Positions 1 to 64,000 of a DNA stretch of 64,000 nt are shown piece after piece; positions within the stretch are counted from its first letter, which is position 1; each line of letters begins with the position of its first letter. Under the pieces are notes generated by a model. The model saw nothing but the letters and a program-made list of their open reading frames with translations, was not told where the DNA came from and did not search any database. The DNA lies in contig NZ_BNEL01000003.1 in the NCBI RefSeq assembly GCF_018327685.1, positions 1,302,001 through 1,366,000 on the forward strand, read 5' to 3'. Position numbers and translations under genes: made by a program. This DNA comes from Streptomyces sp. TS71-3 (GTDB lineage: Bacteria; Actinomycetota; Actinomycetes; Streptomycetales; Streptomycetaceae).

Positions 1-221
1 ATGGCGCCCGAATCTATGGTCTCCAGGCGGTTGATCGTCCGGCACAGCGTCGACTTGCCCGAGCCGGACGGCCCGATGACCACGACCACCTCCCCGCGGG
101 CGATGGTCAGGTCGATGTCCTGGAGGACATGCAACGCGCCGAAGTGCTTGTTGACGTCTCGCAGCACGACCAGGTCGGCCACGGACACGGCGTCGGCCTT
201 GGTAACCGAAACTTCCGTCAT
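1..221 (-). CDS. gluA: Glutamate ABC transporter ATP-binding protein GluA (N-terminal part)
   Basis: Only the first 73 or so codons are inside the window; the gene runs off the left edge. The visible translation begins [20 protein letters not shown] and continues to a perfect Walker A (GPSGSGKST) followed by LCRTINRLE, which is typical of polar amino-acid importer ATPases. The ATG at 219-221 gives the usual family N-terminus. The protein would be the cytosolic ATPase of a glutamate importer. It is divergent from the gluR-gluK pair, an arrangement I recall for gluABCD in S. coelicolor, and that supports the specific name. Family assignment is firm; the glutamate specificity is inferred from context. 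Confidence 0.85.
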
Positions 222-265
222 CGGCCTTTTGCTCCGTCCTCCTCGGTTGGGAGGACAGTAATAAC

Positions 266-306
266 CCCTCAGATCAAGGCGCATTACATCTGAGGGAGAA
301 TTGAGG
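266..306. promoter_or_regulatory. Candidate GluR operator in gluA-gluR intergenic region
   Basis: The 348-bp divergent region (222-569) contains an inverted repeat, CCCTCAGAT (266-274) with ATCTGAGGG (288-296) separated by 13 nt. Overlapping it is a direct repeat TGAGG at 291-295 and 302-306, spaced exactly 11 bp. Direct repeats one helical turn apart are the usual target of OmpR-type response regulators such as the adjacent GluR. The rest of the intergenic region shows no gene. Function is inferred from position and spacing only. Confidence 0.4.
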
Positions 307-569
307 ATAACGATCCGGTAGCAACCGTGCGCGGTGGGTGATCGCCGCTGGGGTCGCGTACCGTACCGGGTCCGTAACGGAACCCTCCGCCGGGCCACGC
401 GCTCTTGACGCCGTCCCGGGGTATCGGCGTGGATGCCTTCTTAGGAAGGGCCCTCCACGCGCGGGATACGGGGCCGACCACCGGGTTCCGGGGTACGGGC
501 TCGGGAACAGGGGGCGAACGGGAGCATGTTCGGGCGCCCGGACAGACGACCGACAGAAGGGGGGCCGGG

Positions 570-1292
570 GTGAGACTGCTGCTCGTCGAGGACGACAACC
601 ACGTGGCCGCCGCCGTGTCGGCGATCCTGAGACGGCACGGCTTCACCGTCGTGCACGCCCGCAGCGGCGACGAGGCGCTGCGCGCGCTGCTGCCGAGCCC
701 CGCGACCGCGCAGGACCCCTTCGGCGTCGTGCTGCTCGACCTCGGCCTGCCCGATCAGGACGGCTACGAGGTCTGCGGCAAGATCCGCGCACGCGCCAGC
801 ATCCCCGTGATCATGGTGACCGCCCGCTCCGACGTGCGCTCCCGCATCCACGGCCTCAACCTCGGCGCCGACGACTACATCGTGAAGCCCTACGACACGG
901 GCGAGTTGATCGCCCGTATCCACGCGGTCATCCGGCGCCCTGGGCTCGCCGGGGCGGGCAAGGCGCCCGGCGACGGCGAGCCGGCACCGGCCGAGACGGA
1001 TCTGCACTTCGGCCCCGTCCAGGTCGACCTGCTGACCCGCGCGGTGAGTGTGAACGGTGGGGCCGTGTCGCTGACCCGCAAGGAGTTCGACCTGCTGGCG
1101 CTGCTCGCGCAGCGGCCCGGGGTGGTCTTCCGCAGGGAGCAGATCATCAGCGAGGTGTGGCGCACCAGCTGGGAGGGGACGGGGCGCACGCTGGAGGTGC
1201 ACGTGGCCTCGCTGCGCTCCAAGCTGGCCATGCCGTCCCTCATCGAGACCGTGCGGGGTGTGGGCTACCGGCTCGTCCCCCCGGCGTCGTAG
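570..1292 (+). CDS. gluR: OmpR-family response regulator GluR
   Basis: 240-residue response regulator. The receiver domain starts at VRLLLVEDDN, with the acidic pair in EDD and the phospho-acceptor Asp57 in LLDLGLP. The switch Thr is in MVTAR and the conserved Lys in IVKPYD. A C-terminal winged helix (about 140-238) ends in the GVGYRL motif of the OmpR/PhoB class. I chose the GTG at 570 because AGAAGGGGGG lies just upstream at 555-564 and the receiver domain starts directly after it. It ends 9 bp before the partner kinase gene, so the two are co-transcribed. In S. coelicolor the equivalent pair was named GluR-GluK and linked to glutamate sensing and uptake; that transfer rests on synteny. Confidence 0.85.
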   Translation: MRLLLVEDDNHVAAAVSAILRRHGFTVVHARSGDEALRALLPSPATAQDPFGVVLLDLGLPDQDGYEVCGKIRARASIPVIMVTARSDVRSRIHGLNLGADDYIVKPYDTGELIARIHAVIRRPGLAGAGKAPGDGEPAPAETDLHFGPVQVDLLTRAVSVNGGAVSLTRKEFDLLALLAQRPGVVFRREQIISEVWRTSWEGTGRTLEVHVASLRSKLAMPSLIETVRGVGYRLVPPAS

Positions 1293-1301
1293 CGGGGCGG
1301 C

Positions 1302-2744
1302 GTGCGCACCAGACTCCTCCCGCTCCTCATCATCCTGATGGCGGCCATGCTGATCGCGCTCGGCATGCCGCTCGCGATCAGCATGGCCAGCAGCCAGCAG
1401 CAGAAGGTCGTCGTCGACCGCATCGACGACACCGCCCGCTTCGCCTCCCTCGCCCAGTACATCAAGCAGGGCGTGCCGAACCCGGGCACGACCGTGATCC
1501 TGCCGCCCGGCAGGACGGTGCGGTCCGCCCCTCCGGACGAGCGGGAGGAGACCCTCAGGAAGGAGCTCACCCGCTACTACCAGGTGTACGGGATCAAGGT
1601 GGGCGTCTTCGACCGGAACGGCGCCCCCATCGCCGCGGCGCCCCCGGAATGGGACCTGCCGAAGACCGGCGACCTCCGCAGCACCTTCGACGTGGCCCTC
1701 GCGTCCCGCCCCGGGCACGACCCCGAGCAGGTCTGGCCCTGGGAGCACGGCCGGCTCGTGGTCGCCACGCCCGTCGTCCGCGACGGCGACGTCGTCTCGG
1801 TCGTCGTCACCGAGTCGCCCACCGACGCCATGCGGGGCAAGATCCTGCGGGGCTGGCTGCTCATCGCCGCAGGCGAGTTCGCCGCCATGCTGGTCGCGGT
1901 GGGCGCCGCCCTGCGCCTGACCGGCTGGGTGCTGCGCCCGGTTCGGGTGCTCGACATCACCACCCACGACATCGCCACCGGACGCCTGAAGTCCCGCGTC
2001 GCGGAGGCCGGCGGTCCGCCCGAACTCAGGCGCCTGGCCAGGTCGTTCAACGAGATGGCCGACAACGTGGAAGGCGTTCTGGAGCAGCAGCGCGCCTTCG
2101 TCGCCGACGCCTCCCACCAGTTGCGCAACCCGCTCTCCGCGCTGCTGCTCCGCATCGACCTGCTCGCCCTCGACCTCCCCGAGGGCAACGAGGAGATCGC
2201 CTCGGTGCGCACGGAGGGCAAGCGCCTCGCCCAGGTGCTCGACGACCTGCTCGACCTGGCGCTCGCCGAGCACGCCGACGCCGACCTGGAGCTCACCGAC
2301 ATCGGGGAACTGGCGGCCGAGCGCGTCGACGCCTGGCGCCCCGTCGCCGACGAGAAGGGCGTGCGCCTGACGGGGCAGTGCCCGGCCGTCACCGCCTGGG
2401 CCGATCCGATCGCGCTGTCCAGCGCGCTGGACGCGGTGATAGACAACGCCCTCAAGTTCACCCCGCCGGGCGAGGAGGTCGCGGTCACGGTCTCCTCGAA
2501 CGGCGAGACGTCCACGATCGTGGTCACCGACGGCGGACCCGGCCTCACCGAGGACGAACTCGCCCGGATCGGCGACCGGTTCTGGCGCAGCAGCCGCCAC
2601 CAGAACGTCCACGGCTCGGGACTGGGCCTGTCCATCACCCGGGCCCTGCTCGCGGCCGGCGGCGGCGCCCTGGAGTACACCCACCACGAGCCGCGGGGGC
2701 TGAAGGTGACCGTGCGGGTGCCCCGCGGTGCGCCCAGGGCGTGA
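1302..2744 (+). CDS. gluK: Sensor histidine kinase GluK
   Basis: 480-residue membrane histidine kinase with a GTG start. An N-terminal TM helix (about 4-26) is followed by an extracytoplasmic sensor region of about 150 residues. A second TM helix (LLIAAGEFAAMLVAVGAAL) leads into a HAMP-like segment with LARSFNEMADNV. The H-box contains the phospho-acceptor His272 in DASHQLRNPL. The N box (DNALKF), G1 (VTDGGPGL) and G2 (GSGLGLSI) of the ATPase domain are intact. It lies 9 bp downstream of gluR and should phosphorylate it. The extracytoplasmic domain would be the glutamate sensor by analogy with S. coelicolor; nothing in the sequence proves the ligand. Confidence 0.85.
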   Translation: MRTRLLPLLIILMAAMLIALGMPLAISMASSQQQKVVVDRIDDTARFASLAQYIKQGVPNPGTTVILPPGRTVRSAPPDEREETLRKELTRYYQVYGIKVGVFDRNGAPIAAAPPEWDLPKTGDLRSTFDVALASRPGHDPEQVWPWEHGRLVVATPVVRDGDVVSVVVTESPTDAMRGKILRGWLLIAAGEFAAMLVAVGAALRLTGWVLRPVRVLDITTHDIATGRLKSRVAEAGGPPELRRLARSFNEMADNVEGVLEQQRAFVADASHQLRNPLSALLLRIDLLALDLPEGNEEIASVRTEGKRLAQVLDDLLDLALAEHADADLELTDIGELAAERVDAWRPVADEKGVRLTGQCPAVTAWADPIALSSALDAVIDNALKFTPPGEEVAVTVSSNGETSTIVVTDGGPGLTEDELARIGDRFWRSSRHQNVHGSGLGLSITRALLAAGGGALEYTHHEPRGLKVTVRVPRGAPRA

Positions 2745-2805
2745 GGGCGCCCGGGCCGCCCGTGGGTCGCGCCTCTGCCTCCGGCCGGGGCCCGCGGGCT
2801 CCCTC

Positions 2806-2949
2806 CGGTCATTCCGATCGTTGCGGCCGTTCCGGCTGTGGCAACGGTTCCGGCTCCCGCAACGGTTCCGGTTCGTGCGATCGTTCCGGTTCTTTCGGCC
2901 GTTCCGGTTGTCGCGGTCGTTCCCGCCGGTCCGGGGCGTTCAGGGCTTG
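2806..2949. repeat. 18-bp minisatellite, about 8 units
   Basis: Eight consecutive 18-bp units (2806, 2824, 2842, 2860, 2878, 2896, 2914, 2932) share a core like CGGNCGTTCCGGTT. Units 2-6 are the most alike; units 1, 7 and 8 are degenerate. The array fills the space between the convergent gluK and TAXI genes, and unit 8 contains the stop codon of the TAXI gene. The period is a multiple of three, but no frame has a credible gene start or ribosome site. Confidence 0.8.
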
Positions 2950-3935
2950 ACCGAGCGGTAATAGCGGCTGGCACCGGCGTCCAGCGTGAGCGGGTCCGTG
3001 TAGAGGGCGGTACGGAGGTCGACCTTCTGTGCCGCGTGCACCCGGTTGCCGATCCGGTCCCGGCTGTCGATCACCGAACGGGTCACGCGCTCGGTCAGCT
3101 CGTCGTCCATCCGGTCCGTGGTGACCAGCAGGTTCGCCACCGCGAGGGTGTCCACGGGTCCGTCCTTCTCGGCGTTGCGGTACGCGTCGGAGGGCATGAC
3201 GGAGGACCGGTAGTAGGCCGATGCGCCGCCCTGCCGGTGCAACGCGTCCACCAGGTTGCCCAGCGGGATGAAACGGATGTCGACCTTCGCCGAGAGCTTG
3301 GCCACCGAGACGGTCGGCAGGCCGCCCGACCAGAAGAAGGCGTCGATCTTCTTGTCCTTCAGGGCCTCGGGCACGGTGTCGATGCCGGTGGATCGCGCCC
3401 GGATGTCCTTCGCGGGGTCCAGCTTCGCCGCCCTGAGCACCCGCTCCGCGATCAGCCGCACGCCCGAACCGACCTGCCCGATGGCCACCGTCCTGCCCCG
3501 CAGGTCCGTGATCGACCGCACCGAGGAGCGCCGCGGGACGACGAGCTGCACGTAGTCGTCGTAGAGCCGGGCACAGCCGCGCAGGTGCGCCGCGCCCGGC
3601 CCGTTCCGCAGCTGGTACGCCTCGACGGCGTCCGCGGCCGCGATGGTGAAGTCAGCCTGGCCCGTCGCGACCCGCTCGACGTTCTGCTGGGAGCCCGCAC
3701 TGTTCGTCAACCGGACGTTCAGGTCCGGCATGTCGTCATGGAGCTCGCCCTTCAGCAGCTCGCCGTACTGCTCGTAGACGCCGTTGTGGGCGCCCGTGCT
3801 GATCACCACCGTGCCATGCGGCGAACTCTCGCCCCATGGCAGCAGCCACCACAGCAGCAAGCCTAGGACCACGAGGCCCGCGGCCGAGCCCTCCAGGGCG
3901 CGGGCCCTGCCGAGACGGGAGAATTCCAGACGCAT
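2940..3935 (-). CDS. TAXI family TRAP transporter solute-binding subunit
   Basis: 331 residues when started at the ATG at 3933-3935 (MRLEFSRLGRARALEG). A hydrophobic N-terminal segment (AAGLVVLGLLLWWLLPWG) acts as a signal anchor. The mature part begins with the hallmark VVISTGAHNGVYEQYGELL of TAXI proteins. Further family features are SQQNVERVATGQADFTIAAADAV, the VGSGVR segment and the DAFFWSGGLPT segment. Such extracytoplasmic proteins bind small organic or amino acids. No TRAP membrane subunits lie nearby, so it may act as an orphan binding or sensing protein, perhaps for the adjacent GluR-GluK system; this is inference. It ends within the 18-bp repeat array. Confidence 0.85.
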   Translation of the reverse strand: MRLEFSRLGRARALEGSAAGLVVLGLLLWWLLPWGESSPHGTVVISTGAHNGVYEQYGELLKGELHDDMPDLNVRLTNSAGSQQNVERVATGQADFTIAAADAVEAYQLRNGPGAAHLRGCARLYDDYVQLVVPRRSSVRSITDLRGRTVAIGQVGSGVRLIAERVLRAAKLDPAKDIRARSTGIDTVPEALKDKKIDAFFWSGGLPTVSVAKLSAKVDIRFIPLGNLVDALHRQGGASAYYRSSVMPSDAYRNAEKDGPVDTLAVANLLVTTDRMDDELTERVTRSVIDSRDRIGNRVHAAQKVDLRTALYTDPLTLDAGASRYYRSVKP

Positions 3936-4477
3936 GCGCGCGATCCTGCCAGCCCGGCCCCGTACGGACCAGGGCCCGGGGCCGGGCGGCGAACCGCCCC
4001 GCACGCACGGTCATACGGCCACTGCCGCGGAGAGGGCAGCGCTTCTTGCGCGCGCAGTGGGCGTCCGGGCTCGCGTGCTCACCCGTTCCGGGGATGCACC
4101 CACCGGGCCGGATCTTCCGTCGGGGCAGCGCTGTACGGTGGTTCCACCGGGCCCTCCGCCGTGCTGTCCTCATCCCCCCAGCAGGGCATACCCAACTCCC
4201 CGCGCAAGGCTCCGCTGTGCACCGTGCTGTTCACCCTCGGCTCCGCGATCCGCGGCGCGGTCCGTGGCCGTACCCTGCACCGCGCCCGCCGTCCGCCGGT
4301 CATGGGCGGGACAGCCCTCATCGACACCCAACCGGCGGCCACCGTCCAGGCGGTGGGCGAACCCGGGCCCGGCGGACTCTCGGGCGCCCCCGATCCGCGG
4401 GCAGCGCCCCTTCGTGCCCCCGTACTCCACCCCATGCGAACCGTGAAACAGCTCGACATGCGTCATAAGGAATGGTC
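3936..4477. other. Intergenic region, no gene recognised
   Basis: This is a 542-bp spacer between the TAXI gene (leftward) and the hydrolase gene (rightward). Several open frames cross it, but they are arginine/proline-rich, overlap each other on both strands and lack ribosome sites and family motifs. It must hold both promoters; I could not pick convincing -35/-10 pairs. Confidence 0.5.
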
Positions 4478-5236
4478 ATGACATCTGTACAAGGGACCGC
4501 CGTCGACATCGTCACCGAGGACGGCACCGCCGACGCCTACTTCACGCACCCGTCCGGCGATCTGCCGCGGCCGGGCGTGCTCCTCTACTCGGACGCCTTC
4601 GGGCTGCGACCGCACCTGAGGTCGATGGCCGACAAGCTCGCCGGCGCCGGCTACTCGGTGATCGTGCCCAACCTCTTCTACCGGCACGGCCGCACGCCGG
4701 TGTTCGAGCTGCCCGAGCTCATCGACCTGTCGACGCGGTCCGACCTGTTCGAGCAGCTCGGTCCGGTGCTGAGGGCCCTCACGCCGGACCTGGCGATGCG
4801 GGACGCCAAGGCGTACCTGGCCTGGCTGGCCGACTCCCCCCTGGTCAACGACGGTCCGGTGGGGCTGACGGGCTACTGCCTGGGCGCCAGGCTGTCCCTG
4901 CTCACGGCCGGCACGTACCCGGACCGGGTCGCGGCCGCGGCCGGGTTCCACGGCGGCCGGCTCGCGACCGAGGACCCGGACAGCCCCCACCTGGTGGCCG
5001 ACCGCGTCACGGCCGAGGTGTACTTCGGTCACGCCGACGAGGACCCCTCGATGCCGCCTGAGCAGGCCGAGCGCCTGGAAGCCGCGCTGACCGCGGCGGG
5101 CGTCCGGCACCGCTGCGAGGTCTATGCCGGCGCGCGCCACGGCTACACCCAGACGGACACCTCCGACTACGACAAGGACGGCGACGAGCGGCACTGGGCG
5201 GCCCTCCTCGACCTGCTCGGCCGGACCCTCGGATAG
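4478..5236 (+). CDS. Dienelactone hydrolase family protein
   Basis: 252-residue alpha/beta hydrolase. The nucleophile elbow is GYCLGA with Cys134, which is the dienelactone hydrolase pattern (Cys rather than Ser). The likely acid is Asp187 in GHADEDPS and the histidine is His221 in GARHGY. The segment RPGVLLYSDAFGLRPHLRSMADKLA matches the family N-terminal fold. The second of two in-frame ATGs (4478) is preferred, because AAGGA at 4467-4471 sits 6 nt before it and overlaps the first ATG. Family members hydrolyse cyclic or activated esters, and the substrate here is unknown. The gene is monocistronic and followed by a strong hairpin. Confidence 0.9.
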   Translation: MTSVQGTAVDIVTEDGTADAYFTHPSGDLPRPGVLLYSDAFGLRPHLRSMADKLAGAGYSVIVPNLFYRHGRTPVFELPELIDLSTRSDLFEQLGPVLRALTPDLAMRDAKAYLAWLADSPLVNDGPVGLTGYCLGARLSLLTAGTYPDRVAAAAGFHGGRLATEDPDSPHLVADRVTAEVYFGHADEDPSMPPEQAERLEAALTAAGVRHRCEVYAGARHGYTQTDTSDYDKDGDERHWAALLDLLGRTLG

Positions 5237-5264
5237 CCGGACCCCTCGGATAGCCGGACCCCTC

Positions 5265-5290
5265 GGACCAGCCGGATTTCCGGCTGGTCC
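5265..5290 (+). terminator. Hairpin after hydrolase gene
   Basis: A perfect 12-bp inverted repeat (GGACCAGCCGGA with TCCGGCTGGTCC) has only TT between the arms, so the usable stem is about 10-11 bp with a 4-6-nt loop. It is 29 bp after the stop codon and lacks a U-tract, as is usual in Streptomyces. The preceding 28 bp contain two copies of GGATAGCCGGACCCCTC. Confidence 0.75.
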
Positions 5291-5412
5291 GACGAGGACC
5301 GTTCGTGGTCCTGACCGGCCTGTCGCCCCCCATCGCGGTGTTCGGCCGCGCCCCGCCCCCGGCCGGTGCCAGGCCGATTGCCGTGCGCGGCGGCCGGACC
5401 CACCGGGCGGGC

Positions 5413-7878
5413 TCACCGGGCGGATCCTCCGCCACGAGGCGGGCTTCGGCGGGCACATGTGCTCATATCCGCTTGACGAGGTGTCAGTTCGGCCCAGATG
5501 GCCTTGCCCGTCGGGGTGGGGCGGGTGCCCCAGCGCTCGGTGAGCTGCGCGACGAGGAGGAGTCCGCGGCCATCTTCGTCCGAGAGGCGGGCGCGGCGCA
5601 TGCGCGGAGTGGTGCCGCTGGCGTCGGAGACCTCGCAGATCAGGGCCTGGTCAAGGATCAGGCGTAGTCGTATCGGGCCGGTGGCATGCCGGATGGCGTT
5701 GGTGACCAGTTCACTGACGACCAGTTCAGTGGTGAACGCCGCCTCGTCCAGTCCCCATACGCTGAGACGTTCACCGGCGTGTTTGCGGGCTTCCGCCACG
5801 ACGGCGGGGTCGGATGGCAGGTCCCAGGAAGCGACGTGGTCGGGGCCGAGGGCGTTGGCGCGGGCGATGAGCAGGGCCATGTCGTCGGTCTGAGGGCGGG
5901 GGCGCAGGCTTTCCAGGACGTTGTCGCAGAGGGTTTCCAGTGACGGTGCGGGCCGGGTGAGAGCGCGCAGCAGCATGTCGTACCCGGTGTCGACATCGCG
6001 GTTGCGGGCCTCGACCAGTCCGTCGGTGAACAGCGCCAACAGGCTGTCTTCGGGCATCTCGACCTCGGTCGACTCGAAGGGAAGGCTGCCCAGGCCGAGA
6101 GGGGGGCCGGCCGGCAGGTCGATGACCTGGGCCGTGCCTTCGGGGTGGATCAGGACGGGCGGAGGGTGACCGGCTCTGGCCATGGTGCAGGTAAGGGAGA
6201 CGGGGTCGAAGACGGCGTACAGGCAGGTGGCTCCGACATCGCCCGGTATGTCGCCCGCACCGTAGGCGGATTCCTCATGTGCGGAATGGGTCACGATGTC
6301 GTCGAGGTGAGTGAGGAGCTCGCCGGGCGGCAGGTCGATGTCGGCCAGGGTGCGTACGGCGGTGCGCAGCCGGCCCATGGTGGCGGACGCGTTGATGCCG
6401 TGGCCGACGACATCGCCGACGACGAGGCCGATCCGGGCACCGGGCAGTGGGATCACGTCGAACCAGTCGCCCCCCGCCTGAGCCTCGCCGCCGGCGGGCC
6501 GATAGCGCATGGCTGTTTCCACAGCGGTGTGCGGGGCCGGTCCCCGGGGGAGCAGATTGCGTTGCAGTGCGAGCGCGATGCCGCGTTCGCGGGTGTACCG
6601 ACGGGCGTTGTCCAGGCAGATCGCGGCTCTGGCGACCAGGTCCTCGGTGACGGTCAGGTCATCGGGGGTGAACGGTTCGGGGGTTCGCGCGTGACGGAAG
6701 AACATGGCCACGCCGAGGGTGGTGCCCCGGGCGCGGATCGGTATCGCGATCAGTGAGTGTGTCCCGTAGCGACGGCTCCGAGCCGCGCGGGTGGTGTCTT
6801 CGGCGAGCCAGCGAACGATTTCGGGGTCGTTGACATCGTGCAGTTCCGCGCGGCCGGTGGCCAGGCAACGGGATACGGGCGACGACGTTGGATGGGCGTG
6901 CATCTCGCCGAGAGAGAGTACGGCCTCGTGTACCTGCGGATCGGCGGACTGGTGTACCGCGCGGTGCAGGAGGGCTGGGCCGGGCGCGGCCGATGCGGGG
7001 AGCTCGCCCCTGATGACGGCTTCCAGCAGGTCGATCGTGACGAAGTCGGCGAAGCGCGGCACGGCGACATCGGCCAGTTCCCGGGCCGTGCCCACCACGT
7101 CCAGGCTACTGCCGATGCGGGTCCTGGCCTCGCTCAGCAGGGCCAGCCGTTCCCGCGAGCCGTGCTCTTGGGAGTGGTCGAACGCCTCAAGGCAGACCGC
7201 ACGCGCCTGCCCGTCCGCGTTCTTGAGCGGAAAGATGTGGACGGCCCAGGCGTGTGCTCTGGGCTCGCCCGGAACCTTCACGAAGTGCTCCATGTATTCC
7301 GGCTCACCCGTCGCCGCCACACGGAGGACCCGCTGTTCGGCCTCCTCATACGAAGGCCCCTGCATGAACTCGGTCAGGCGCAGCCCGCGGACCGCGCTCT
7401 CGGACCTGCCGATCGCCCGGGCCATGCTGTCGTTGATCCGCAGCAGCCGTCCATCGCGGTCGTAGATCACGAGAGCCTTGGGGAACTGGTCGAACGCCCA
7501 GCGCATATGCGCGTTGTCCTCGGGAGCCGCGATGAGCAGGAGCCCGGACACCCGCTCGCCGTCCAGGAGCGGACACGCCTTCCCCTCCAGGCCACCCAGC
7601 CGCCGGCCGTCGCGGTGCCGCACCACTACGCCCCCGTCACCGTCCGGGACGAACAGGTCGGCCACCGGCCTGCCCACGATCTCACCAGTGGTGTGCCCGA
7701 GCAGCTGCCGGGCTCCGCTGCTCCAGCCGGTCACCCGGCCGGCCTCGTCCGTCACCGCCACGGCGAGGGATGCGTCGACGGGTATGCCGGCCAGCCCTGG
7801 CGCGATTCGACCGCACGTGCGGTCGCCGGGTGTGTCCATGGTCCCGTACCTGGCCTTCATGCCAGAGGAAAGGGGCAT
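5413..7878 (-). CDS. PAS-GAF-SpoIIE phosphatase with HATPase (RsbU/RsbW-like regulator)
   Basis: 821-residue multidomain signalling protein. Two PAS modules come first (about 30-120, with VTDEAGRVTGWSSGARQLLG, and about 125-230). A GAF domain covers about 250-405. A PP2C/SpoIIE phosphatase follows (about 415-645, with AGGDWFDVIPL, GDVVGHG and LFTDGLVEAR). An anti-sigma-factor-like HATPase is at the C-terminus (VSELVTNAIRHA, DEDGRGLLLV). Such proteins both dephosphorylate anti-sigma antagonists and may phosphorylate them. The start is uncertain: ATG 7878, ATG 7860 and ATG 7839 are all in frame. I list 7878 because a TAAAAT hexamer lies 7 nt before it, which would give a leaderless transcript. 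No anti-sigma or antagonist gene lies nearby. Confidence 0.85.
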   Translation of the reverse strand: MPLSSGMKARYGTMDTPGDRTCGRIAPGLAGIPVDASLAVAVTDEAGRVTGWSSGARQLLGHTTGEIVGRPVADLFVPDGDGGVVVRHRDGRRLGGLEGKACPLLDGERVSGLLLIAAPEDNAHMRWAFDQFPKALVIYDRDGRLLRINDSMARAIGRSESAVRGLRLTEFMQGPSYEEAEQRVLRVAATGEPEYMEHFVKVPGEPRAHAWAVHIFPLKNADGQARAVCLEAFDHSQEHGSRERLALLSEARTRIGSSLDVVGTARELADVAVPRFADFVTIDLLEAVIRGELPASAAPGPALLHRAVHQSADPQVHEAVLSLGEMHAHPTSSPVSRCLATGRAELHDVNDPEIVRWLAEDTTRAARSRRYGTHSLIAIPIRARGTTLGVAMFFRHARTPEPFTPDDLTVTEDLVARAAICLDNARRYTRERGIALALQRNLLPRGPAPHTAVETAMRYRPAGGEAQAGGDWFDVIPLPGARIGLVVGDVVGHGINASATMGRLRTAVRTLADIDLPPGELLTHLDDIVTHSAHEESAYGAGDIPGDVGATCLYAVFDPVSLTCTMARAGHPPPVLIHPEGTAQVIDLPAGPPLGLGSLPFESTEVEMPEDSLLALFTDGLVEARNRDVDTGYDMLLRALTRPAPSLETLCDNVLESLRPRPQTDDMALLIARANALGPDHVASWDLPSDPAVVAEARKHAGERLSVWGLDEAAFTTELVVSELVTNAIRHATGPIRLRLILDQALICEVSDASGTTPRMRRARLSDEDGRGLLLVAQLTERWGTRPTPTGKAIWAELTPRQADMSTCARRSPPRGGGSAR

Positions 7879-7898
7879 TTATTACATTTTATTACATT
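7879..7898. promoter_or_regulatory. Tandem 10-bp AT-rich repeat at phosphatase start
   Basis: Two perfect contiguous copies of TTATTACATT (7879-7888 and 7889-7898) abut the first possible start codon of the SpoIIE-type gene. On the coding strand they read AATGTAATAA twice and contain TAAAAT, a plausible -10. The block is strikingly AT-rich for this genome, and its one-helical-turn period suggests an operator or a duplicated promoter element. Confidence 0.5.
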
Positions 7899-8489
7899 GT
7901 CCATGGTGGTGTGTACCGGTGAAGAGCGCCAGTTCGCCCCCGGGTGGCTCTCGTGGGTGATCATTGGAGCTCACCCGGCGCCCCTGGCCGGTGCGGGCGC
8001 TCCGCTCGCCCGGCATGTCGAGGGATCGAAGTGGTCGGTGTTCGGCGGAAACGCATCCTTCCGCCGGTGCGGTGGCGAGAGCCGCGACATCGGCGGAACG
8101 CCTCGGGGCAGAGCCGACCGGCCGCGCGTGGCCGGGCGAATCGGCTCGCCGTCGCAACCGCGGCGATTCGCCACCCGGGTCGATGCCGGTGCCGTCCGGG
8201 CGTCGCCGCCCAACGGTCAAAGCGGCGTTCGGCCTTGGTTCGTCAGGGCCCAGTGGTCGGCCACCAGCGCTCCGGTCGCGGTGCCGGGTCCGACGACGGC
8301 GGTGTGCGCACGCCGAGCATTACTCCTCAGTAACATCATCTGTGGTCAACAGGGAGCACCCGCCGAGGGAAGTCCGCATCGTCGGTCGAGAACAAGGCCG
8401 GACCCCGGCCTTACCGCGGTGGCGGTGCACGTCGCCGTGCCACTGCGCGGCGACGGTGAAGCCGGGGGCGGGGCATCCTGGAGGGCGCC
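7899..8489. other. Intergenic region upstream of miaB, no gene recognised
   Basis: About 590 bp between the divergent phosphatase and miaB genes. Open frames here are compositional shadows without start signals. A relatively AT-rich stretch around 8325-8345 could be part of a promoter, but I see no convincing paired hexamers. Confidence 0.4.
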
Positions 8490-8495
8490 TACTCT
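8490..8495 (+). promoter_or_regulatory. -10-like hexamer, leaderless miaB start
   Basis: TACTCT ends 6 nt before the miaB ATG and no Shine-Dalgarno sequence is present at the right distance. Transcription would begin at or next to the start codon. Confidence 0.4.
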
Positions 8496-8501
8496 TGAGC
8501 C

Positions 8502-10049
8502 ATGACCACGAGCAGCGACCGGAGCCCGGCAGTGGACGTTCGATCATCCAAGACCTACGAGATCCGCACGTACGGATGCCAGATGAACGTCCACGACTCC
8601 GAACGCCTCTCCGGCCTGCTGGAGAACGCGGGCTACGTGCGCGCGCCCGAGGGCTCCGACGGTGATGCCGACGTCGTCGTCTTCAACACCTGCGCGGTAC
8701 GCGAGAACGCCGACAACCGGCTGTACGGCAACCTCGGCCGGCTGGCCCCGGTGAAGTCCAGGCGGCCCGGCATGCAGATCGCGGTCGGCGGCTGCCTCGC
8801 GCAGAAGGACCGGGACGTCATCGTGCGGCGTGCGCCCTGGGTCGACGTCGTCTTCGGCACGCACAACATCGGCAAGCTGCCCGTCCTCCTGGAGCGCGCC
8901 CGCGTCCAGGAGGAGGCGCAGGTGGAGATCGCCGAGTCCCTTGAGGCGTTCCCGTCGACGCTCCCCACCCGCCGCGAGAGCGCCTACGCGGCCTGGGTCT
9001 CCATCTCCGTCGGATGCAACAACACCTGCACCTTCTGCATCGTCCCCGCCCTGCGCGGCAAGGAGAAGGACCGCCGGCCCGGGGACATCCTGGCGGAGGT
9101 CGAGGCGCTGGTCGCCGAGGGGGTCTCGGAGATCACCCTGCTCGGCCAGAACGTCAACGCCTACGGTTCGGACATCGGCGACCGCGAGGCCTTCTCCAAG
9201 CTGCTGCGTGCCTGCGGCGGGCTCGACGGCCTGGAGCGGGTCCGCTTCACCTCACCGCACCCGCGCGACTTCACGGACGACGTGATCGCGGCCATGGCGG
9301 AGACGCCCAACGTGATGCCGCAGCTCCACATGCCGCTGCAGTCCGGTTCCGACCGGGTGCTGAAGGCGATGCGGCGCTCCTACCGGCAGGAGCGCTACCT
9401 CGGCATCATCGGCAAGGTGCGGGACGCCATCCCGGACGCCGCGATCACCACCGACATCATCGTGGGCTTCCCCGGCGAGACCGAGGAGGACTTCGAGGAG
9501 ACCCTCCACGTGGTGCGCGAGGCCCGGTTCGCCCAGGCCTTCACCTTCCAGTACTCGAAGCGGCCGGGGACGCCCGCGGCGGACATGCCGGGGCAGATCC
9601 CGAAGGACGTCGTCCAAGCCCGGTACGAGCGGCTGGTCGCCCTCCAGGAGGACATCTCCTGGGCCGAGAACAAGAAGCAGCTCGGCCGCACCCTGCACCT
9701 CATGGTGGCGGAGGGCGAGGGCCGCAAGGACGGCTCCACCCAGCGCCTGTCCGGCCGCGCCCCCGACAACCGCCTGGTGCACTTCACCAAGCCGGAGCAG
9801 GAGGTGCGCCCCGGGGACGTGGTGACCGTCGAGATCAGCTACGCCGCCCCCCATCATCTGCTCGCCGAGGGCCCCGTCCTCGACGTGCGGCGCACGCGCG
9901 CGGGTGACGCGTGGGAGCGCCGGCGCGCCGGTGAGGCGGTTGGGCAGGGGGCCGACAAGCCCGCCGGGGTGATGCTGGGCCTGCCGACGGTGGGCGCACC
10001 CGCGCCACTGCCGACCGCACCGGCCGGCGCCTGCGGGTGCGGCGACTGA
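8502..10049 (+). CDS. miaB: tRNA-2-methylthio-N6-dimethylallyladenosine synthase MiaB
   Basis: 515-residue radical-SAM methylthiotransferase that adds the 2-methylthio group to i6A37 of tRNAs after MiaA has acted. The N-terminal UPF0004 domain carries the three cysteines of the auxiliary 4Fe-4S cluster (YGCQMN, NTCAVRE, GGCLAQK). The radical-SAM cluster motif is [10 protein letters not shown]-terminal TRAM domain (about 395-460) is followed by a poorly conserved alanine/proline-rich tail ending in ACGCGD. miaA lies 1.7 kb downstream on the same strand, separated by two other genes. The ATG at 8502 matches the usual N-terminus. Confidence 0.97.
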
Positions 10050-10130
10050 ACGGCCGCTGATCGGTTCCGAATCGGTCGATATGGCCAGTTTGCGGTATGT
10101 CGCTCAACTTACCCCTGTGTTGATCGGGTC

Positions 10131-10170
10131 GGCCCGCTTCTGACCGGCTTGGCCCGCTTCTGATCGGCGT
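10131..10170. repeat. 20-bp direct repeat, two copies
   Basis: GGCCCGCTTCTGACCGGCTT (10131-10150) is followed directly by a copy differing at two positions (10151-10170). It lies in the 190-bp gap after miaB. No function is evident. Confidence 0.6.
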
Positions 10171-10226
10171 GGACTGCCTGCCTCGCTCGGCTCGCCTTCT
10201 CCGGCCGCCCTGCGGGGGCTCGGAGC

Positions 10227-10232
10227 TAGGCT
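10227..10232 (+). promoter_or_regulatory. -10-like hexamer, leaderless start
   Basis: TAGGCT lies 7 nt before the ATG at 10240, and no good Shine-Dalgarno sequence is present. This is consistent with a leaderless transcript for the dioxygenase-like gene. Confidence 0.35.
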
Positions 10233-10239
10233 GTGGATC

Positions 10240-10986
10240 ATGCTTGTCGCCGCCGCAGTCTGCCCCTGTCCGCCGCTGCTGGTCCCCGAGGTCGCCGCGG
10301 GGGCGGCTCCCGAGATGGACGCGGTGCGGGCGGCCTGTGCGCGAGCCGTCGCGGTGCTGGCCGGCGCCCGGCCCGACCGCCTGATCGTCGTGGGGCCGGC
10401 GGCGGGGGAGGGGCGTACGGCCTTCCCGGCGGGCGCGACCGGTTCGTTCCGCGGTTTCGGGGTGGACCTGGACGTGATCCTCGGAACCCCGGCGGACGGG
10501 GCGAGCGGGGCGGGTGCCGGGGAGGGCGACGTCGGGCCGGGTCGCGTTCTGCCGCTGCCGCTCGCGGTGGGCGCCTGGCTGCTCGGGTACGCCGCGTGGT
10601 CCCGCGCGCCCGTCGAGGGGATGGCCGTGGCGGAGGACCTCGACGCCGGCCAGTGCGTCCGGACGGGCACGGAGATCGCGGCCGCACCGGAGCGCGTGGC
10701 GCTGCTGGCCATGGGTGACGGCAGCGCATGCCGCACGCTCAAGGCGCCCGGCTACCTCGACCAGCGTGCCGCGGCCTTCGACGCGGCGGTCGCAGAGGCC
10801 CTGGCCGCCGCCGATACCCAGGCGCTCAAGGGGGTGGACGTGGAACTCGCCCGGGAGCTGAAGGCCGCGGGCCGCGCTCCCTGGCAGGTCCTCGCCGGGG
10901 CCGCCGAGGGCGCGGACCTGCACGGCACGCTCCTGCACGACGAAGCGCCCTATGGCGTCGGCTACATGGTCGCGGCCTGGTCCTAG
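10240..10986 (+). CDS. Class III extradiol dioxygenase subunit B-like protein
   Basis: 248-residue protein beginning MLVAAAVCPCPPLLVPEVAAGA. The pattern of an early CP.PPLL.PE segment followed by a DRLIVVGPA strand resembles the LigB/MEMO fold. The conserved middle is ALLAMGDGSACRTLKAPGYLD, and the end reads EAPYGVGYMVAAW. Proteins like this are conserved between miaB and miaA in Streptomyces and are usually annotated as extradiol-dioxygenase-like. I see no proof of catalytic iron ligands, so activity should not be assumed. The conserved location suggests a housekeeping role that is not known. Confidence 0.8.
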   Translation: MLVAAAVCPCPPLLVPEVAAGAAPEMDAVRAACARAVAVLAGARPDRLIVVGPAAGEGRTAFPAGATGSFRGFGVDLDVILGTPADGASGAGAGEGDVGPGRVLPLPLAVGAWLLGYAAWSRAPVEGMAVAEDLDAGQCVRTGTEIAAAPERVALLAMGDGSACRTLKAPGYLDQRAAAFDAAVAEALAAADTQALKGVDVELARELKAAGRAPWQVLAGAAEGADLHGTLLHDEAPYGVGYMVAAWS

Positions 10987-11092
10987 CGCGGTCCCGCACC
11001 CGGGGCGTGGTCCTGGCGCCGTCCCGTCCCCGAGGGCCCTGCGGACCCGGGACCCCGCGGACGTGCCCCGCGGAACGGGAAGCGGGAGCCGG

Positions 11093-11548
11093 CTACTGCC
11101 GGGCGCCCTCGCCCGTCTCGCTGTCGGCGGCCTCGTCCGCGGACTGCTGCTTCGGGATTCCGGCGCCCTCCCCGCGCTCTCCGTCCTCTCCACCCTCGTC
11201 GGCCTCCCTGGCCGGGCGATCGGTGACGGCGGCCGTCGACCCGCCCGCTGACGCCGGCACCGCATCCGTTGCGGCCTCCGTCGGCGGCGCGGGGACGGGC
11301 GACTCGGCGGTGTCATCCGCCGGGGGCTCGGCCTTCTCGGCGGCCGCAGCGGCTCCGGCACCGGCTCCGACTCCGGCTTCAGATCCGGATCCGGCTCCAC
11401 TGGAGCCCTCGCCCGTGGAGCCGTCCACGGCGGGGCCTCCGGTCTCCTGCTCCTCCGCCCCGGCCGTCAGGGCGCCGGCCGGCGTCTCGGCCGTGGACGC
11501 CACCTCCGTGTCCTTGGACCTACGAAAGAAACGCGCAAAAACGCCCAT
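11093..11548 (-). CDS. Small acidic low-complexity protein, conserved between miaB and miaA
   Basis: 151 residues beginning MGVFARFFRRSKDTEV. After this short basic, amphipathic N-terminus the rest is an Ala/Gly/Ser/Glu-rich, probably disordered tail with no predicted fold. It is transcribed against its neighbours. Proteins with the same start occur at this position in other streptomycetes and often carry the uninformative label gliding motility protein. The short basic start could associate with membrane or RNA, but that is a guess. Codon bias follows the genome pattern, so I regard it as a real gene of unknown function. Confidence 0.65.
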   Translation of the reverse strand: MGVFARFFRRSKDTEVASTAETPAGALTAGAEEQETGGPAVDGSTGEGSSGAGSGSEAGVGAGAGAAAAAEKAEPPADDTAESPVPAPPTEAATDAVPASAGGSTAAVTDRPAREADEGGEDGERGEGAGIPKQQSADEAADSETGEGARQ

Positions 11549-11722
11549 ATCAACTCCATTGTCTTCAGCGGACAGAGCCCGTGCTCCGTGCGTGCCAGGG
11601 CGGCACCCGCGGCACCGGTCCCCGAAACAGACGGCCGGGACCTCGCAACGGGCAACGACTCCGTGCCTGTGACGTCACCTAACTCGTTCGAGGAGGGCCG
11701 GTCGATTTGGGAGACTGAAGCG

Positions 11723-12670
11723 GTGAGAAGTGCAGCCACCCCCCCGCGAGTCATCGCCGTCGTAGGACCGACGGCCGCCGGAAAATCCGATCTGGGCGTC
11801 TTCCTGGCCCAGCATGTCGGTGGCGAAGTGGTGAACGCCGACTCGATGCAGCTTTACCGAGGGATGGACATCGGCACCGCGAAGCTGGCCCCCGACGAAC
11901 GCGGCGGAGTGCCGCACCACCTGCTGGACGTCTGGGACGTGACCGAGGCGGCGAGCGTCGCCGAGTACCAGCGGCTGGCGCGCGCGGAGATCGACAGGCT
12001 CCTCGCCCTGGGGCGCACGCCGGTCCTGGTCGGGGGATCGGGGCTGTACATCAAAGCCGCCATCGACCAGCTGGAGTTCCCCGGCACGGACCCGGTGCTC
12101 CGCGCGCGCCTGGAGGAGGAGCTCGTGCAGCGCGGCTCCGGCGCGCTGCACGCGCGCCTTGCCGCCGCCGACCCGGAGGCCGCCCGCGCCATCCTGGCCA
12201 GCAACGGCCGCAGGATCGTCCGTGCGCTGGAGGTCATCGCGATCACCGGCAGGCCGTTCACGGCGAACCTGCCCTCCCATCAGTCGTCCCACTCGTTCTA
12301 CGAGACTCTCCAGGTCGGGGTGGACGTGTCACGCCCGGAGCTCGACCAGCGCATTGCGGGGCGGGTCGACAGGATGTGGGCAGGCGGCCTCGTGGACGAG
12401 GTGCGCGCGCTGAAGTCGCGGGGGCTGCCGCAGGGGCGCACCGCTTCCCGTGCGCTCGGCTACCAGCAGATCCTCGCGACGCTCGCCGGCGAGTGCTCCG
12501 AAGAGGAGGCGCGTGCGGAGACGGTACGCGCTACGAAGCGCTTCGCGCGCCGTCAGGATTCCTGGTTCCGGAGAGACCCCAGAGTGCACTGGCTGAGCGG
12601 CGCGGAAGCGGACCGACCGGAACTCCCCGCACGGGCGCTGACGTTGGTCGAACGACCGGTCACAGCCTGA
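11723..12670 (+). CDS. miaA: tRNA dimethylallyltransferase MiaA
   Basis: 315-residue enzyme that transfers a dimethylallyl group to N6 of A37 in tRNAs reading UNN codons. It provides the substrate for MiaB. The P-loop is VVGPTAAGKSDLG, followed by the tRNA-binding VNADSMQLYRGMDIGTAK. The PHHLLDV, VLVGGSGLYIKA and FARRQDSWFRRDPRVHWL segments are all typical. An upstream extension of 45 codons is open, but the GTG at 11723 gives the family length and is preceded by GGGAG. It ends about 100 bp before a membrane-protein gene on the same strand. Confidence 0.95.
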   Translation: MRSAATPPRVIAVVGPTAAGKSDLGVFLAQHVGGEVVNADSMQLYRGMDIGTAKLAPDERGGVPHHLLDVWDVTEAASVAEYQRLARAEIDRLLALGRTPVLVGGSGLYIKAAIDQLEFPGTDPVLRARLEEELVQRGSGALHARLAAADPEAARAILASNGRRIVRALEVIAITGRPFTANLPSHQSSHSFYETLQVGVDVSRPELDQRIAGRVDRMWAGGLVDEVRALKSRGLPQGRTASRALGYQQILATLAGECSEEEARAETVRATKRFARRQDSWFRRDPRVHWLSGAEADRPELPARALTLVERPVTA

Positions 12671-12774
12671 TCACGTCATGGCATCGGGACGCCCCGGCCG
12701 TCATCCGGCCCCCCGGTGGCGTGCCATCATCGACCATCGATCGACCTGGAGTCCGAGTGGGAGGGCGCGTGGCG

Positions 12775-13311
12775 ATGGAGGCCGGCCCTCGCAACCCGGC
12801 ACACGGCGGTGAGTACGACGTCGCGCGGGACACCCAGGGGCCCTCTGGGGATGGTGGCGAACTCACCGTGGGGGACGGCCCGGCGGCCGACGGCCTCACT
12901 CCTGACGGTCCGGACAGCGCTCCGATGGATACCGTGGACGACGGTCCGGACCCCGCCGAGCTGGCCCCCGAGCCCGAGGTCGAGGTCGAGCTCCGGCCCC
13001 AGCGCAGGCTGCGCATCTGGCAGCTCGCGCCCATCGTGGTGCTGGCCGCCATCGGCTCCCTGATGTTCGCGTTCCCGCTCGCCTTCGAGTTCGGCGACGG
13101 CGGTGCCGTGGTGGCCATGTTGGGGCTGCTGATCTGCGCCTGCGCCGCCGGATGGGGGGTGATGGCCGCCCGCCGCGTCGGCTCCACCTGGCCCGGCCTG
13201 CCGCCGCGCGGCTCGGGCCGCCGCCCCGACTGGCGGGTCATCGCCGGCTACGCCGTGCTGGTCGCCGCCGTGGCGGTGCTCGCCGTGTGGCGGGTGGCCC
13301 GCCTGCGCTGA
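12775..13311 (+). CDS. Conserved membrane protein with acidic N-terminus
   Basis: About 178 residues starting MEAGPRNPAHGGEYDVARDT. Residues 1-80 are acidic, Gly/Pro-rich and probably disordered. Three TM helices follow: LAPIVVLAAIGSLMFAFPLAF, VVAMLGLLICACAAGWGVMA and VIAGYAVLVAAVAVLAVW. GTG 12769 is an alternative start two codons earlier and is better spaced from GGGAGGG at 12758-12764. No domain family is recognised. It lies between miaA and dapF in an all-rightward block, as in other Streptomyces. Confidence 0.75.
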   Translation: MEAGPRNPAHGGEYDVARDTQGPSGDGGELTVGDGPAADGLTPDGPDSAPMDTVDDGPDPAELAPEPEVEVELRPQRRLRIWQLAPIVVLAAIGSLMFAFPLAFEFGDGGAVVAMLGLLICACAAGWGVMAARRVGSTWPGLPPRGSGRRPDWRVIAGYAVLVAAVAVLAVWRVARLR

Positions 13312-13422
13312 GCGTCCGCGAGGCCGCCGTGACGCGGCCCGCCGGACCGTCGCGGGCGGCCCGAGGCCCGGTCGGGAGCCCGCCTGCGGCCCACTGCCAG
13401 GCGCGTTGTCGTACCGACCCCG

Positions 13423-13428
13423 TACGAT
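13423..13428 (+). promoter_or_regulatory. -10-like hexamer, leaderless dapF start
   Basis: TACGAT lies 6 nt before the dapF ATG (13435), with no Shine-Dalgarno sequence between them. This is a good -10 match and predicts a leaderless mRNA. Confidence 0.45.
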
Positions 13429-13434
13429 CGGGGC

Positions 13435-14301
13435 ATGAGCACGCGTATCACCTTCCTCAAGGGGCACGGGACGGAGAACGACTTCGTCATCGTTCCCGAC
13501 CCTGAGAACGCCGTCGAGCTGACCCCTGCCGCGGTGGTCGCGCTCTGCGACCGCCGGGCGGGCATCGGCGGTGACGGAGTGCTGCACGCCGTCCGCTCCG
13601 CGGCGCACCCCGAGGCGCGGCACATGGCCGCCGAGGCCGAGTGGTTCATGGACTACCGCAATGCCGACGGCTCGGTCGCGGAGATGTGCGGGAACGGCGT
13701 GCGGGTCTTCGCCCGCCACCTCCAGCGCGCGGGACTCGTCACCGAGGGCGACCTCGCGATCGCCACCCGCGGCGGCGTGAAGAGCGCGCACATAGACAAG
13801 GACGGCGACATCACCGTCGGCATGGGCCGGGCCGCACTGCCCTCCGGCGATGTCACGGTGCGCGTCGGCGAGCGCAGCTGGCCCGCGCGGAACGTGAACA
13901 TGGGCAATCCGCACGCCGTCGCCTTCGTCGACGACCTCGGCCACGCGGGCGACCTCCTCGCGCCCCCGCCCGTCAGCCCCGCCTCCACATACCCCCAGGG
14001 GGTGAACGTGGAGTTCGTCGTGCCCGCAGGCGAGCGGCACGTCGCCATGAGGGTGCACGAGCGCGGCTCGGGCGAGACCCGCTCGTGCGGAACGGGCGCG
14101 TGCGCGGTGGCCGTCGCCGCGGCCCGCAGGGACGGCGTCGACCCGGCGGCGACGGGTTCCCCGGCCGTGTACACCGTCGATGTGCCCGGCGGGCGCCTGG
14201 TGGTCACCGAGCGCCCCGACGGCGAGATCGAACTCACCGGCCCCGCGGTCATCGTCGCCGAGGGTGAGATCGATGCGGAGTGTTTTGAGCACGCTTCGTA
14301 G
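13435..14301 (+). CDS. dapF: Diaminopimelate epimerase DapF
   Basis: 288-residue epimerase converting LL- to meso-diaminopimelate in the lysine and peptidoglycan pathway. LL-diaminopimelate is also the cell-wall diamino acid of streptomycetes. The N-terminus FLKGHGTENDFVIVPD is typical. The two catalytic cysteines are in EMCGNGVR and SCGTGACA. The characteristic MGNPHAV and MRVHERGSGETRS segments are present. No feature suggests loss of activity. Confidence 0.97.
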   Translation: MSTRITFLKGHGTENDFVIVPDPENAVELTPAAVVALCDRRAGIGGDGVLHAVRSAAHPEARHMAAEAEWFMDYRNADGSVAEMCGNGVRVFARHLQRAGLVTEGDLAIATRGGVKSAHIDKDGDITVGMGRAALPSGDVTVRVGERSWPARNVNMGNPHAVAFVDDLGHAGDLLAPPPVSPASTYPQGVNVEFVVPAGERHVAMRVHERGSGETRSCGTGACAVAVAAARRDGVDPAATGSPAVYTVDVPGGRLVVTERPDGEIELTGPAVIVAEGEIDAECFEHAS

Positions 14302-14482
14302 TTGTACCCCCTGATGTGTCGCTCTTTGGAGTGATCGGACGGATGGTCGGGGGGCGCCGGTCGGGCCATGACGGTGTGCTCGGTAGCATCAAGCACCGGC
14401 CCGGACGGGGAACCGCCCCCTTCCCCCAGGGGCATGCCTGGGCTCTCCGCCGCTCCGCCGGACGACGCAGCCGGAGGTGCCC

Positions 14483-16723
14483 ATGAGTGCGCAGGCGACC
14501 CGATCCGCTGATGCCCAGTCACCGGAAGCCCAGCGCAAGCGCGGGCGTGCCCGCCTTGACCTGCGCAGACTCGGCCGGGCCGCGTTGCTCGGCGGTCCCG
14601 ACCGGGACCGGCTGCCGGACGCCATCACGCACGTTGCCGAGGCCCACCGCGCCCATTTCCCGGACGCCGACCTCGAACCGCTGCGCCGTGCCTACCTCCT
14701 CGCCGAGACCTCGCACCGCGGCCAACTCCGCAAGAGCGGCGAGCCGTACATCACCCACCCGCTCGCCGTCACCCTCATCCTCGCCCAACTCGGTGCCGAG
14801 ACCACCACCCTGACGGCGTCGCTGCTCCACGACACCGTCGAGGACACCGAGGTGACGCTCGATCAGGTGGGGGAGGAGTTCGGCGAGGAGGTGCGCTACC
14901 TCGTCGACGGGGTCACCAAGCTGGAGAAGGTCGACTACGGCGCCGCCGCGGAACCGGAGACGTTCCGCAAGATGCTCGTCGCCACGGGCAACGACGTCCG
15001 GGTCATGTCGATCAAGCTCGCGGACCGGTTGCACAACATGCGCACGCTCGGCGTGATGCGCCCCGAGAAGCAGGCCCGTATCGCCAGGGTCACCAGGGAC
15101 GTGCTCATCCCGCTCGCAGAGCGCCTGGGAGTGCAGGCGCTCAAGACGGAGCTGGAGGACCTGGTCTTCGCGATCCTGCACCCCGAGGAGTACGCGGAGA
15201 CCCGCGAGCTGATCGCCGCCCACGTCGGCGGCGGCCACGACCCCCTCGCGGAGACCGCCCACGAGGTGCGTGCCGTGCTGCGGGACGCCCGGATCAGCGC
15301 CGAAGTCCTCATCCGCCCGCGGCACTTCGTCTCCGTGCACCGCACCCGCCGAAAACGAGGCGAGCTGCGGGGCGCCGACTTCGGACGGCTGCTGGTGCTG
15401 GTGAACGAGGACGCCGACTGCTACGGCGTCCTCGGCGAGCTGCACACCTGCTTCACGCCCGTGATCTCGGAGTTCAAGGACTTCATCGCGGTACCCAAGT
15501 TCAACCTCTACCAGTCGCTGCACACGGCCGTCGCCCGGCCGGACGGCGAGGTCGCCGAAGTCCTCATCCGCACCCACCGGATGCACCGCACCGCCGAGGC
15601 CGGCGTCGTCGCACTCGGCAACCCCTACGCCCAGCCCGCGCCCGCCGTGCCCGCCGGGCGGACCGCCCCCGGCGCGCCGCCCACCGCTCCCGCCCCCCGG
15701 CCCGGCGCATGGGTCCCCGCCCCGGGAGCGCCGGCGCAGGTGCCGCCCGCGCCGGCGCCCGGGGAGGAACCGGCCGACGACGAGCGCGCCGACCCCACCC
15801 GGCCCGGCTGGCTCTCCCGCCTCCTCCTGTGGCAGCAGGGCGCGCCCGACCCGGACACCTTCTGGTCCACGCTGCGCGAGGACCTCGCCCAGGACCGCGA
15901 GATCGCCGTCTTCCGGCCGGACGGTCGCACCCTCGGCCTGCCCGCCGGTGCCAGTTGCGTCGACGCCGCCTACGCCCAGTACGGCGAGGACGCCCACGCC
16001 TGCATCGGCGCCCGCGTGAACGGCCGGCTGGCCACGCTGGGCACCATCCTGCGCGACGGGGACACCGTGCAGCTCCTGATGGGCCAGGACGCCGCCTCCT
16101 CGGGGCCCTCCAGCCAGTGGCTGGAGCACGCCCGCACCCCCGCCGCACGGATCGCCATCGAGCGCTGGCTCGCGTGCCACCCGGAGGACGCCCACGACCC
16201 GGAGAACGCCGAAGCACCCCAGGACACCCGACGTGCGCCCGTCAGCACGCCCGGCGTGCGCCCCTTTCCCGCCAACGCCATCGTCGACATCCCGGGTGCG
16301 ACAGTGCGCTTGGCCGGGTGCTGCACTCCGGTGCCGCCCGACAGCGTGACCGCGTTCGCCGTGCGCGGCGGCGTCGTCACCGTGCACCGCCAGGAGTGCG
16401 GGGCCGTGGCGCGCATGAAGAGCGCGGGGCGCCCGGAGGTGGGCGTGCGCTGGGGCCAGGGTGACGCCTGCCGCGTGACGCTGTTCGCGGAGTCCTTCGG
16501 ACGGCCCCAGCTGCTCGCCGACCTCACCGAGGCCATCGCCGTCGAAGGGGTCGCGATCCTCTCGGCAGAGGTGGAGCCCCCGAGCGAGCAGCGCGTCCGG
16601 CACACGTACACGCTCCAGCTCCCCAACGCGTCCTGCCTGCCGTCCCTGATGCGGGCGATGCGCAAGGTCGCGGGCGTGTACGACGTCAGCCGGGCCCGCC
16701 GGCCCGCCACCACCATGCCCTAG
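14483..16723 (+). CDS. rshA: RelA/SpoT homologue RshA
   Basis: 746-residue (p)ppGpp-metabolism protein. The hydrolase half keeps the HD-domain signature: ITHPLAV, LLHDTVEDT, ATGNDVRVMSIKLADRLHNMRTL. The synthetase half (about 270-375) is recognisable through SEFKDFIAVPKFNLYQSLHT and EVLIRTHRMHRTAE. However, the usual D-x-x-A-x-R block reads DFGRLLVLV, so the normal Arg is absent, and the PGR before FKD is replaced. A Pro/Ala-rich linker precedes a TGS domain (ELP-like GLPAGASCVDAAYAQYG) and a C-terminal ACT-like region. ATG 14483 is chosen because GGAGG sits 5 nt upstream. It is equivalent to S. coelicolor rshA, downstream of dapF. Confidence 0.9.
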   Translation: MSAQATRSADAQSPEAQRKRGRARLDLRRLGRAALLGGPDRDRLPDAITHVAEAHRAHFPDADLEPLRRAYLLAETSHRGQLRKSGEPYITHPLAVTLILAQLGAETTTLTASLLHDTVEDTEVTLDQVGEEFGEEVRYLVDGVTKLEKVDYGAAAEPETFRKMLVATGNDVRVMSIKLADRLHNMRTLGVMRPEKQARIARVTRDVLIPLAERLGVQALKTELEDLVFAILHPEEYAETRELIAAHVGGGHDPLAETAHEVRAVLRDARISAEVLIRPRHFVSVHRTRRKRGELRGADFGRLLVLVNEDADCYGVLGELHTCFTPVISEFKDFIAVPKFNLYQSLHTAVARPDGEVAEVLIRTHRMHRTAEAGVVALGNPYAQPAPAVPAGRTAPGAPPTAPAPRPGAWVPAPGAPAQVPPAPAPGEEPADDERADPTRPGWLSRLLLWQQGAPDPDTFWSTLREDLAQDREIAVFRPDGRTLGLPAGASCVDAAYAQYGEDAHACIGARVNGRLATLGTILRDGDTVQLLMGQDAASSGPSSQWLEHARTPAARIAIERWLACHPEDAHDPENAEAPQDTRRAPVSTPGVRPFPANAIVDIPGATVRLAGCCTPVPPDSVTAFAVRGGVVTVHRQECGAVARMKSAGRPEVGVRWGQGDACRVTLFAESFGRPQLLADLTEAIAVEGVAILSAEVEPPSEQRVRHTYTLQLPNASCLPSLMRAMRKVAGVYDVSRARRPATTMP

Positions 16724-16850
16724 GACCGGCCCGGGGCCCGGAGCGGTCCCGTCCGGAGCGCCGTCGAACGGATCCGCGCCCGCTGCCGTTCGGGTGGGCC
16801 CGGTGCGCGTCGCCGGCGTGCCCCCGGGGCGGCCCTGGTAACGGTGATCC

Positions 16851-18458
16851 ATGCCGCCGCTCACGCCCCGCTCCCGCGCCCTCCGTACCCGCGGCCGACG
16901 CCTCGGCACCGGCCTGCTGGCCGTCGCCGCGAGCGTCTGCCTCGTCGCCGCGGACTCCCCGCCTCCCGGAGGCGCGCTGGGCGTCGGCGACCGGCTCTTC
17001 CCGCTGCTCGGCAACCCCGGCTACGACGTGCTGGACTACGACGTCGCGCTGACCTACCGCGGCTCCAACAAGACCCCGCTCACCGGCGTGACCAGCATCG
17101 ACGCCCGCGCCACGGCGCCGCTGGAGCGCATCAACCTGGACTTCACGCACGGCCGCGTGCGCTCCGTCGACGTCAACGGCCACGCAGCCCGCTTCGCCAC
17201 CGCCAAGGAAGACCTGGTCATCACCCCCGAGGACGGGATCCGCCAGGGCGAACGGGTGCACATCACCGTGCGCCACACCAGCGACCCCACCCCGCAGAAG
17301 GGCGTCGAGGGCGGCTGGGTGCAGACCTCGGACGGGCTGGCCATGGCCAACCAGGCGGCCGCCGCGCACCGGGTGTTCCCCTGCAACGACCACCCCTCCG
17401 ACAAGGCGCGCTTCACCTTCCGGGTCACCGCTCCCCGGGACCTCACCGTGGTCGCCGGCGGCCTGCCCGTGCGCACCACCCGGCGCGGAGGCCAGTCGAC
17501 CCGGGTGTTCCGCAGCACCTACCCCATGGCCACCGAACTGGTGCAGGTGAGCATCGGACGCTCCGCCGTCCTGCGCAGGACCGGCCCGCACGGCCTGCCG
17601 ATCCGCGACGTCGTGCCCAGCCAGGACCGCGCGCTGCTCTCGCCCTGGCTCGGCAAGACGCCCGCCCAGATGCGCTGGATGGAGGCCAGGGCCGGCCGCT
17701 TCCCCTTCGAGACCTACGGCGTGCTCGTCGCGGACGCGCAGACCGGCTTCGAACTGGAGACGCAGACCCTCTCGCTCTTCGAGCGGCGGCTCTTCGCCGG
17801 CACGGGCTCCGCGCAGTTCCCCGCCTGGTACGTCCAGGCGCTCATGGTCCACGAGCTGGCGCACCAGTGGTTCGGCGACAGCGTCAGCCCCCGCACCTGG
17901 TCCGACCTCTGGCTGAACGAGGGCCACGCGACCTGGTACGAGGACGTGTACGCGCAGCGGGTGGGCGGCCCCACCCTGGTGGACCGGATGCACGCGGCCT
18001 ACCTGAGCTCCGACCAGTGGCGCGCCGCGGGCGGCCCGCCCGCCGCGCCGAAGCCCGCCGGCGCCGCCAACCAGATCGGCATCTTCCGGCCCATCGTGTA
18101 CGACGGCAGCGCCCTGGTGCTCTACGCGCTGCGGCAGCACATCGGGGTCCCCGCCTTCGAGCGCCTGGAGCGCGAATGGGTGAGCGCGAACCGGAACGGA
18201 ACGGTCGGCACCGAGGACTTCATCCGGTTCGCGTCCCGGGTCACCGGGCGTGACCTGGACGGTTTCCTCCGCCCGTGGCTCTACGGCAAGAAGACGCCGC
18301 CCATGCCGGGGCATCCGGACTGGCACTCGGCGGCGCCCGCCAAGGCGGGTGCCCCGGCCGGCTCCACGCGCAGGGCCGCACCCCTGCCCGGGACGGCGGC
18401 TACACAGGGTGGGGCGACGAGCGACCCCATGCCACCCGGACACGTTCACCCTCGGTGA
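16851..18458 (+). CDS. Secreted M1-family zinc metallopeptidase
   Basis: 535-residue secreted peptidase. The N-terminal signal is Arg-rich followed by LGTGLLAVAASVCLVAADS, consistent with export. An aminopeptidase N-like beta domain leads to the zinc site HELAH (His334, His338) and the third ligand Glu357 in WLNEGH. A Tyr in YDGSALVLY may stabilise the transition state. The classical GAMEN exopeptidase motif is replaced by FELETQ, so true aminopeptidase activity is uncertain. The C-terminal 50 residues are low complexity. It lies between rshA and hflX on the same strand. Confidence 0.9.
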   Translation: MPPLTPRSRALRTRGRRLGTGLLAVAASVCLVAADSPPPGGALGVGDRLFPLLGNPGYDVLDYDVALTYRGSNKTPLTGVTSIDARATAPLERINLDFTHGRVRSVDVNGHAARFATAKEDLVITPEDGIRQGERVHITVRHTSDPTPQKGVEGGWVQTSDGLAMANQAAAAHRVFPCNDHPSDKARFTFRVTAPRDLTVVAGGLPVRTTRRGGQSTRVFRSTYPMATELVQVSIGRSAVLRRTGPHGLPIRDVVPSQDRALLSPWLGKTPAQMRWMEARAGRFPFETYGVLVADAQTGFELETQTLSLFERRLFAGTGSAQFPAWYVQALMVHELAHQWFGDSVSPRTWSDLWLNEGHATWYEDVYAQRVGGPTLVDRMHAAYLSSDQWRAAGGPPAAPKPAGAANQIGIFRPIVYDGSALVLYALRQHIGVPAFERLEREWVSANRNGTVGTEDFIRFASRVTGRDLDGFLRPWLYGKKTPPMPGHPDWHSAAPAKAGAPAGSTRRAAPLPGTAATQGGATSDPMPPGHVHPR

Positions 18459-18711
18459 GGCCCGTGTGCCGGGCGAAGCGCGACCGGGCACGGCCGACCG
18501 AGCCGGACGACCGCCCGGCGAGGACGCGCGCACGCCCGGCGGACGAGCGCCCGACCGGACGCGAACGCGTGAAAACCCGGTGACGAGACGGCCTGGACCG
18601 TGCGACCATCATGGAGTCGACGACGCGGACGGCGGTCGCACACGGTGACGAGAACGGATACGGTCGGCTCACCGGACCCCCGCTCGGCGACCCCGGTCCG
18701 GGCGCGCACGG

Positions 18712-18737
18712 GGAATCTTCGGGCCGCTCGGAGCGTT
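18712..18737 (+). promoter_or_regulatory. SigR-type promoter upstream of hflX
   Basis: GGAAT (18712-18716) is followed after exactly 18 nt by GTT (18735-18737), an exact match to the GGAAT-N18-GTT consensus of the thiol-oxidative-stress sigma factor SigR of Streptomyces. It lies about 60 bp before the hflX ATG. I recall hflX being counted among SigR targets, which supports the call. Confidence 0.8.
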
Positions 18738-18798
18738 GTGAGCGGTGGCGGAGACGTGTCCGTCCCGCCGGCCCTTCTCCCTTCGACGTAAGGATCCA

Positions 18799-20292
18799 AT
18801 GACCTCCTCTTCTTCCTCTTCCCAGGCCGCGCAGCGCCTCGCGCAGAACCACCCCGAAGGACTTCGGGCCGATGCCCTGATGGAAGAGGACGTCGCCTGG
18901 AGCCATGAGATCGACAGCCTGCGGGACGGCGACCAGCTCGACCGCTCGGAGCGCGCGGCGCTGCGACGCGTCGCGGGTCTCTCGACGGAGCTGGAGGACG
19001 TCACCGAGGTCGAGTACCGGCAGCTCCGCCTGGAGCGCGTGGTGCTCGTCGGCGTCTGGACGTCCGGCACGCTGCTCGACGCGGAGAACTCCCTGGCCGA
19101 GCTCGCCGCGCTCGCCGAGACGGCCGGTGCGCTGGTCCTGGACGGCGTCATCCAGCGCCGCGACAAGCCCGACGCCGCCACCTACATCGGTTCGGGCAAG
19201 GCGCAGGAGCTCCAGGAGCTCGTGCTGGAGAGCGGTGCCGACACGGTCATCTGCGACGGTGAGCTCTCCCCGGGCCAGCTGATCCACCTCGAGGACGTCG
19301 TCAAGGCCAAGGTGATCGACCGCACGGCCCTGATCCTCGACATCTTCGCCCAGCACGCGAAGTCCCGTGAGGGCAAGTCGCAGGTCGCGCTCGCGCAGAT
19401 GCAGTACATGCTGCCGCGGCTGCGCGGCTGGGGTCAGTCGATGTCCCGGCAGATGGGCGGCGGCAAGGGCGGCGGCCTCGCCACCCGCGGTCCCGGTGAG
19501 ACGAAGATCGAGACGGACCGGCGGCGGATCCGCGAGAAGATGGCCAAGATGCGCCGTGAGATCGCGGACATGAAGACCGGACGCCAGGTCAAGCGCCAGG
19601 AGCGCCGCAGGAACAAGGTCCCGTCCGTCGCCATCGCCGGCTACACCAACGCGGGCAAGTCCTCGCTGCTCAACCGCCTCACCGGCGCCGGAGTCCTGGT
19701 GGAGAACGCCCTGTTCGCCACCCTGGACCCCACCGTGCGCCGCGCGGAGACCCCGAGCGGCCGGCTGTACACGCTCGCCGACACCGTCGGCTTCGTCCGC
19801 CATCTGCCGCACGACCTGGTGGAGGCGTTCCGCTCCACGATGGAGGAGGTCGGCGAGGCCGATCTGATCCTCCACGTGGTCGACGGCGCGCACCCCATGC
19901 CCGAGGAGCAGCTGGCCGCGGTCCGCTCCGTGATCCGTGACGTCGGTGCCACCGAGGTCCCCGAGATCGTGGTGATCAACAAGGCGGACGCCGCGGACCC
20001 GCTCACGCTCCAGCGCCTGATGCGCGCCGAGAAGCGCGCCATCGCGGTGTCGGCGCGCACGGGTGCGGGCATCGAGGAGTTGCGCGGTCACATCGACGCG
20101 CTGCTGCCGCGCCCGCAGGTCGAGATCGAGGCCCTGGTGCCCTACACCCAGGGCAAGCTCGTCGCCCGCGCACACTCCGAGGGCGAGGTGATCTCCGAGG
20201 AGCACACCCCGGAGGGCACCCTCCTGAAGGTCCGGGTCCACGAGGAACTGGCCGCGGACTTCGCCCCATACGTCCCCGCAGGCCTCCGCTGA
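18799..20292 (+). CDS. hflX: Ribosome-associated GTPase HflX
   Basis: 497-residue GTPase that splits stalled or heat-damaged ribosomes. The N-terminal HflX domain includes TYIGSGKAQELQ, followed by the coiled-coil segment rich in Arg/Lys. A glycine-rich linker (GGGKGGGLATRGPGE) precedes the conserved IETDRRRI. G motifs are AGYTNAGKSSLL (G1), DTVGFVRHLPH (G3) and VINKAD (G4). The start ATG 18799 is preceded by AAGGA at 18790-18794; an upstream extension of 18 codons is open but runs through the promoter. It is expressed from the SigR promoter and terminated by a strong hairpin. Confidence 0.97.
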   Translation: MTSSSSSSQAAQRLAQNHPEGLRADALMEEDVAWSHEIDSLRDGDQLDRSERAALRRVAGLSTELEDVTEVEYRQLRLERVVLVGVWTSGTLLDAENSLAELAALAETAGALVLDGVIQRRDKPDAATYIGSGKAQELQELVLESGADTVICDGELSPGQLIHLEDVVKAKVIDRTALILDIFAQHAKSREGKSQVALAQMQYMLPRLRGWGQSMSRQMGGGKGGGLATRGPGETKIETDRRRIREKMAKMRREIADMKTGRQVKRQERRRNKVPSVAIAGYTNAGKSSLLNRLTGAGVLVENALFATLDPTVRRAETPSGRLYTLADTVGFVRHLPHDLVEAFRSTMEEVGEADLILHVVDGAHPMPEEQLAAVRSVIRDVGATEVPEIVVINKADAADPLTLQRLMRAEKRAIAVSARTGAGIEELRGHIDALLPRPQVEIEALVPYTQGKLVARAHSEGEVISEEHTPEGTLLKVRVHEELAADFAPYVPAGLR

Positions 20293-20299
20293 CACACTT

Positions 20300-20325
20300 C
20301 CCCGCGCCCCAAAAGGGGCGCGGGG
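20300..20325 (+). terminator. hflX terminator
   Basis: Perfect 11-bp stem CCCCGCGCCCC / GGGGCGCGGGG with an AAAA loop, beginning 8 bp after the hflX stop codon. Its right arm is also the beginning of the dispersed repeat described next. Confidence 0.85.
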
Positions 20326-20606
20326 AACGGCGCGAGCACTGGGAATGGCCTGTGGATCGGGAGCTGTGAGAAGTCCCGTCTTCGGGCGGGGTGGGGCGCA
20401 GCCCTGTATTGGGGGCGCGGGGAACGGCGCGAGCAACCAGGAACAGCCCGTAGATCCGGAGCCGCCAGAACCCCCCTGCGGGATGGGGCGCAGCCCCCGC
20501 ACAAAGGGGCGCGGGGAACTGCGCAAGCACCCACAGGCAGCCCGCCGACCCGGAGCCGGCAGAACTCCCTTGCCGGCCGGCCCCGGGGCGCAGCCCCGCA
20601 AGGCCG
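20315..20606. repeat. Three tandem copies of a ~95-bp GC-rich Streptomyces repeat
   Basis: Copies begin at 20315, 20410 and 20506, each opening with GGGGCGCGGGGAAC followed by GCGCGAGCA-like sequence and closing with GGGGCGCAGCCC. They fill the gap between hflX and a protease gene. A fragment of the same element (GGGGCGCGGGGAACTG) occurs at 32703-32718. Elements of this type are dispersed in Streptomyces intergenic regions, often next to terminators. The copies differ by many substitutions, so the amplification is old. Confidence 0.8.
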
Positions 20607-20668
20607 CGCCCACCGAGGAACCGGCGCCCCGAGGCCCACAGCCACCACCCCGGGGCAAACCGGTCAGT

Positions 20669-21883
20669 TCACTGACCCCCGTACTTCTGGCTCATGTTGT
20701 CGTACACAGCCTTAGCCCCCTCACCGAGCTGCGGCCCCGCAAGCCACCCATTGGTGATCGGGCCGATCGAGGTGTTCGAGACCAGCTCGGTCTTCTTGCC
20801 CACCACACGGAACCAGCCACCGCCGGAGGAGCCGCCCGTCATGGTGCAGCCGATCCGGTACATCGTCGGCTTGCTCGGCTCGATCGACAGCCGGCCCGGC
20901 CGGTCGAGGCACTTGAACATCTTCTGCCCGTCGTACGGCGGGGCAGCCGGGTAGCCCCAGGCGCCCATCGTGCCGGCCTCGGACGTGGACGGCGCGGAGA
21001 AGTCCACGTCCAGCGCGGCGCCCACCGTCTCCTCCAGCGACTTGCCGCCCTGCTCCGGCTTCACGTGCAGCACCGCGTAGTCGTACGGTGCGCCGTTTCC
21101 GCCGGTCTCACCGCCCTCGTTTATCCACTCGTTCGAGGTGGAGGCCCAGTCCGCCCAGAACTTTCCGTACGGGGCGACCTCCTGGTACGTGGCGTTCTGG
21201 AGGTCGGCCATGGGCTTGCCGAGGTCGTTGTACGACGGGACGAACTCGATGTTCCGGTACCAGCCGCCGCCGGCACCGGCATGCACGCAGTGGCCCGCCG
21301 TCCACACCAGGTTGGACTTGCCCGGGTGGCGCACGTCCTTCACGACCGTGCCGGAGCACACCATGTGACCCTTGGGCGAGTCGAAGAAGACCTTGCCGAC
21401 CGGCGCCGCGTTCTCGTGGTACGGGGTCTTCTCGGCCTGGGCCTCGACCGGCTGCGGCTCGGGATCCGTGACGCCCTGGTCGGCCACCGCGTCCTTGGCG
21501 ACCGTCTTGGCCGGATCCTTCGCGGACTTCATCCGCTCCGGCTTCCAGAGGTCCTTGATGTACGGGTTGACGAAGTCCTTGGCGTTACGCAGCCACTCTT
21601 CCCTGTCCCAGTTCTTCCACCCGCCGTTCTTCCACTTGTCGGGGTCGATCCCGTGCTCTTTCAGGCGGTTGGAGAGCTCGTCGGCGAGACCGGCGGCGTC
21701 GGAGCCGGAGGAGCCGCCGGCGCTCTGGGCGGCGGCGGAGGAGTCGGACGCGCCGCTCGCGTCGTCGTCGGTGGAGGGGCCGCAGGCGGTGGCCGTGAGT
21801 GCCAGGGCCGCGACCAGCCCGGTGGCGGCGAGGACGGCGCGCCGCCCCCGGCCGCGCGCGAAGGGCGGACGTATGGAACGCAT
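20669..21883 (-). CDS. Secreted trypsin-like serine protease (paralogue 1)
   Basis: 404 residues. The N-terminus is a lipoprotein-like signal (LALTATAC, Cys34) after an Arg-rich start. An acidic low-complexity linker is followed by a novel-looking module (about 65-125) containing KEHGIDPDKWKNGGWKNW. The peptidase domain has His198 in WTAGHC, Asp268 in YDYAVL and the serine in GGSSGGG (Ser353). This is a V8/trypsin-like triad, so the fold is clear. It was started at the MRSIRP ATG, which aligns with its neighbour. It is about 55% identical by eye to the next gene; the two form a tandem duplication transcribed leftwards. Confidence 0.85.
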   Translation of the reverse strand: MRSIRPPFARGRGRRAVLAATGLVAALALTATACGPSTDDDASGASDSSAAAQSAGGSSGSDAAGLADELSNRLKEHGIDPDKWKNGGWKNWDREEWLRNAKDFVNPYIKDLWKPERMKSAKDPAKTVAKDAVADQGVTDPEPQPVEAQAEKTPYHENAAPVGKVFFDSPKGHMVCSGTVVKDVRHPGKSNLVWTAGHCVHAGAGGGWYRNIEFVPSYNDLGKPMADLQNATYQEVAPYGKFWADWASTSNEWINEGGETGGNGAPYDYAVLHVKPEQGGKSLEETVGAALDVDFSAPSTSEAGTMGAWGYPAAPPYDGQKMFKCLDRPGRLSIEPSKPTMYRIGCTMTGGSSGGGWFRVVGKKTELVSNTSIGPITNGWLAGPQLGEGAKAVYDNMSQKYGGQ

Positions 21884-22060
21884 GGTGCAGTAACCCCCGA
21901 GATCGTGTGGCTGTGATGGCGAGTTGAGAGATTGCCTGATGGATCGTGTCGTGTACTTGTCAGTAACCGGGGCGGGCCCGTACGCCCCTGACCTGTGACA
22001 CCCCACTGTGCCCGGCCGGGGTGCCGGCCGGCCCGTCATGGGGTCCGCAGACGGCGCATC

Positions 22061-23284
22061 CTACTGGGCGGCGTACTTCCTGCTCACCGCGTCGTAGACG
22101 CCCTCGGCCTCCTTGCCCAGCCGCGGCCCCGCGAGCCAGCCGCTGGTGATCGGGCCGATGGAGGTGTTCGAGACGAGCGCCGGCCTGCCGTCCGCCCCGG
22201 TGCTCACCCAACCGCCGCCGGAGGAACCGCCGGTCATCGTGCAGCCGATGCGGTACATCGTCGGGTCGGAGGCGGTGAGCGAGAGCCGCCCCGGCTTGTC
22301 GGCGCACTGGTACAGCTTCTGGCCGTCGTACGGCGCCGCGGCGGGATAGCCCCTGGCCGTCAGCGAGGCGATCGTCGGCGCCGGCGGAGCGTCGAAGTCC
22401 ACCGGAAGAGCCGAACCGACCGTCTCCTCAAGCGACTTGCCCGAGCCGCCCTTCTCCGGCGTCACATGGATCACCGCGAAGTCGTACGGCGCTCCCTGGC
22501 CGCCCGTCGGACCGCCGTGCTCGATCCACTGCTGAGACGTCTGCGCCCAGGTGCCCCACCAGATGCCGTACGGGGCGACCTCGCTCTTCGGCGCGGTCTG
22601 GAGCTCCTTCGCCGTCCTGCCGCCGTCGTTGTACGAGGGCACGAAGGCGATGTTGCGGTACCAGCCGCCGTCCTTGCCGGCGTGCACGCAGTGCCCCGCG
22701 GTCCACACCAGATCGGACTTGCCGGGGTGCGCCGGGTCCTCGACCACCGTCGCCGAGCAGACCATCGACCCCTTGGGGCCGTCGAAGAAGAGCTTGCCCG
22801 ACTGTGCCGCGTCCTCGTGGTAGGGCGCCCGCACCTCCTGCGCCCGCACCGGCGCCGGGGTCGGGTCCGTCACGCCCTGGTCGCCCGAGACGCCGTCGCC
22901 GTCCACTCCCTTGTCAGGGGGGTTGGCGTCCCGCATGCGGTCCGGGTTCCAGAGGCCGGCGATGATCGGGTTGACGAAGTCCTGCGCCTCACGCAGCCAC
23001 TCGTCCTTCTCCCAGTTCCGCCAGCCGCCGTTCTTCCACTTGTCCGGGTCGATGCCGTGCTTCCTGAGCCGGTCCGCGAGGCCGTCGGGCAACCGCACCC
23101 CGCCGTCGCCGGCCGTCGCGGAGGCGCTCGGGCTCGGTGCGCCCCCCGCGTTGTCGTCACCGGGCCCGCAGGCCGTGGCGGTGAGGGCGAGAACCGCGCC
23201 CAGTGCGGCCACCGCCGCCACCGGGGCCCTGCGGCGCGCCGCCCTCCCCTCGGGCACGGCGAAGAACGGGCGTATGGATCGCAT
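22061..23284 (-). CDS. Secreted trypsin-like serine protease (paralogue 2)
   Basis: 407 residues with the same plan as its neighbour: MRSIRP start, a lipobox-like LALTATAC (Cys39), the KHGIDPDKWKNGGWRNW module, the triad in WTAGHC, YDFAVI and GGSSGGG, and the same C-terminal NTSIGPITSGWLAGP. The start is supported by GGGGGAG 8 nt upstream. The gap to paralogue 1 is about 180 bp, so each may have its own promoter. The duplicated N-terminal module is not a domain I can name. Both products are probably surface-anchored or secreted, and their substrates are unknown. Confidence 0.85.
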   Translation of the reverse strand: MRSIRPFFAVPEGRAARRRAPVAAVAALGAVLALTATACGPGDDNAGGAPSPSASATAGDGGVRLPDGLADRLRKHGIDPDKWKNGGWRNWEKDEWLREAQDFVNPIIAGLWNPDRMRDANPPDKGVDGDGVSGDQGVTDPTPAPVRAQEVRAPYHEDAAQSGKLFFDGPKGSMVCSATVVEDPAHPGKSDLVWTAGHCVHAGKDGGWYRNIAFVPSYNDGGRTAKELQTAPKSEVAPYGIWWGTWAQTSQQWIEHGGPTGGQGAPYDFAVIHVTPEKGGSGKSLEETVGSALPVDFDAPPAPTIASLTARGYPAAAPYDGQKLYQCADKPGRLSLTASDPTMYRIGCTMTGGSSGGGWVSTGADGRPALVSNTSIGPITSGWLAGPRLGKEAEGVYDAVSRKYAAQ

Positions 23285-23790
23285 GGTCTGACTCCCCCTG
23301 GAACGACGTTCGATGCGGCAGCGGTGCGCCGCGGCCGGGCAACGCGCCCGCCCGAACGGGACGGTGCCGCCTTCCGGCCCGGGCACTCTCCGGCCGAGGG
23401 CCGGGCGGTGCCGTGTGCCACCGCCCGGCGGCCCGCCCGAGTGGCCGGTGCCGAACGGCCCCTCACACTATGCCGGTGCCTGTGGGAGACGGCAGACGGG
23501 AGCGCAACGGTTCCGTCACAGCGCCGGTCGGTACGAAGCCGTGGCCAGGGGTGATGTGAGGCGGCCCGGCGGAAACGTTACGGGTCCGGTGGCGCCTGGC
23601 ACGTCGAGATCCCCCGGTGGAGCGGCCGGCTGCGGTGCCGCACCGCCGGACCGTGACGAGGCCCAAGGATCTTCCGCCGGGCCGTGTTCCCGCGCCCTTC
23701 CCGTCGTTGGAAGTGAGGGGGCCGCGGTCGCGCCGTGACCCCGCTCGCCGCGCGCGGCGGGACGCGCTACCTGCGGGAGGAACGACACCC
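23285..23790. other. Intergenic region between protease and siderophore genes
   Basis: 506 bp holding the divergent promoters of protease 2 and the siderophore operon. No gene is credible. I looked for a DmdR1-type iron box (TTAGG-containing palindrome) and saw none. GGGAGGA at 23775-23781 is the ribosome site of the aminotransferase. Confidence 0.5.
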
Positions 23791-25170
23791 ATGGCCGTGA
23801 CCGGCTCTGCGCCCTTGGCGACGACGACCGCGCAGGAGGCCATCCTGCGCCGTCAGGCGGCGCGCGAATCCGCAGCGCGCACCTACGCGCGCGCCCTGCC
23901 CATCGTGCCCGTGCGCGCACGCGGGTTGACGATCGAGGGCGCCGACGGCCGGCGCTACCTGGACTGCCTCTCCGGCGCGGGCACCCTCGCCCTCGGCCAC
24001 AACCACCCCGTGGTGCTCAAGGCCATCCGCACCGTCCTCGACTCCGGCGCGCCTCTCCACGTACTGGATCTCGCGACCCCGGTGAAGGACGCCTTCGTCA
24101 CGGAGCTCTTCGCCACCCTGCCGCGCCCCCTGGCGGACCACGCGCGCATCCAGTTCTGCGGACCGGCCGGCACGGACGCCGTCGAGGCCGCGCTCAAGCT
24201 GGTGCGCGCGGCCACCGGCCGGGCCGGCGTGCTCGCGTTCAGCGGCGCCTACCACGGCATGACGGCCGGCGCGCTGGACGCCTCGGGCGGCGCCGACGGC
24301 TTCGGCGCCGGCCGGGTGGCCCACCTGCCGTTCCCGCAGGACTACCGCTGCCCCTTCGGCGTCGGCGGCCCGCGTGGCGCCGAGCTCGCGGCCCGCTGGA
24401 CCGAGACGCTGCTCGACGACCCCAAGTCCGGCGTCCGCGCGCCGGCCGGCATGATCCTCGAACCCGTGCAGGGCGAGGGCGGGGTGCTGCCCGCCCCCGA
24501 CGACTGGATGCGCAGGATGCGCGCGCTCACGGCGGCGCGGGGCATCCCGCTGATCGCCGACGAGGTGCAGACCGGGGCGGGGCGCACGGGCGCCTTCTGG
24601 GCCGTGCAGCACAGCGGGATCGTCCCGGACGTCATGGTGATGTCCAAGGCCATCGGGGGGAGCATGCCGCTGGCCGTCGTCGTGTACCACGAGGACCTGG
24701 ACGTCTGGCCGCCCGGCGCGCACGCCGGGACGTTCCGCGGCAACCAACTCGCCATGGCGGCGGGAGCGGCCACCCTCGCCCACATCCGCGAGCACGGACT
24801 CGCGGAGCGCGCCGCGCTGCTCGGCACCCGGATGGTCGGCGAGCTCCAGGGCCTCGCGGCGGCCCACCAATGCATCGGAGACGTACGCGGCCGGGGCCTG
24901 ATGATCGGCGTCGAGCTCGTCGACCCGGAGGCGGAGGACACCACCGCCCCCGGCCCTCCGCCCGCTGCGCCCGCCCTGGCGCTCGCCGTCCAGCGGGAGT
25001 GCCTGAGCCGGGGACTGATCGTCGAACTCGGCGGCCGGCACTCCAGCGTCGTACGGCTGCTGCCCCCGCTCACCCTCACCGACGAACAGGCCTCGGCCGT
25101 CCTCGACCGCCTCGCCGACGCCATCGGCGCGGCCGCCCGCACCCACCACCCCGCGCCGGCGCACCCCTGA
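23791..25170 (+). CDS. Diaminobutyrate--2-oxoglutarate aminotransferase (siderophore operon)
   Basis: 459-residue class III PLP aminotransferase. It starts at ATG 23791 behind GGGAGGA. The PLP-binding lysine is Lys286 in VMSKAIGGSMPL; LIADEVQTGAGRTG, CGPAGTDAVEAALKL and AGTFRGNQLAMAAGAATL are typical. Members of this subgroup (RhbA/DAT/EctB-like) convert aspartate semialdehyde and glutamate to L-2,4-diaminobutyrate. No ectoine genes are present, while two siderophore synthetases follow, so it should supply diaminobutyrate to a citrate or related siderophore. It is the first gene of a four-gene operon. Enzyme family is sure; substrate is inferred from neighbours. Confidence 0.85.
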   Translation: MAVTGSAPLATTTAQEAILRRQAARESAARTYARALPIVPVRARGLTIEGADGRRYLDCLSGAGTLALGHNHPVVLKAIRTVLDSGAPLHVLDLATPVKDAFVTELFATLPRPLADHARIQFCGPAGTDAVEAALKLVRAATGRAGVLAFSGAYHGMTAGALDASGGADGFGAGRVAHLPFPQDYRCPFGVGGPRGAELAARWTETLLDDPKSGVRAPAGMILEPVQGEGGVLPAPDDWMRRMRALTAARGIPLIADEVQTGAGRTGAFWAVQHSGIVPDVMVMSKAIGGSMPLAVVVYHEDLDVWPPGAHAGTFRGNQLAMAAGAATLAHIREHGLAERAALLGTRMVGELQGLAAAHQCIGDVRGRGLMIGVELVDPEAEDTTAPGPPPAAPALALAVQRECLSRGLIVELGGRHSSVVRLLPPLTLTDEQASAVLDRLADAIGAAARTHHPAPAHP

Positions 25171-25323
25171 CGGCGCACCGTCCGCCGACGCGCCGTCCCG
25201 GCACCGCCCTCACCCCCCTCTCCCGCCCCTCGCACCCGGACGAAGGCCCGAATAGGGCAGTACCCGGCGTGCCGGACCCGCCGACCGGCACCCGGCACCC
25301 GAACGACCCCCGAGGAAGCACTC

Positions 25324-27336
25324 TTGAACGCCACCCCCGCACCCGACGCCCGTCCCGGCCCCCCTCCGGGCGCCGCCTGTGCCACCACACCGGCGCGGGG
25401 GCCCGCGCAGACCCGCGCGGTGCCACGCCAGACGACCGCCGACCCGGCCGCCGAGCGCCCGCTCGGCGGCACCGCGGACCTGCTGGAGAACGCCGATCCC
25501 GGCACCGCGGCCCAGGCGGCAGGCATCGAGAACCTGCTCCGGTGCTGGGTCCGCGAGAACGACCTGAGCGCACCCGGGCACCCCACCCTGCGCATCCCCC
25601 TCGACGCCGACGGCACCGCCCTCCTCGTCCCCGTGCACTACTGGTCGCCCACCGGGTGGCACCGCTTCGGCCTCCCCGTGCTGGAAGGCACCCCGGACGG
25701 AGCCCCGCCGCCGGACGCCCCCACCCTGGCGGCCCTCCTCGTGCGCGCCGCCGTTCGCAGCTCCACGCCCCCAGACGGACCCCTCGCCGACGGCGGAGAC
25801 CTCGTCGCGAGAGTCTCCGACTCCGTGCGCCGCACCGCCGCGTTCCTGGCCGAAGGCCGCCGCCACGCAGAGGGCGAACCCGATCTCTTCCTGGCCGCCG
25901 AGCAGTCCCTCGTGCTCGGCCACCCGCTGCATCCGACCCCCAAGAGCCGAGAGGGCCTCACCGACGACGAGGCACGGCGCTACTCACCCGAGTTGCGCGG
26001 CTCCTTCCCCGTGCACTGGCTGGCGGTCGACCGCTCCCTGCTCGCCCAGGACTCCGCGTGGACCGAGCGCGGCCGCGTGATCCCCGCCGAACGGCTCACC
26101 CAGCGGCTGGCCGGCGACGGGCTCGCGCTGCCCGCGGGCTGCGCCGCCCTGCCCCTCCACCCCTGGCAGATCCGCGACGTCCTCGACCGCCCCGCCGTCT
26201 CCGCGCTGGTCGACGCGGGCCTCCTGGTGCCCCTCGGTGCACACGGCGAGGCGTGGTTTCCCACCTCGTCCGTGCGCACCGTCTACCGGCCCGGCGCACC
26301 CGCGATGCTCAAGCTCTCCCTGGGCCTGCGCATCACCAACTCCCGCCGCGAGAACCTCCGCAAGGAACTGCTCCGGGGCGTCGAGGTCCACCGGTTGCTG
26401 CGCAGCGGGCTCGACGCGCGGTGGCAGGCGGCCCACCCCGGCTTCGGGATCGTCCGCGACCCGGCCTGGCTCGCCGTGGACGGCACGGACGGCCTCCCGC
26501 TGCCCGGCCTCGACGTGATGATCCGGCACAACCCCTTCGGACCCGGCGACGACGCCTCCTGCGTGGCGGGGCTCGTCTCCCCGCGCCCCGCGCCCGCATC
26601 CAGTGCCGGCTGCCGCGCCGCGCACGCCGGCGTGCCGCGGCAGGCCGGGTCCGGTGCCCCCGGCGCGTACGCCGGCCAGGAGCACGGGAACGCCTCGGCC
26701 ACGGCGATGAGATCCCGGCTCGCCGAGATCGTCACCCGGCTCGCCCACCACACCGGCAGGCCCCGGCACGCCGTCGCCACCGAGTGGTTCCTGCGCTACC
26801 TGGAGCAGGTGGTGCGCCCGGTGCTCTGGCTGGACAGCGAGGCCGGCATCGCCCTGGAGGCACACCAGCAGAACACGCTGGTCCTGCTCGACCCGGACGG
26901 CTGGCCCATCGGCGGCCGCTACCGCGACAACCAGGGCTACTACTTCCGCGCCTCGCGCCGCGCCGAACTCGACCGGCGTCTGCCCGGGATCGGCACGCGG
27001 AGCGACACGTTCGTCTCCGACGACGTCACGGACGAGCGCTTCGCCTACTACCTCGGCATCAACAACGTCCTCGGCCTGATCGGAGCCTTCGGCTCCCAGC
27101 GGCTCGCCGACGAGACGGTGCTGCTGGCGGCCTTCCGCCGCTTCCTGCAACAGGCCGCGTCGGGACCCGGAAAGCTGCGCAGCCCGCTGCCCGGCCGCCT
27201 GCTCGACTCGCCGGTGCTGCGCTGCAAGGCCAACCTGCTGACCCGGCTGCACGGGCTCGACGAACTCGTCGGCCCCGTCGACACCCAGTCCGTCTACGCC
27301 ACCCTGTCCAACCCCCTGCACGCCAGCGGGGCATGA
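25324..27336 (+). CDS. IucA/IucC family siderophore synthetase 1
   Basis: 670 residues, starting at a TTG (25324) with GAGGAAG at 25312-25318. It is an NRPS-independent siderophore (NIS) synthetase that adenylates a carboxylate (citrate or succinate type) and couples it to an amine. Family landmarks are GHPLHPTPKSREGL, ALPLHPWQ, SSVRTVYRP, KLSLGLRITNSRREN and, in the C-terminal FhuF-like part, EAHQQNTLV and YRDNQGYY. The first 45 residues and a segment near 415-460 (after SCVAGLVSPRP) are low-complexity inserts. The HPTPKSREG motif resembles IucA-like enzymes more than DesD. Confidence 0.88.
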   Translation: MNATPAPDARPGPPPGAACATTPARGPAQTRAVPRQTTADPAAERPLGGTADLLENADPGTAAQAAGIENLLRCWVRENDLSAPGHPTLRIPLDADGTALLVPVHYWSPTGWHRFGLPVLEGTPDGAPPPDAPTLAALLVRAAVRSSTPPDGPLADGGDLVARVSDSVRRTAAFLAEGRRHAEGEPDLFLAAEQSLVLGHPLHPTPKSREGLTDDEARRYSPELRGSFPVHWLAVDRSLLAQDSAWTERGRVIPAERLTQRLAGDGLALPAGCAALPLHPWQIRDVLDRPAVSALVDAGLLVPLGAHGEAWFPTSSVRTVYRPGAPAMLKLSLGLRITNSRRENLRKELLRGVEVHRLLRSGLDARWQAAHPGFGIVRDPAWLAVDGTDGLPLPGLDVMIRHNPFGPGDDASCVAGLVSPRPAPASSAGCRAAHAGVPRQAGSGAPGAYAGQEHGNASATAMRSRLAEIVTRLAHHTGRPRHAVATEWFLRYLEQVVRPVLWLDSEAGIALEAHQQNTLVLLDPDGWPIGGRYRDNQGYYFRASRRAELDRRLPGIGTRSDTFVSDDVTDERFAYYLGINNVLGLIGAFGSQRLADETVLLAAFRRFLQQAASGPGKLRSPLPGRLLDSPVLRCKANLLTRLHGLDELVGPVDTQSVYATLSNPLHASGA

Positions 27337-27365
27337 CCCTTCCCCCACCCGAGAGGAGCGTCGCC

Positions 27366-28184
27366 GTGGCTGTCCACCGGTCCCCGAACACCGGCACCGA
27401 GGACGGCACACCGCCGCCCGGCGGCGGCACCGGCGATACCGGCACCCGCGTCCACGTGAGCCCCGGGGGCGGAGGCCCGGCAACCGCCGACGCCGGCGAC
27501 GGCGACACCCTCGGTCTCCCCCTGCCGGAACAACCCTCCGCCACCCCTGCCGGGGCCGGCCTGGCCGAGGCGTCGGCCGGCCCTCCGGCGGGCAGCGGCG
27601 ACCTCCTCGACGGCATCTCCGGCTGGGCACCCGCCGACACCCCCGCGGGGGTCTTCCGGCTGCTGCCCGTGCGCCTCGGCCGCGATCTGCCGCTGATCTG
27701 CCGCTGGATGAACGACCCGGCCGTCGCCGCCTTCTGGGAGCTGTCGGGCTCCCCGTCCGTCACCGAGCACCATCTGCGGCCTCAACTGGAAGGCGACGGC
27801 CGCAGCGTTCCCTGCCTCGGCGTGCTCGACGGCACCCCCATGAGCTACTGGGAGGTCTACCGGGCCGACCTCGACCCCCTGGCCCGCCACTACCCGGCCC
27901 GGCCCGGCGACACCGGGATCCACCTGCTCATCGGCGGTGCCGCCGACCGGGCCCGCGGTCTCGGCAGCCTGCTGCTCGGTGCGGTCACCGACCTCGTGCT
28001 CGACCACCGTCCCGCCTGCCCGCGGGTCGTCGCCGAGCCGGACCTGCGCAACACCCCGTCCGTATCCGCCTTCCTGAGCGCAGGGTTCCGGTTCTCCGCG
28101 GAGATCGAACTCCCGGGCAAACGCGCCGCGCTCATGGTCCACGACCGGGCCCTGCGCCCTGTGCTCCGGCCCGGTCACCGCTAG
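27366..28184 (+). CDS. Siderophore-type GNAT N-acetyltransferase
   Basis: 272 residues from GTG 27366, which has AGGAG 7 nt upstream; an ATG at 27333 overlapping the previous stop is less likely. The first 90 residues are Gly/Pro/Thr-rich and probably disordered. The GNAT domain (about 92-265) has the signature of IucB/RhbD/MbtK enzymes: LPLICRWMNDPAVAAFW, MSYWEVYRADLDPLARHY, the acetyl-CoA loop around RARGLGSLLLGAV, and VVAEPDLRNTPSVSAFLSAGF. Relatives acylate hydroxylamines or amines in hydroxamate siderophores. Here it should modify a diaminobutyrate-derived precursor, but no hydroxylase is encoded nearby. Confidence 0.85.
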   Translation: MAVHRSPNTGTEDGTPPPGGGTGDTGTRVHVSPGGGGPATADAGDGDTLGLPLPEQPSATPAGAGLAEASAGPPAGSGDLLDGISGWAPADTPAGVFRLLPVRLGRDLPLICRWMNDPAVAAFWELSGSPSVTEHHLRPQLEGDGRSVPCLGVLDGTPMSYWEVYRADLDPLARHYPARPGDTGIHLLIGGAADRARGLGSLLLGAVTDLVLDHRPACPRVVAEPDLRNTPSVSAFLSAGFRFSAEIELPGKRAALMVHDRALRPVLRPGHR

Positions 28185-28226
28185 TTCCACGCCCACATCG
28201 ATCCGGTTCCCTCGTGAGGAGTCCCC

Positions 28227-30617
28227 GTGCCGAATCCATCCGCCACCCCGCAGCCCGGCCCCGCAGCGGAGCTGTCCGACGCGCCCTGTCCGCCCCGCCC
28301 TTCGTGCCGGAAGGAGGACGCATGGAGCAGGGCCGGCGGCCGCCTGCTCGCCAAGATGCTGGCCGAGTTCGCCTACGAGGAGATCATCCTGCCCACACCC
28401 GGGGAACCGGACGGCACACCGGCCGAGGAGACACGGGAGGCAGAGGAGACACGGGAGGCAGAGGAGACAAGTGGGGGAGTGTCACCGGCCGAAGCCACAC
28501 GGGACTCGGTGACATCAGCCGAAACGTCACCGCCCGACGTGGCACCGGGCGAAACGCCACTTCTGGAGGCGGTACGGGGCGATACGGCGTTGCTGGAGGT
28601 GGCTCCGGACGATACGGCGTTGCTGGAGGTGGCTCCGGACGATACGGCACTGCTGGAGCTGACACCGGGCGAAACGCCACTGCTGGAGGTGGCACCGGGC
28701 GATACGGCACTGCTGGAGGTGACAGCGGGCGACACGGCACTGCTCGCAACAGCACCGCTCGAAACGGCGCCCGGCCACGCGGCACCCTCCGGTGCGTCAA
28801 CACCCCAAACGGCACCGGCGGGCGCGGAGCACCGGGCAGGCAGGGCGCCCGATCCGGCCGGGTCCCCCGAGACCATCGAACCGCCCACCCCCGCCGTCCG
28901 GCCGGCCCCGCACCCTCCGGCAGACGCACGGCCCGAGCCGACGATCCCGTCCGGCGAGGGCCGTTCCTTTTGCGTAGGTCTCGACGACGGCGCCCGAATC
29001 GGGTTCCGGGCCCGGCGCGGCGCGTACGGCGGCTGGCGAGTGGACCCGGGGAGCGTCACGCTGACCGAGCCCGAGAGGGAGGCGAAACCGTTCGCCGACC
29101 CGCTCTCCTTCCTCGTCAGGGCCCGCCGGACACTCGGCGTGGACGGCATCACCCTCGGCCACGTCATCCGCGAGCTCAGCCACACCCTCGCCGCCGACGT
29201 CCGGCTCGACCGGACCGCGGTCTCCGCCGCCGACCTCGCCGACCTCGGCTACGCCGAGCTGGAGGGCCACCAGACCGGGCACCCCTGGCTGGTCCTCAAC
29301 AAGGGCCGGCTCGGCTTCTCGGCCAACGACACCGCGCACTGGGCGCCCGAGAGCCGCAGGCCCACCGCCCTGCCCTGGATCGCTGTGCACACGTCCCTGG
29401 CCACCTACCGCGGCGTCTCCGGCCTCGACACCGCCGACCGGCTCTACGCCCAGGAACTTGCCGGGACCGTCCGCGAGACCTTCGCCGACGTCCTCCGCGC
29501 GCGCGGGCTGGAGCCGCGGGAGTACCTGTACCTTCCCGTCCACCCCTGGCAGTGGGACGAGGTCGTCCTGCCGCTGTTCGGGTCCTCGGTGGCCACCGGC
29601 AAGATCGTTCCGCTGCCGACGGACGGAGATCTGCGGCTTCCCCAGCAGTCCATCCGGACGTTCTGCAACGTCACCCGCCCGGCCCGGCACACCGTGAAGC
29701 TGCCGCTGTCCATCCTGAACACCCTGGTCTGGCGGGGGCTGCCGACGGAACGCACCCTCGCCGCCCCTTCCGTCACCGCCTGGATGCAAGGGCTGCGCGA
29801 CGCCGACCCGTTCCTCAAGGACGAGTGCGGCGTGATCCTGCTGGGGGAGGTCGCCTCGGTGACCGTCCAGCACCCCGTCTACGACGCGCTGCCCGAGGCG
29901 CCGTACCAGTACAAGGAACTGCTCGGCGCGATCTGGCGGGAGCCCCTGCCGCCGCAGCTGGCCGTGGGGGAACGGGCCAGGACGCTGGCGGCGCTGCTGC
30001 ACACCGACCAGGACGGCCGCGCGGTCACCGCGGAACTCGTCGCGCGCTCCGGGCTGCCTCCCCGTGTCTGGTTGCGGCACCTCTTCGCCGCGCTGCTGCC
30101 CCCGCTGCTGCGCTACCTGTACCACTACGGCGTCGTCTTCTCGCCGCACGGCGAGAACGCCATCGTCGTCTTCGACGAGCAGGACGTGCCGGTGCGGCTC
30201 GCGGTCAAGGACTTCGTGGACGACGTCAACGTCAGCGCCAAGCCGCTGCCCGAGCACGACCTCATGCCCGGCGACGTGCGCTCGGTACTGCTGACCGAGC
30301 CTCCGGCGTTCCTCACGCAGTTCATCCATTCGGGTCTTTTCGTGGGCGTCTTCCGTTACCTGGCTCCCCTCTGCGAAGAGCAACTCGGCGTCCCCGAGGC
30401 CGAGTTCTGGTCGCTGGTGCGGGCGGAGATCGTGCGGCACCAGGAGCGCTTTCCTCGCCTGAAGGACCGTTACGCCGTGTTTGACCTGCTTACTCCGCGT
30501 ATCGAGCGGCTCTGCCTGAACCGGAACCGGTTGCATCTGGACGGCTACCGGGACCGCGCCCAGCGGCCGCACGCCGCCGTGCACGGGACTGTCGCCAATC
30601 CGCTGTATCTTCCTTGA
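28227..30617 (+). CDS. IucA/IucC family siderophore synthetase 2, with repeat insertion
   Basis: 796 residues with a GTG start and GAGGAG 5 nt upstream. The catalytic region resembles DesD/IucC-type NIS synthetases: LAKMLAEFAYEEI, then GHPWLVLNKGRLGFSAND, YLPVHPWQWDE, QQSIRTFCNVT, KLPLSILNT and, C-terminally, VFSPHGENAIVVF and KDFVDDVNV. DesD-like proteins are about 600 residues; the excess is a roughly 190-residue insertion (58-246) between the first helix and the strand starting SFCVGLDDG. The insertion contains hexapeptide repeats (EETREA) and eight decapeptide repeats. The reading frame is maintained throughout and all core motifs are present, so the enzyme may be active. It ends the siderophore operon. 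Confidence 0.88.
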   Translation: MPNPSATPQPGPAAELSDAPCPPRPSCRKEDAWSRAGGRLLAKMLAEFAYEEIILPTPGEPDGTPAEETREAEETREAEETSGGVSPAEATRDSVTSAETSPPDVAPGETPLLEAVRGDTALLEVAPDDTALLEVAPDDTALLELTPGETPLLEVAPGDTALLEVTAGDTALLATAPLETAPGHAAPSGASTPQTAPAGAEHRAGRAPDPAGSPETIEPPTPAVRPAPHPPADARPEPTIPSGEGRSFCVGLDDGARIGFRARRGAYGGWRVDPGSVTLTEPEREAKPFADPLSFLVRARRTLGVDGITLGHVIRELSHTLAADVRLDRTAVSAADLADLGYAELEGHQTGHPWLVLNKGRLGFSANDTAHWAPESRRPTALPWIAVHTSLATYRGVSGLDTADRLYAQELAGTVRETFADVLRARGLEPREYLYLPVHPWQWDEVVLPLFGSSVATGKIVPLPTDGDLRLPQQSIRTFCNVTRPARHTVKLPLSILNTLVWRGLPTERTLAAPSVTAWMQGLRDADPFLKDECGVILLGEVASVTVQHPVYDALPEAPYQYKELLGAIWREPLPPQLAVGERARTLAALLHTDQDGRAVTAELVARSGLPPRVWLRHLFAALLPPLLRYLYHYGVVFSPHGENAIVVFDEQDVPVRLAVKDFVDDVNVSAKPLPEHDLMPGDVRSVLLTEPPAFLTQFIHSGLFVGVFRYLAPLCEEQLGVPEAEFWSLVRAEIVRHQERFPRLKDRYAVFDLLTPRIERLCLNRNRLHLDGYRDRAQRPHAAVHGTVANPLYLP
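28425..28460. repeat. 18-bp tandem repeat coding EETREA
   Basis: Two perfect 18-bp copies (28425-28442, 28443-28460) followed by a partial third encode EETREA twice and then EETSGG, inside the insertion of siderophore synthetase 2. Confidence 0.85.
28539..28778. repeat. 30-bp coding minisatellite (eight units) in siderophore synthetase 2
   Basis: Units start at 28539 and recur every 30 bp to 28778. They encode a decapeptide of consensus VAPGDTALLE; units 3 and 4 have identical peptides and differ by one base (GCG versus GCA). Units 1-7 are complete and unit 8 is degenerate (TAPLETAPGH). The repeats keep the frame and avoid stops. They fall inside the insertion that interrupts the synthetase N-terminal domain. 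Confidence 0.95.
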
Positions 30618-30657
30618 CCCGGGTGTTGTCGGTGGCGCCGCGTAATGTTGTCGGCCT

Positions 30658-32661
30658 ATGACGAAGCCCTCACTCTCCGAGCTCCTGCATGCCGCCGTCA
30701 CCGCCGTCGGCGGCACGGAGCGCCCTGGCCAGGCGGCCATGGCAGAAGCCGTCGCCGAAGCCTTCGCCGACGGCTCCCACCTGCTCGTACAGGCCGGTAC
30801 CGGCACCGGCAAGTCGCTGGGGTATCTGGTGCCGGCCCTTGCCCATGGGGAGCGGGTGGTGGTGGCGACGGCGACGCTGGCCCTGCAGCGCCAGCTCGTC
30901 GAGCGTGATCTGCCGCGCACGGTCGAGGCGCTCCATCCGCTGCTGCGCCGCCGCCCCGAGTTCGCGATGCTCAAGGGCCGGTCGAACTACCTCTGCCTGC
31001 ACCGGCTGCACGAGGGCATGCCGCAGGACGAGGAGGAGGGCCTCTTCGACCAGTTCGAGGCCGCCGCGCCCACCAGCAGGCTGGGCCAGGACCTGCTGCG
31101 GCTGCGCGACTGGTCGGACGACACGGAGTCGGGCGACCGCGATGATCTGAGCCCCGGCGTCTCCGACCGCGCCTGGGCGCAGGTGTCGGTCTCGTCCCGG
31201 GAGTGCGTGGGCGCGTCCAGGTGCGCGTACGGCCAGGAGTGCTTCGCGGAGCTCGCGCGGGAGCGCGCGAAGCTGTCCGAGGTGGTCGTCACGAATCACG
31301 CGCTGCTCGCGATCGACGCCCTGGAGGGCGCCCGGGTGCTGCCGGAGCACGAGCTGCTGGTCGTGGACGAGGCGCATGAGCTGGTGTCCAGGGTGACGGG
31401 GGTGGCCACCGGCGAGCTCACGCCCGGGCAGGTCAATCGGGCGGTGCGGCGGGCGGCGAAGCTGGTCGACGAGAAGACGGCCGATCAGCTCCAGACGGCG
31501 GCGGAGGGCTTCGAGCGGCTGATGGAGCTGGCGCTGCCGGGCCGCCTGGAGGAGATCCCCGAGGATCTGGGCTATGCGCTGATGGCGCTGCGGGACGCGG
31601 CGCGGAATGTCATCGGCCGGCTGGGGGCCACCCGTGACGCCTCGGTGCAGGACGAGGACGCGGTGCGCAAGCAGGCCCTCGCGTCCGTGGAGACGGTCCA
31701 TGATGTGGCCGAGCGCGTGACGGGCGGCTCGGAGTACGACGTCGTGTGGTACGAGCGGCATGACCGGTTCGGCGCGTCGTTGCGGGTGGCGCCGATGTCG
31801 GTGTCGGGCCTGCTGAGGGAGAAGCTGTTCGCGGACCGTTCCGTGGTCCTGACGTCGGCGACGCTCAAGCTGGGCGGCGACTTCAACGGCATCGGGGCGT
31901 CGATGGGTCTCGCCCCGGAGGGGCTGGCGGGCACGGCGGACGCCGAGGTGGAGGACCTGCCGGTCTGGAAGGGCGTCGATGTCGGCTCGCCGTTCGAGTA
32001 CCGCAAGCAGGGCATTCTCTACGTGGCCCGCCATCTGTCGCGGCCGGCCAGGGACGGCGACCGGGGCGACATGCTCGATGAGCTGGCCGAGCTGATCCAG
32101 GCGGCGGGCGGGCGGACGCTGGGCCTGTTCTCGTCGATGCGGGGCGCGCAGTCGGCCGCGGAGGCGCTCCGGACGCGGATTCCGGATTTCCCGATCCTGT
32201 TGCAGGGCGAGGAGACGCTGGGGGAGCTGATCAAGGGCTTCGCGGGCGACCCGGAGACCTGCTTGTTCGGCACGCTCTCGCTCTGGCAGGGGGTGGACGT
32301 GCCCGGTTCCGGGTGCCAGCTGGTGGTGATGGACAAGATTCCGTTCCCCCGCCCGGACGATCCGCTGATGAGCGCCCGCCAGAAGGCCGTGGAGGACGCC
32401 GGCGGCAATGGCTTCATGGCGGTGGCCGCCAGGCACGCGGCACTGCTGATGGCGCAGGGCGCGGGTCGGCTGGTGCGTGCGTCGGGGGACCGCGGGGTGG
32501 TGGCGGTGCTGGACCCGCGCCTGGAGACCGCCCGTTACGGCAGCTACCTGCGGGCTTCACTGCCGGATTTCTGGTACACGACGGACCGCAACCAGGCCAG
32601 GCGCTCCCTGGCGGCGATCGACGCGTCGGCGCGGCAGCAGGAGGAGGCGGCGAAGGCGTAG
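30658..32661 (+). CDS. DinG/XPD-like ATP-dependent DNA helicase
   Basis: 667-residue superfamily 2 helicase. Motif I is QAGTGTGKSLGYLVP and motif II is VVDEAHEL. The Fe-S domain is supported by four cysteines in NYLC and ECVGASRCAYGQEC. The C-terminal motif VI includes AAGRLVR-like AQGAGRLVRASGDRG. It unwinds 5'-3' and would act in repair of forked or R-loop structures. The ATG lies 40 bp after the siderophore operon; TAATGT 9 nt before the start suggests its own, nearly leaderless promoter. It converges on lexA. Confidence 0.92.
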   Translation: MTKPSLSELLHAAVTAVGGTERPGQAAMAEAVAEAFADGSHLLVQAGTGTGKSLGYLVPALAHGERVVVATATLALQRQLVERDLPRTVEALHPLLRRRPEFAMLKGRSNYLCLHRLHEGMPQDEEEGLFDQFEAAAPTSRLGQDLLRLRDWSDDTESGDRDDLSPGVSDRAWAQVSVSSRECVGASRCAYGQECFAELARERAKLSEVVVTNHALLAIDALEGARVLPEHELLVVDEAHELVSRVTGVATGELTPGQVNRAVRRAAKLVDEKTADQLQTAAEGFERLMELALPGRLEEIPEDLGYALMALRDAARNVIGRLGATRDASVQDEDAVRKQALASVETVHDVAERVTGGSEYDVVWYERHDRFGASLRVAPMSVSGLLREKLFADRSVVLTSATLKLGGDFNGIGASMGLAPEGLAGTADAEVEDLPVWKGVDVGSPFEYRKQGILYVARHLSRPARDGDRGDMLDELAELIQAAGGRTLGLFSSMRGAQSAAEALRTRIPDFPILLQGEETLGELIKGFAGDPETCLFGTLSLWQGVDVPGSGCQLVVMDKIPFPRPDDPLMSARQKAVEDAGGNGFMAVAARHAALLMAQGAGRLVRASGDRGVVAVLDPRLETARYGSYLRASLPDFWYTTDRNQARRSLAAIDASARQQEEAAKA

Positions 32662-32690
32662 TCGGGGGCCGCGAAGCGTCCCTGAGAGAA

Positions 32691-32709
32691 GCGCCCCTGA
32701 AAGGGGCGC
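32691..32709 (+). terminator. Hairpin after helicase gene, joined to a repeat fragment
   Basis: GCGCCCC / GGGGCGC with a 5-nt loop, about 30 bp after the stop codon. The right arm continues into the GGGGCGCGGGGAACTG element also seen after hflX. Confidence 0.7.
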
Positions 32710-32798
32710 GGGGAACTGCTGGCGGCACACGCGCATCCCCGTCGGTCCCCGCCGGGGAAACACGGGCCCCTGCCGGACAGGCCCCGCCGGACAAACCA

Positions 32799-32834
32799 CA
32801 GGCCCCGGAACCGGCGCAGAGGTCCCGGGGCCTG
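32799..32834 (-). terminator. lexA terminator
   Basis: A 10-bp stem CAGGCCCCGG / CCGGGGCCTG with a 16-nt loop lies 12 bp downstream of the lexA stop. It would stop transcription coming from lexA and possibly from the convergent helicase. Confidence 0.65.
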
Positions 32835-32845
32835 GTTGCGGGGTG

Positions 32846-33631
32846 TCACACGCGGCGGAGCACCGCGACCACCTTGCCGAGGATGGTCGCTTCATCGCCA
32901 GGGATCGGCTGGTAGGCGGAGTTGTGAGGCAGCAGCCACACATGCCCGTCCTCCCGCTTGAACCGCTTGACGGTGGCCTCACCGTCGAGCATCGCGGCGA
33001 CGATGTCGCCGTTCTCGGCGACGGGCTGGCGGCGGACCGTGACCCAGTCCCCGTCGCAGATGGCCGCTTCGATCATGGAGTCGCCGACGACCTTCAGGAC
33101 GAACAGCTCGCCGTCGCCGACGAGCTGCCGTGGCAGGGGGAACACGTCCTCGACCGATTCCTCGGCGAGGATGGGCCCGCCGGCGGCGATGCGGCCGACG
33201 AGGGGGACGTAGGACGCGGCGGGCTTGCCCGCGGTGTCGGTGGGCTGCACGGCGGGCTGGTCGGAGCCGCGGACCTCGTAGGCGCGCGGGCGGTGCGGGT
33301 CGCGCCGCAGGAAGCCCTTGCGCTCCAGGGCCATCAGCTGGTGGGCCACGGAGGAGGTGCTGGACAGGCCGACGGCCTGGCCGATCTCACGCATGGACGG
33401 GGGGTAGCCACGCCGCTGGACGGAGTCCCTGATCACTTCGATGACCCGACGCTGCCGGTCGGTGAGGCCGGAGCTGTCGGCCCTGATTCCTGGGGGTCGA
33501 CCCGGCAGGGAGCGAGCTGGTCGTGGCCCCTCCTGGCTCGTGGCTGCGTCACTCATGGCGTGCACCGGGTCGAGTCGGTCCTGGGAGCGGTCCTGAGCAG
33601 TGATGACGGCACTGTCTGCGGTGGTGGTCAC
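32846..33631 (-). CDS. lexA: SOS repressor LexA
   Basis: 261 residues started at GTG 33629-33631, which has GAGAGGGG upstream; the first 60 residues are a variable extension. The winged helix is [36 protein letters not shown]. The self-cleavage site Ala-Gly is in GRIAAGGP. The catalytic Ser is in [11 protein letters not shown] and the Lys in ATVKRFKRE. It represses DNA-damage genes and is inactivated by RecA-stimulated autocleavage. It is divergent from nrdR, with a candidate LexA box 67 bp upstream. Confidence 0.97.
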
Positions 33632-33697
33632 GTTCGTGGGCCCCTCTCGAATGTTCTCCCTGGCTGGACAACGGTAGTTGGTTTCGAAAGGTTGCGC

Positions 33698-33711
33698 CAA
33701 ACACACGTTCG
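33698..33711. promoter_or_regulatory. Imperfect LexA (SOS) box upstream of lexA
   Basis: On the lexA strand the sequence reads CGAACGTGTGTTTG, matching the actinobacterial CGAAC-N4-GTTCG palindrome except at one half-site base. It would serve autoregulation of lexA. Confidence 0.6.
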
Positions 33712-34352
33712 AGTGAAAAATCCTGGATCACTGTACGCAACTCGATGTTCGGGTGTATGGATCTCCTCGGGCGGGGTCGGGCGAATCCGCCGATTGCGGT
33801 AATCTTCACCGCCGGAATCGCGGTGACCGCCTGTCCGAGGCGCTGTGTGCGCGTGCCGTGCCCGGTGGGTGATCCTCAGTCTGCCATCCCGGGTGGCGGC
33901 CGCACGGTACCGGGGCCGCCCTCGTGGCGGGCCGGGCGCGTGGGAGCCTGTCCGGGGCGACCGGCCGGCGTGCGTTCGATGGTGCCACCCGGCCTTCCCG
34001 GCCCTTGTTCGGATGCCGGAGCCCGTTGTCCCCGTGGCTGGCCGGAACTGCTCCCTCGTGGAGCCGCGGAGATGCCACGGCGATGACGCTGCGTGCCCGC
34101 CGGGTTCCGGATCCGAAGCCGTGAGGCGGGAATCCGGACCGCACCAGGTGTCCCACCTGCCCCATCGCGGACCGCTCGGTGCGTCGCGGGTGCGGCTCGG
34201 CGCGTCGTCGCCGGGGTGTCGGCGTGCCCTCGCGGACCCGCCGATCGCGCACGCCCCGCGGTCGTCCGCGCACCCTCCGCAGCCGTCCTGAGGGGCCCGT
34301 GGACCGCGACACGCGGCGTGACATGCGGTGGCGTGGAATTTGCAGCGCGACC
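33712..34352. other. lexA-nrdR intergenic region, no gene recognised
   Basis: About 640 bp between the LexA box and the NrdR boxes. Many overlapping open frames exist on both strands, none with a start signal or conserved motif. I see no riboswitch or small gene here. Confidence 0.45.
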
Positions 34353-34396
34353 CCACATCTAGTGGTTGGATTACATCAGCGGCCCACAAGTTGTGG
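34353..34396. promoter_or_regulatory. Tandem NrdR boxes upstream of nrdR-nrdJ
   Basis: Two palindromes of form CCAC-N5-GTGG occur at 34353-34365 (CCACATCTAGTGG) and 34384-34396 (CCACAAGTTGTGG), start to start 31 bp or three helical turns. NrdR is known to bind paired boxes with this spacing near RNR gene promoters. They sit about 115 bp before nrdR, so autoregulation of nrdRJ is likely. A TATGAT hexamer at 34429-34434 is a possible -10. Confidence 0.8.
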
Positions 34397-34510
34397 TCCC
34401 GGAGTCTCCATTGCTCCGGATCATGGCCTATGATTGGGGCTGCTCCGGGAGGGAGGACCGCCCTTTCGGCAGCGATGGACCCGTGCTGTGAAGAAGGAGG
34501 GATGGACGCG

Positions 34511-35083
34511 ATGCACTGCCCCTTCTGCCGGCACCCCGACAGCCGTGTCGTCGACAGTCGCACCACGGACGACGGCACCTCGATCCGCAGGCGCCGCCAG
34601 TGCCCGGACTGCTCCCGGCGGTTCACCACCGTGGAGACCTGCTCACTCATGGTGGTCAAGCGCAGCGGAGTGACGGAGCCCTTCAGCCGTACCAAGGTCA
34701 TCAACGGCGTGCGCAAGGCGTGTCAGGGGCGGCCGGTCACCGAGGACGCGCTCGCCCAGCTCGGGCAGCACGTCGAGGAGGCCGTCCGCGCCACCGGCAG
34801 CGCCGAGCTGACCACGCACGACGTGGGCCTCGCGATCCTCGGCCCGCTCCAGGAGCTGGACGTCGTCGCGTACCTGCGCTTCGCGTCGGTGTACCGCGCG
34901 TTCGAGTCGCTCGACGACTTCGATGACGCGATCCGCCTGCTGCGCGAGCAGCGGGCCGAGGTGCCCGCCCCGGCCGACGGTGCCGGAACCCCCGCCGAGA
35001 ACGCCGGCGAGGTCCGCGAGGCGCCCGAGCGCGGGCCGGGAGGGACCCTCGGGGTCCCCGAGCCCGCCGTCACCGCCGACTGA
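34511..35083 (+). CDS. nrdR: Transcriptional repressor NrdR
   Basis: 190 residues from ATG 34511, giving the invariant [17 protein letters not shown] start; GGAGG is 10 nt upstream. The zinc ribbon uses CPFC and CPDC. The ATP-cone domain ([24 protein letters not shown]) senses dNTP/ATP balance. It represses ribonucleotide reductase genes through the paired boxes upstream. The last 35 residues are a variable Pro/Glu-rich tail. nrdJ follows 167 bp downstream and is probably co-transcribed. Confidence 0.97.
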
Positions 35084-35250
35084 CGGCCGGCCGGACGGAC
35101 AGGGGTGGTCCGTCCGGGAACGGACGAGCGGCGATCACATCAGGACCTGCCGGGGGCGGCGACAGAGGCGTTCCCCGGTTCGAGACAGAACACCGTGCCC
35201 GGGAAGAACAGGGCACTTCAGGGCGTTTTCGCCCGGTATAGGGAGGCGGC

Positions 35251-38187
35251 ATGACAGAGACGACGAGCGGCCCGGCACGCGGCTCAAGCACCAACCCGGC
35301 CCGTGGCTCCGGCACCAACGGGGCCAAGACCGGCAAGGGGCTGCGTATCGAGCGCATCCACACCACTCCCGGTGTGCATCCGTACGACGAGGTTGCCTGG
35401 GAGCGTCGTGATGTCGTCATGACCAACTGGCGCGACGGCTCGATCAACTTCGAGCAGCGTGGCGTCGAGTTCCCCGAGTTCTGGTCGGTGAACGCGGTCA
35501 ACATCGTCACCAGCAAGTACTTCCGCGGTGCCCTCGGCACACCGCAGCGCGAGACCAGCCTCAAGCAGCTGGTCGACCGCATCGTGAAGACCTACCGGCG
35601 AGCGGGTGAGGAGCACAGGTACTTCGCCTCGCCGGCCGACGCGGAGGTCTTCGAGCACGAGCTGGCGTACGCCCTCCTGCACCAGATCTTCAGCTTCAAC
35701 TCCCCGGTGTGGTTCAACGTCGGGACGGCGCAGCCCCAGCAGGTCTCCGCGTGCTTCATCCTCTCCGTCGACGACTCCATGGAGTCGATCCTCGACTGGT
35801 ACAAGGAAGAGGGCATGATCTTCAAGGGCGGTTCGGGCGCCGGCCTGAACCTCTCCCGGATCCGTTCCTCCAAGGAGCTGCTCTCCTCCGGCGGCAACGC
35901 CTCCGGGCCCGTCTCCTTCATGCGCGGCGCCGACGCCTCCGCCGGCACCATCAAGTCCGGTGGCGCCACCCGCCGGGCCGCGAAGATGGTCATCCTGGAC
36001 GTCGACCACCCCGACATCGAGGACTTCATCCAGACCAAGGTCAAGGAAGAGGAGAAGATCCGCGCGCTGCGCGACGCGGGCTTCGACATGGACCTCGGCG
36101 GCGATGACATCACCTCCGTCCAGTACCAGAACGCCAACAACTCCGTCCGCGTCAACGACGCCTTCATGAAGGCCGTCGAGAACGACGCCGCCTTCGGCCT
36201 GCGCGCCCGGATGACCGGTGAGGTCATCGAGGAGGTCAAGGCCAAGGAGCTGTTCCGCAAGATGGCCGAGGCCGCCTGGGCCTGCGCCGACCCGGGCATC
36301 CAGTACGACGACACCATCAACCACTGGCACACCTGCCCCGAGTCCGGCCGGATCAACGGCTCGAACCCGTGCAGCGAGTACATGCACCTGGACAACACGT
36401 CCTGCAACCTCGCCTCGCTGAACCTGATGAAGTTCCTCAAGGACGACGGCAAGGGCCACCAGTCCTTCGAGGCCGACCGGTTCGCGAAGGTCGTCGAGCT
36501 GGTCATCACCGCGATGGACATCTCCATCTCCTTCGCGGACTTCCCGACGCAGAAGATCGGTGAGAACACCCGCGCCTTCCGCCAGCTCGGCATCGGCTAC
36601 GCCAACCTCGGCGCCCTGCTGATGGCGACCGGCCACGCCTACGACTCCGACGGCGGCCGCGCGCTGGCCGGCGCCGTGACGTCCCTGATGACCGGCACCG
36701 CCTACCGGCGCTCCGCCGAGCTCGCCTCGGTCGTCGGCCCGTACGACGGCTACGCCCGCAACGCCACGGCCCACAAGCGCGTCATGAAGCAGCACGCCGA
36801 CGCCAACGCCGCGGCCGTCCGCATGGACGACCTGGACACCCCGGTCTGGGCCGCGGCCACGGAGGCCTGGCAGGACGTGGTCCGGCTCGGCGAGAAGCAC
36901 GGCTACCGCAACGCCCAGGCATCCGTCATCGCCCCGACCGGCACCATCGGCCTCGCGATGTCCTGCGACACCACGGGCCTGGAGCCCGACCTCGCGCTGG
37001 TCAAGTTCAAGAAGCTGGTCGGCGGCGGCTCGATGCAGATCGTCAACGGCACCGTCCCGCAGGCCCTGCGCCGCCTCGGCTACCAGGAGGAGCAGATCGA
37101 GGCGATCGTCGCCCACATCGCCGAGCACGGCAACGTGGTCAACGCACCCGGCCTGAAGACCCAGCACTACGAGGTCTTCGACTGCGCCATGGGTGAGCGC
37201 TCGATCTCCGCGATGGGCCACGTCCGGATGATGGGGGCCATCCAGCCCTGGATCTCCGGTGCGCTCTCCAAGACGGTCAACATGCCCGAGTCCGCCACCG
37301 TCGAAGAGGTCGAGGAGATCTACTTCGAGGCCTGGAAGATGGGCATCAAGGCGCTCGCGATCTACCGCGACAACTGCAAGGTCGGCCAGCCGCTCTCCGC
37401 CAAGAAGAAGGAGGAGAAGAAGGAGCAGGAGCGCGCGGAGATCACCGAGAAGGCCGAGGACGCCATCCGCGGCGCGGTCGAGAAGGTCGTCGAGTACCGC
37501 CCGGTCCGCAACCGCCTCCCCAAGGGCCGCCCCGGCATCACGACCTCCTTCACGGTCGGCGGCGCCGAGGGCTACATGACCGCCAACTCCTACCCGGACG
37601 ACGGGCTCGGCGAGGTCTTCCTGAAGATGTCCAAGCAGGGTTCCACCCTCGCGGGCATGATGGACGCCTTCTCCATTGCGGTCTCCGTCGGCCTCCAGTA
37701 CGGGGTGCCCCTGGAGACGTACGTCTCGAAGTTCACCAACATGCGCTTCGAGCCGGCCGGCATGACGGACGACCCGGACGTGCGGATCGCCCAGTCGATC
37801 GTCGACTACATCTTCCGCCGCCTGGCGCTGGACTTCCTGCCCTTCGAGACCCGCTCCGCGCTCGGCATCCACTCCGCCGAGGAGCGCCAGCGGCACCTGG
37901 AGACCGGTTCCTACGAGCGCTTCACGGACGACGACGTGGACGTCGAGTCCCTGGCGCAGTCGGCGCCGCGCCAGCCGGAGTCCCTCAAGGCGGTCGGCAC
38001 GCCGCAGGCCGAGTCCCAGGCGGCCAAGCCCGCACCGCAGCAGGCGCACACCAGCGCCGAACTGGTGGAGATGCAGCTCGGCATCCAGGCGGACGCCCCG
38101 CTCTGCTTCTCCTGCGGCACCAAGATGCAGCGGGCCGGCTCCTGCTACATCTGCGAGGGCTGCGGCTCGACGAGCGGTTGCAGCTGA
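35251..38187 (+). CDS. nrdJ: Adenosylcobalamin-dependent ribonucleotide reductase NrdJ (class II)
   Basis: 978-residue class II reductase making deoxyribonucleotides without oxygen, using B12 to generate the radical. Family features include FNSPVWFNVG, VSACFIL (first active-site Cys), GSGAGLN, NPCSEYMHLDNTSCNLASLNL (catalytic cysteine region), and IAPTGTIGL. A Lys/Glu-rich insert (about 713-730) precedes the C-terminal part. The end, with four CxxC-like cysteines (CFSCG, CYICEGCG), supplies electrons through thioredoxin. ATG 35251 has GGGAGG upstream. No B12 riboswitch is seen before it; S. coelicolor nrdRJ likewise is not riboswitch-controlled, as I recall. Confidence 0.97.
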   Translation: MTETTSGPARGSSTNPARGSGTNGAKTGKGLRIERIHTTPGVHPYDEVAWERRDVVMTNWRDGSINFEQRGVEFPEFWSVNAVNIVTSKYFRGALGTPQRETSLKQLVDRIVKTYRRAGEEHRYFASPADAEVFEHELAYALLHQIFSFNSPVWFNVGTAQPQQVSACFILSVDDSMESILDWYKEEGMIFKGGSGAGLNLSRIRSSKELLSSGGNASGPVSFMRGADASAGTIKSGGATRRAAKMVILDVDHPDIEDFIQTKVKEEEKIRALRDAGFDMDLGGDDITSVQYQNANNSVRVNDAFMKAVENDAAFGLRARMTGEVIEEVKAKELFRKMAEAAWACADPGIQYDDTINHWHTCPESGRINGSNPCSEYMHLDNTSCNLASLNLMKFLKDDGKGHQSFEADRFAKVVELVITAMDISISFADFPTQKIGENTRAFRQLGIGYANLGALLMATGHAYDSDGGRALAGAVTSLMTGTAYRRSAELASVVGPYDGYARNATAHKRVMKQHADANAAAVRMDDLDTPVWAAATEAWQDVVRLGEKHGYRNAQASVIAPTGTIGLAMSCDTTGLEPDLALVKFKKLVGGGSMQIVNGTVPQALRRLGYQEEQIEAIVAHIAEHGNVVNAPGLKTQHYEVFDCAMGERSISAMGHVRMMGAIQPWISGALSKTVNMPESATVEEVEEIYFEAWKMGIKALAIYRDNCKVGQPLSAKKKEEKKEQERAEITEKAEDAIRGAVEKVVEYRPVRNRLPKGRPGITTSFTVGGAEGYMTANSYPDDGLGEVFLKMSKQGSTLAGMMDAFSIAVSVGLQYGVPLETYVSKFTNMRFEPAGMTDDPDVRIAQSIVDYIFRRLALDFLPFETRSALGIHSAEERQRHLETGSYERFTDDDVDVESLAQSAPRQPESLKAVGTPQAESQAAKPAPQQAHTSAELVEMQLGIQADAPLCFSCGTKMQRAGSCYICEGCGSTSGCS

Positions 38188-38325
38188 GTCGCATCGGCGC
38201 GGGATCGCGCCGGACCGGCTTGCCCGGCAGCGGCTTGCGCCCGGCGGGTGCTGAGCCGGCCCCGGAGGGGCGGCTGAGCCGCGAGGGGCACGAGGACTGA
38301 GCCGCGAGGCGCTCGCGGGTTGAGA

Positions 38326-38356
38326 AAGGGGCACCGACCGATGGTCGGTGCCCCTT
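38326..38356 (+). terminator. nrdJ terminator
   Basis: A 14-bp perfect stem AAGGGGCACCGACC / GGTCGGTGCCCCTT with a 3-nt loop, 138 bp after the nrdJ stop. It is the strongest hairpin in the 324-bp nrdJ-terD gap. The rest of that gap is GC-rich filler with no gene. Confidence 0.8.
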
Positions 38357-38511
38357 CCGTGTGAGCGCCTACCGCGTGAGCGGCGTACGGACTTCAACCC
38401 GTTGGACTTCGACCTCCCGCGCTGCGCGCCCCGCAGGCCGCGCTCGTGGGGCGGCCCGTGGCGCCCCGCGCTCGGGAGCAGCCGCCCTGCCACCGCATGG
38501 TGGCACGTGTC

Positions 38512-39042
38512 TCAGATCACGGCGTTGCCCATCATGTGGGCGAACGACGCGGGGTCGGTGTCGAAGCCACGCACCCCCTCATGGAAGTGCCAGGCGCCCG
38601 ACTCGTCTCTGATGAACTCGGCCACGATGGCTGCCGTGGCCGAGAAGACCTCCGTGAGGTCGCCCAGGGCGAGGTCGGTGATGTCGGCACGGACCCGCAG
38701 TCCCTTGCCGCCGATCTCGCCGAACGTCTTCCTCTGCTCTCCCTGCTGGATCGCCACTCCTACCAGCACACGCGTGTAGGACTCCGCCATCCTGTCCAGT
38801 TCCAGGGTCATGACCTCGTCGAAGCCATAGCCCTGGCCGGTGCGGCTGTCCCGGTTCAGTGTGATGGTGCCGTCGGGGGAACGGCTGTCGAAGTGCACCA
38901 GATACACGGGTTCGCCGCGCGGATCGTCGGCGGTGTAGGTGGCGGCGACCAGATCGAGGTCGTTCGCGGGCTCGCCCAGCGGACTGGGGTCCCACTTCAC
39001 TGCCACCTCGACTTTCTCCAGTCCCTTGTTGAGACTACTCAC
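38512..39042 (-). CDS. TerD-family calcium-binding stress protein
   Basis: 176 residues, started at GTG 39042 because AGGGGG is correctly placed for it and overlaps the earlier ATG (39048). The fold signature is clear: NDLDLVAATY, the YLVHFDSRSPDGTI region, GDDxxG-like RTGQGYGFDEVMTLELDRM, and ITDLALGDLTEVFSATAAIVAEFIRD. TerD proteins bind calcium and are linked to tellurite, phage and stress tolerance. In Streptomyces many copies exist outside ter operons; this one stands alone, convergent with nrdJ. Confidence 0.92.
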   Translation of the reverse strand: MSSLNKGLEKVEVAVKWDPSPLGEPANDLDLVAATYTADDPRGEPVYLVHFDSRSPDGTITLNRDSRTGQGYGFDEVMTLELDRMAESYTRVLVGVAIQQGEQRKTFGEIGGKGLRVRADITDLALGDLTEVFSATAAIVAEFIRDESGAWHFHEGVRGFDTDPASFAHMMGNAVI

Positions 39043-39324
39043 TGGCATCCCCCTCTATCCGCTTGCTCCTCTGCCGGCCCGTTCTCCCGGTGAACGTGCC
39101 TCACCTGGGCCGTGGCGCAAGCTTCTTGTCATGGCGCCAGTCCATGGTGCCACCATGCGGAAGCCGCACCCACGCGTATACGTCAACCGCGGCGGGCGCC
39201 GGCCGACGGGCGGGCCGTCGAAAGAGCCCATGCCCGAACGGGCCCCGGTCAACCGGAAACCGTCACCGTCACGTACGAGGGAAAGCACTCGCCCGAGAGT
39301 GACCGGTGCCACGTTCATGGGCCT

Positions 39325-39330
39325 TACCAT
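39325..39330 (+). promoter_or_regulatory. -10-like hexamer, leaderless start
   Basis: TACCAT lies exactly 6 nt before the GTG at 39337 with no ribosome site between them, suggesting a leaderless transcript. Confidence 0.45.
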
Positions 39331-39336
39331 GGCGCG

Positions 39337-39942
39337 GTGCTGGTCAAGTGGATTCGCTGCACCGTCGTGGACCGCCGGGGGTTCGAGCGGGGGCAGCGGA
39401 AATGGGCGGGGCTTCTGGGGGAGCCGGGATTCCGTGGGCAAGGCGGCGGATGGAGCAGGGGAAGGCCGGGCGTCGCCCATGTCTTCTCCTTCTGGGAGAG
39501 CCGGGCCTTCTACGACTCCTTCATGGCACGCTCCCACGACCGGCTCGCCGCCGCCCAGTCCGGCACGTTCAAGGACATGCAGATCAAGCTCTTCGACCAC
39601 CGCTTCGACGTGAAGACCGGGTTCGAGCCCCGATTCGCCGACACGGACCTGCTGCGGGTCGCGCACAGCCGGGTCCACCCGCACCGGGCCGAGCACTTCG
39701 CGCTGATGCAGGAGAAAGTCTGGAATCCGGCCATGGCGGGCTCCCCGGGGATGGTGCGCGGTCTGTTCGGGGAGGCGCCGGGACCCGAGTTCCTGGTGCT
39801 CTCGATGTGGCAGTCCGCGGCGGAGCACGGGAAGTACCGTACCGAGCGCGTGGAGCGCCTCTCCCTGCGGGCCCAGACGGAGGCCGACGTGGCGGCCCTG
39901 ACCGGTGACGTCATCGAGCTCGAAGCCACCTGGACGGTATGA
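39337..39942 (+). CDS. DUF4937-domain / YdbC-like protein
   Basis: 201 residues starting VLVKWIRCTVVDRRGFERGQRKWAGL. The GTG was chosen from the leaderless -10 pattern and because the recognisable protein starts there. Segments such as GGWSRGRPGVAHVFSFWES, RSHDRLAAAQSGTF and PGMVRGLFGEAPGPEFLVLSMWQSAAEHGKYR suggest two tandem ABM/dimeric alpha-beta barrel modules. Relatives are small cytosolic proteins of unknown function. It is followed 32 bp later by the histidine phosphatase gene. Confidence 0.75.
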   Translation: MLVKWIRCTVVDRRGFERGQRKWAGLLGEPGFRGQGGGWSRGRPGVAHVFSFWESRAFYDSFMARSHDRLAAAQSGTFKDMQIKLFDHRFDVKTGFEPRFADTDLLRVAHSRVHPHRAEHFALMQEKVWNPAMAGSPGMVRGLFGEAPGPEFLVLSMWQSAAEHGKYRTERVERLSLRAQTEADVAALTGDVIELEATWTV

Positions 39943-39962
39943 ATCGGCCACGGCGGCCGAAC

Positions 39963-39968
39963 TAGGGT
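39963..39968 (+). promoter_or_regulatory. -10-like hexamer, leaderless start
   Basis: TAGGGT lies 6 nt before the ATG at 39975 of the histidine phosphatase, again without a Shine-Dalgarno sequence. Confidence 0.4.
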
Positions 39969-39974
39969 TTCCGC

Positions 39975-40637
39975 ATGGCCCGACCACACCGCATCGTGCT
40001 CGTCCGGCACGGAGAATCGCAGGGCAACGCCGACGACACCGTCTACGAACGCACCCCCGACCACGCCCTGGCCCTCACCGAGCGGGGGCGCGGCCAGGCG
40101 GAGGAGCTGGGCAGCGAGCTGCGCGAACTGTTCGATCGCGAGCGGGTGAGCGTGTACGTGTCGCCGTACCGCCGCACCCACGAGACCCTCCGCATCATCG
40201 GCCTGGACAAGGACCGGGTGCGGATCCGCGAGGAGCCGCGGCTGCGTGAGCAGGACTGGGGCAACTGGCAGGACCGTGAGGACGTACGGCTCCAGAAGGA
40301 GTACCGCGAGGCATACGGGCACTTCTTCTACCGCTTCGCCCAGGGCGAGTCGGGGGCCGACGTGTACGACCGCGTGGACGCCTTCCTGGAGAGCCTGCAC
40401 CGCAGCTTCCAGGACCCGAACCACCCGCCCAACGTGCTCATCGTCACCCACGGCCTCACCATGCGGCTGTTCTGCATGCGGTGGTTCCACTGGACGGTGG
40501 CCGAATTCGAGGCCCTGGCGAATCCGGGGAACGGCGAGAAGCGGATCCTGGAGCTCGGGGCGGATGGCCGGTATGCACTCGACCGTCCGTTCGAATATTG
40601 GCGCAGGCCCGAGTCCTATGGCGCGGTCACCGGTTAG
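39975..40637 (+). CDS. Histidine phosphatase (phosphoglycerate mutase-like) family protein
   Basis: 220 residues. The catalytic loop is VLVRHGESQGN, where His is the phospho-acceptor. The other conserved parts are SPYRRTHET (Arg), EQDWGNWQ (acid) and VTHGLTMRLF (second His). It is probably a phosphatase rather than a mutase; the substrate is unknown. Its last residues (RPESYGAVTG) are encoded in a segment that is duplicated several times just downstream. Confidence 0.9.
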   Translation: MARPHRIVLVRHGESQGNADDTVYERTPDHALALTERGRGQAEELGSELRELFDRERVSVYVSPYRRTHETLRIIGLDKDRVRIREEPRLREQDWGNWQDREDVRLQKEYREAYGHFFYRFAQGESGADVYDRVDAFLESLHRSFQDPNHPPNVLIVTHGLTMRLFCMRWFHWTVAEFEALANPGNGEKRILELGADGRYALDRPFEYWRRPESYGAVTG

Positions 40638-40759
40638 GCGGATCCGAGGCCTGTGGTGAGGCCTGTGGTGCCTCCACCGGTTAGGCGGACCCGGGTCCTG
40701 TGGCGCCGTCCCCGGTTGGGTGGACCCGAGTCCTCCGGCGCGGTCACCGGTTAGAGTGG
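40607..40759. repeat. Decayed tandem duplications of a gene 3' end
   Basis: Four imperfect copies (40607-40641, 40642-40689, 40690-40723, 40724-40759) of a segment like GGACCCGAGTCCTATGGCGC plus GGTCACCGGTTAG. The first copy encodes the C-terminus and stop of the histidine phosphatase, and the fourth ends just before the ADP-ribosylglycohydrolase start. The copies have drifted, so the stop codon motif is repeated three times more. Confidence 0.75.
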
Positions 40760-40766
40760 CCGGGCG

Positions 40767-41828
40767 ATGACTGCCGATCTGCCCTCCTCATCCGGATTCT
40801 CTGCTTCCGTGCCGTCTGTCCCTTCCGCCGCGTCCCGGGCCGAGGTGGATCGCCCTCCTGCCGGGGGGTCCTCCGCCGTCGCGGCGTCTTTTCCGGCAGG
40901 CTCCGGGGCTCGTCCCTCCGGCGAGCCGGGTGCGGAGCCGGGACCGGCCGCGCGCCTACGGCGTGCGCTGGCGAGCCTGCGCGGCCTCTCCGTGGGCGAT
41001 GCGCTGGGGTCGCAGTTCTCCGTGCCGGTGAACCTCCCGTTGCTGGGGCGCAGGGAGCTGCCCGGCGCGCCCTGGCAGTGGACCGACGACACGCAGATGG
41101 CGTGCTCGGTGCTGGCCGTGCTCGCCGGCCACCGGCGCGTCGACCAGGAAGCCCTGGCCGCGTCCTTCGCCCGGCACCACGACGCCGACCGCGGCTACGG
41201 GCCGGCCGTGAACCGGCTGCTGCGGCAGGTCAGGGAGGGCGGTGACTGGCGGACGCTGGCCGGTGACCTCTTCCACGGCCAGGGGTCCTGGGGCAACGGC
41301 GCCTCCATGCGCATCGCCCCCGTGGGCGCCTGGTACGCGGACGACCCGGAACAGGCGACGCACCAGGCGGAGGTCTCCGCGTACATCACCCACCAGCACC
41401 CGGAGGCGGTGGCGGGCGCCATGGCCGTGGCCGCGGCGGCTGCCCTGGCGGCCGCTCCCGGCGGACCTCCCGCGCCCGGCGAACTGCTCGACGCCGTCAT
41501 CGCCCTGCTGCCGCGCGGCTCGGTGACGGCGGGCCTGGGCCGCGCCCGGGACATGCTCGACCACGACGACCCGGCGACGGTCGCCGCGGTGCTGGGCTGC
41601 GGCCGGCAGACGTCGGCGCAGGACACCGTCCCGTTCGCGCTCTGGTCGGCGGCGCGTGGCCTCGGCGACTTCGAGGGAGCGTTCTGGGCCACCGCGCAGG
41701 TCGGCGGCGACGTGGACACGAACTGCGCCATCGTCGGCGGCATCGTGGCGGCGGGAGGCGCCGCTCCACCGGGGGCCTGGCTGGCCCGCACGGAGCCGCT
41801 GCCCGAGTGGGTGCCGACCGGCGCCTGA
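40767..41828 (+). CDS. ADP-ribosylglycohydrolase (DraG) family protein
   Basis: 353 residues; the first 65 are Ser/Ala/Pro-rich and probably disordered. The catalytic domain has the first metal-binding motif WTDDTQM. The GLSVGDALG start and GNGASMRIAPVGAWY are typical. The second metal-binding motif is DVDTNCAIVGGIVAAG. The enzyme would remove ADP-ribose from protein or other substrates using two Mg or Mn ions. TAGAGT 9 nt before the ATG may be its -10. No ADP-ribosyltransferase is nearby. Confidence 0.92.
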   Translation: MTADLPSSSGFSASVPSVPSAASRAEVDRPPAGGSSAVAASFPAGSGARPSGEPGAEPGPAARLRRALASLRGLSVGDALGSQFSVPVNLPLLGRRELPGAPWQWTDDTQMACSVLAVLAGHRRVDQEALAASFARHHDADRGYGPAVNRLLRQVREGGDWRTLAGDLFHGQGSWGNGASMRIAPVGAWYADDPEQATHQAEVSAYITHQHPEAVAGAMAVAAAAALAAAPGGPPAPGELLDAVIALLPRGSVTAGLGRARDMLDHDDPATVAAVLGCGRQTSAQDTVPFALWSAARGLGDFEGAFWATAQVGGDVDTNCAIVGGIVAAGGAAPPGAWLARTEPLPEWVPTGA

Positions 41829-41850
41829 CGAGAGCGGCCGGCGAACGGCT

Positions 41851-41893
41851 GAAGCCGGGCCGCGTCCCTGTCGCTTGGACGCGGCCCGGCTTC
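41851..41893. terminator. Bidirectional terminator between convergent genes
   Basis: A perfect 17-bp stem (GAAGCCGGGCCGCGTCC and its complement) with a 9-nt loop sits midway between the ADP-ribosylglycohydrolase and MFS stops. It should act in both directions. Confidence 0.9.
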
Positions 41894-41950
41894 CGTTCCC
41901 CCGCGCGGCGCCGTCCCCCTGGCGGTGCCGCTGTCCGGTTGCGGGCCCCG

Positions 41951-43507
41951 TCAGCCCGCCGCCGGGCCTGCTGCCCCGGCCGTACCGGCCAGGGCCTCCA
42001 GGTCGCTCTTGCGGACCCGGATGACCACCAGGGCGGTGACCAGAGCCAGAAGGGCCATGGCGACCGCGGGAAGGAACGCGGTCGAGATGCCGTGGGCCAG
42101 GACCTCGTGACTCCAGGGAGCGGGGAGCTGGTGTGTCTTCGCGAACACACCCTGCTGCTCCGGTGTGGCGTGCGCCGTGAAGTCGGGTACCTGCTTGGTG
42201 GCCTCGTCACGGCTCGCCGTGCCGAACACCGTCGTCAGGATCGACAACCCCAGCGACCCGCCGACCTGCTGCATCGCGTTGAGCAGGCCGGACGCGGCCC
42301 CCGCCTCGTGCTGCTCCACACCCGAGACCGCGGTCAGGGTGAGCGTCACGAAGTTCAGGCCCATGCCGAAGCCGAACACCATCATGGGACCCAGGACGCC
42401 GCCCACGTAGGAGCTGTCCGGGCTGATGAACGTCTGCCAGCCGAGGCCCACGACCGCGACGGCCGAGCCGGTGACCATGAACGGCTTGGGGCCGAGCACC
42501 GGCAGCAGGCGCTGCGAGAGGCCGGCGCCCACCGCGATGGCCACCGTCACCGGGAGGAAGGCCAGACCGGCCTTGATCGGCGAATAGTTCAGGACGTTCT
42601 GTACGAAAAGTACAATGAAAAAGAACATCCCGAACATGGCCGCGGCCAGGCTGAGCATGAGCACGTACGTGCCCGAGCGGTTCCGGTCGGCGAACATCCG
42701 CAGCGGGGTGATGGGCTCCCTGGCCCGGCGCTCGATGCCCGCGAACGACAGCAGCAGCACGACGGCGGCCACGAACGAGGCGATCGTGATCCCGTCCCGC
42801 CACCCCTCCTCGGAGGCCCGGATGAAGCCGTAGACCAGCAGGGCCATGCCCGCCGTGGACGTCAGGGCCCCCGACACGTCGAACCGTCCGGGGTGGCGCA
42901 CCGACTCCGGGATGAAGCGCGGCGTCAGGACGGCGATCAGCACCCCGATGGGAACGTTGACGAACAGCACCCAGCGCCAGTCGAGCCACTCGGTGAGCAT
43001 GCCGCCCGCGAGCAGCCCGACCGCACCGCCACCCGCGGACACCGCGGCGAAGACGCCGAAGGCGCGGTTCCGCTCCGGGCCCTCGGGGAAGGTGGTGGTG
43101 ACCAGGGCCAGCGATGTGGGGGACGCGATGGCCCCGCCGACGCCCTGCAGGACGCGCGCCGCCAGGAGCTGCCAGGGCTCCTGGGAGAGTCCGCCGAGCA
43201 GCGAGGCGAGAGTGAAGAGGAGGATGCCGGCCATGAAGACCCGGCGGCGGCCCAGAATGTCCCCGGCCCGCCCGCCGAGCAGCAGCAGGCCGCCGAACGT
43301 GAGCGTGTACGCGCTGACGACCCATGTGAGGTCCGTGGTGGAGAACTGGAGCGCGTTCTGAATGTGCGGCAGCGCGATATTCACAATCGTCGCGTCAAGT
43401 ACGACCATGAGTTGGCATGCTGCGATGACGGCGAGGGCGATGCCCGGATGCGCCTTCCGGCGAGTCCCCTCGGGTATCTGATCTTCAAGCAATGGAGAGG
43501 TTGTCAC
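41951..43507 (-). CDS. MFS drug exporter, DHA2 (14-TM) family
   Basis: 518 residues from GTG 43505-43507, which has GGGGGA upstream; a GTG five codons earlier lacks a ribosome site. Motif A is GRAGDILGRRR and the TM5 motif C is in GGGAVGLLAGGMLTEWLDWRW. The N-terminal TM1 ends in VVLDATIVNIALP, typical of QacA/EmrB exporters. About 14 hydrophobic helices are present. It should export lipophilic or cationic drugs using the proton gradient. It is divergent from a TetR gene and shares its operator region. Confidence 0.92.
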   Translation of the reverse strand: MTTSPLLEDQIPEGTRRKAHPGIALAVIAACQLMVVLDATIVNIALPHIQNALQFSTTDLTWVVSAYTLTFGGLLLLGGRAGDILGRRRVFMAGILLFTLASLLGGLSQEPWQLLAARVLQGVGGAIASPTSLALVTTTFPEGPERNRAFGVFAAVSAGGGAVGLLAGGMLTEWLDWRWVLFVNVPIGVLIAVLTPRFIPESVRHPGRFDVSGALTSTAGMALLVYGFIRASEEGWRDGITIASFVAAVVLLLSFAGIERRAREPITPLRMFADRNRSGTYVLMLSLAAAMFGMFFFIVLFVQNVLNYSPIKAGLAFLPVTVAIAVGAGLSQRLLPVLGPKPFMVTGSAVAVVGLGWQTFISPDSSYVGGVLGPMMVFGFGMGLNFVTLTLTAVSGVEQHEAGAASGLLNAMQQVGGSLGLSILTTVFGTASRDEATKQVPDFTAHATPEQQGVFAKTHQLPAPWSHEVLAHGISTAFLPAVAMALLALVTALVVIRVRKSDLEALAGTAGAAGPAAG

Positions 43508-43531
43508 AATTGGGTCCCCCACAGAGTGCTT

Positions 43532-43599
43532 AGTGAACGCTGGCGTTCACTGACGCGCCTACGGTAGTAAGTCCCCAACAGTGAACGCAAGCGTTCACT
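43532..43599. promoter_or_regulatory. Two TetR-type operators between MFS exporter and TetR genes
   Basis: Two palindromes of form AGTGAACGC-N2-GCGTTCACT occur at 43532-43551 (centre TG) and 43580-43599 (centre AA). The arms are identical 9-mers and the starts are 48 bp apart. One lies just upstream of the exporter start and the other 56 bp before the regulator start, so the regulator can control both genes. Confidence 0.9.
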
Positions 43600-43654
43600 G
43601 AAGTTGCTGCCCGGGCGCCGGTTTTCCGCTCACCCGCATAACGGAGAGTCACCA

Positions 43655-44278
43655 ATGGTTACTTCACGCTGGACGGCCGCCTCCCCTCGCCCGTCCACCG
43701 TGCGCCGCCGTGGCGCCGTCCTGGAACGCGCCATCCTCGATGCCGCCCTGGAGCAGCTCAGCACGGTCGGGTGGAACGGCCTCACCATGGAGGGCGTCGC
43801 CGCCGGCGCACAGACAGGCAAGGCCGCCGTGTACCGGCGCTGGCCGTCCAAGGAGGACCTCGTCGCGGACGCGTTGCGGTCCGGTCTGCCGCGCCTCGAC
43901 AGCCCGCCGGACCTCGGCAGCGTCCGCGAGGACCTGATCGCCCTCTGCCATCTGGTGCGCGACACGATGTACTCGCGCCCCGGCTTCGCCCTCCGCTCCG
44001 TCCTCCACGAGTGCGACGCCACCACCGCGGAACGCTTCCACGACCTCATCGTGGACGGCGTGATCGAACCCACCGTCGCGCTGATCGAAGAGGTGGTGCG
44101 CCGCGGCATCGAACGCGGCGAGGTGAGGCCCGAAGCCGCGCACTCGGTCGTCTATGACGCTATTCCGGCCATGATGATGTACCGGTCAAAGGTGTGCGCA
44201 TGTGAATGGGAGACGAAGGATCTGGAAGAAATGGTTGACCGGTTGATGATTCCGCTGCTACTGCCTCAGCAGGCCTGA
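43655..44278 (+). CDS. TetR-family repressor of the divergent exporter
   Basis: 207 residues from ATG 43655 with GGAGAG upstream. The helix-turn-helix is LERAILDAALEQLSTVGWNGLTMEGVAAGAQTGKAAVYRRWPSKEDLV. The C-terminal ligand domain (about 85-200) is of the TetR_C_11 type with the VRDTMYSRPGFALRSVLHECDA segment. It is expected to repress itself and the MFS exporter through the two shared operators, and to be released by an exporter substrate. The regulation is inferred from the divergent layout and operator positions. Confidence 0.92.
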   Translation: MVTSRWTAASPRPSTVRRRGAVLERAILDAALEQLSTVGWNGLTMEGVAAGAQTGKAAVYRRWPSKEDLVADALRSGLPRLDSPPDLGSVREDLIALCHLVRDTMYSRPGFALRSVLHECDATTAERFHDLIVDGVIEPTVALIEEVVRRGIERGEVRPEAAHSVVYDAIPAMMMYRSKVCACEWETKDLEEMVDRLMIPLLLPQQA

Positions 44279-44307
44279 CGGGCCGCGGCGCCGCGGCGGC
44301 GCGACGT

Positions 44308-44475
44308 GCGGTGCTGAGGTGTGCGGTGGCGCGGTGTGCGGCGGCGCTGAGGTGTGGGGTGGCGCTGAGGCGTGTGGTGCTGAGGTGTCCGGTCGTGCTG
44401 AGGCGTGTGGTGGCGCGGCGTGTGGTGCTGGGGTGTGCGGTGGTGCTGAGGCGTGTGGTGGCGCTGAGGGCGGGT
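44308..44475. repeat. Degenerate G/T-rich tandem repeat, no gene
   Basis: About eight degenerate units of CTGAGGYGTGYGGTGG type, almost free of A, on the + strand. It lies in the 664-bp gap between the TetR gene and rnhB. Frames on both strands give only Arg/Val/Cys or His/Pro/Thr repeats and are not genes. The remaining gap to 44942 is GC-rich with nothing recognisable except a possible rnhB -10 (TACGCT, 44928-44933). Confidence 0.7.
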
Positions 44476-44942
44476 GCGCTGGATACGGCGGCGGTGAGTG
44501 CGGGGGCGTGGGGGTTTGCCGGGGTGCGTCTTGAGGCGGTCTGCCGTCTGCGGTGCGTCTTGAGCGCGAGTGCGGGGTCGGTTCGGTGGTCCGGCCCCTT
44601 TGCGGGCGGGTAGTTCATGTCGGGGTGCGGTGGCGGGGTCGCTGTTTCGTGCGGTGCCGCCGCCTGTCGGGGGCGTGGAGGGCGTAGGGCGTGGGCGTTT
44701 GACCGCCGGTCGGTGTGAACGCCCCATGGCCGGGGCCAGGGCCGGGGCCGGTGGCGAGGGGGTGCGCGGGCGTTCCGGCGTTGAAGTGGCGCGAGGGGTG
44801 AGCGCGCGGTCGGCGTGTGGCGCGATGTCCACCCCGTGGGGTGCCTGATTGCAGAGGCCGTTCCGGGTGCGGAACCGGCCGGTCGCCGTCCGGAAGACGG
44901 GGGTGTCGCTGCGGGTGCGGGGCGGCGTACGCTAGTTGCGCC

Positions 44943-45644
44943 ATGCCCTACGAAGCACCTACTCACACCGTCGAGCGCTCCATCCGCGCCACCACGGGAG
45001 CGAAGATCGTTGCAGGCATCGACGAGGTGGGTCGGGGCGCGTGGGCGGGTCCGGTCACCGTCTGCGCGGCGGTCACCGGTCTGCGCAGGCCGCCCGACGG
45101 GCTGACCGACTCCAAACTCCTGACAGTGAAGCGGCGTACGGCACTGGCCGTGGTGCTGGAGGAGTGGGTCACGGCCCACGCGCTCGGGCACGCCTCCTCG
45201 GAGGAGATCGACGACATGGGGATGACGGCAGCCCTCCGGCTCGCGGCATCGCGCGCTCTGGAGCAGTTGCCGGTCCGTCCCGACGCTGTGATCCTCGACG
45301 GCAAGCACGACTACCTGCGCGATCCGTGGCAGGTCCGCACGGTGATCCAGGGCGACCGCTCCTGTGTCGCCGTAGCTGCCGCCTCGGTGATCGCCAAGGT
45401 ACAGCGCGACAAAATGATGGCCGAACTGGGTGCTGAGCATGCACACTTCGGTTTTGCGGCCAATGCCGGGTATCCATCCCCTGTGCACCAGGCCGCGCTG
45501 AAGGAATGGGGCCCCACCCCCTACCACCGCCTCACGTGGGCGTATCTTGATGCGCTGCCCCGGTGGCGGCACCTCAAGAAGGCCCGCGCCTGGGCGACCG
45601 GAGCTATTCCCGAGATCGAAGGTCAACTCGACTTCGGCCTCTGA
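44943..45644 (+). CDS. rnhB: Ribonuclease HII
   Basis: 233-residue enzyme that cuts RNA in RNA-DNA hybrids, especially at single ribonucleotides. The catalytic acids are in [15 protein letters not shown] (Asp and Glu), LDGKHDYL (Asp) and later in the region around AKVQRDKMM (Asp). The rest, including [13 protein letters not shown] and [13 protein letters not shown], is conserved. A longer open frame exists upstream but runs through a low-complexity region. The ATG at 44943 gives the family N-terminus. Confidence 0.96.
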
Positions 45645-45694
45645 GTTCCGGATCGCACGTATGTGCCACCCGCCGGGGCTGTCCGCACCGGCGT

Positions 45695-45708
45695 TTGATA
45701 AATATCAA
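45695..45708. promoter_or_regulatory. AT-rich palindrome at start of hypothetical gene
   Basis: TTGATA-AA-TATCAA, a perfect 6-bp inverted repeat with a 2-nt centre, ends 3 nt before the ATG at 45712. It leaves no room for a ribosome site, so the mRNA may be leaderless with an operator overlapping the promoter. Confidence 0.5.
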
Positions 45709-45711
45709 CCC

Positions 45712-46407
45712 ATGCCTCTCATTCCCGAGGAGCCTCAGATTCACGAGAGTGCCCAGGGTCACGGCACAGCTCCGGCCAGCGGCCGCAGCACGCCGACCCC
45801 TCGTCCCGTACCTGGTCCGCGCCCCGGGGCCCCGTCGCGTTCCGGTCGTCCGGGCCCCGTCCGGCCGGCTCCCCCCGCGCAGCGCACGCCGCGCGAGGCT
45901 CCGGCCGCCAAAACCGGGCCCGCCGGCCCGGCCACGCCGTCGACCAACGCCGCCAAGCCCGGCCCTGCCAAGCCTGCCGCCGGCAAGCCTGGTCCCAGGG
46001 CGGACGCGGCCGCGGCGTCTCCCCAGGTCCAGCTGATCCCCGCACCGCCGGGGGGAGCGCTGGACGCGGCAGAGGAAGCCGTCGACCTGCTGCTCGACTC
46101 GGGCCGTGCGCCCGGCGACATCCTGGTCATCACCACCGGCGACCCCCACCCGTGGGCGACCCACGAGCTCTCCTTCGGCGAGGCCGCCTACTGGGCCCAA
46201 CACGATGCGGGCGACGACGTGTTCTACGCCGCCGCCTCCGTCATCGACCGCGCCAAGGTCCGCCCCGTCGTGGTCGTCGCCGTGAACACCGACTCGGCCG
46301 AAACCGCCGCCACCGCGCTGCCCCTGGCCGTCGGCCGTGCGAGCGCTCTGCTGATCGTCTGCGGTGACCCGCAGCAGATCAACTCCGTGCTGGGCGCCGG
46401 CGTCTGA
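45712..46407 (+). CDS. Conserved hypothetical protein with Pro/Ala-rich N-terminus
   Basis: 231 residues starting MPLIPEEPQIHESAQGHG. Residues 15-115 are Pro/Ala/Gly/Arg-rich and disordered. Residues 118-231 look globular: LDAAEEAVDLLLDSGRAPGDILVITTGDPHPWATHELSFGEAAYW, then VVVVAVN and ALLIVCGDPQQINSVLGAGV. The second half contains alternating beta strands and may be a Rossmann-like fold. It follows rnhB by 67 bp on the same strand, probably with its own promoter at the palindrome. No function is recognised. Confidence 0.75.
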   Translation: MPLIPEEPQIHESAQGHGTAPASGRSTPTPRPVPGPRPGAPSRSGRPGPVRPAPPAQRTPREAPAAKTGPAGPATPSTNAAKPGPAKPAAGKPGPRADAAAASPQVQLIPAPPGGALDAAEEAVDLLLDSGRAPGDILVITTGDPHPWATHELSFGEAAYWAQHDAGDDVFYAAASVIDRAKVRPVVVVAVNTDSAETAATALPLAVGRASALLIVCGDPQQINSVLGAGV

Positions 46408-46826
46408 ACCTCGTCGATACGGGCCACCGCAGGGTGGCCCCTCGGCGAGCCGGCGGTCGGCAGAAGCCGGCCGTGCGGCGCGGTTTCAGGGCCGTCGCCG
46501 GCCATGAGCGGACCCGGCTGCGGCGGGGGCTGACTCGGGGTTCGGGGTCGGAGCAGGTCGGTGGACGTCTCCATCGGTCGGTGTGTCTTCGACGTCGGTG
46601 GGTGTCTTCGGTGGCGGTGCGTGTCGCCGACTGCGGTGATGTGAATGCGCCGTCGAGGGGCTCGGACGGCCATCCGAGCGCTTCAGGCGTGCGGAGCGCT
46701 TCAGCCGTTCGGCCCCAGGCCTACGGGGCGGTGCCGTTCAGACGTAGAGAACGGTCGGGCGGCGCGGGCTCGTGGGCGGCCGTGCTTTTGTCGTGGCCGC
46801 GGTTGGTGGGGGCCCGTGCTGGGCGC

Positions 46827-46964
46827 GCGCCGCCCGTGCGTGCTGGTGGGCGCCGCCCGTGCTGGTCGTGGTGCGCCGCCCGTGCGTGCTGGTGGGCGCC
46901 GCCCGTGCTGGTCGTGGTGCGCCGCCCGTGCGTGCTGGTGGGCGCCGCCCGTGCTGGTCGTGGT
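46827..46964. repeat. 46-bp tandem repeat, three copies
   Basis: Three 46-bp units (46827-46872, 46873-46918, 46919-46964) appear identical. Each unit consists of two related halves containing CCGCCCGTG and GCTGGT. The period is not a multiple of three, so it is not coding. The surrounding 46408-47182 region (775 bp) has no gene; downstream (47060-47140) there is more GGCTCC/CTGGCCCC repeat sequence. Confidence 0.9.
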
Positions 46965-47182
46965 GCACCGGCCGTGGGTGCCGTCCGTGGGTTTGCGGCC
47001 CTGGTCTTGGTCCGTCGGCGCCTGCGTGCACGGGTCTCGATCCGATGCTTCGGGTGACCCCGTCCTCGCGCCCGGCTCCGGCCCTGAGCCCGGCTCCGAC
47101 GCCGCCCCTGGCCCCGGCTCTGACGCCGTCCCTGGCTCCCACCCCGTTATGGGCGATCCTGTTATGCCCTCGCGGGGGTGCC

Positions 47183-47818
47183 TCAGCGGGCGGCGGCGCG
47201 CCGCATGATCTTCGAAGCGGCACCGCCGCTGAGCGGTTGAGCGTTTGCCGGGGTGCCCAAGGGCTCGGGCGGCGACGTGACATTCGGCCGCCGTCCGGCG
47301 CGCTCCTCACCCAGGACGTGCCAACCGCCCCGGGTCAGCGTGATGTAGGCCCCGCACCGCAGCCCGTGCAGGGTGCAGGCATCTCGCAGCCCCCACATCC
47401 AGGCCCCGTCCTCCTCCGTCCACCCTCCGTCGCCCTCGCGGCAGTACATCAGTACCGCCGTCCGCACCGGAGCGCGTCGCCGCAGGTCGTGCGGGATCAC
47501 CAGGCGAAGTTGCGCGAGCAGCGCGTTGCGGAAGATCCAGCCGTCCGCGGGTGACTGCCGCCGCGCGAACGAAGCGCTGGCGCTGAGCCGCCCCTCGGGG
47601 TCGAGTACGGCGACCACGGCCGTCATGGGCGTCGGCTGATGCCGCCAGTGCAGGCCCACCACGACCTCGCGCGGGTTGCGCAGGAGGGGGATGCCCGCGG
47701 CCGACCACTCAGCTGGTTCCAGCAACCGGGAGGCGGCCTGAGCGGAGTCGGCGGCCACCCTGGCGGTCTTCGCATACGTCGCCGATGCCGCTCCGGACGG
47801 AGTGAATCCGAAGGTCAC
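47183..47818 (-). CDS. Conserved hypothetical protein
   Basis: 211 residues from GTG 47816-47818, directly behind GGGAGGA; a longer frame starting at 47956 lacks this signal. The sequence begins VTFGFTPSGAASATYAKTARVAADSAQAASRLLEPAEWSAAG. It contains a conserved-looking middle (REVVVGLHWRHQPTPMTAVVAVLDPEGRLSASASFARRQ) and the WIFRNALLAQLRLV and GGWHVLGEE segments. The basic tail ends KIMRRAAAR. I recognise no domain. It is the next leftward gene after recQ but lies 400 bp away. Confidence 0.75.
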   Translation of the reverse strand: MTFGFTPSGAASATYAKTARVAADSAQAASRLLEPAEWSAAGIPLLRNPREVVVGLHWRHQPTPMTAVVAVLDPEGRLSASASFARRQSPADGWIFRNALLAQLRLVIPHDLRRRAPVRTAVLMYCREGDGGWTEEDGAWMWGLRDACTLHGLRCGAYITLTRGGWHVLGEERAGRRPNVTSPPEPLGTPANAQPLSGGAASKIMRRAAAR

Positions 47819-48218
47819 GGTCCTCCCTTCGGCTACATGCGGAGAACGGGGTGGGACTAGGAGAGCGCACCACAGCGCAACCCTGCCGGAGCCCGGACGA
47901 GGCGCGTGGGAGCACCCCCAATTCTTCCCTTCGCACTGGCTTGCGGCAACGAGCAATCTGCCACCGTGGCTGTCATCTGGCGATGGAGCCTCCCTTCTTG
48001 TGTAGCTGTCACTGCCTTCTGGAGCTGTCAGCGCGGGCTTGCGGTTGGTGCGGGCTGGCTCCGGCGGCGGACGGGCTCGTGGGTGGACGGGTAATTCGTC
48101 TGGATGTCTTCCCCGTGTGGCGGTGCGGCGGCGTAGGGGTGGCGGCGGTGGCGGTGCTCGTCGTGGCGGTGCGGTGGCGCCTGCCCAGGGGCAGCTGTGT
48201 TCCGGTCGGCCATGCGCG
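47819..48218. other. Intergenic region downstream of recQ
   Basis: 400 bp between recQ and the next leftward gene. It must include the promoter of the hypothetical gene. No hairpin, repeat or small gene stands out; the forward strand has a G-rich stretch 48118-48175. Confidence 0.4.
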
Positions 48219-50495
48219 TCAGCCCTGCACGGCCAGGACCAGCGGCAGCACCTCCCTTGCGCCGGCGCGGCGGAGCAGTCGTGCGGCCATGGCCAGTGTC
48301 CAGCCCGTCTCCGTGTAGTCGTCGACGAGCAGAACGGGTCCTGCCGTCCGTTCGACTGCTGTCATCAGCGGCGGAGGCAGAGCCAGGGCTCCGTCCAGGG
48401 CCTTGAGGCGCTGCGCGCTGTTGCTCCTCGGTATGCGCAGTGCCTTGGGCCGGGGCGAGGCGTCCCCGTCCGGCGCCGGCCACCCCTGGTCGTCGAGATC
48501 CCCGGGGCCCGTTCCGTCGGGGCCGTCGAGGGGGCGGTCCAGAACGCCGTCCTCCTGACCGGCCGCCTCGGCGTAGGCGAGGGAGCCCAGCAGGGGCAAC
48601 CGGCCGACCTCGGCGATGTGCTTGCCCAGGGACTCGATCAGGCGTGGGTGCGTGTGCGACGGCATGGTGACCACGCCGACCGGACGGGGCGGCGCGCCCG
48701 GCTCCCCCGAGGCCCAGCCGCCGGGGCCCTTGGCCCACTCCGCCAGGACGCCGACCACGGCGCGAGCGACGTCGTCCGGCACCGGCCCGTCGGGGCTGTG
48801 AGCAGTGAGCATGGGCCGCAGCCGATTGCCCCAGCCGATGTCGGAGAGCCGCCCCAGAGCCCTGCCGGGACCGGCCTGCTCCTGCACCGGAATGCGTCCC
48901 TTGAGGTTGATGCCGACCGAGGGAAGCCCTGTCGGCCACATCCTCCGGGGCTCCACGTCGACGCCCGCACGTCCCAGCTCACCGCGAGCCGTGCCGAGTG
49001 CGGAGTCGGAGACGGATGAGCTGAACGGCTTGCCGGTGCAGTTGTCACACCGGCCGCAGGGCGCGGCCATCTCGTCGTCGAGCTGCCGGCGCAGGAACTC
49101 CATGCGGCAACCTTCCGTGGTCGCATACGCCCGCATCGCCTGCTGCTCGGCATCCCGCTGCCTGGCCACCCAGGCGTAGCGCTCCGCGTCGTACGCCCAC
49201 GGCTCGCCGGTGGTGATCCAGCCGCCCTTGACCCGGCGGACCGCGCCGTCCACGTCCAGGACCTTGAGCATGGTCTCCAGCCGGGAGCGCCGCAGCTCCA
49301 CCAGAGGTTCGAGCGCAGGCAGCGACAGCGGTCCACCCGCCCGGGCCAGGGCGTCCAACGTGCGGCGGACCTGCTCCTCGGGCGGGAAGGCCACCGAGGC
49401 GAAGTACCGCCAGATGGCCTCGTCCTCCGGACCGGGCAGCAGCAGCACCTCCGCGTGCGACACCCCGCGACCCGCCCGGCCCACCTGCTGGTAGTAGGCG
49501 ATGGGGGAGGAGGGAGAACCGAAGTGGACGACGAAGCCCAGGTCGGGCTTGTCGAAACCCATCCCGAGTGCGGAGGTGGCCACCAGCGCCTTGACGCGGT
49601 TGGCGAGCAGGTCGTCCTCGGCCTGCTGCCGGTCCGCGTTCTCCGTCCGCCCGGTGTAGGAGGCGACTGCGTGCCCGCACTGCCGCAGGAACGCGGTGAC
49701 CTCCTCGGCCGCGGCCACCGTGAGCGTGTAGACGATCCCGGAGCCCGGCAGCTGGTCCAGGTGTTCGGCCAGCCATGCGAGGCGGTGCGCCGCATCCGGC
49801 AGCCGCACCACGCCCAGGCTGAGGCTCTCCCTGTCGAGCGGTCCGCGCAGCACCAGCGCGTCCGAACCCCCGCCCGTGCCGAGCTGCTCGGCGACGTCTG
49901 CCGTGACCCGCGCATTGGCCGTGGCGGTCGTGGCCAGGACGGGAACCCCGGACGGCAGCTCCGCCAGCATCGTGCGCAGGCGCCGGTAGTCGGGCCGGAA
50001 GTCGTGTCCCCAGTCGGAGATGCAGTGGGCCTCGTCGACGACGAGGAGGCCGGTGGTGGCGGACAGCTCGGGCAGCACCTGGTCGCGGAAGTCCGGGTTG
50101 TTGAGCCGCTCCGGGCTCACCAGCAGCACGTCGACTTCACCCGCCGTCACCTCGGCCCGGATGGTCTCCCACTCCTCCGGGTTCGACGAGTTGATGGTGC
50201 GCGCGCGGATCCCGGCGCGGGCCGCCGCCTCCACCTGGTTGCGCATGAGGGCGAGGAGCGGGGAGACGATCACGGTCGGACCGCTGCCCCGCTCGCGGAG
50301 CAGCACCGTGGCGACGAAGTACACGGCGGACTTGCCCCAGCCCGTCCGCTGCACGACGAGCGCGCGGCGCCGGTCGGCAACCAGCGCCTCGATCGCATGC
50401 CACTGGTCCTCGCGCAGCCGGGTACCGCCTGTCGGGTCGCCGACGAGACGGGACAGCACGGCATCCGCCGCGGAACGCAGCTCTTCGTTGCTCAT
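48219..50495 (-). CDS. recQ: RecQ-family helicase fused to a phosphoribosyltransferase-like domain
   Basis: 758 residues from ATG 50493-50495. The helicase core (about 20-380) has RTGWGKSAVYF (motif I), VVDEAHCISDWGHDFRPDYRRL (motif II and aromatic loop), ATTATAN, SALGMGFDKPDLGFVVHFG and QQVGRAGRG (motif VI). A RecQ-type zinc site is formed by GC near EGCRMEF and CGRCDNC. There is no HRDC domain. The C-terminal part (about 540-758) ends in VLLVDDYTETGWTLAMAARLLRRAGA, which matches the PRPP-binding loop of type I phosphoribosyltransferases. It is divergent from the DUF4192 gene, with inverted DnaA boxes between. Confidence 0.9.
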   Translation of the reverse strand: MSNEELRSAADAVLSRLVGDPTGGTRLREDQWHAIEALVADRRRALVVQRTGWGKSAVYFVATVLLRERGSGPTVIVSPLLALMRNQVEAAARAGIRARTINSSNPEEWETIRAEVTAGEVDVLLVSPERLNNPDFRDQVLPELSATTGLLVVDEAHCISDWGHDFRPDYRRLRTMLAELPSGVPVLATTATANARVTADVAEQLGTGGGSDALVLRGPLDRESLSLGVVRLPDAAHRLAWLAEHLDQLPGSGIVYTLTVAAAEEVTAFLRQCGHAVASYTGRTENADRQQAEDDLLANRVKALVATSALGMGFDKPDLGFVVHFGSPSSPIAYYQQVGRAGRGVSHAEVLLLPGPEDEAIWRYFASVAFPPEEQVRRTLDALARAGGPLSLPALEPLVELRRSRLETMLKVLDVDGAVRRVKGGWITTGEPWAYDAERYAWVARQRDAEQQAMRAYATTEGCRMEFLRRQLDDEMAAPCGRCDNCTGKPFSSSVSDSALGTARGELGRAGVDVEPRRMWPTGLPSVGINLKGRIPVQEQAGPGRALGRLSDIGWGNRLRPMLTAHSPDGPVPDDVARAVVGVLAEWAKGPGGWASGEPGAPPRPVGVVTMPSHTHPRLIESLGKHIAEVGRLPLLGSLAYAEAAGQEDGVLDRPLDGPDGTGPGDLDDQGWPAPDGDASPRPKALRIPRSNSAQRLKALDGALALPPPLMTAVERTAGPVLLVDDYTETGWTLAMAARLLRRAGAREVLPLVLAVQG

Positions 50496-50545
50496 GCCCC
50501 CATGCAACCCGATGGGTGCGACATCGTGCGAACGAGCCGCCGAGT

Positions 50546-50589
50546 CTGTGGATAACTCTTGTCGTGTCCCTGATCTGACTTATCCACAG
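50546..50589. promoter_or_regulatory. Inverted pair of DnaA boxes
   Basis: TGTGGATAA at 50547-50555 and TTATCCACA at 50580-50588 are perfect DnaA boxes in opposite orientation; including one flanking base each, the inverted repeat is 10 bp (CTGTGGATAA / TTATCCACAG) with a 24-bp centre. They lie in the 133-bp divergent region between recQ and the DUF4192 gene. Confidence 0.75.
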
Positions 50590-50628
50590 GTCAAACCGGA
50601 ATCTTGCATTTCGGGGCAAGGTCGCTGC

Positions 50629-52533
50629 ATGACGAATCACAGCGAGGCAAGCGAGGCAATGGAACCCGCCGAGCCCGGCGATCGGGCGCGCCCAGCCTGC
50701 CCTGGTCCGGCCCACGATCCCGATCCGGGCCACGACCCTGCCCACGTTCCTGGCCCGGGCCGGACTCGAGAGCCTGGCCGCGTTCAAGCTCCTGACCCCG
50801 CTCCGGCCAGGGGCCCGGTTCACGACTCCGGCGGGGCGCGGGGTTCCGGCCCAGGCGAATCCACCGACCCGCGCGGGTCCGCGGATTCCGCGGACCCGGG
50901 TCCCCCTGGTCCCTCGGCGATGCCCCTGGAGAGGACTCTGCAGGCGATGCACTCCGGGGGAGAGCCGTCCTGGCCGGCCGGTACGGCGGCCGTGTCACCG
51001 GCGGCCATGAGCCACGCCGAGGCCCGCGCGGGGGGAGGGCTGGACCAGGTCACTCTGCGCTCACCCGCGGAGTTGGCCGACGCGCTCCCGTACCTCCTCG
51101 GATACCGCCCCGAGGACAGCATCGTGCTCGTCGCCCTCCACGATCACGGCGGCTACGGCAGCTTCGGCGCCCGTGCTCGCCTGGGCATTCCGGAGCGCGA
51201 GGAGGACTGGCAGGAAGCGGCTCGGCAGATGGCCCGCTGCCTGGTGGTCGCGAGCGAGCGGCGCGGCGTCCGGCCCGAGGGGATGGTCGCCTTCGTGTGC
51301 CGCGAGCCGGAGAGCGGCCGGACCGGCCGCCAGGTGATGGAGGCCCTCCGCCCGCTGGCGCAGCTGCTGCGCACCGAGTGCGGCAGTCTCGACATCCCCG
51401 TACTCGAGGCGCTCTGCATCTCCGCGAACCGCTTCTGGTCCTACTGCTGCCCCGGCACCCAATGCTGCCCCGAGGAGGGCAAGCCCATGGGCCTACCGGG
51501 ATCCTCAGTTCTCTCGGCCGCCATGACGTACGCCGGCCTTCAGGTCCGGGGAACTCTCAGGGAGTTCCGCGCCCGGCTGCTGCCCTGGGAGACCGCCGGC
51601 GCCCTGGACCAGGAAGCGGCACTGGACGCCGCGAGTGCGGCCCTCGTGCCCAGGATCCTGGACGAGTCCCGGCGCCGCGACGTGATCGCCGACACCCTCG
51701 CTCTGGCACGCCGGATCATGGACCGCCTCGCCACCGCGCAAGCCGTCCACGGCACACTTGAGGCCGACGTCCGCGACGACGAGCTCATCGCACACGACGA
51801 GGCAGCCGACCTCATCCTCGGCCTCCAGGACAGGACCACGCGCGACATGGCCGCGGAGTGGATCGAGGAGGACGAGGCGCCTTCGGCGCTTCGCCTCTGG
51901 CGCGCGCTCGCCCGCCGCTGCGTCGGCCCCTACGCCGAGCACGCCGCGGCACCGCTGACCCTGGCGGGCTGGATCGCCTGGTCGGCAGGTGACGAGTTGG
52001 AGGCCCGCGAGGCGCTTGCCACGGCTCTCGGCCTGGACCCGGACTACGTCTTCGCCCGCCTCCTCCACCAGGGGTGCAACGAAGGCCTGGACCCCGAGGC
52101 CATCCGTCGCTGCCTGCGGAAGGAGCGAGCGGAGCGAACGGCTGCGCAGCGGAAGGCCGCGGGGAGTGCGGCCGAGGCCGAGGAGACAGCGGGGATCGGG
52201 GCCCCCGAGACCCGGACGCAGCCTCCGCCCGCCGGTGACGTCACCAACGGCCCCCTACCGGGGGCGGTCGGCCAGCGCTCTCTGCCGGGCGCGGTGGCCC
52301 AGCGGTCGCTGCCTGGCCCGGCCAGCCCCGACCTCGACGACTCCCGACCGCCCTCCACCCCTCCACGGCGTCCCAGCCCACGCCGCCCCCGCCGCCCCGA
52401 AGCCGGCGGATCGAGCGCACGCGGGCCGCGGCCGACCCGACCCAGGGGAACGGGCCCGGGCACCACGCCCGTGATCAGGCCCCACCCCAGCCGCCCCCGC
52501 GCCCCGAAGCACGCACCGGGAACCGGCCAATGA
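50629..52533 (+). CDS. DUF4192-domain protein with low-complexity ends
   Basis: 634 residues. The first 125 are Pro/Gly/Asp-rich (PGPAHDPDPGHDPAH and similar) and the last 130 are Pro/Arg-rich. The conserved domain (about 140-490) contains VTLRSPAELADALPYLLGYRPEDSIVLVALHD, CISANRFWSYCC, CCPEEGKPM and APLTLAGWIAWSAGDELEAREALATALGLDPDY. DUF4192 proteins are common in actinobacteria; function is unknown. ATG 50629 was chosen as the first Met after the DnaA boxes, with CAAGG upstream. Confidence 0.82.
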   Translation: MTNHSEASEAMEPAEPGDRARPACPGPAHDPDPGHDPAHVPGPGRTREPGRVQAPDPAPARGPVHDSGGARGSGPGESTDPRGSADSADPGPPGPSAMPLERTLQAMHSGGEPSWPAGTAAVSPAAMSHAEARAGGGLDQVTLRSPAELADALPYLLGYRPEDSIVLVALHDHGGYGSFGARARLGIPEREEDWQEAARQMARCLVVASERRGVRPEGMVAFVCREPESGRTGRQVMEALRPLAQLLRTECGSLDIPVLEALCISANRFWSYCCPGTQCCPEEGKPMGLPGSSVLSAAMTYAGLQVRGTLREFRARLLPWETAGALDQEAALDAASAALVPRILDESRRRDVIADTLALARRIMDRLATAQAVHGTLEADVRDDELIAHDEAADLILGLQDRTTRDMAAEWIEEDEAPSALRLWRALARRCVGPYAEHAAAPLTLAGWIAWSAGDELEAREALATALGLDPDYVFARLLHQGCNEGLDPEAIRRCLRKERAERTAAQRKAAGSAAEAEETAGIGAPETRTQPPPAGDVTNGPLPGAVGQRSLPGAVAQRSLPGPASPDLDDSRPPSTPPRRPSPRRPRRPEAGGSSARGPRPTRPRGTGPGTTPVIRPHPSRPRAPKHAPGTGQ

Positions 52534-52803
52534 CGCCGACACCTCCAACCGGGACGGGACGGTCCGGCGACCGGGGCCCCGCGTCCCGCCGGCCAAAGCC
52601 CCGCGCCCACAAGCCACCCCGGCAGAAGCGGAACGTCACCCAAAGCTGCCGCCTCACCCTGATGAACCGTCCGCAAGCCCCTCGACGAGGCCCTGACCGG
52701 CCATTTCTGAGAGCCAAGGAGCAGCCGGGAGCACGTGGCCGGGACTGTCCGGAACAGATACGGAACCCATAGCGAAGCGCGTGTTTATCGTCACCCAGAC
52801 GAC

Positions 52804-52809
52804 TATGAT
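52804..52809 (+). promoter_or_regulatory. -10 of leaderless NUDIX gene, flanked by imperfect palindrome
   Basis: TATGAT lies 6 nt before the ATG at 52816. Immediately upstream is TCGTC-N5-GACGA within GTTTATCGTCACCCAGACGA, a candidate operator overlapping the promoter; self-regulation by the NUDIX-winged-helix product is possible. Confidence 0.5.
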
Positions 52810-52815
52810 CGCGTC

Positions 52816-53574
52816 ATGTCGCCCTACGACCCGTCGGCTTTCCCGCCCTTCGCCGTCACCGTGGACCTGGTCGTGCTGACCGTGCAGCGCCATGCGCTCT
52901 GTGCGCTCGCGGTGCGGCGCGGCGAGCCGCCGTACCAAGGGCGTTGGGCACTGCCGGGAGGCTTCGTCCGGGCGGACGAGGACCTGGCCTCCGCGGCGGC
53001 CAGGGAACTCAAGGAGGAGACGGGGCTGTGCGTGCACAGGCCCGAGTCCCCGGCACAGGACAACGGCGCGCATCTGGAGCAGCTCGCCACCTACGGCGAC
53101 CCCAAGCGTGATCCGCGGATGCGGGTGGTCAGCGTCGCCCACCTGGCGCTGGCGCCCGATCTGCCGGCGCCCCGGGCGGGCGGCGACGCGCGGAGCGCCC
53201 GCTGGGCACCGGTCGAGACGCTGCTGGAGCCGCCGGGCGGGCGGCAGGACGAGCAGAGCGCGCCACTCGCGTTCGACCACGCCCTGATCCTCGGGGACGG
53301 TGTGGAACGAGCGCGTTCGAAAATCGAGTACTCCTCGCTGGCCACCGCGTTCTGCCCACCGGAGTTCACCGTGGGGGAGCTGCGCCGGGTGTACGAGGCG
53401 GTCTGGGGCGTCGCGCTCGACCCCCGGAACTTCCACCGCAAGGTGACCGGCACCCCCGGCTTCCTCGTCCCCACCGGAGGCACCACGACCCGTCAGGGCG
53501 GCCGTCCCGCCCAGCTCTTCCGCGCCGGCGGCGCCACGCTCCTCAACCCCCCGATGCTGCGCCCCGAGGCCTGA
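52816..53574 (+). CDS. NUDIX hydrolase / NrtR-like regulator
   Basis: 252 residues. The N-terminal NUDIX domain (about 10-150) has the box GGFVRADEDLASAAARELKEETGL, close to G-x5-E-x7-REUxEExGU. The C-terminal part (about 165-235), with YSSLATAFCPPEFTVGELRRVYEAVWGVALDPRNFHRKV, matches the winged helix of NrtR-type proteins. Such fusions either hydrolyse ADP-ribose-like nucleotides or act as repressors of NAD or sugar metabolism genes. The last 35 residues are variable. The leaderless start is supported by TATGAT. Confidence 0.88.
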   Translation: MSPYDPSAFPPFAVTVDLVVLTVQRHALCALAVRRGEPPYQGRWALPGGFVRADEDLASAAARELKEETGLCVHRPESPAQDNGAHLEQLATYGDPKRDPRMRVVSVAHLALAPDLPAPRAGGDARSARWAPVETLLEPPGGRQDEQSAPLAFDHALILGDGVERARSKIEYSSLATAFCPPEFTVGELRRVYEAVWGVALDPRNFHRKVTGTPGFLVPTGGTTTRQGGRPAQLFRAGGATLLNPPMLRPEA

Positions 53575-53658
53575 CCGAAGGTCTTCGCCGACCCCGTGCC
53601 ACGCCGTCGGCAGCGGCGATCAGACACCCGTACGCCTCTCTTGCCCGGAAAATCAGTA

Positions 53659-53670
53659 ATATCGCGATAT
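53659..53670. promoter_or_regulatory. 12-bp perfect palindrome upstream of ABC gene
   Basis: ATATCGCGATAT is a perfect 12-bp palindrome in an otherwise GC-rich region, 88 bp before the ABC ATPase gene and followed by CTTGCATCC. It has the look of a repressor operator, such as those of GntR or PadR families. No local regulator other than WhiH is present. Confidence 0.55.
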
Positions 53671-53757
53671 CTTGCATCCGTACTTGCAGGGTCCGTCGAT
53701 CTGTGCCGTCGGGCGGGCCCCGGCCGTCGAGCGGTCGCACCTTCCGCGAGAGAAGCG

Positions 53758-55848
53758 ATGATCCAGGCCATCGGACTGACCAGCAACCGTCCCAGGGGGC
53801 GTTTGACCGGCCCCGCACGCTGGGGCCGCCGGGTCGGTGCACACGAGGGGGACCCGGCCCTGGTTCTCGACGATGTGTCCCTGGAAGCGCATCCGGGACG
53901 CGTCACCGCTCTTCTAGGCGCGCCCGCATCCGGCAAGACGACGGCGCTCCGGCTGATGCTCGAACTGGACCAGGGCCGTGGGATCACCTATTTCCGGGGC
54001 CGGCCGCTGCACCGGATTCCGCATCCGGCGCACGAGGTGGGCGTGTTGCTGGGGGAGGTCCCGGGGCACCCCGGCCGTAGCGTCCGCGGCCATCTGCGGA
54101 TGCTCTGTGCGGCGGCCGGAGTCTCCACCTCGCGCGCGGACGAGGTGCTGGAGGACATGGGCCTCGTCAGCCTGCGCGGTGAGCCCCTCGGCACGCTCTC
54201 GCGCGGGCTCGACCGCCGGCTGGGCATGGCCTGCGCCCTGCTGACGGACCCGCACACGCTCGTACTGGACGCGCCGAGCCAGGGGCTGGCTCCACGCGAG
54301 GCCCGGTGGCTGCACGACCTGCTGCGCGCACACGCCGACGGGGGAGGGACGGTGCTCTTCTCCACGGACGACCCCAAGGAGGCCGCCCGCAGCGCGGACC
54401 GGGTGGTGACACTGGATGCCGGCCGGGTCGTCGCCGATCAGGAGGCCGTCGACTTCGCACGCACCAGGCTCCGCCCCAGGATCGCCGTCCGCAGTCCGTA
54501 CGCCGCCCGCCTCGGCCTGCTCCTCGCCAAGGAGGCCAGGGCGGCCCGCCGGTCCGTCGAGGTGGTCCGGGAGGACGGCACCCGCCTCTCGGTGTACGGG
54601 AGTACATGCGCCGACATCGGCGAGACGGCGTTCCGGCACGGCATCCTCGTCCACCAACTCGCGGAGGAGATCGGGGACATGGGCCCGGGGACCCGACAGC
54701 GGGAGCCGGAGAAGCCGGCGCAGCTCGCCGCCCCGGCCCCCGAGGCCGTCGGCGGCGCCCTCGTCGGCAGCGGCGTCCCGTCCGCCGGAGCCGGCCCGCT
54801 CACCGCGCGCGCCCCGGACGGGCCTGCTGCGGACAGGCCCGCCCGGGAGCAGGACGGGGTTCGGCCCTCCGTGCAGGAGGACGAAGAAACGCGCGGCGAC
54901 TCTCATGCGGACACCGAACCGCGCACCGCACCGCCCGGCGAGTCCTTGCCGCGCACCGCCCCGCCCGGCAAGGATTCCGAGGCGCCGGTGTCGCACGTGC
55001 CCGGTCCCCGCCCCCGGAGCCGGGGTCCCGATCCGTCAGGAACCGGTGCGCTGCCCCCGCCCATCGCCGTCCGGGCGCCGGGGAGCCCGCTGAGCCCGGT
55101 CCGCTACGAACTGCACCGGGCCACCGGGGTGGCCACCGCCTATGTCACCGCGGCCTGCGTGCTTGTTTCTTCCGCACTCCTTTCCCTGCTGCTGGCGGGA
55201 ACCGGCCGTATTCCACCGCCGTACGTACTTGCCGGGTGGCCGAGGGAACTCCCGCTACCGCCGGCCGCGTTGGGCGCCGGACTCCTGGGGGCGCTTGCCT
55301 TCGGCGATGAATTCCGGCATCCCGCACTCGCCGCCGACCATGGGACAGTGCCCCGCCGGCTGGGGATGCTTGGCGCCAAACTGCTCGTAGCGGCTGCCTC
55401 GGCCGTCCTTTTCGCCGTCGCGACCTTCACCTTTGATGCCGCAGTGCTTCACCTCGTCTACGGATTTGCAGTCGACGGGAACCCCGTCGACTGGCCCTCG
55501 CTGGGCGTGAGTTGGATCTCGTTTGTGGTGGGCTGCGCCTGGGCAGGGGTGCTTGCGGCCGGAGTCTTCCGCTCCACCGCCGCGGGGCTTGCCGCCGTAC
55601 TTGCCGTGCCGCTTGTCGTCGTGCCCTTGGTGCACGCGGCAGTTGCCGGGGCGCCGGTGCGGGGGGCGACCGGGTTCCCGGCCTGGTTGCGGGAGTTCGT
55701 GCTGGGCCGATGGCCGCTCGGCGCCGCGCCCTACACGGCGGCCGGGGCGACCTCGGTCGCCCAACCCCTCGGCGGGGCTCTGGTGTTGTCGCTGGGGGCG
55801 CTGCTGTGCGGCTACATGTTTAGCCGGCTGCGCGGAAGAGCACGATGA
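53758..55848 (+). CDS. ABC transporter fusion protein with degenerate ATPase motifs
   Basis: 696 residues: an ABC ATPase domain (about 30-240), a Pro/Ala-rich linker (about 330-495) and a C-terminal membrane domain with about six TM helices. Walker A is intact (GAPASGKTT). The signature reads LSRGLDRR instead of LSGGQ. After Walker B (LVLD171) the catalytic Glu is Ala172 (DAPSQG), and the switch His is Asp204 (FSTDD). ATP binding is plausible but hydrolysis is doubtful. ATG 53758 has GAGAGAAG upstream. It sits before whiH on the same strand as in S. coelicolor, 174 bp apart; it may bind ATP as a regulatory or structural unit. Confidence 0.85.
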   Translation: MIQAIGLTSNRPRGRLTGPARWGRRVGAHEGDPALVLDDVSLEAHPGRVTALLGAPASGKTTALRLMLELDQGRGITYFRGRPLHRIPHPAHEVGVLLGEVPGHPGRSVRGHLRMLCAAAGVSTSRADEVLEDMGLVSLRGEPLGTLSRGLDRRLGMACALLTDPHTLVLDAPSQGLAPREARWLHDLLRAHADGGGTVLFSTDDPKEAARSADRVVTLDAGRVVADQEAVDFARTRLRPRIAVRSPYAARLGLLLAKEARAARRSVEVVREDGTRLSVYGSTCADIGETAFRHGILVHQLAEEIGDMGPGTRQREPEKPAQLAAPAPEAVGGALVGSGVPSAGAGPLTARAPDGPAADRPAREQDGVRPSVQEDEETRGDSHADTEPRTAPPGESLPRTAPPGKDSEAPVSHVPGPRPRSRGPDPSGTGALPPPIAVRAPGSPLSPVRYELHRATGVATAYVTAACVLVSSALLSLLLAGTGRIPPPYVLAGWPRELPLPPAALGAGLLGALAFGDEFRHPALAADHGTVPRRLGMLGAKLLVAAASAVLFAVATFTFDAAVLHLVYGFAVDGNPVDWPSLGVSWISFVVGCAWAGVLAAGVFRSTAAGLAAVLAVPLVVVPLVHAAVAGAPVRGATGFPAWLREFVLGRWPLGAAPYTAAGATSVAQPLGGALVLSLGALLCGYMFSRLRGRAR

Positions 55849-55923
55849 TGACCTTTCCCATTCCTTTTCTTCTTGATTCCTTTCGTTGCTGTGCGCAACT
55901 CCCGGATCAATGCCCATTTCTTT

Positions 55924-55930
55924 CCGATAA
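55924..55930 (+). promoter_or_regulatory. Candidate sigma-WhiG -10 (CCGATAA) for whiH
   Basis: CCGATAA lies 92 nt before the whiH GTG and matches the core of the sigma-WhiG -10 (GCCGATAA). A TAAA-like -35 at the right distance is not clear. In S. coelicolor whiH is known to depend on WhiG, which makes the site plausible. Confidence 0.5.
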
Positions 55931-56022
55931 GGCGTCAATTATCGCGGAGTGAGCGATCACCCTTTCGTGTGCTTTTCACCAAAGACCTCAAGGCAGTTAG
56001 GAGTGACGCCGACAAAGGATCC

Positions 56023-56913
56023 GTGAGTACCCTTGCGCACACCATGATGACCACCGCCCGCTCCTCGGACTCCGGCTTCGTCGGACCGGGCGAACTCGAC
56101 AGCTACCCCTACGCAGAAGCCCCGGGAGGCGAGCGCGTGAGCGGCGCGACCGCCTGGGAGGGCACGGAGCCCGAACTGGGCCGTGTGGGGCGACGGGCCG
56201 CGGGCAGCCGCGGCCGGGGACTGCACGGCCAACTCGTCCAGCAGCTCGGCCAGATGATCGTCTCCGGCGACCTGGGCGCCGACCGCCCCCTCGTGCCCGA
56301 GGAGATCGGCCACCGCTTCGAGGTCTCCCGCACCGTCGTCCGTGAGTCGCTGCGCGTCCTCGAAGCCAAGGGCCTGGTCAGCGCCCGCCCCAACGTCGGC
56401 ACGCGCGTCCGCCCCGTGAGCGACTGGAACCTCCTGGACCCTGACATCATCGAGTGGCGGGCCTTCGGACCGCAGCGGGACGACCAGCGGCGCGAGCTCA
56501 GCGAGCTGCGCTGGACCATCGAGCCCCTGGCCGCCCGACTCGCCGCGGGTCACGGCAGGGAGGACGTCCAGCAGCGGCTCGGCGACATGGTCGAGATCAT
56601 GGGCCACGCCCTGGCCCAGGCGGACACGATCACCTTCTCCCGCGCGGACGCGGAGTTCCACTCCCTGCTCATCCAGGTCGCCGGCAACCGCATGCTGGAG
56701 CACCTGTCGGGGATCGTCTCGGCCGCCCTCCAGGTGTCCGGCGGCCCCGTCACGGGCTGCGACCGCCCGAACGAGACGTCCCTCGGGCTGCACGCCCGGA
56801 TCGCCGAGTCCCTCGCCTCCGGCGACGGCGCGGCCGCGGAGTCGGCCATGCGTCAACTGCTCACCGTCCACCCGGAGGTGGAGCGCGTCGTCCCGGCTCC
56901 CCGCGAGCACTGA
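56023..56913 (+). CDS. whiH: Sporulation regulator WhiH (GntR/FadR family)
   Basis: 296 residues. The GTG at 56023 is preceded by AAAGGAT with a short spacing; ATG 56044 and 56047 are alternatives. Residues 1-60 are variable and acidic. The winged helix is GLHGQLVQQLGQMIVSGDLGADRPLVPEEIGHRFEVSRTVVRESLRVLEAKGLV, and the FCD ligand domain follows (ELRWTIEPLAARLAAGH, RADAEFHSLLIQVAGNRML). WhiH is required for septation of aerial hyphae and represses itself in S. coelicolor. Identification rests on the GntR fold plus the position directly before hrdB. The ligand is unknown. Confidence 0.92.
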   Translation: MSTLAHTMMTTARSSDSGFVGPGELDSYPYAEAPGGERVSGATAWEGTEPELGRVGRRAAGSRGRGLHGQLVQQLGQMIVSGDLGADRPLVPEEIGHRFEVSRTVVRESLRVLEAKGLVSARPNVGTRVRPVSDWNLLDPDIIEWRAFGPQRDDQRRELSELRWTIEPLAARLAAGHGREDVQQRLGDMVEIMGHALAQADTITFSRADAEFHSLLIQVAGNRMLEHLSGIVSAALQVSGGPVTGCDRPNETSLGLHARIAESLASGDGAAAESAMRQLLTVHPEVERVVPAPREH

Positions 56914-57333
56914 GGCCCGTGCGACGCCACAGCAGGACGGGCCATGCGGCGTGACCCCTGCGCCCTACAGCGCGACCTCGGACCCGCCGTGCCCGTCCGC
57001 CACCCCGACGCGGCACGCGTAGGCCGGGCCTGTGCCGGAACCTGACCTGGAACCGGCGCGGGTCCGGCGACGCGCCCGCCCGTCCGACGCTGCGGGACGG
57101 CGCCCGGGCCCGGCCTCCGTGGCGGGCCCCCTCCGCGGCCTCCCGCGCCCCGCACCCGGGCGGCGCCCACCGATCCCGCATGCCCCCCATACGGCCCAAC
57201 GGGCCCCCCTTCGGGCGCGCTCGGGATGCATTTGTACATTTTTGTGCGCTTACGTGGTGTGACTCGGGCCACGCGGATTGGGCGTAACGCTCCTCCGGGC
57301 TGTGCGATGACCTAAGAGGTGGCAGTCGAGGAG

Positions 57334-57359
57334 GGAATACAGCGGCCAAAGGCGGCGCT
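57334..57359 (+). promoter_or_regulatory. Candidate SigR-dependent promoter upstream of hrdB
   Basis: GGAAT at 57334-57338 is followed after 18 nt by GCT instead of GTT, one mismatch from the SigR consensus. hrdB of S. coelicolor is known to have a second, SigR-dependent promoter, so this is a good candidate for hrdBp2. The rest of the 562-bp whiH-hrdB gap (56914-57475) has no gene; the main vegetative promoter must lie there, possibly around 57275-57310. Confidence 0.5.
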
Positions 57360-57475
57360 GTCCATCTCCCCGGCCCGCCCGCGCCGTCGGCCCACTCCCA
57401 AGCCGGCGGTCGTCGGCTCCAGTCCCTCAGCGGACGGGGTCGGAAGCCGTTTTCCAACGTTCCGAGAGGTTGTTC

Positions 57476-59035
<1,560 letters not shown>

Positions 59036-59130
59036 AGGCTGGAAGCGCTCCCGGAAGCCCGTCCTACGACGAGGTTCCGGGGGCTGCGCAGCATCCGCGC
59101 GGGACACCTCACCGCGCGTGGCAGACCCCA

Positions 59131-59169
59131 CCGGCGGCCCGCTCCCTTCCCTGGGAAGCGGGCCGCCGG
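59131..59169 (+). terminator. hrdB terminator
   Basis: A 13-bp perfect stem CCGGCGGCCCGCT / AGCGGGCCGCCGG closes a 13-nt loop that can pair further (CCC with GGG). It begins 95 bp after the hrdB stop codon. Confidence 0.85.
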
Positions 59170-59248
59170 CGTCTGTACGGATGCGCGCCCTCCGCTCCCG
59201 AGTAACGCTGGGTGCGTGCACCAGACACGCCGAGTGAGGAGAGCGCGC

Positions 59249-60079
59249 ATGCGTCGACGCACCCTGGGAATATCGGCCGCAGCCTCCGCCCTGGCCACCG
59301 CGACGGTGGTCCTGCCCACCGCTTCCCCGGCCGCCGCGCGGGCCGGCGGTGCCGTGGTGGGCGGCTCTCCGGTCGGCGTCGCCGAGGTGCCCTGGGTGGT
59401 GGCCCTGGCGAGCCGGGACCGGTTCGGCGGCACACGCTCCGGGCAGTTCTGCGGTGGAGCGCTCATCGCGCCCTCGACGGTCCTGACGGCCGCCCACTGC
59501 CTCGGCGTGGAGACGCTCGGCGTACCGCTGGGTGACGTACACGATCTGAAGGTCATAGTGGGCCGTGAGGACATGACCACGAGCGAGGGTCGGGAGATCC
59601 AGGTACGAGGATCTGTCGTCGACTCGCAGTACGACAGCGGTACGAACGCCGCGGATGTGGCCACCCTCACCCTCTCGGAACCGCTCCCCGAACGCTCCGT
59701 GCTCCCTACGGCTCCTGAAGGCGACAGCGCCTACGAGGCGGGCACCAGGGCCACCGTGTACGGCTGGGGGGACACCACGGGCGCCAGGCAGCTCTCGGAC
59801 GGCCTCCTGGCGTCAGAGGTCCAGGTACTGCCCGACAGCGCGTGTGAGGCGGCCTACCCGGGCACCACGGGGGCTACCTACGCCGCCGGGTCCATGCTCT
59901 GCGCGGGAGAGCCCGACGGGGGCCGTGACGCCTGCCAGGGGGACAGCGGAGGACCGCTGGTCGCCCAGGGGCGGCTGATAGGGCTGGTCTCCTGGGGCAG
60001 CGGTTGCGGGCACGCGGGGCGGCCCGGTGTCTACACGCGGCTCTCGCGGGTCCTCAAGGACACAGGCACCACCGGATAG
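59249..60079 (+). CDS. Secreted trypsin-family serine protease
   Basis: 276 residues from ATG 59249, with GAGGAG 7 nt upstream. An Arg-rich signal peptide (MRRRTLGISAAASALATATVVLPTASPAAA) is followed by the mature chymotrypsin-fold enzyme starting near VVGGSPV. The triad lies in TAAHC, NAADVATLTL and GDSGGPL; the Asp six residues before the catalytic Ser (RDACQGDSGG) predicts trypsin-like Lys/Arg specificity. Cysteines expected for three disulphides are present. It lies between hrdB and the DUF7455 gene, with which it converges. Confidence 0.95.
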   Translation: MRRRTLGISAAASALATATVVLPTASPAAARAGGAVVGGSPVGVAEVPWVVALASRDRFGGTRSGQFCGGALIAPSTVLTAAHCLGVETLGVPLGDVHDLKVIVGREDMTTSEGREIQVRGSVVDSQYDSGTNAADVATLTLSEPLPERSVLPTAPEGDSAYEAGTRATVYGWGDTTGARQLSDGLLASEVQVLPDSACEAAYPGTTGATYAAGSMLCAGEPDGGRDACQGDSGGPLVAQGRLIGLVSWGSGCGHAGRPGVYTRLSRVLKDTGTTG

Positions 60080-60251
60080 CGCGGGGTGCCGAGGGGGCGG
60101 AGACACAGCGCGACGGTGGCCCGGGGGTGACCCGGTGGTGTGCCACCGTCGGTGAGTCGGTGCACCCTGAGGCGCTGGGTGGAGCGCTCAGGGCGCTGCT
60201 GAGAAACGGGTCCGATCGCGTGAGCAGAGCCGGCCCAACAGGCGAAATGAA

Positions 60252-60281
60252 CGGCCACCCCTGGTGACCCAAGGGTGGCCG
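60252..60281. terminator. Bidirectional hairpin between trypsin and DUF7455 genes
   Basis: CGGCCACCC / GGGTGGCCG, a 9-bp stem with a 12-nt loop that can pair partly, lies between the convergent stops (60079 and 60327). Confidence 0.75.
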
Positions 60282-60326
60282 CCCATCACCGGCCATGCCG
60301 GGCTGCTCGTCGTCGATGCGATGTGG

Positions 60327-60557
60327 TCAGCGCTCTTCGTCTTCGGCTGACGCCGGAGCGGCCGTCAGCCGCTCCGACTCGTCCTGTATCTCAGCGGCGA
60401 TCTTCTTCAGTTCCGGCTCGAACTTGCGGCCGTGGTGGGCGCAGAAGAGCAGTTCACCGCCGCTTGTCAGGACAACGCGCAGGTAGGCCTGGGCTCCGCA
60501 GCGGTCGCAGCGGTCGGCGGCCGTCAGCGGGCTCGCGGGGGTCAGAACAGTAGTCAC
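60327..60557 (-). CDS. DUF7455 zinc-ribbon-like small protein
   Basis: 76 residues, GTG start at 60555-60557 with AGAGG upstream. The sequence is MTTVLTPASPLTAADRCDRC, then GAQAYLRVVLTSGGELLFCAHHGRKFEPELKKIAAEI. CDRC and CAHH form a likely zinc site. The C-terminal part is helical and acidic. Small proteins of this family are conserved in actinobacteria beside hrdB and parE homologues; the function is unknown. It is divergent from parE. Confidence 0.9.
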   Translation of the reverse strand: MTTVLTPASPLTAADRCDRCGAQAYLRVVLTSGGELLFCAHHGRKFEPELKKIAAEIQDESERLTAAPASAEDEER

Positions 60558-60995
60558 GTCGCCTCTTCTCTAGCTCGACGAGCTGTCGTACCAGGTCAAC
60601 ATCCAACCAGCCCCAAACGTTCCCGCTCGTGGCATTTCCTCGAAGATTTCTCTCCGCGGTGGCTGTCTGCTGGCGGTTGGCGGCGAATGTGCCGTATTGC
60701 GTTTCTTTGCGTCTTACGGGTTCGCACTTCTCTGTGGGTTCAATCCTCCCGGCTGGCTTGCCGGTGTTCATGAGGACGTGCCCGGAGCCTAAATGGTTCA
60801 TGCCTCGAAGGGAACGTGATGTACACGTCACGCCCTCGAGGGATCGAACTGATATGCGACCCTTGGGCTACTGTAAGCGAGAGCGTGGGTGGCGTTACAA
60901 CGGCTCTACCAGGCCTCGGTACCCTCAGATCGGCAACCGAAGCCAACCCACCGTTCCATCAGGGACCAACAGAAATTCAGCGAGGAGCGAACCGC
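60558..60995. other. Divergent promoter region of DUF7455 and parE
   Basis: 438 bp, less GC-rich than average at 60630-60720. A possible parE -10 is TACTGT at 60869-60874. GAGGAG (60982-60987) is the parE ribosome site. The imperfect palindrome GTGATGTACACGTCAC (60816-60831) is noted. No gene is credible here; a longer parE start at 60816 is rejected because GTG 60996 has a perfect ribosome site. Confidence 0.5.
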
Positions 60996-63131
60996 GTGAC
61001 CGCCGAGACGTCCGTGCCGTCCACAGCGCTGCTGACCGGAGCAGGCGGCATCCTGGACAGGGACAGTTCCAACTACACCGCGCGGCACCTGCTCGTCCTC
61101 GAAGGGCTCGAAGCGGTCCGGAAGCGGCCGGGCATGTACATCGGCTCGACGGACAGCCGCGGCCTGATGCACTGCCTCTGGGAGATCATCGACAACTCCG
61201 TCGACGAGGCCCTGGGCGGGTACTGCGACCACATCGAGGTCGTCCTGCACGACGACGGCTCCGTGGAGGTCAGCGACAACGGTCGCGGCATCCCCGTGGA
61301 CGTCGAGCCCAAGACCGGCCTGTCGGGCATCGAGGTCGTGATGACCAAGCTGCACGCGGGCGGCAAGTTCGGCGGTGGCTCCTACGCCGCCTCGGGCGGC
61401 CTGCACGGCGTGGGCGCCTCCGTGGTGAACGCCCTGTCCGCCCGGCTGGACGTGGAGGTCGACCGCGGCGGGCGCACCCACGAGATCAGCTTCCGGCGCG
61501 GTGTGCCCGGTGCCTTCGCCAAGGACGGCCAGGACGCATCGTTCGAGCCGGGAAGCGGCCTCCGCAAGACCAAGAAGATCCCCAAGACGCGCTCCGGCAC
61601 CCGCGTGCGGTACTGGGCCGACCGGCAGATCTTCCTCAAGGACGCCAAGCTCTCCCTGGACACCCTCCACCAGCGCGCCCGGCAGACGGCCTTCCTGGTG
61701 CCCGGCCTGACGATCGTCGTACGCGACGAGTACGGCCTGGGCGACGGCGACAGCAAGGGCGAGGAGTCCTTCCGCTTCGACGGCGGCATCAGCGAGTTCT
61801 GCGAGTACCTGGCGACGGACAAGCCGGTCTGCGACGTGCTGCGCCTGACCGGCCAGGGAACCTTCAAGGAGACCGTTCCGGTCCTGGACGACCGCGGGCA
61901 GATGACCCCGACCGAGGTCACCCGCGATCTCGGTGTCGACATCGCCCTGCGTTGGGGCACCGGTTACGACACCACCGTCCGGTCGTTCGTGAACATCATC
62001 GCCACCCCCAAGGGCGGCACCCACCTGTCCGGTTTCGAGCGCTCCGTCACACGGACGGTGAACGAGGCCCTGCGAACCCAGAAGCTGCTGCGTGTCGCCG
62101 AGGACGACATCATCAAGGACGACGCCCTGGAGGGGCTCACGGCGGTCGTCACGGTGCGCTTGGCGGAGCCGCAGTTCGAGGGCCAGACCAAGGAGGTGCT
62201 CGGCACGTCCGCGGCCAACCGGATCGTGGCGAACGTCGTCGCCAAGGAGCTCAAGGCCTTCCTGTCGTCCACCAAGCGCGACGCCAAGGCACAGGCGCGC
62301 TCAGTCCTCGACAAGACCGTCGCGGCGGCCCGCACCCGCATCGCCGCCCGGCAGCACAAGGAGGCACAGCGGCGGAAGACCGCCCTGGAGTCGTCCTCGC
62401 TGCCGGCGAAACTGGCCGACTGCCGCAGCGACGACGTCGAGCGCAGCGAGCTGTTCATCGTGGAGGGCGACTCGGCGCTCGGCACCGCCAAGCTGGCCAG
62501 GAACTCCGAGTTCCAGGCCCTGCTGCCGATCCGCGGCAAGATCCTCAATGTCCAGAAGTCGTCCGTCTCGGACATGCTCAAGAACGTCGAGTGCGGTTCG
62601 ATCATCCAGGTCATAGGAGCGGGGTCCGGCCGGACCTTCGACATCGACGCCGCCCGCTACGGAAAGATCATCCTGCTGGTCGACGCCGATGTGGACGGCG
62701 CGCACATCCGCTGCCTGCTGCTGACGCTGTTCCAGCGCTACATGCGGCCCATGGTGGAGGCCGGCCGCGTCTTCGCCGCCGTGCCGCCCCTGCACCGCAT
62801 CGAGCTCGTCCAGCCGAAGAAGGGCCAGGACAAGTACCTCTACACGTACTCCGACCGCGAACTGCGCGAGTCCCTGCTCGACCTCCAGCGGCGAGGGGTG
62901 CGCTACAAGGACTCCATCCAGCGCTACAAGGGCCTCGGCGAGATGGACGCGGACCAGCTCGCGGAGACCACGATGGACCCCCGTCACCGGACCCTGCGCC
63001 GGATCAACATCGCGGACCTGGACTCCGCCGAGCAGGTCTTCGACCTGCTCATGGGCAACGAGGTGGCACCCCGCAAGGAGTTCATCAGCGGTTCCGCGGC
63101 GACGCTGGACCGCTCGCGCATCGACGCCTGA
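60996..63131 (+). CDS. parE: DNA topoisomerase IV subunit B (ParE/GyrB2)
   Basis: 711 residues from GTG 60996 with GAGGAG 8 nt upstream. The GHKL ATPase part has YIGSTDSRGLMHCLWEIIDNSVDEAL, DNGRGIPVD and GGKFGGGSYAASGGLHGVGASVVNALS. The transducer domain contains the QTK-like GQTKEVLGTS. The TOPRIM domain has FIVEGDSALGTAK and VDADVDGAHIR, and the C-terminal IQRYKGLGEMDADQLAETTMDP is typical. It supplies ATPase and metal site for decatenating chromosomes together with ParC, whose gene is not in the window. The GyrB2/ParE type is judged from position next to hrdB. Confidence 0.95.
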   Translation: MTAETSVPSTALLTGAGGILDRDSSNYTARHLLVLEGLEAVRKRPGMYIGSTDSRGLMHCLWEIIDNSVDEALGGYCDHIEVVLHDDGSVEVSDNGRGIPVDVEPKTGLSGIEVVMTKLHAGGKFGGGSYAASGGLHGVGASVVNALSARLDVEVDRGGRTHEISFRRGVPGAFAKDGQDASFEPGSGLRKTKKIPKTRSGTRVRYWADRQIFLKDAKLSLDTLHQRARQTAFLVPGLTIVVRDEYGLGDGDSKGEESFRFDGGISEFCEYLATDKPVCDVLRLTGQGTFKETVPVLDDRGQMTPTEVTRDLGVDIALRWGTGYDTTVRSFVNIIATPKGGTHLSGFERSVTRTVNEALRTQKLLRVAEDDIIKDDALEGLTAVVTVRLAEPQFEGQTKEVLGTSAANRIVANVVAKELKAFLSSTKRDAKAQARSVLDKTVAAARTRIAARQHKEAQRRKTALESSSLPAKLADCRSDDVERSELFIVEGDSALGTAKLARNSEFQALLPIRGKILNVQKSSVSDMLKNVECGSIIQVIGAGSGRTFDIDAARYGKIILLVDADVDGAHIRCLLLTLFQRYMRPMVEAGRVFAAVPPLHRIELVQPKKGQDKYLYTYSDRELRESLLDLQRRGVRYKDSIQRYKGLGEMDADQLAETTMDPRHRTLRRINIADLDSAEQVFDLLMGNEVAPRKEFISGSAATLDRSRIDA

Positions 63132-63264
63132 GGCGCCCGCGCGCGCAGGGGCGCCGGGTCTGTCGGTCCGGCCGGTTCCCGGTGGCGGCTCCGCGGGGCC
63201 GGGGCGCTGTCTCCGGCGGTTCCGGCGCGTGCGGCTCTGTTCGGCGGCTTCGGCTCGGGCCGCC

Positions 63265-63332
63265 GGCACGAGGCCCCGGGGTGGTGCCTCGTGCGGGCGG
63301 CACGAGGCCCCGGGGTAGTGCCTCGTGCGGGC
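63265..63332 (+). repeat. Tandem 34-bp repeat, each unit a hairpin, downstream of parE
   Basis: Two 34-bp copies (63265-63298 and 63299-63332) differ at one base. Each folds into a 9-bp stem GCACGAGGC / GCCTCGTGC with an 11-nt loop. They lie 133 bp after parE and probably serve as a double terminator. The rest of the 389-bp gap (63132-63520) contains no gene. Confidence 0.85.
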
Positions 63333-63520
63333 GGCACGAGCACGCTCCACCCTTGGGTGGAGTTCAGGATCCACCTGGGTTCCACCTCCGCTCCGATCTC
63401 TTGACCAGGCCTTTTCCGTAGTGTCGACGTCGTTGCCCGGCTTCGGCGGCTGCTCGGTGCGTTCCTGCGCGGACGGCGCCCGCGGCCGACCGTCCTCGTC
63501 GTTCGCTCACGGAGGCCCTG

Positions 63521-64000
63521 ATGTCCACGCTCGTCGATGTTGTGGCAGCCCTCGCCGTCGTCGCCCTGATCGTGGTGCGCCAGGTCAGGCCCCAGCGGGC
63601 CACCGGCGGCAGGCGCTGGTGGCTGGTCCCCGCGGTGCTGATCTACCTCGCCGTGCGCGAGCCCGGCCTCCTGGATCCCCGGCACCAGGCCGCGGCCGCG
63701 CTGCTCCTCGCCGCCGAGCTGCTGATCGGCATCCTGATGGGCGCCGCCTGGGCCTGGACCAGCCGCATCTGGACCGAGCCCGACGGCTCCGTATGGGTGC
63801 GGGGCACGAAGGCGACCGTGGCCGTCTGGGTCATCGGCATAGCCGTTCGCCTGGCCCTCGCCGGCGTGGGCGTCGCGATGGGCATACACCAGGGGAGCGG
63901 TGCCCTGCTGCTCGCGCTCGCCGCCTCGCTGCTGGTGCGCTCCGGGCTGCTGGCCTGGCGAGCGGGGCTCATGAACGGCACCCTCGGTCGGGCCACGTCG
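63521..64000 (+). CDS. DUF1453-like membrane protein (truncated by window end)
   Basis: The open frame from ATG 63521, with GGAGG at 63511-63515, runs to the edge without a stop (160 codons). It starts MSTLVDVVAALAVVALIVVR and continues QVRPQRATGGRRWWLVPAV. About four TM helices are visible. RQVRPQR, SRIWTEPDGSVWVRGT and the general plan resemble CcdC/DUF1453 proteins, which have no firm function. The frame is complete at its start and its codon usage is normal, so only the right end is missing. It lies after parE on the same strand. Confidence 0.75.
   Translation, partial: MSTLVDVVAALAVVALIVVRQVRPQRATGGRRWWLVPAVLIYLAVREPGLLDPRHQAAAALLLAAELLIGILMGAAWAWTSRIWTEPDGSVWVRGTKATVAVWVIGIAVRLALAGVGVAMGIHQGSGALLLALAASLLVRSGLLAWRAGLMNGTLGRATS

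Follow-up and report, generated by a model that had tools for sequence, protein, structure and literature searches.

An in-frame coding minisatellite at a length-variable linker of a Streptomyces NIS siderophore synthetase

The window, which is the whole 64-kb stretch of DNA that was analysed, contains a gene cluster with two predicted NIS synthetases, and the second of these carries a long insertion near its N terminus. The features referred to below are the following.

23617..25170, + strand: diaminobutyrate--2-oxoglutarate aminotransferase-like gene of the same cluster (PF00202; TIGR00709 with 470.3 bits, cut-off 401.6)
25324..27336, + strand: first NIS synthetase of the cluster (PF04183, PF06276)
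27678..28112, + strand: GNAT acyltransferase domain (Acetyltransf_8; PF13523, 2.6e-45; residues 937-1081 of ORF 24870-28184)
28227..30617, + strand: IucA/IucC (NIS) siderophore synthetase, 796 aa, GTG start, single open frame
28317..28406, + strand: putative conserved N-terminal helix segment, residues 31-60 (weak alignment to DesD 33-62)
28407..28955, + strand: length-variable insertion, residues ~61-243, absent from DesD and inside the most length-variable interval
28421..28469, + strand: 18-bp tandem repeat encoding the hexapeptide EETREA, two complete copies plus part of another (TRF and sequence)
28539..28778, + strand: 30-bp coding minisatellite, consensus VAPGDTALLE, 7 recognisable decapeptides and a decayed eighth (TRF and unit list)
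28581..28640, + strand: two identical head-to-tail 30-bp copies, the latest visible duplication
28956..30614, + strand: synthetase catalytic core, unbroken (ORF, Pfam, DesD alignment, invariant columns)

The aminotransferase gene, the first synthetase and the GNAT domain lie upstream of 28227-30617. The ORF holding the GNAT domain terminates at 28184, and the GTG start at 28227 is preceded by GAGGAG. The nearest relative found, G045, has the same arrangement when compared by eye: the aminotransferase, synthetase 1 and synthetase 2, and then the helicase-like gene that also follows them in the window. In S. coelicolor the same cluster is presumably SCO5799-5801.

By its Pfam and DesD matches, the product of 28227-30617 is a predicted IucA/IucC-type siderophore synthetase. 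Both family domains were found above their curated cut-offs in the unbroken frame, PF04183 with 4.6e-71 and 239.6 bits (cut-off 25, profile 2-239 of 239) and PF06276 with 9.4e-39 and 133.9 bits (cut-off 25.2, profile 3-158 of 161). The enzyme is expected to be cytoplasmic. DesD (11iz_B, 612 aa) was matched by phmmer with an E value of 1.4e-104. The alignment came in two pieces, of which residues 31-60 corresponded weakly to DesD 33-62 (6.1 bits) and residues 244-793 to DesD 64-609. Therefore, the excess is one insertion of ~183 residues (about 61-243) at a single DesD position, which confirms the single in-frame insertion described in an earlier sequence-only reading of this DNA. The core also aligned with AlcC and other solved NIS synthetases, and in DesD both flanks of the insertion aligned too. 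That reading had named an interruption of the core motifs as a reason to abandon its proposal; these motifs are continuous in the Pfam domains and in the DesD alignment of the core, so the proposal stands in this respect. Residues 31-60, which were interpreted as a helix there and by us, would form the N-terminal flank.

The protein database holds a shorter version of this enzyme. Entry P0001 has 580 aa and begins at residue 217 (ATC at 28875, inside the insert); with 216 residues of the open frame dropped, the N-terminal helix and most of the insert are missing. If the true protein started there, the repeat segment would not be translated, and two related loci, L008 and L018, in which helix and core by eye seem to lie in different frames, through either a sequencing error or a true break, could be read in the same way. 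However, the frame is open throughout and ATC is a very poor start codon. The helix and a PNPSA-type start are common to relatives whose database proteins include them; P0002, for example, has the PNPSA start of the 796-aa synthetase. GC content by codon position was ordered in the N terminus (0.70/0.62/0.87) as in the core (0.74/0.47/0.92), and less clearly so in the insert (0.80/0.64/0.73). We regard a start inside the insert as improbable, and P0001 as a warning that gene calls may shorten such genes.

Two tandem arrays were detected in the insert. The 18-bp array (28421-28469; 2.7 copies, 96% match, TRF score 91) contains the EETREA hexapeptides of the earlier reading as two full copies plus a partial third. 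The 30-bp array was reported by TRF for 28539-28744 with 6.9 copies, 84% match and a score of 265, whereas the insert, codon-shuffled 200 times, scored 79 at most. Its units are arranged head to tail within the ORF, above chance, as expected of a coding minisatellite. Unit lengths of 18 and 30 bp are, as had been claimed, multiples of three, so the arrays do not lend themselves to phase-variable frame switching. Eight VAPGDTALLE decapeptides had been counted; seven units are clear, but the eighth (TAPLETAPGH) is badly decayed. Units 3 and 4 (28599-28628 and 28629-28658) were said to differ by one base and in fact differ by two. With the register shifted, the 30-bp copies at 28581-28610 and 28611-28640 match at every base. 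By eye, the array may extend into further decayed decapeptides on both sides, VSPAEATRDS and VTSAETSPPD upstream and AAPSGASTPQ downstream.

Searches at E 0.001 placed the 30-bp array at a single location in the genome, with no further copies, and found no other protein carrying the insert among 8000 candidates scored. The full-length 796-aa protein was likewise absent among these candidates, so that the 580-aa version is apparently the only one in the database. No second strain of the species was found (database cluster of one member; insert search without matches). The identity of the two 30-bp copies would fit an assembly artefact of a short repeat. However, the remaining units differ among themselves, the genome was assembled in 3 contigs, comparable arrays occur at the same site in relatives, and 240 bp are spanned by ordinary long reads. 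We therefore give an artefact almost no credence.

The corresponding linker was compared across the genus. At E 0.001, where paralogues are counted too, core searches matched 150 of 150 genus genomes; at E 1e-200 they matched 191 of 392 genomes, a set that overlaps the first. The loci included 80 named ones and 80 places taken by hand from the E 1e-200 list; the hand-taken loci represent its better-scoring part and not a random draw, the contig-edge G205 and the weaker remainder being left out. Of the 207 loci (L001-L208, L128 excepted), 197 gave a parsable linker, and the ten that failed the motifs were dropped (L008, L018, L099, L132, L179, L185, L189, L197, L206 and L207). The dropped loci include fragments and loci with short linkers; the linker of L207 looks repeat-like. 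Removing identical rows, many of them from a genome represented in two collections, left 176 distinct sequences, among them the window's. A full-length filter left 110 sequences for the anchor-interval and core-identity comparisons.

Among the 176 distinct sequences, linker length ranged from 24 to 209 aa with a median of 31, and the window's linker was the longest. More than 60 aa were found in 30 linkers and more than 100 aa in 13. Tandem repeats with a TRF score of 40 or more were present in 43 linkers, where codon shuffling gave a mean of 7.8 positives (range 4-14, 20 rounds). They occurred in 37 of 55 linkers of 45 aa or more versus 6 of 121 shorter ones, and the period was a multiple of 3 in 41 of the 43. 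At the same threshold, repeats covered 16.3% of linker bases versus 1.3% of core bases; a repeat was found somewhere in 56 of 176 cores, which hold about nine times more bases. As judged by eye, the repeat units mostly differ by lineage, with EP, QP, SASDQPSP, TEAGTAPR and ADTQAH as examples. In the 110 full-length sequences, length varied most between anchor columns 56..248, with an SD of 32.2. This interval was followed by two neighbouring N-terminal loops, 276..288 (SD 12.1) and 253..258 (SD 7.4), and all other intervals were below 1. Residues 276-288 (29052-29090) form a second length-variable loop with 6-72 aa between anchors in relatives, and this loop is long in P0065.

The length range and the different repeats at the same site support the length-variable linker that had been offered as one option by the sequence-only reading. 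Its description of an insertion into synthetase 2 holds insofar as the insertion is real, but the feature is not confined to this gene: across the genus this site is a hotspot, and the window contains the longest case seen. The orthologs show one linker that has changed repeatedly in length and content, often by means of repeats in multiples of three, while its flanks were kept.

Differences were also observed between close relatives. The synthetases of G045 and the window share 88.6% core identity, with linkers of 96 and 209 aa. Aligned locally as DNA, these linkers matched best over 121 bases near the 3' end, past the array, and for the G045 linker (L002) an 18-bp repeat but no 30-bp repeat was reported by TRF. 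Within the 110 cores, 24 pairs had 94-97% identity; 5 of them had linkers at least 20 aa apart in length, and 10 had linkers of equal length. Three pairs had 97% or more, with linker differences of 3, 3 and 17 aa. At 96.7% core identity, L060 and L091 have linkers of 24 and 40 aa, and the 16-aa difference lies in a 24-bp repeat. The linkers of L003 and L035 differ by 12 bp within a GAGCCG run. On a FastTree core tree, in which 36 of 107 inner branches are weak, at least 15 changes between long and short linkers were counted with a 45-aa cut and 8 with a 75-aa cut, as counted on the observed tree alone. The window and G045 fall into a group of 16 (support 81) in which all linkers have 61 aa or more, and the long linker could have been kept in this group.

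The DesD paralogue served as a comparison. It was found in 47 of 61 genus genomes (E 1e-180), and 26 of the 30 loci given could be parsed. DesD lacks a long linker: the same loop measured 32-38 aa in these 26 Streptomyces loci. Its SD was 1.34, as against 29.7 for the family of the window's synthetase. The two loops were delimited by different end points; this affects the lengths obtained, but hardly their scatter. The DesD proteins of G045 and the window's genome are also 88% identical, and their loops have 33 and 33 aa.

Selection was estimated for ten hand-picked close pairs by the Nei-Gojobori method. The pooled dN/dS of linkers was 0.60 and that of cores 0.11; single-pair linker values ranged from 0.31 to 2.82, with uncertain linker alignments. 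Among array units 1-7 the value was 0.62. Pairwise differences in the array by codon position 1/2/3 numbered 42/34/52, too few and too little independent of each other for a test of selection. A linker dN/dS below 1 leaves room for some constraint. Neutral slippage, another of the options listed by the earlier reading, is supported by the ortholog length range, by the differing repeats at one site and by the weak selection. In a charge-hydropathy analysis the whole insert fell on the disordered side and the array alone (residues 105-184) on the folded side. Of the 55 long linkers, 41 fell on the disordered side and 14 on the folded side.

A functional role for linker length was considered as well. 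The helix would dock, linker length or charge would be selected, and gain or loss of repeats would adjust assembly or activity. The RLLAKxxxEFAY-like helix motif is retained by long-linker relatives, beyond linkers of up to 209 aa, in rows that were picked by that very motif; one clade of 16 members has long linkers only; and 49 of 55 linkers are acidic. However, acidity is just as common N-terminal of the helix (43 of 52) and in another loop of the same proteins (25 of 31), and it was rejected as a functional sign. In addition, linker content varies by lineage and linker dN/dS is ~0.6. This explanation appears unlikely, though it deserves to be kept in mind. The sequence-only reading had also suggested an adhesive segment or a tuning knob, and no evidence for either was found, the acidity being common to other loops. 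In a more specific and quite speculative version, to which we assign a small chance, the N-terminal helix would be a tethered docking element, unlike in DesD, its reach would be retuned by minisatellites, and a lineage-specific tether would couple the two synthetases of the cluster.

We favor, with a probability of about 0.75, the view that in-frame tandem duplications have recurred, almost neutrally, in a linker that is permissive and probably unstructured. The segment would be an exposed connection leading from the N-terminal helix to the first strand. Short local duplications would arise in many places, presumably by replication slippage or unequal exchange, and those that keep the frame and fall in the linker would survive because its length and letters matter little. 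The window's array would then be an old 30-bp minisatellite, decayed at its edges and freshly duplicated in its middle. In-frame tandem duplication under weak constraint is the simplest account. The coding minisatellite itself is real and, on the sequences compared, is the longest example seen of a recurrent event at a permissive linker of Streptomyces NIS synthetases.

Repeats of this kind are already known (PMC9879509, PMC7230257). The Borg elements are described as having fast-evolving ORF tandem repeats of independent origin with units divisible by three, which commonly form disordered segments and have a hotspot in homologous proteins (PMC9879509). The synthetase linker resembles them in its in-ORF repeats, which likewise evolve fast and have separate origins, in its multiple-of-three units and in its position at a hotspot of homologous proteins. 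However, Borg repeats are described as perfect and under very strong selection (PMC9879509), whereas the linker has decayed units and a dN/dS of ~0.6; Borgs are giant extrachromosomal elements of archaea, and the present case is a chromosomal bacterial enzyme. In the available part of a census of protein tandem repeats, these are rich in disorder-promoting residues, lie in unstructured stretches and stem mostly from duplication (PMC7230257). The linker repeats would share these traits, but the census is general, and the NIS family is not described in that part. Repeat number likewise sets the length of bacterial periscope proteins, whose repeats, as far as the consulted text goes, are folded and belong to surface proteins (PMC8201768), in contrast to the short low-complexity repeat in a synthetase. 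No earlier description of repeats at the NIS-synthetase linker was found in literature listings of open-licence papers, and the retrieved text of the DesD structure paper does not mention the N terminus by that word (PMC9571020). The orthologs provide a natural length series, from 24 up to 209 residues at the same place in one enzyme, where a paralogue of the same genus is nearly constant, and it allows one to ask whether repeat-driven linker growth is merely tolerated or functional.

Other tandem repeats were noted in the window. A 46-bp repeat at 46815-46981 (3.4 copies, 97% match, TRF) has a unit that is not a multiple of three. Overlapping repeats of 15/18/33/48 bp at 44306-44469 lie just after ORF 43604-44278, which looks TetR-like by eye. 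A 15/45-bp repeat with many AAG codons at 57867-57974 may encode a lysine- and alanine-rich tail, and a 34-bp repeat at 63264-63340 (2.3 copies, 97%) contains, by eye, a short inverted repeat within its unit.
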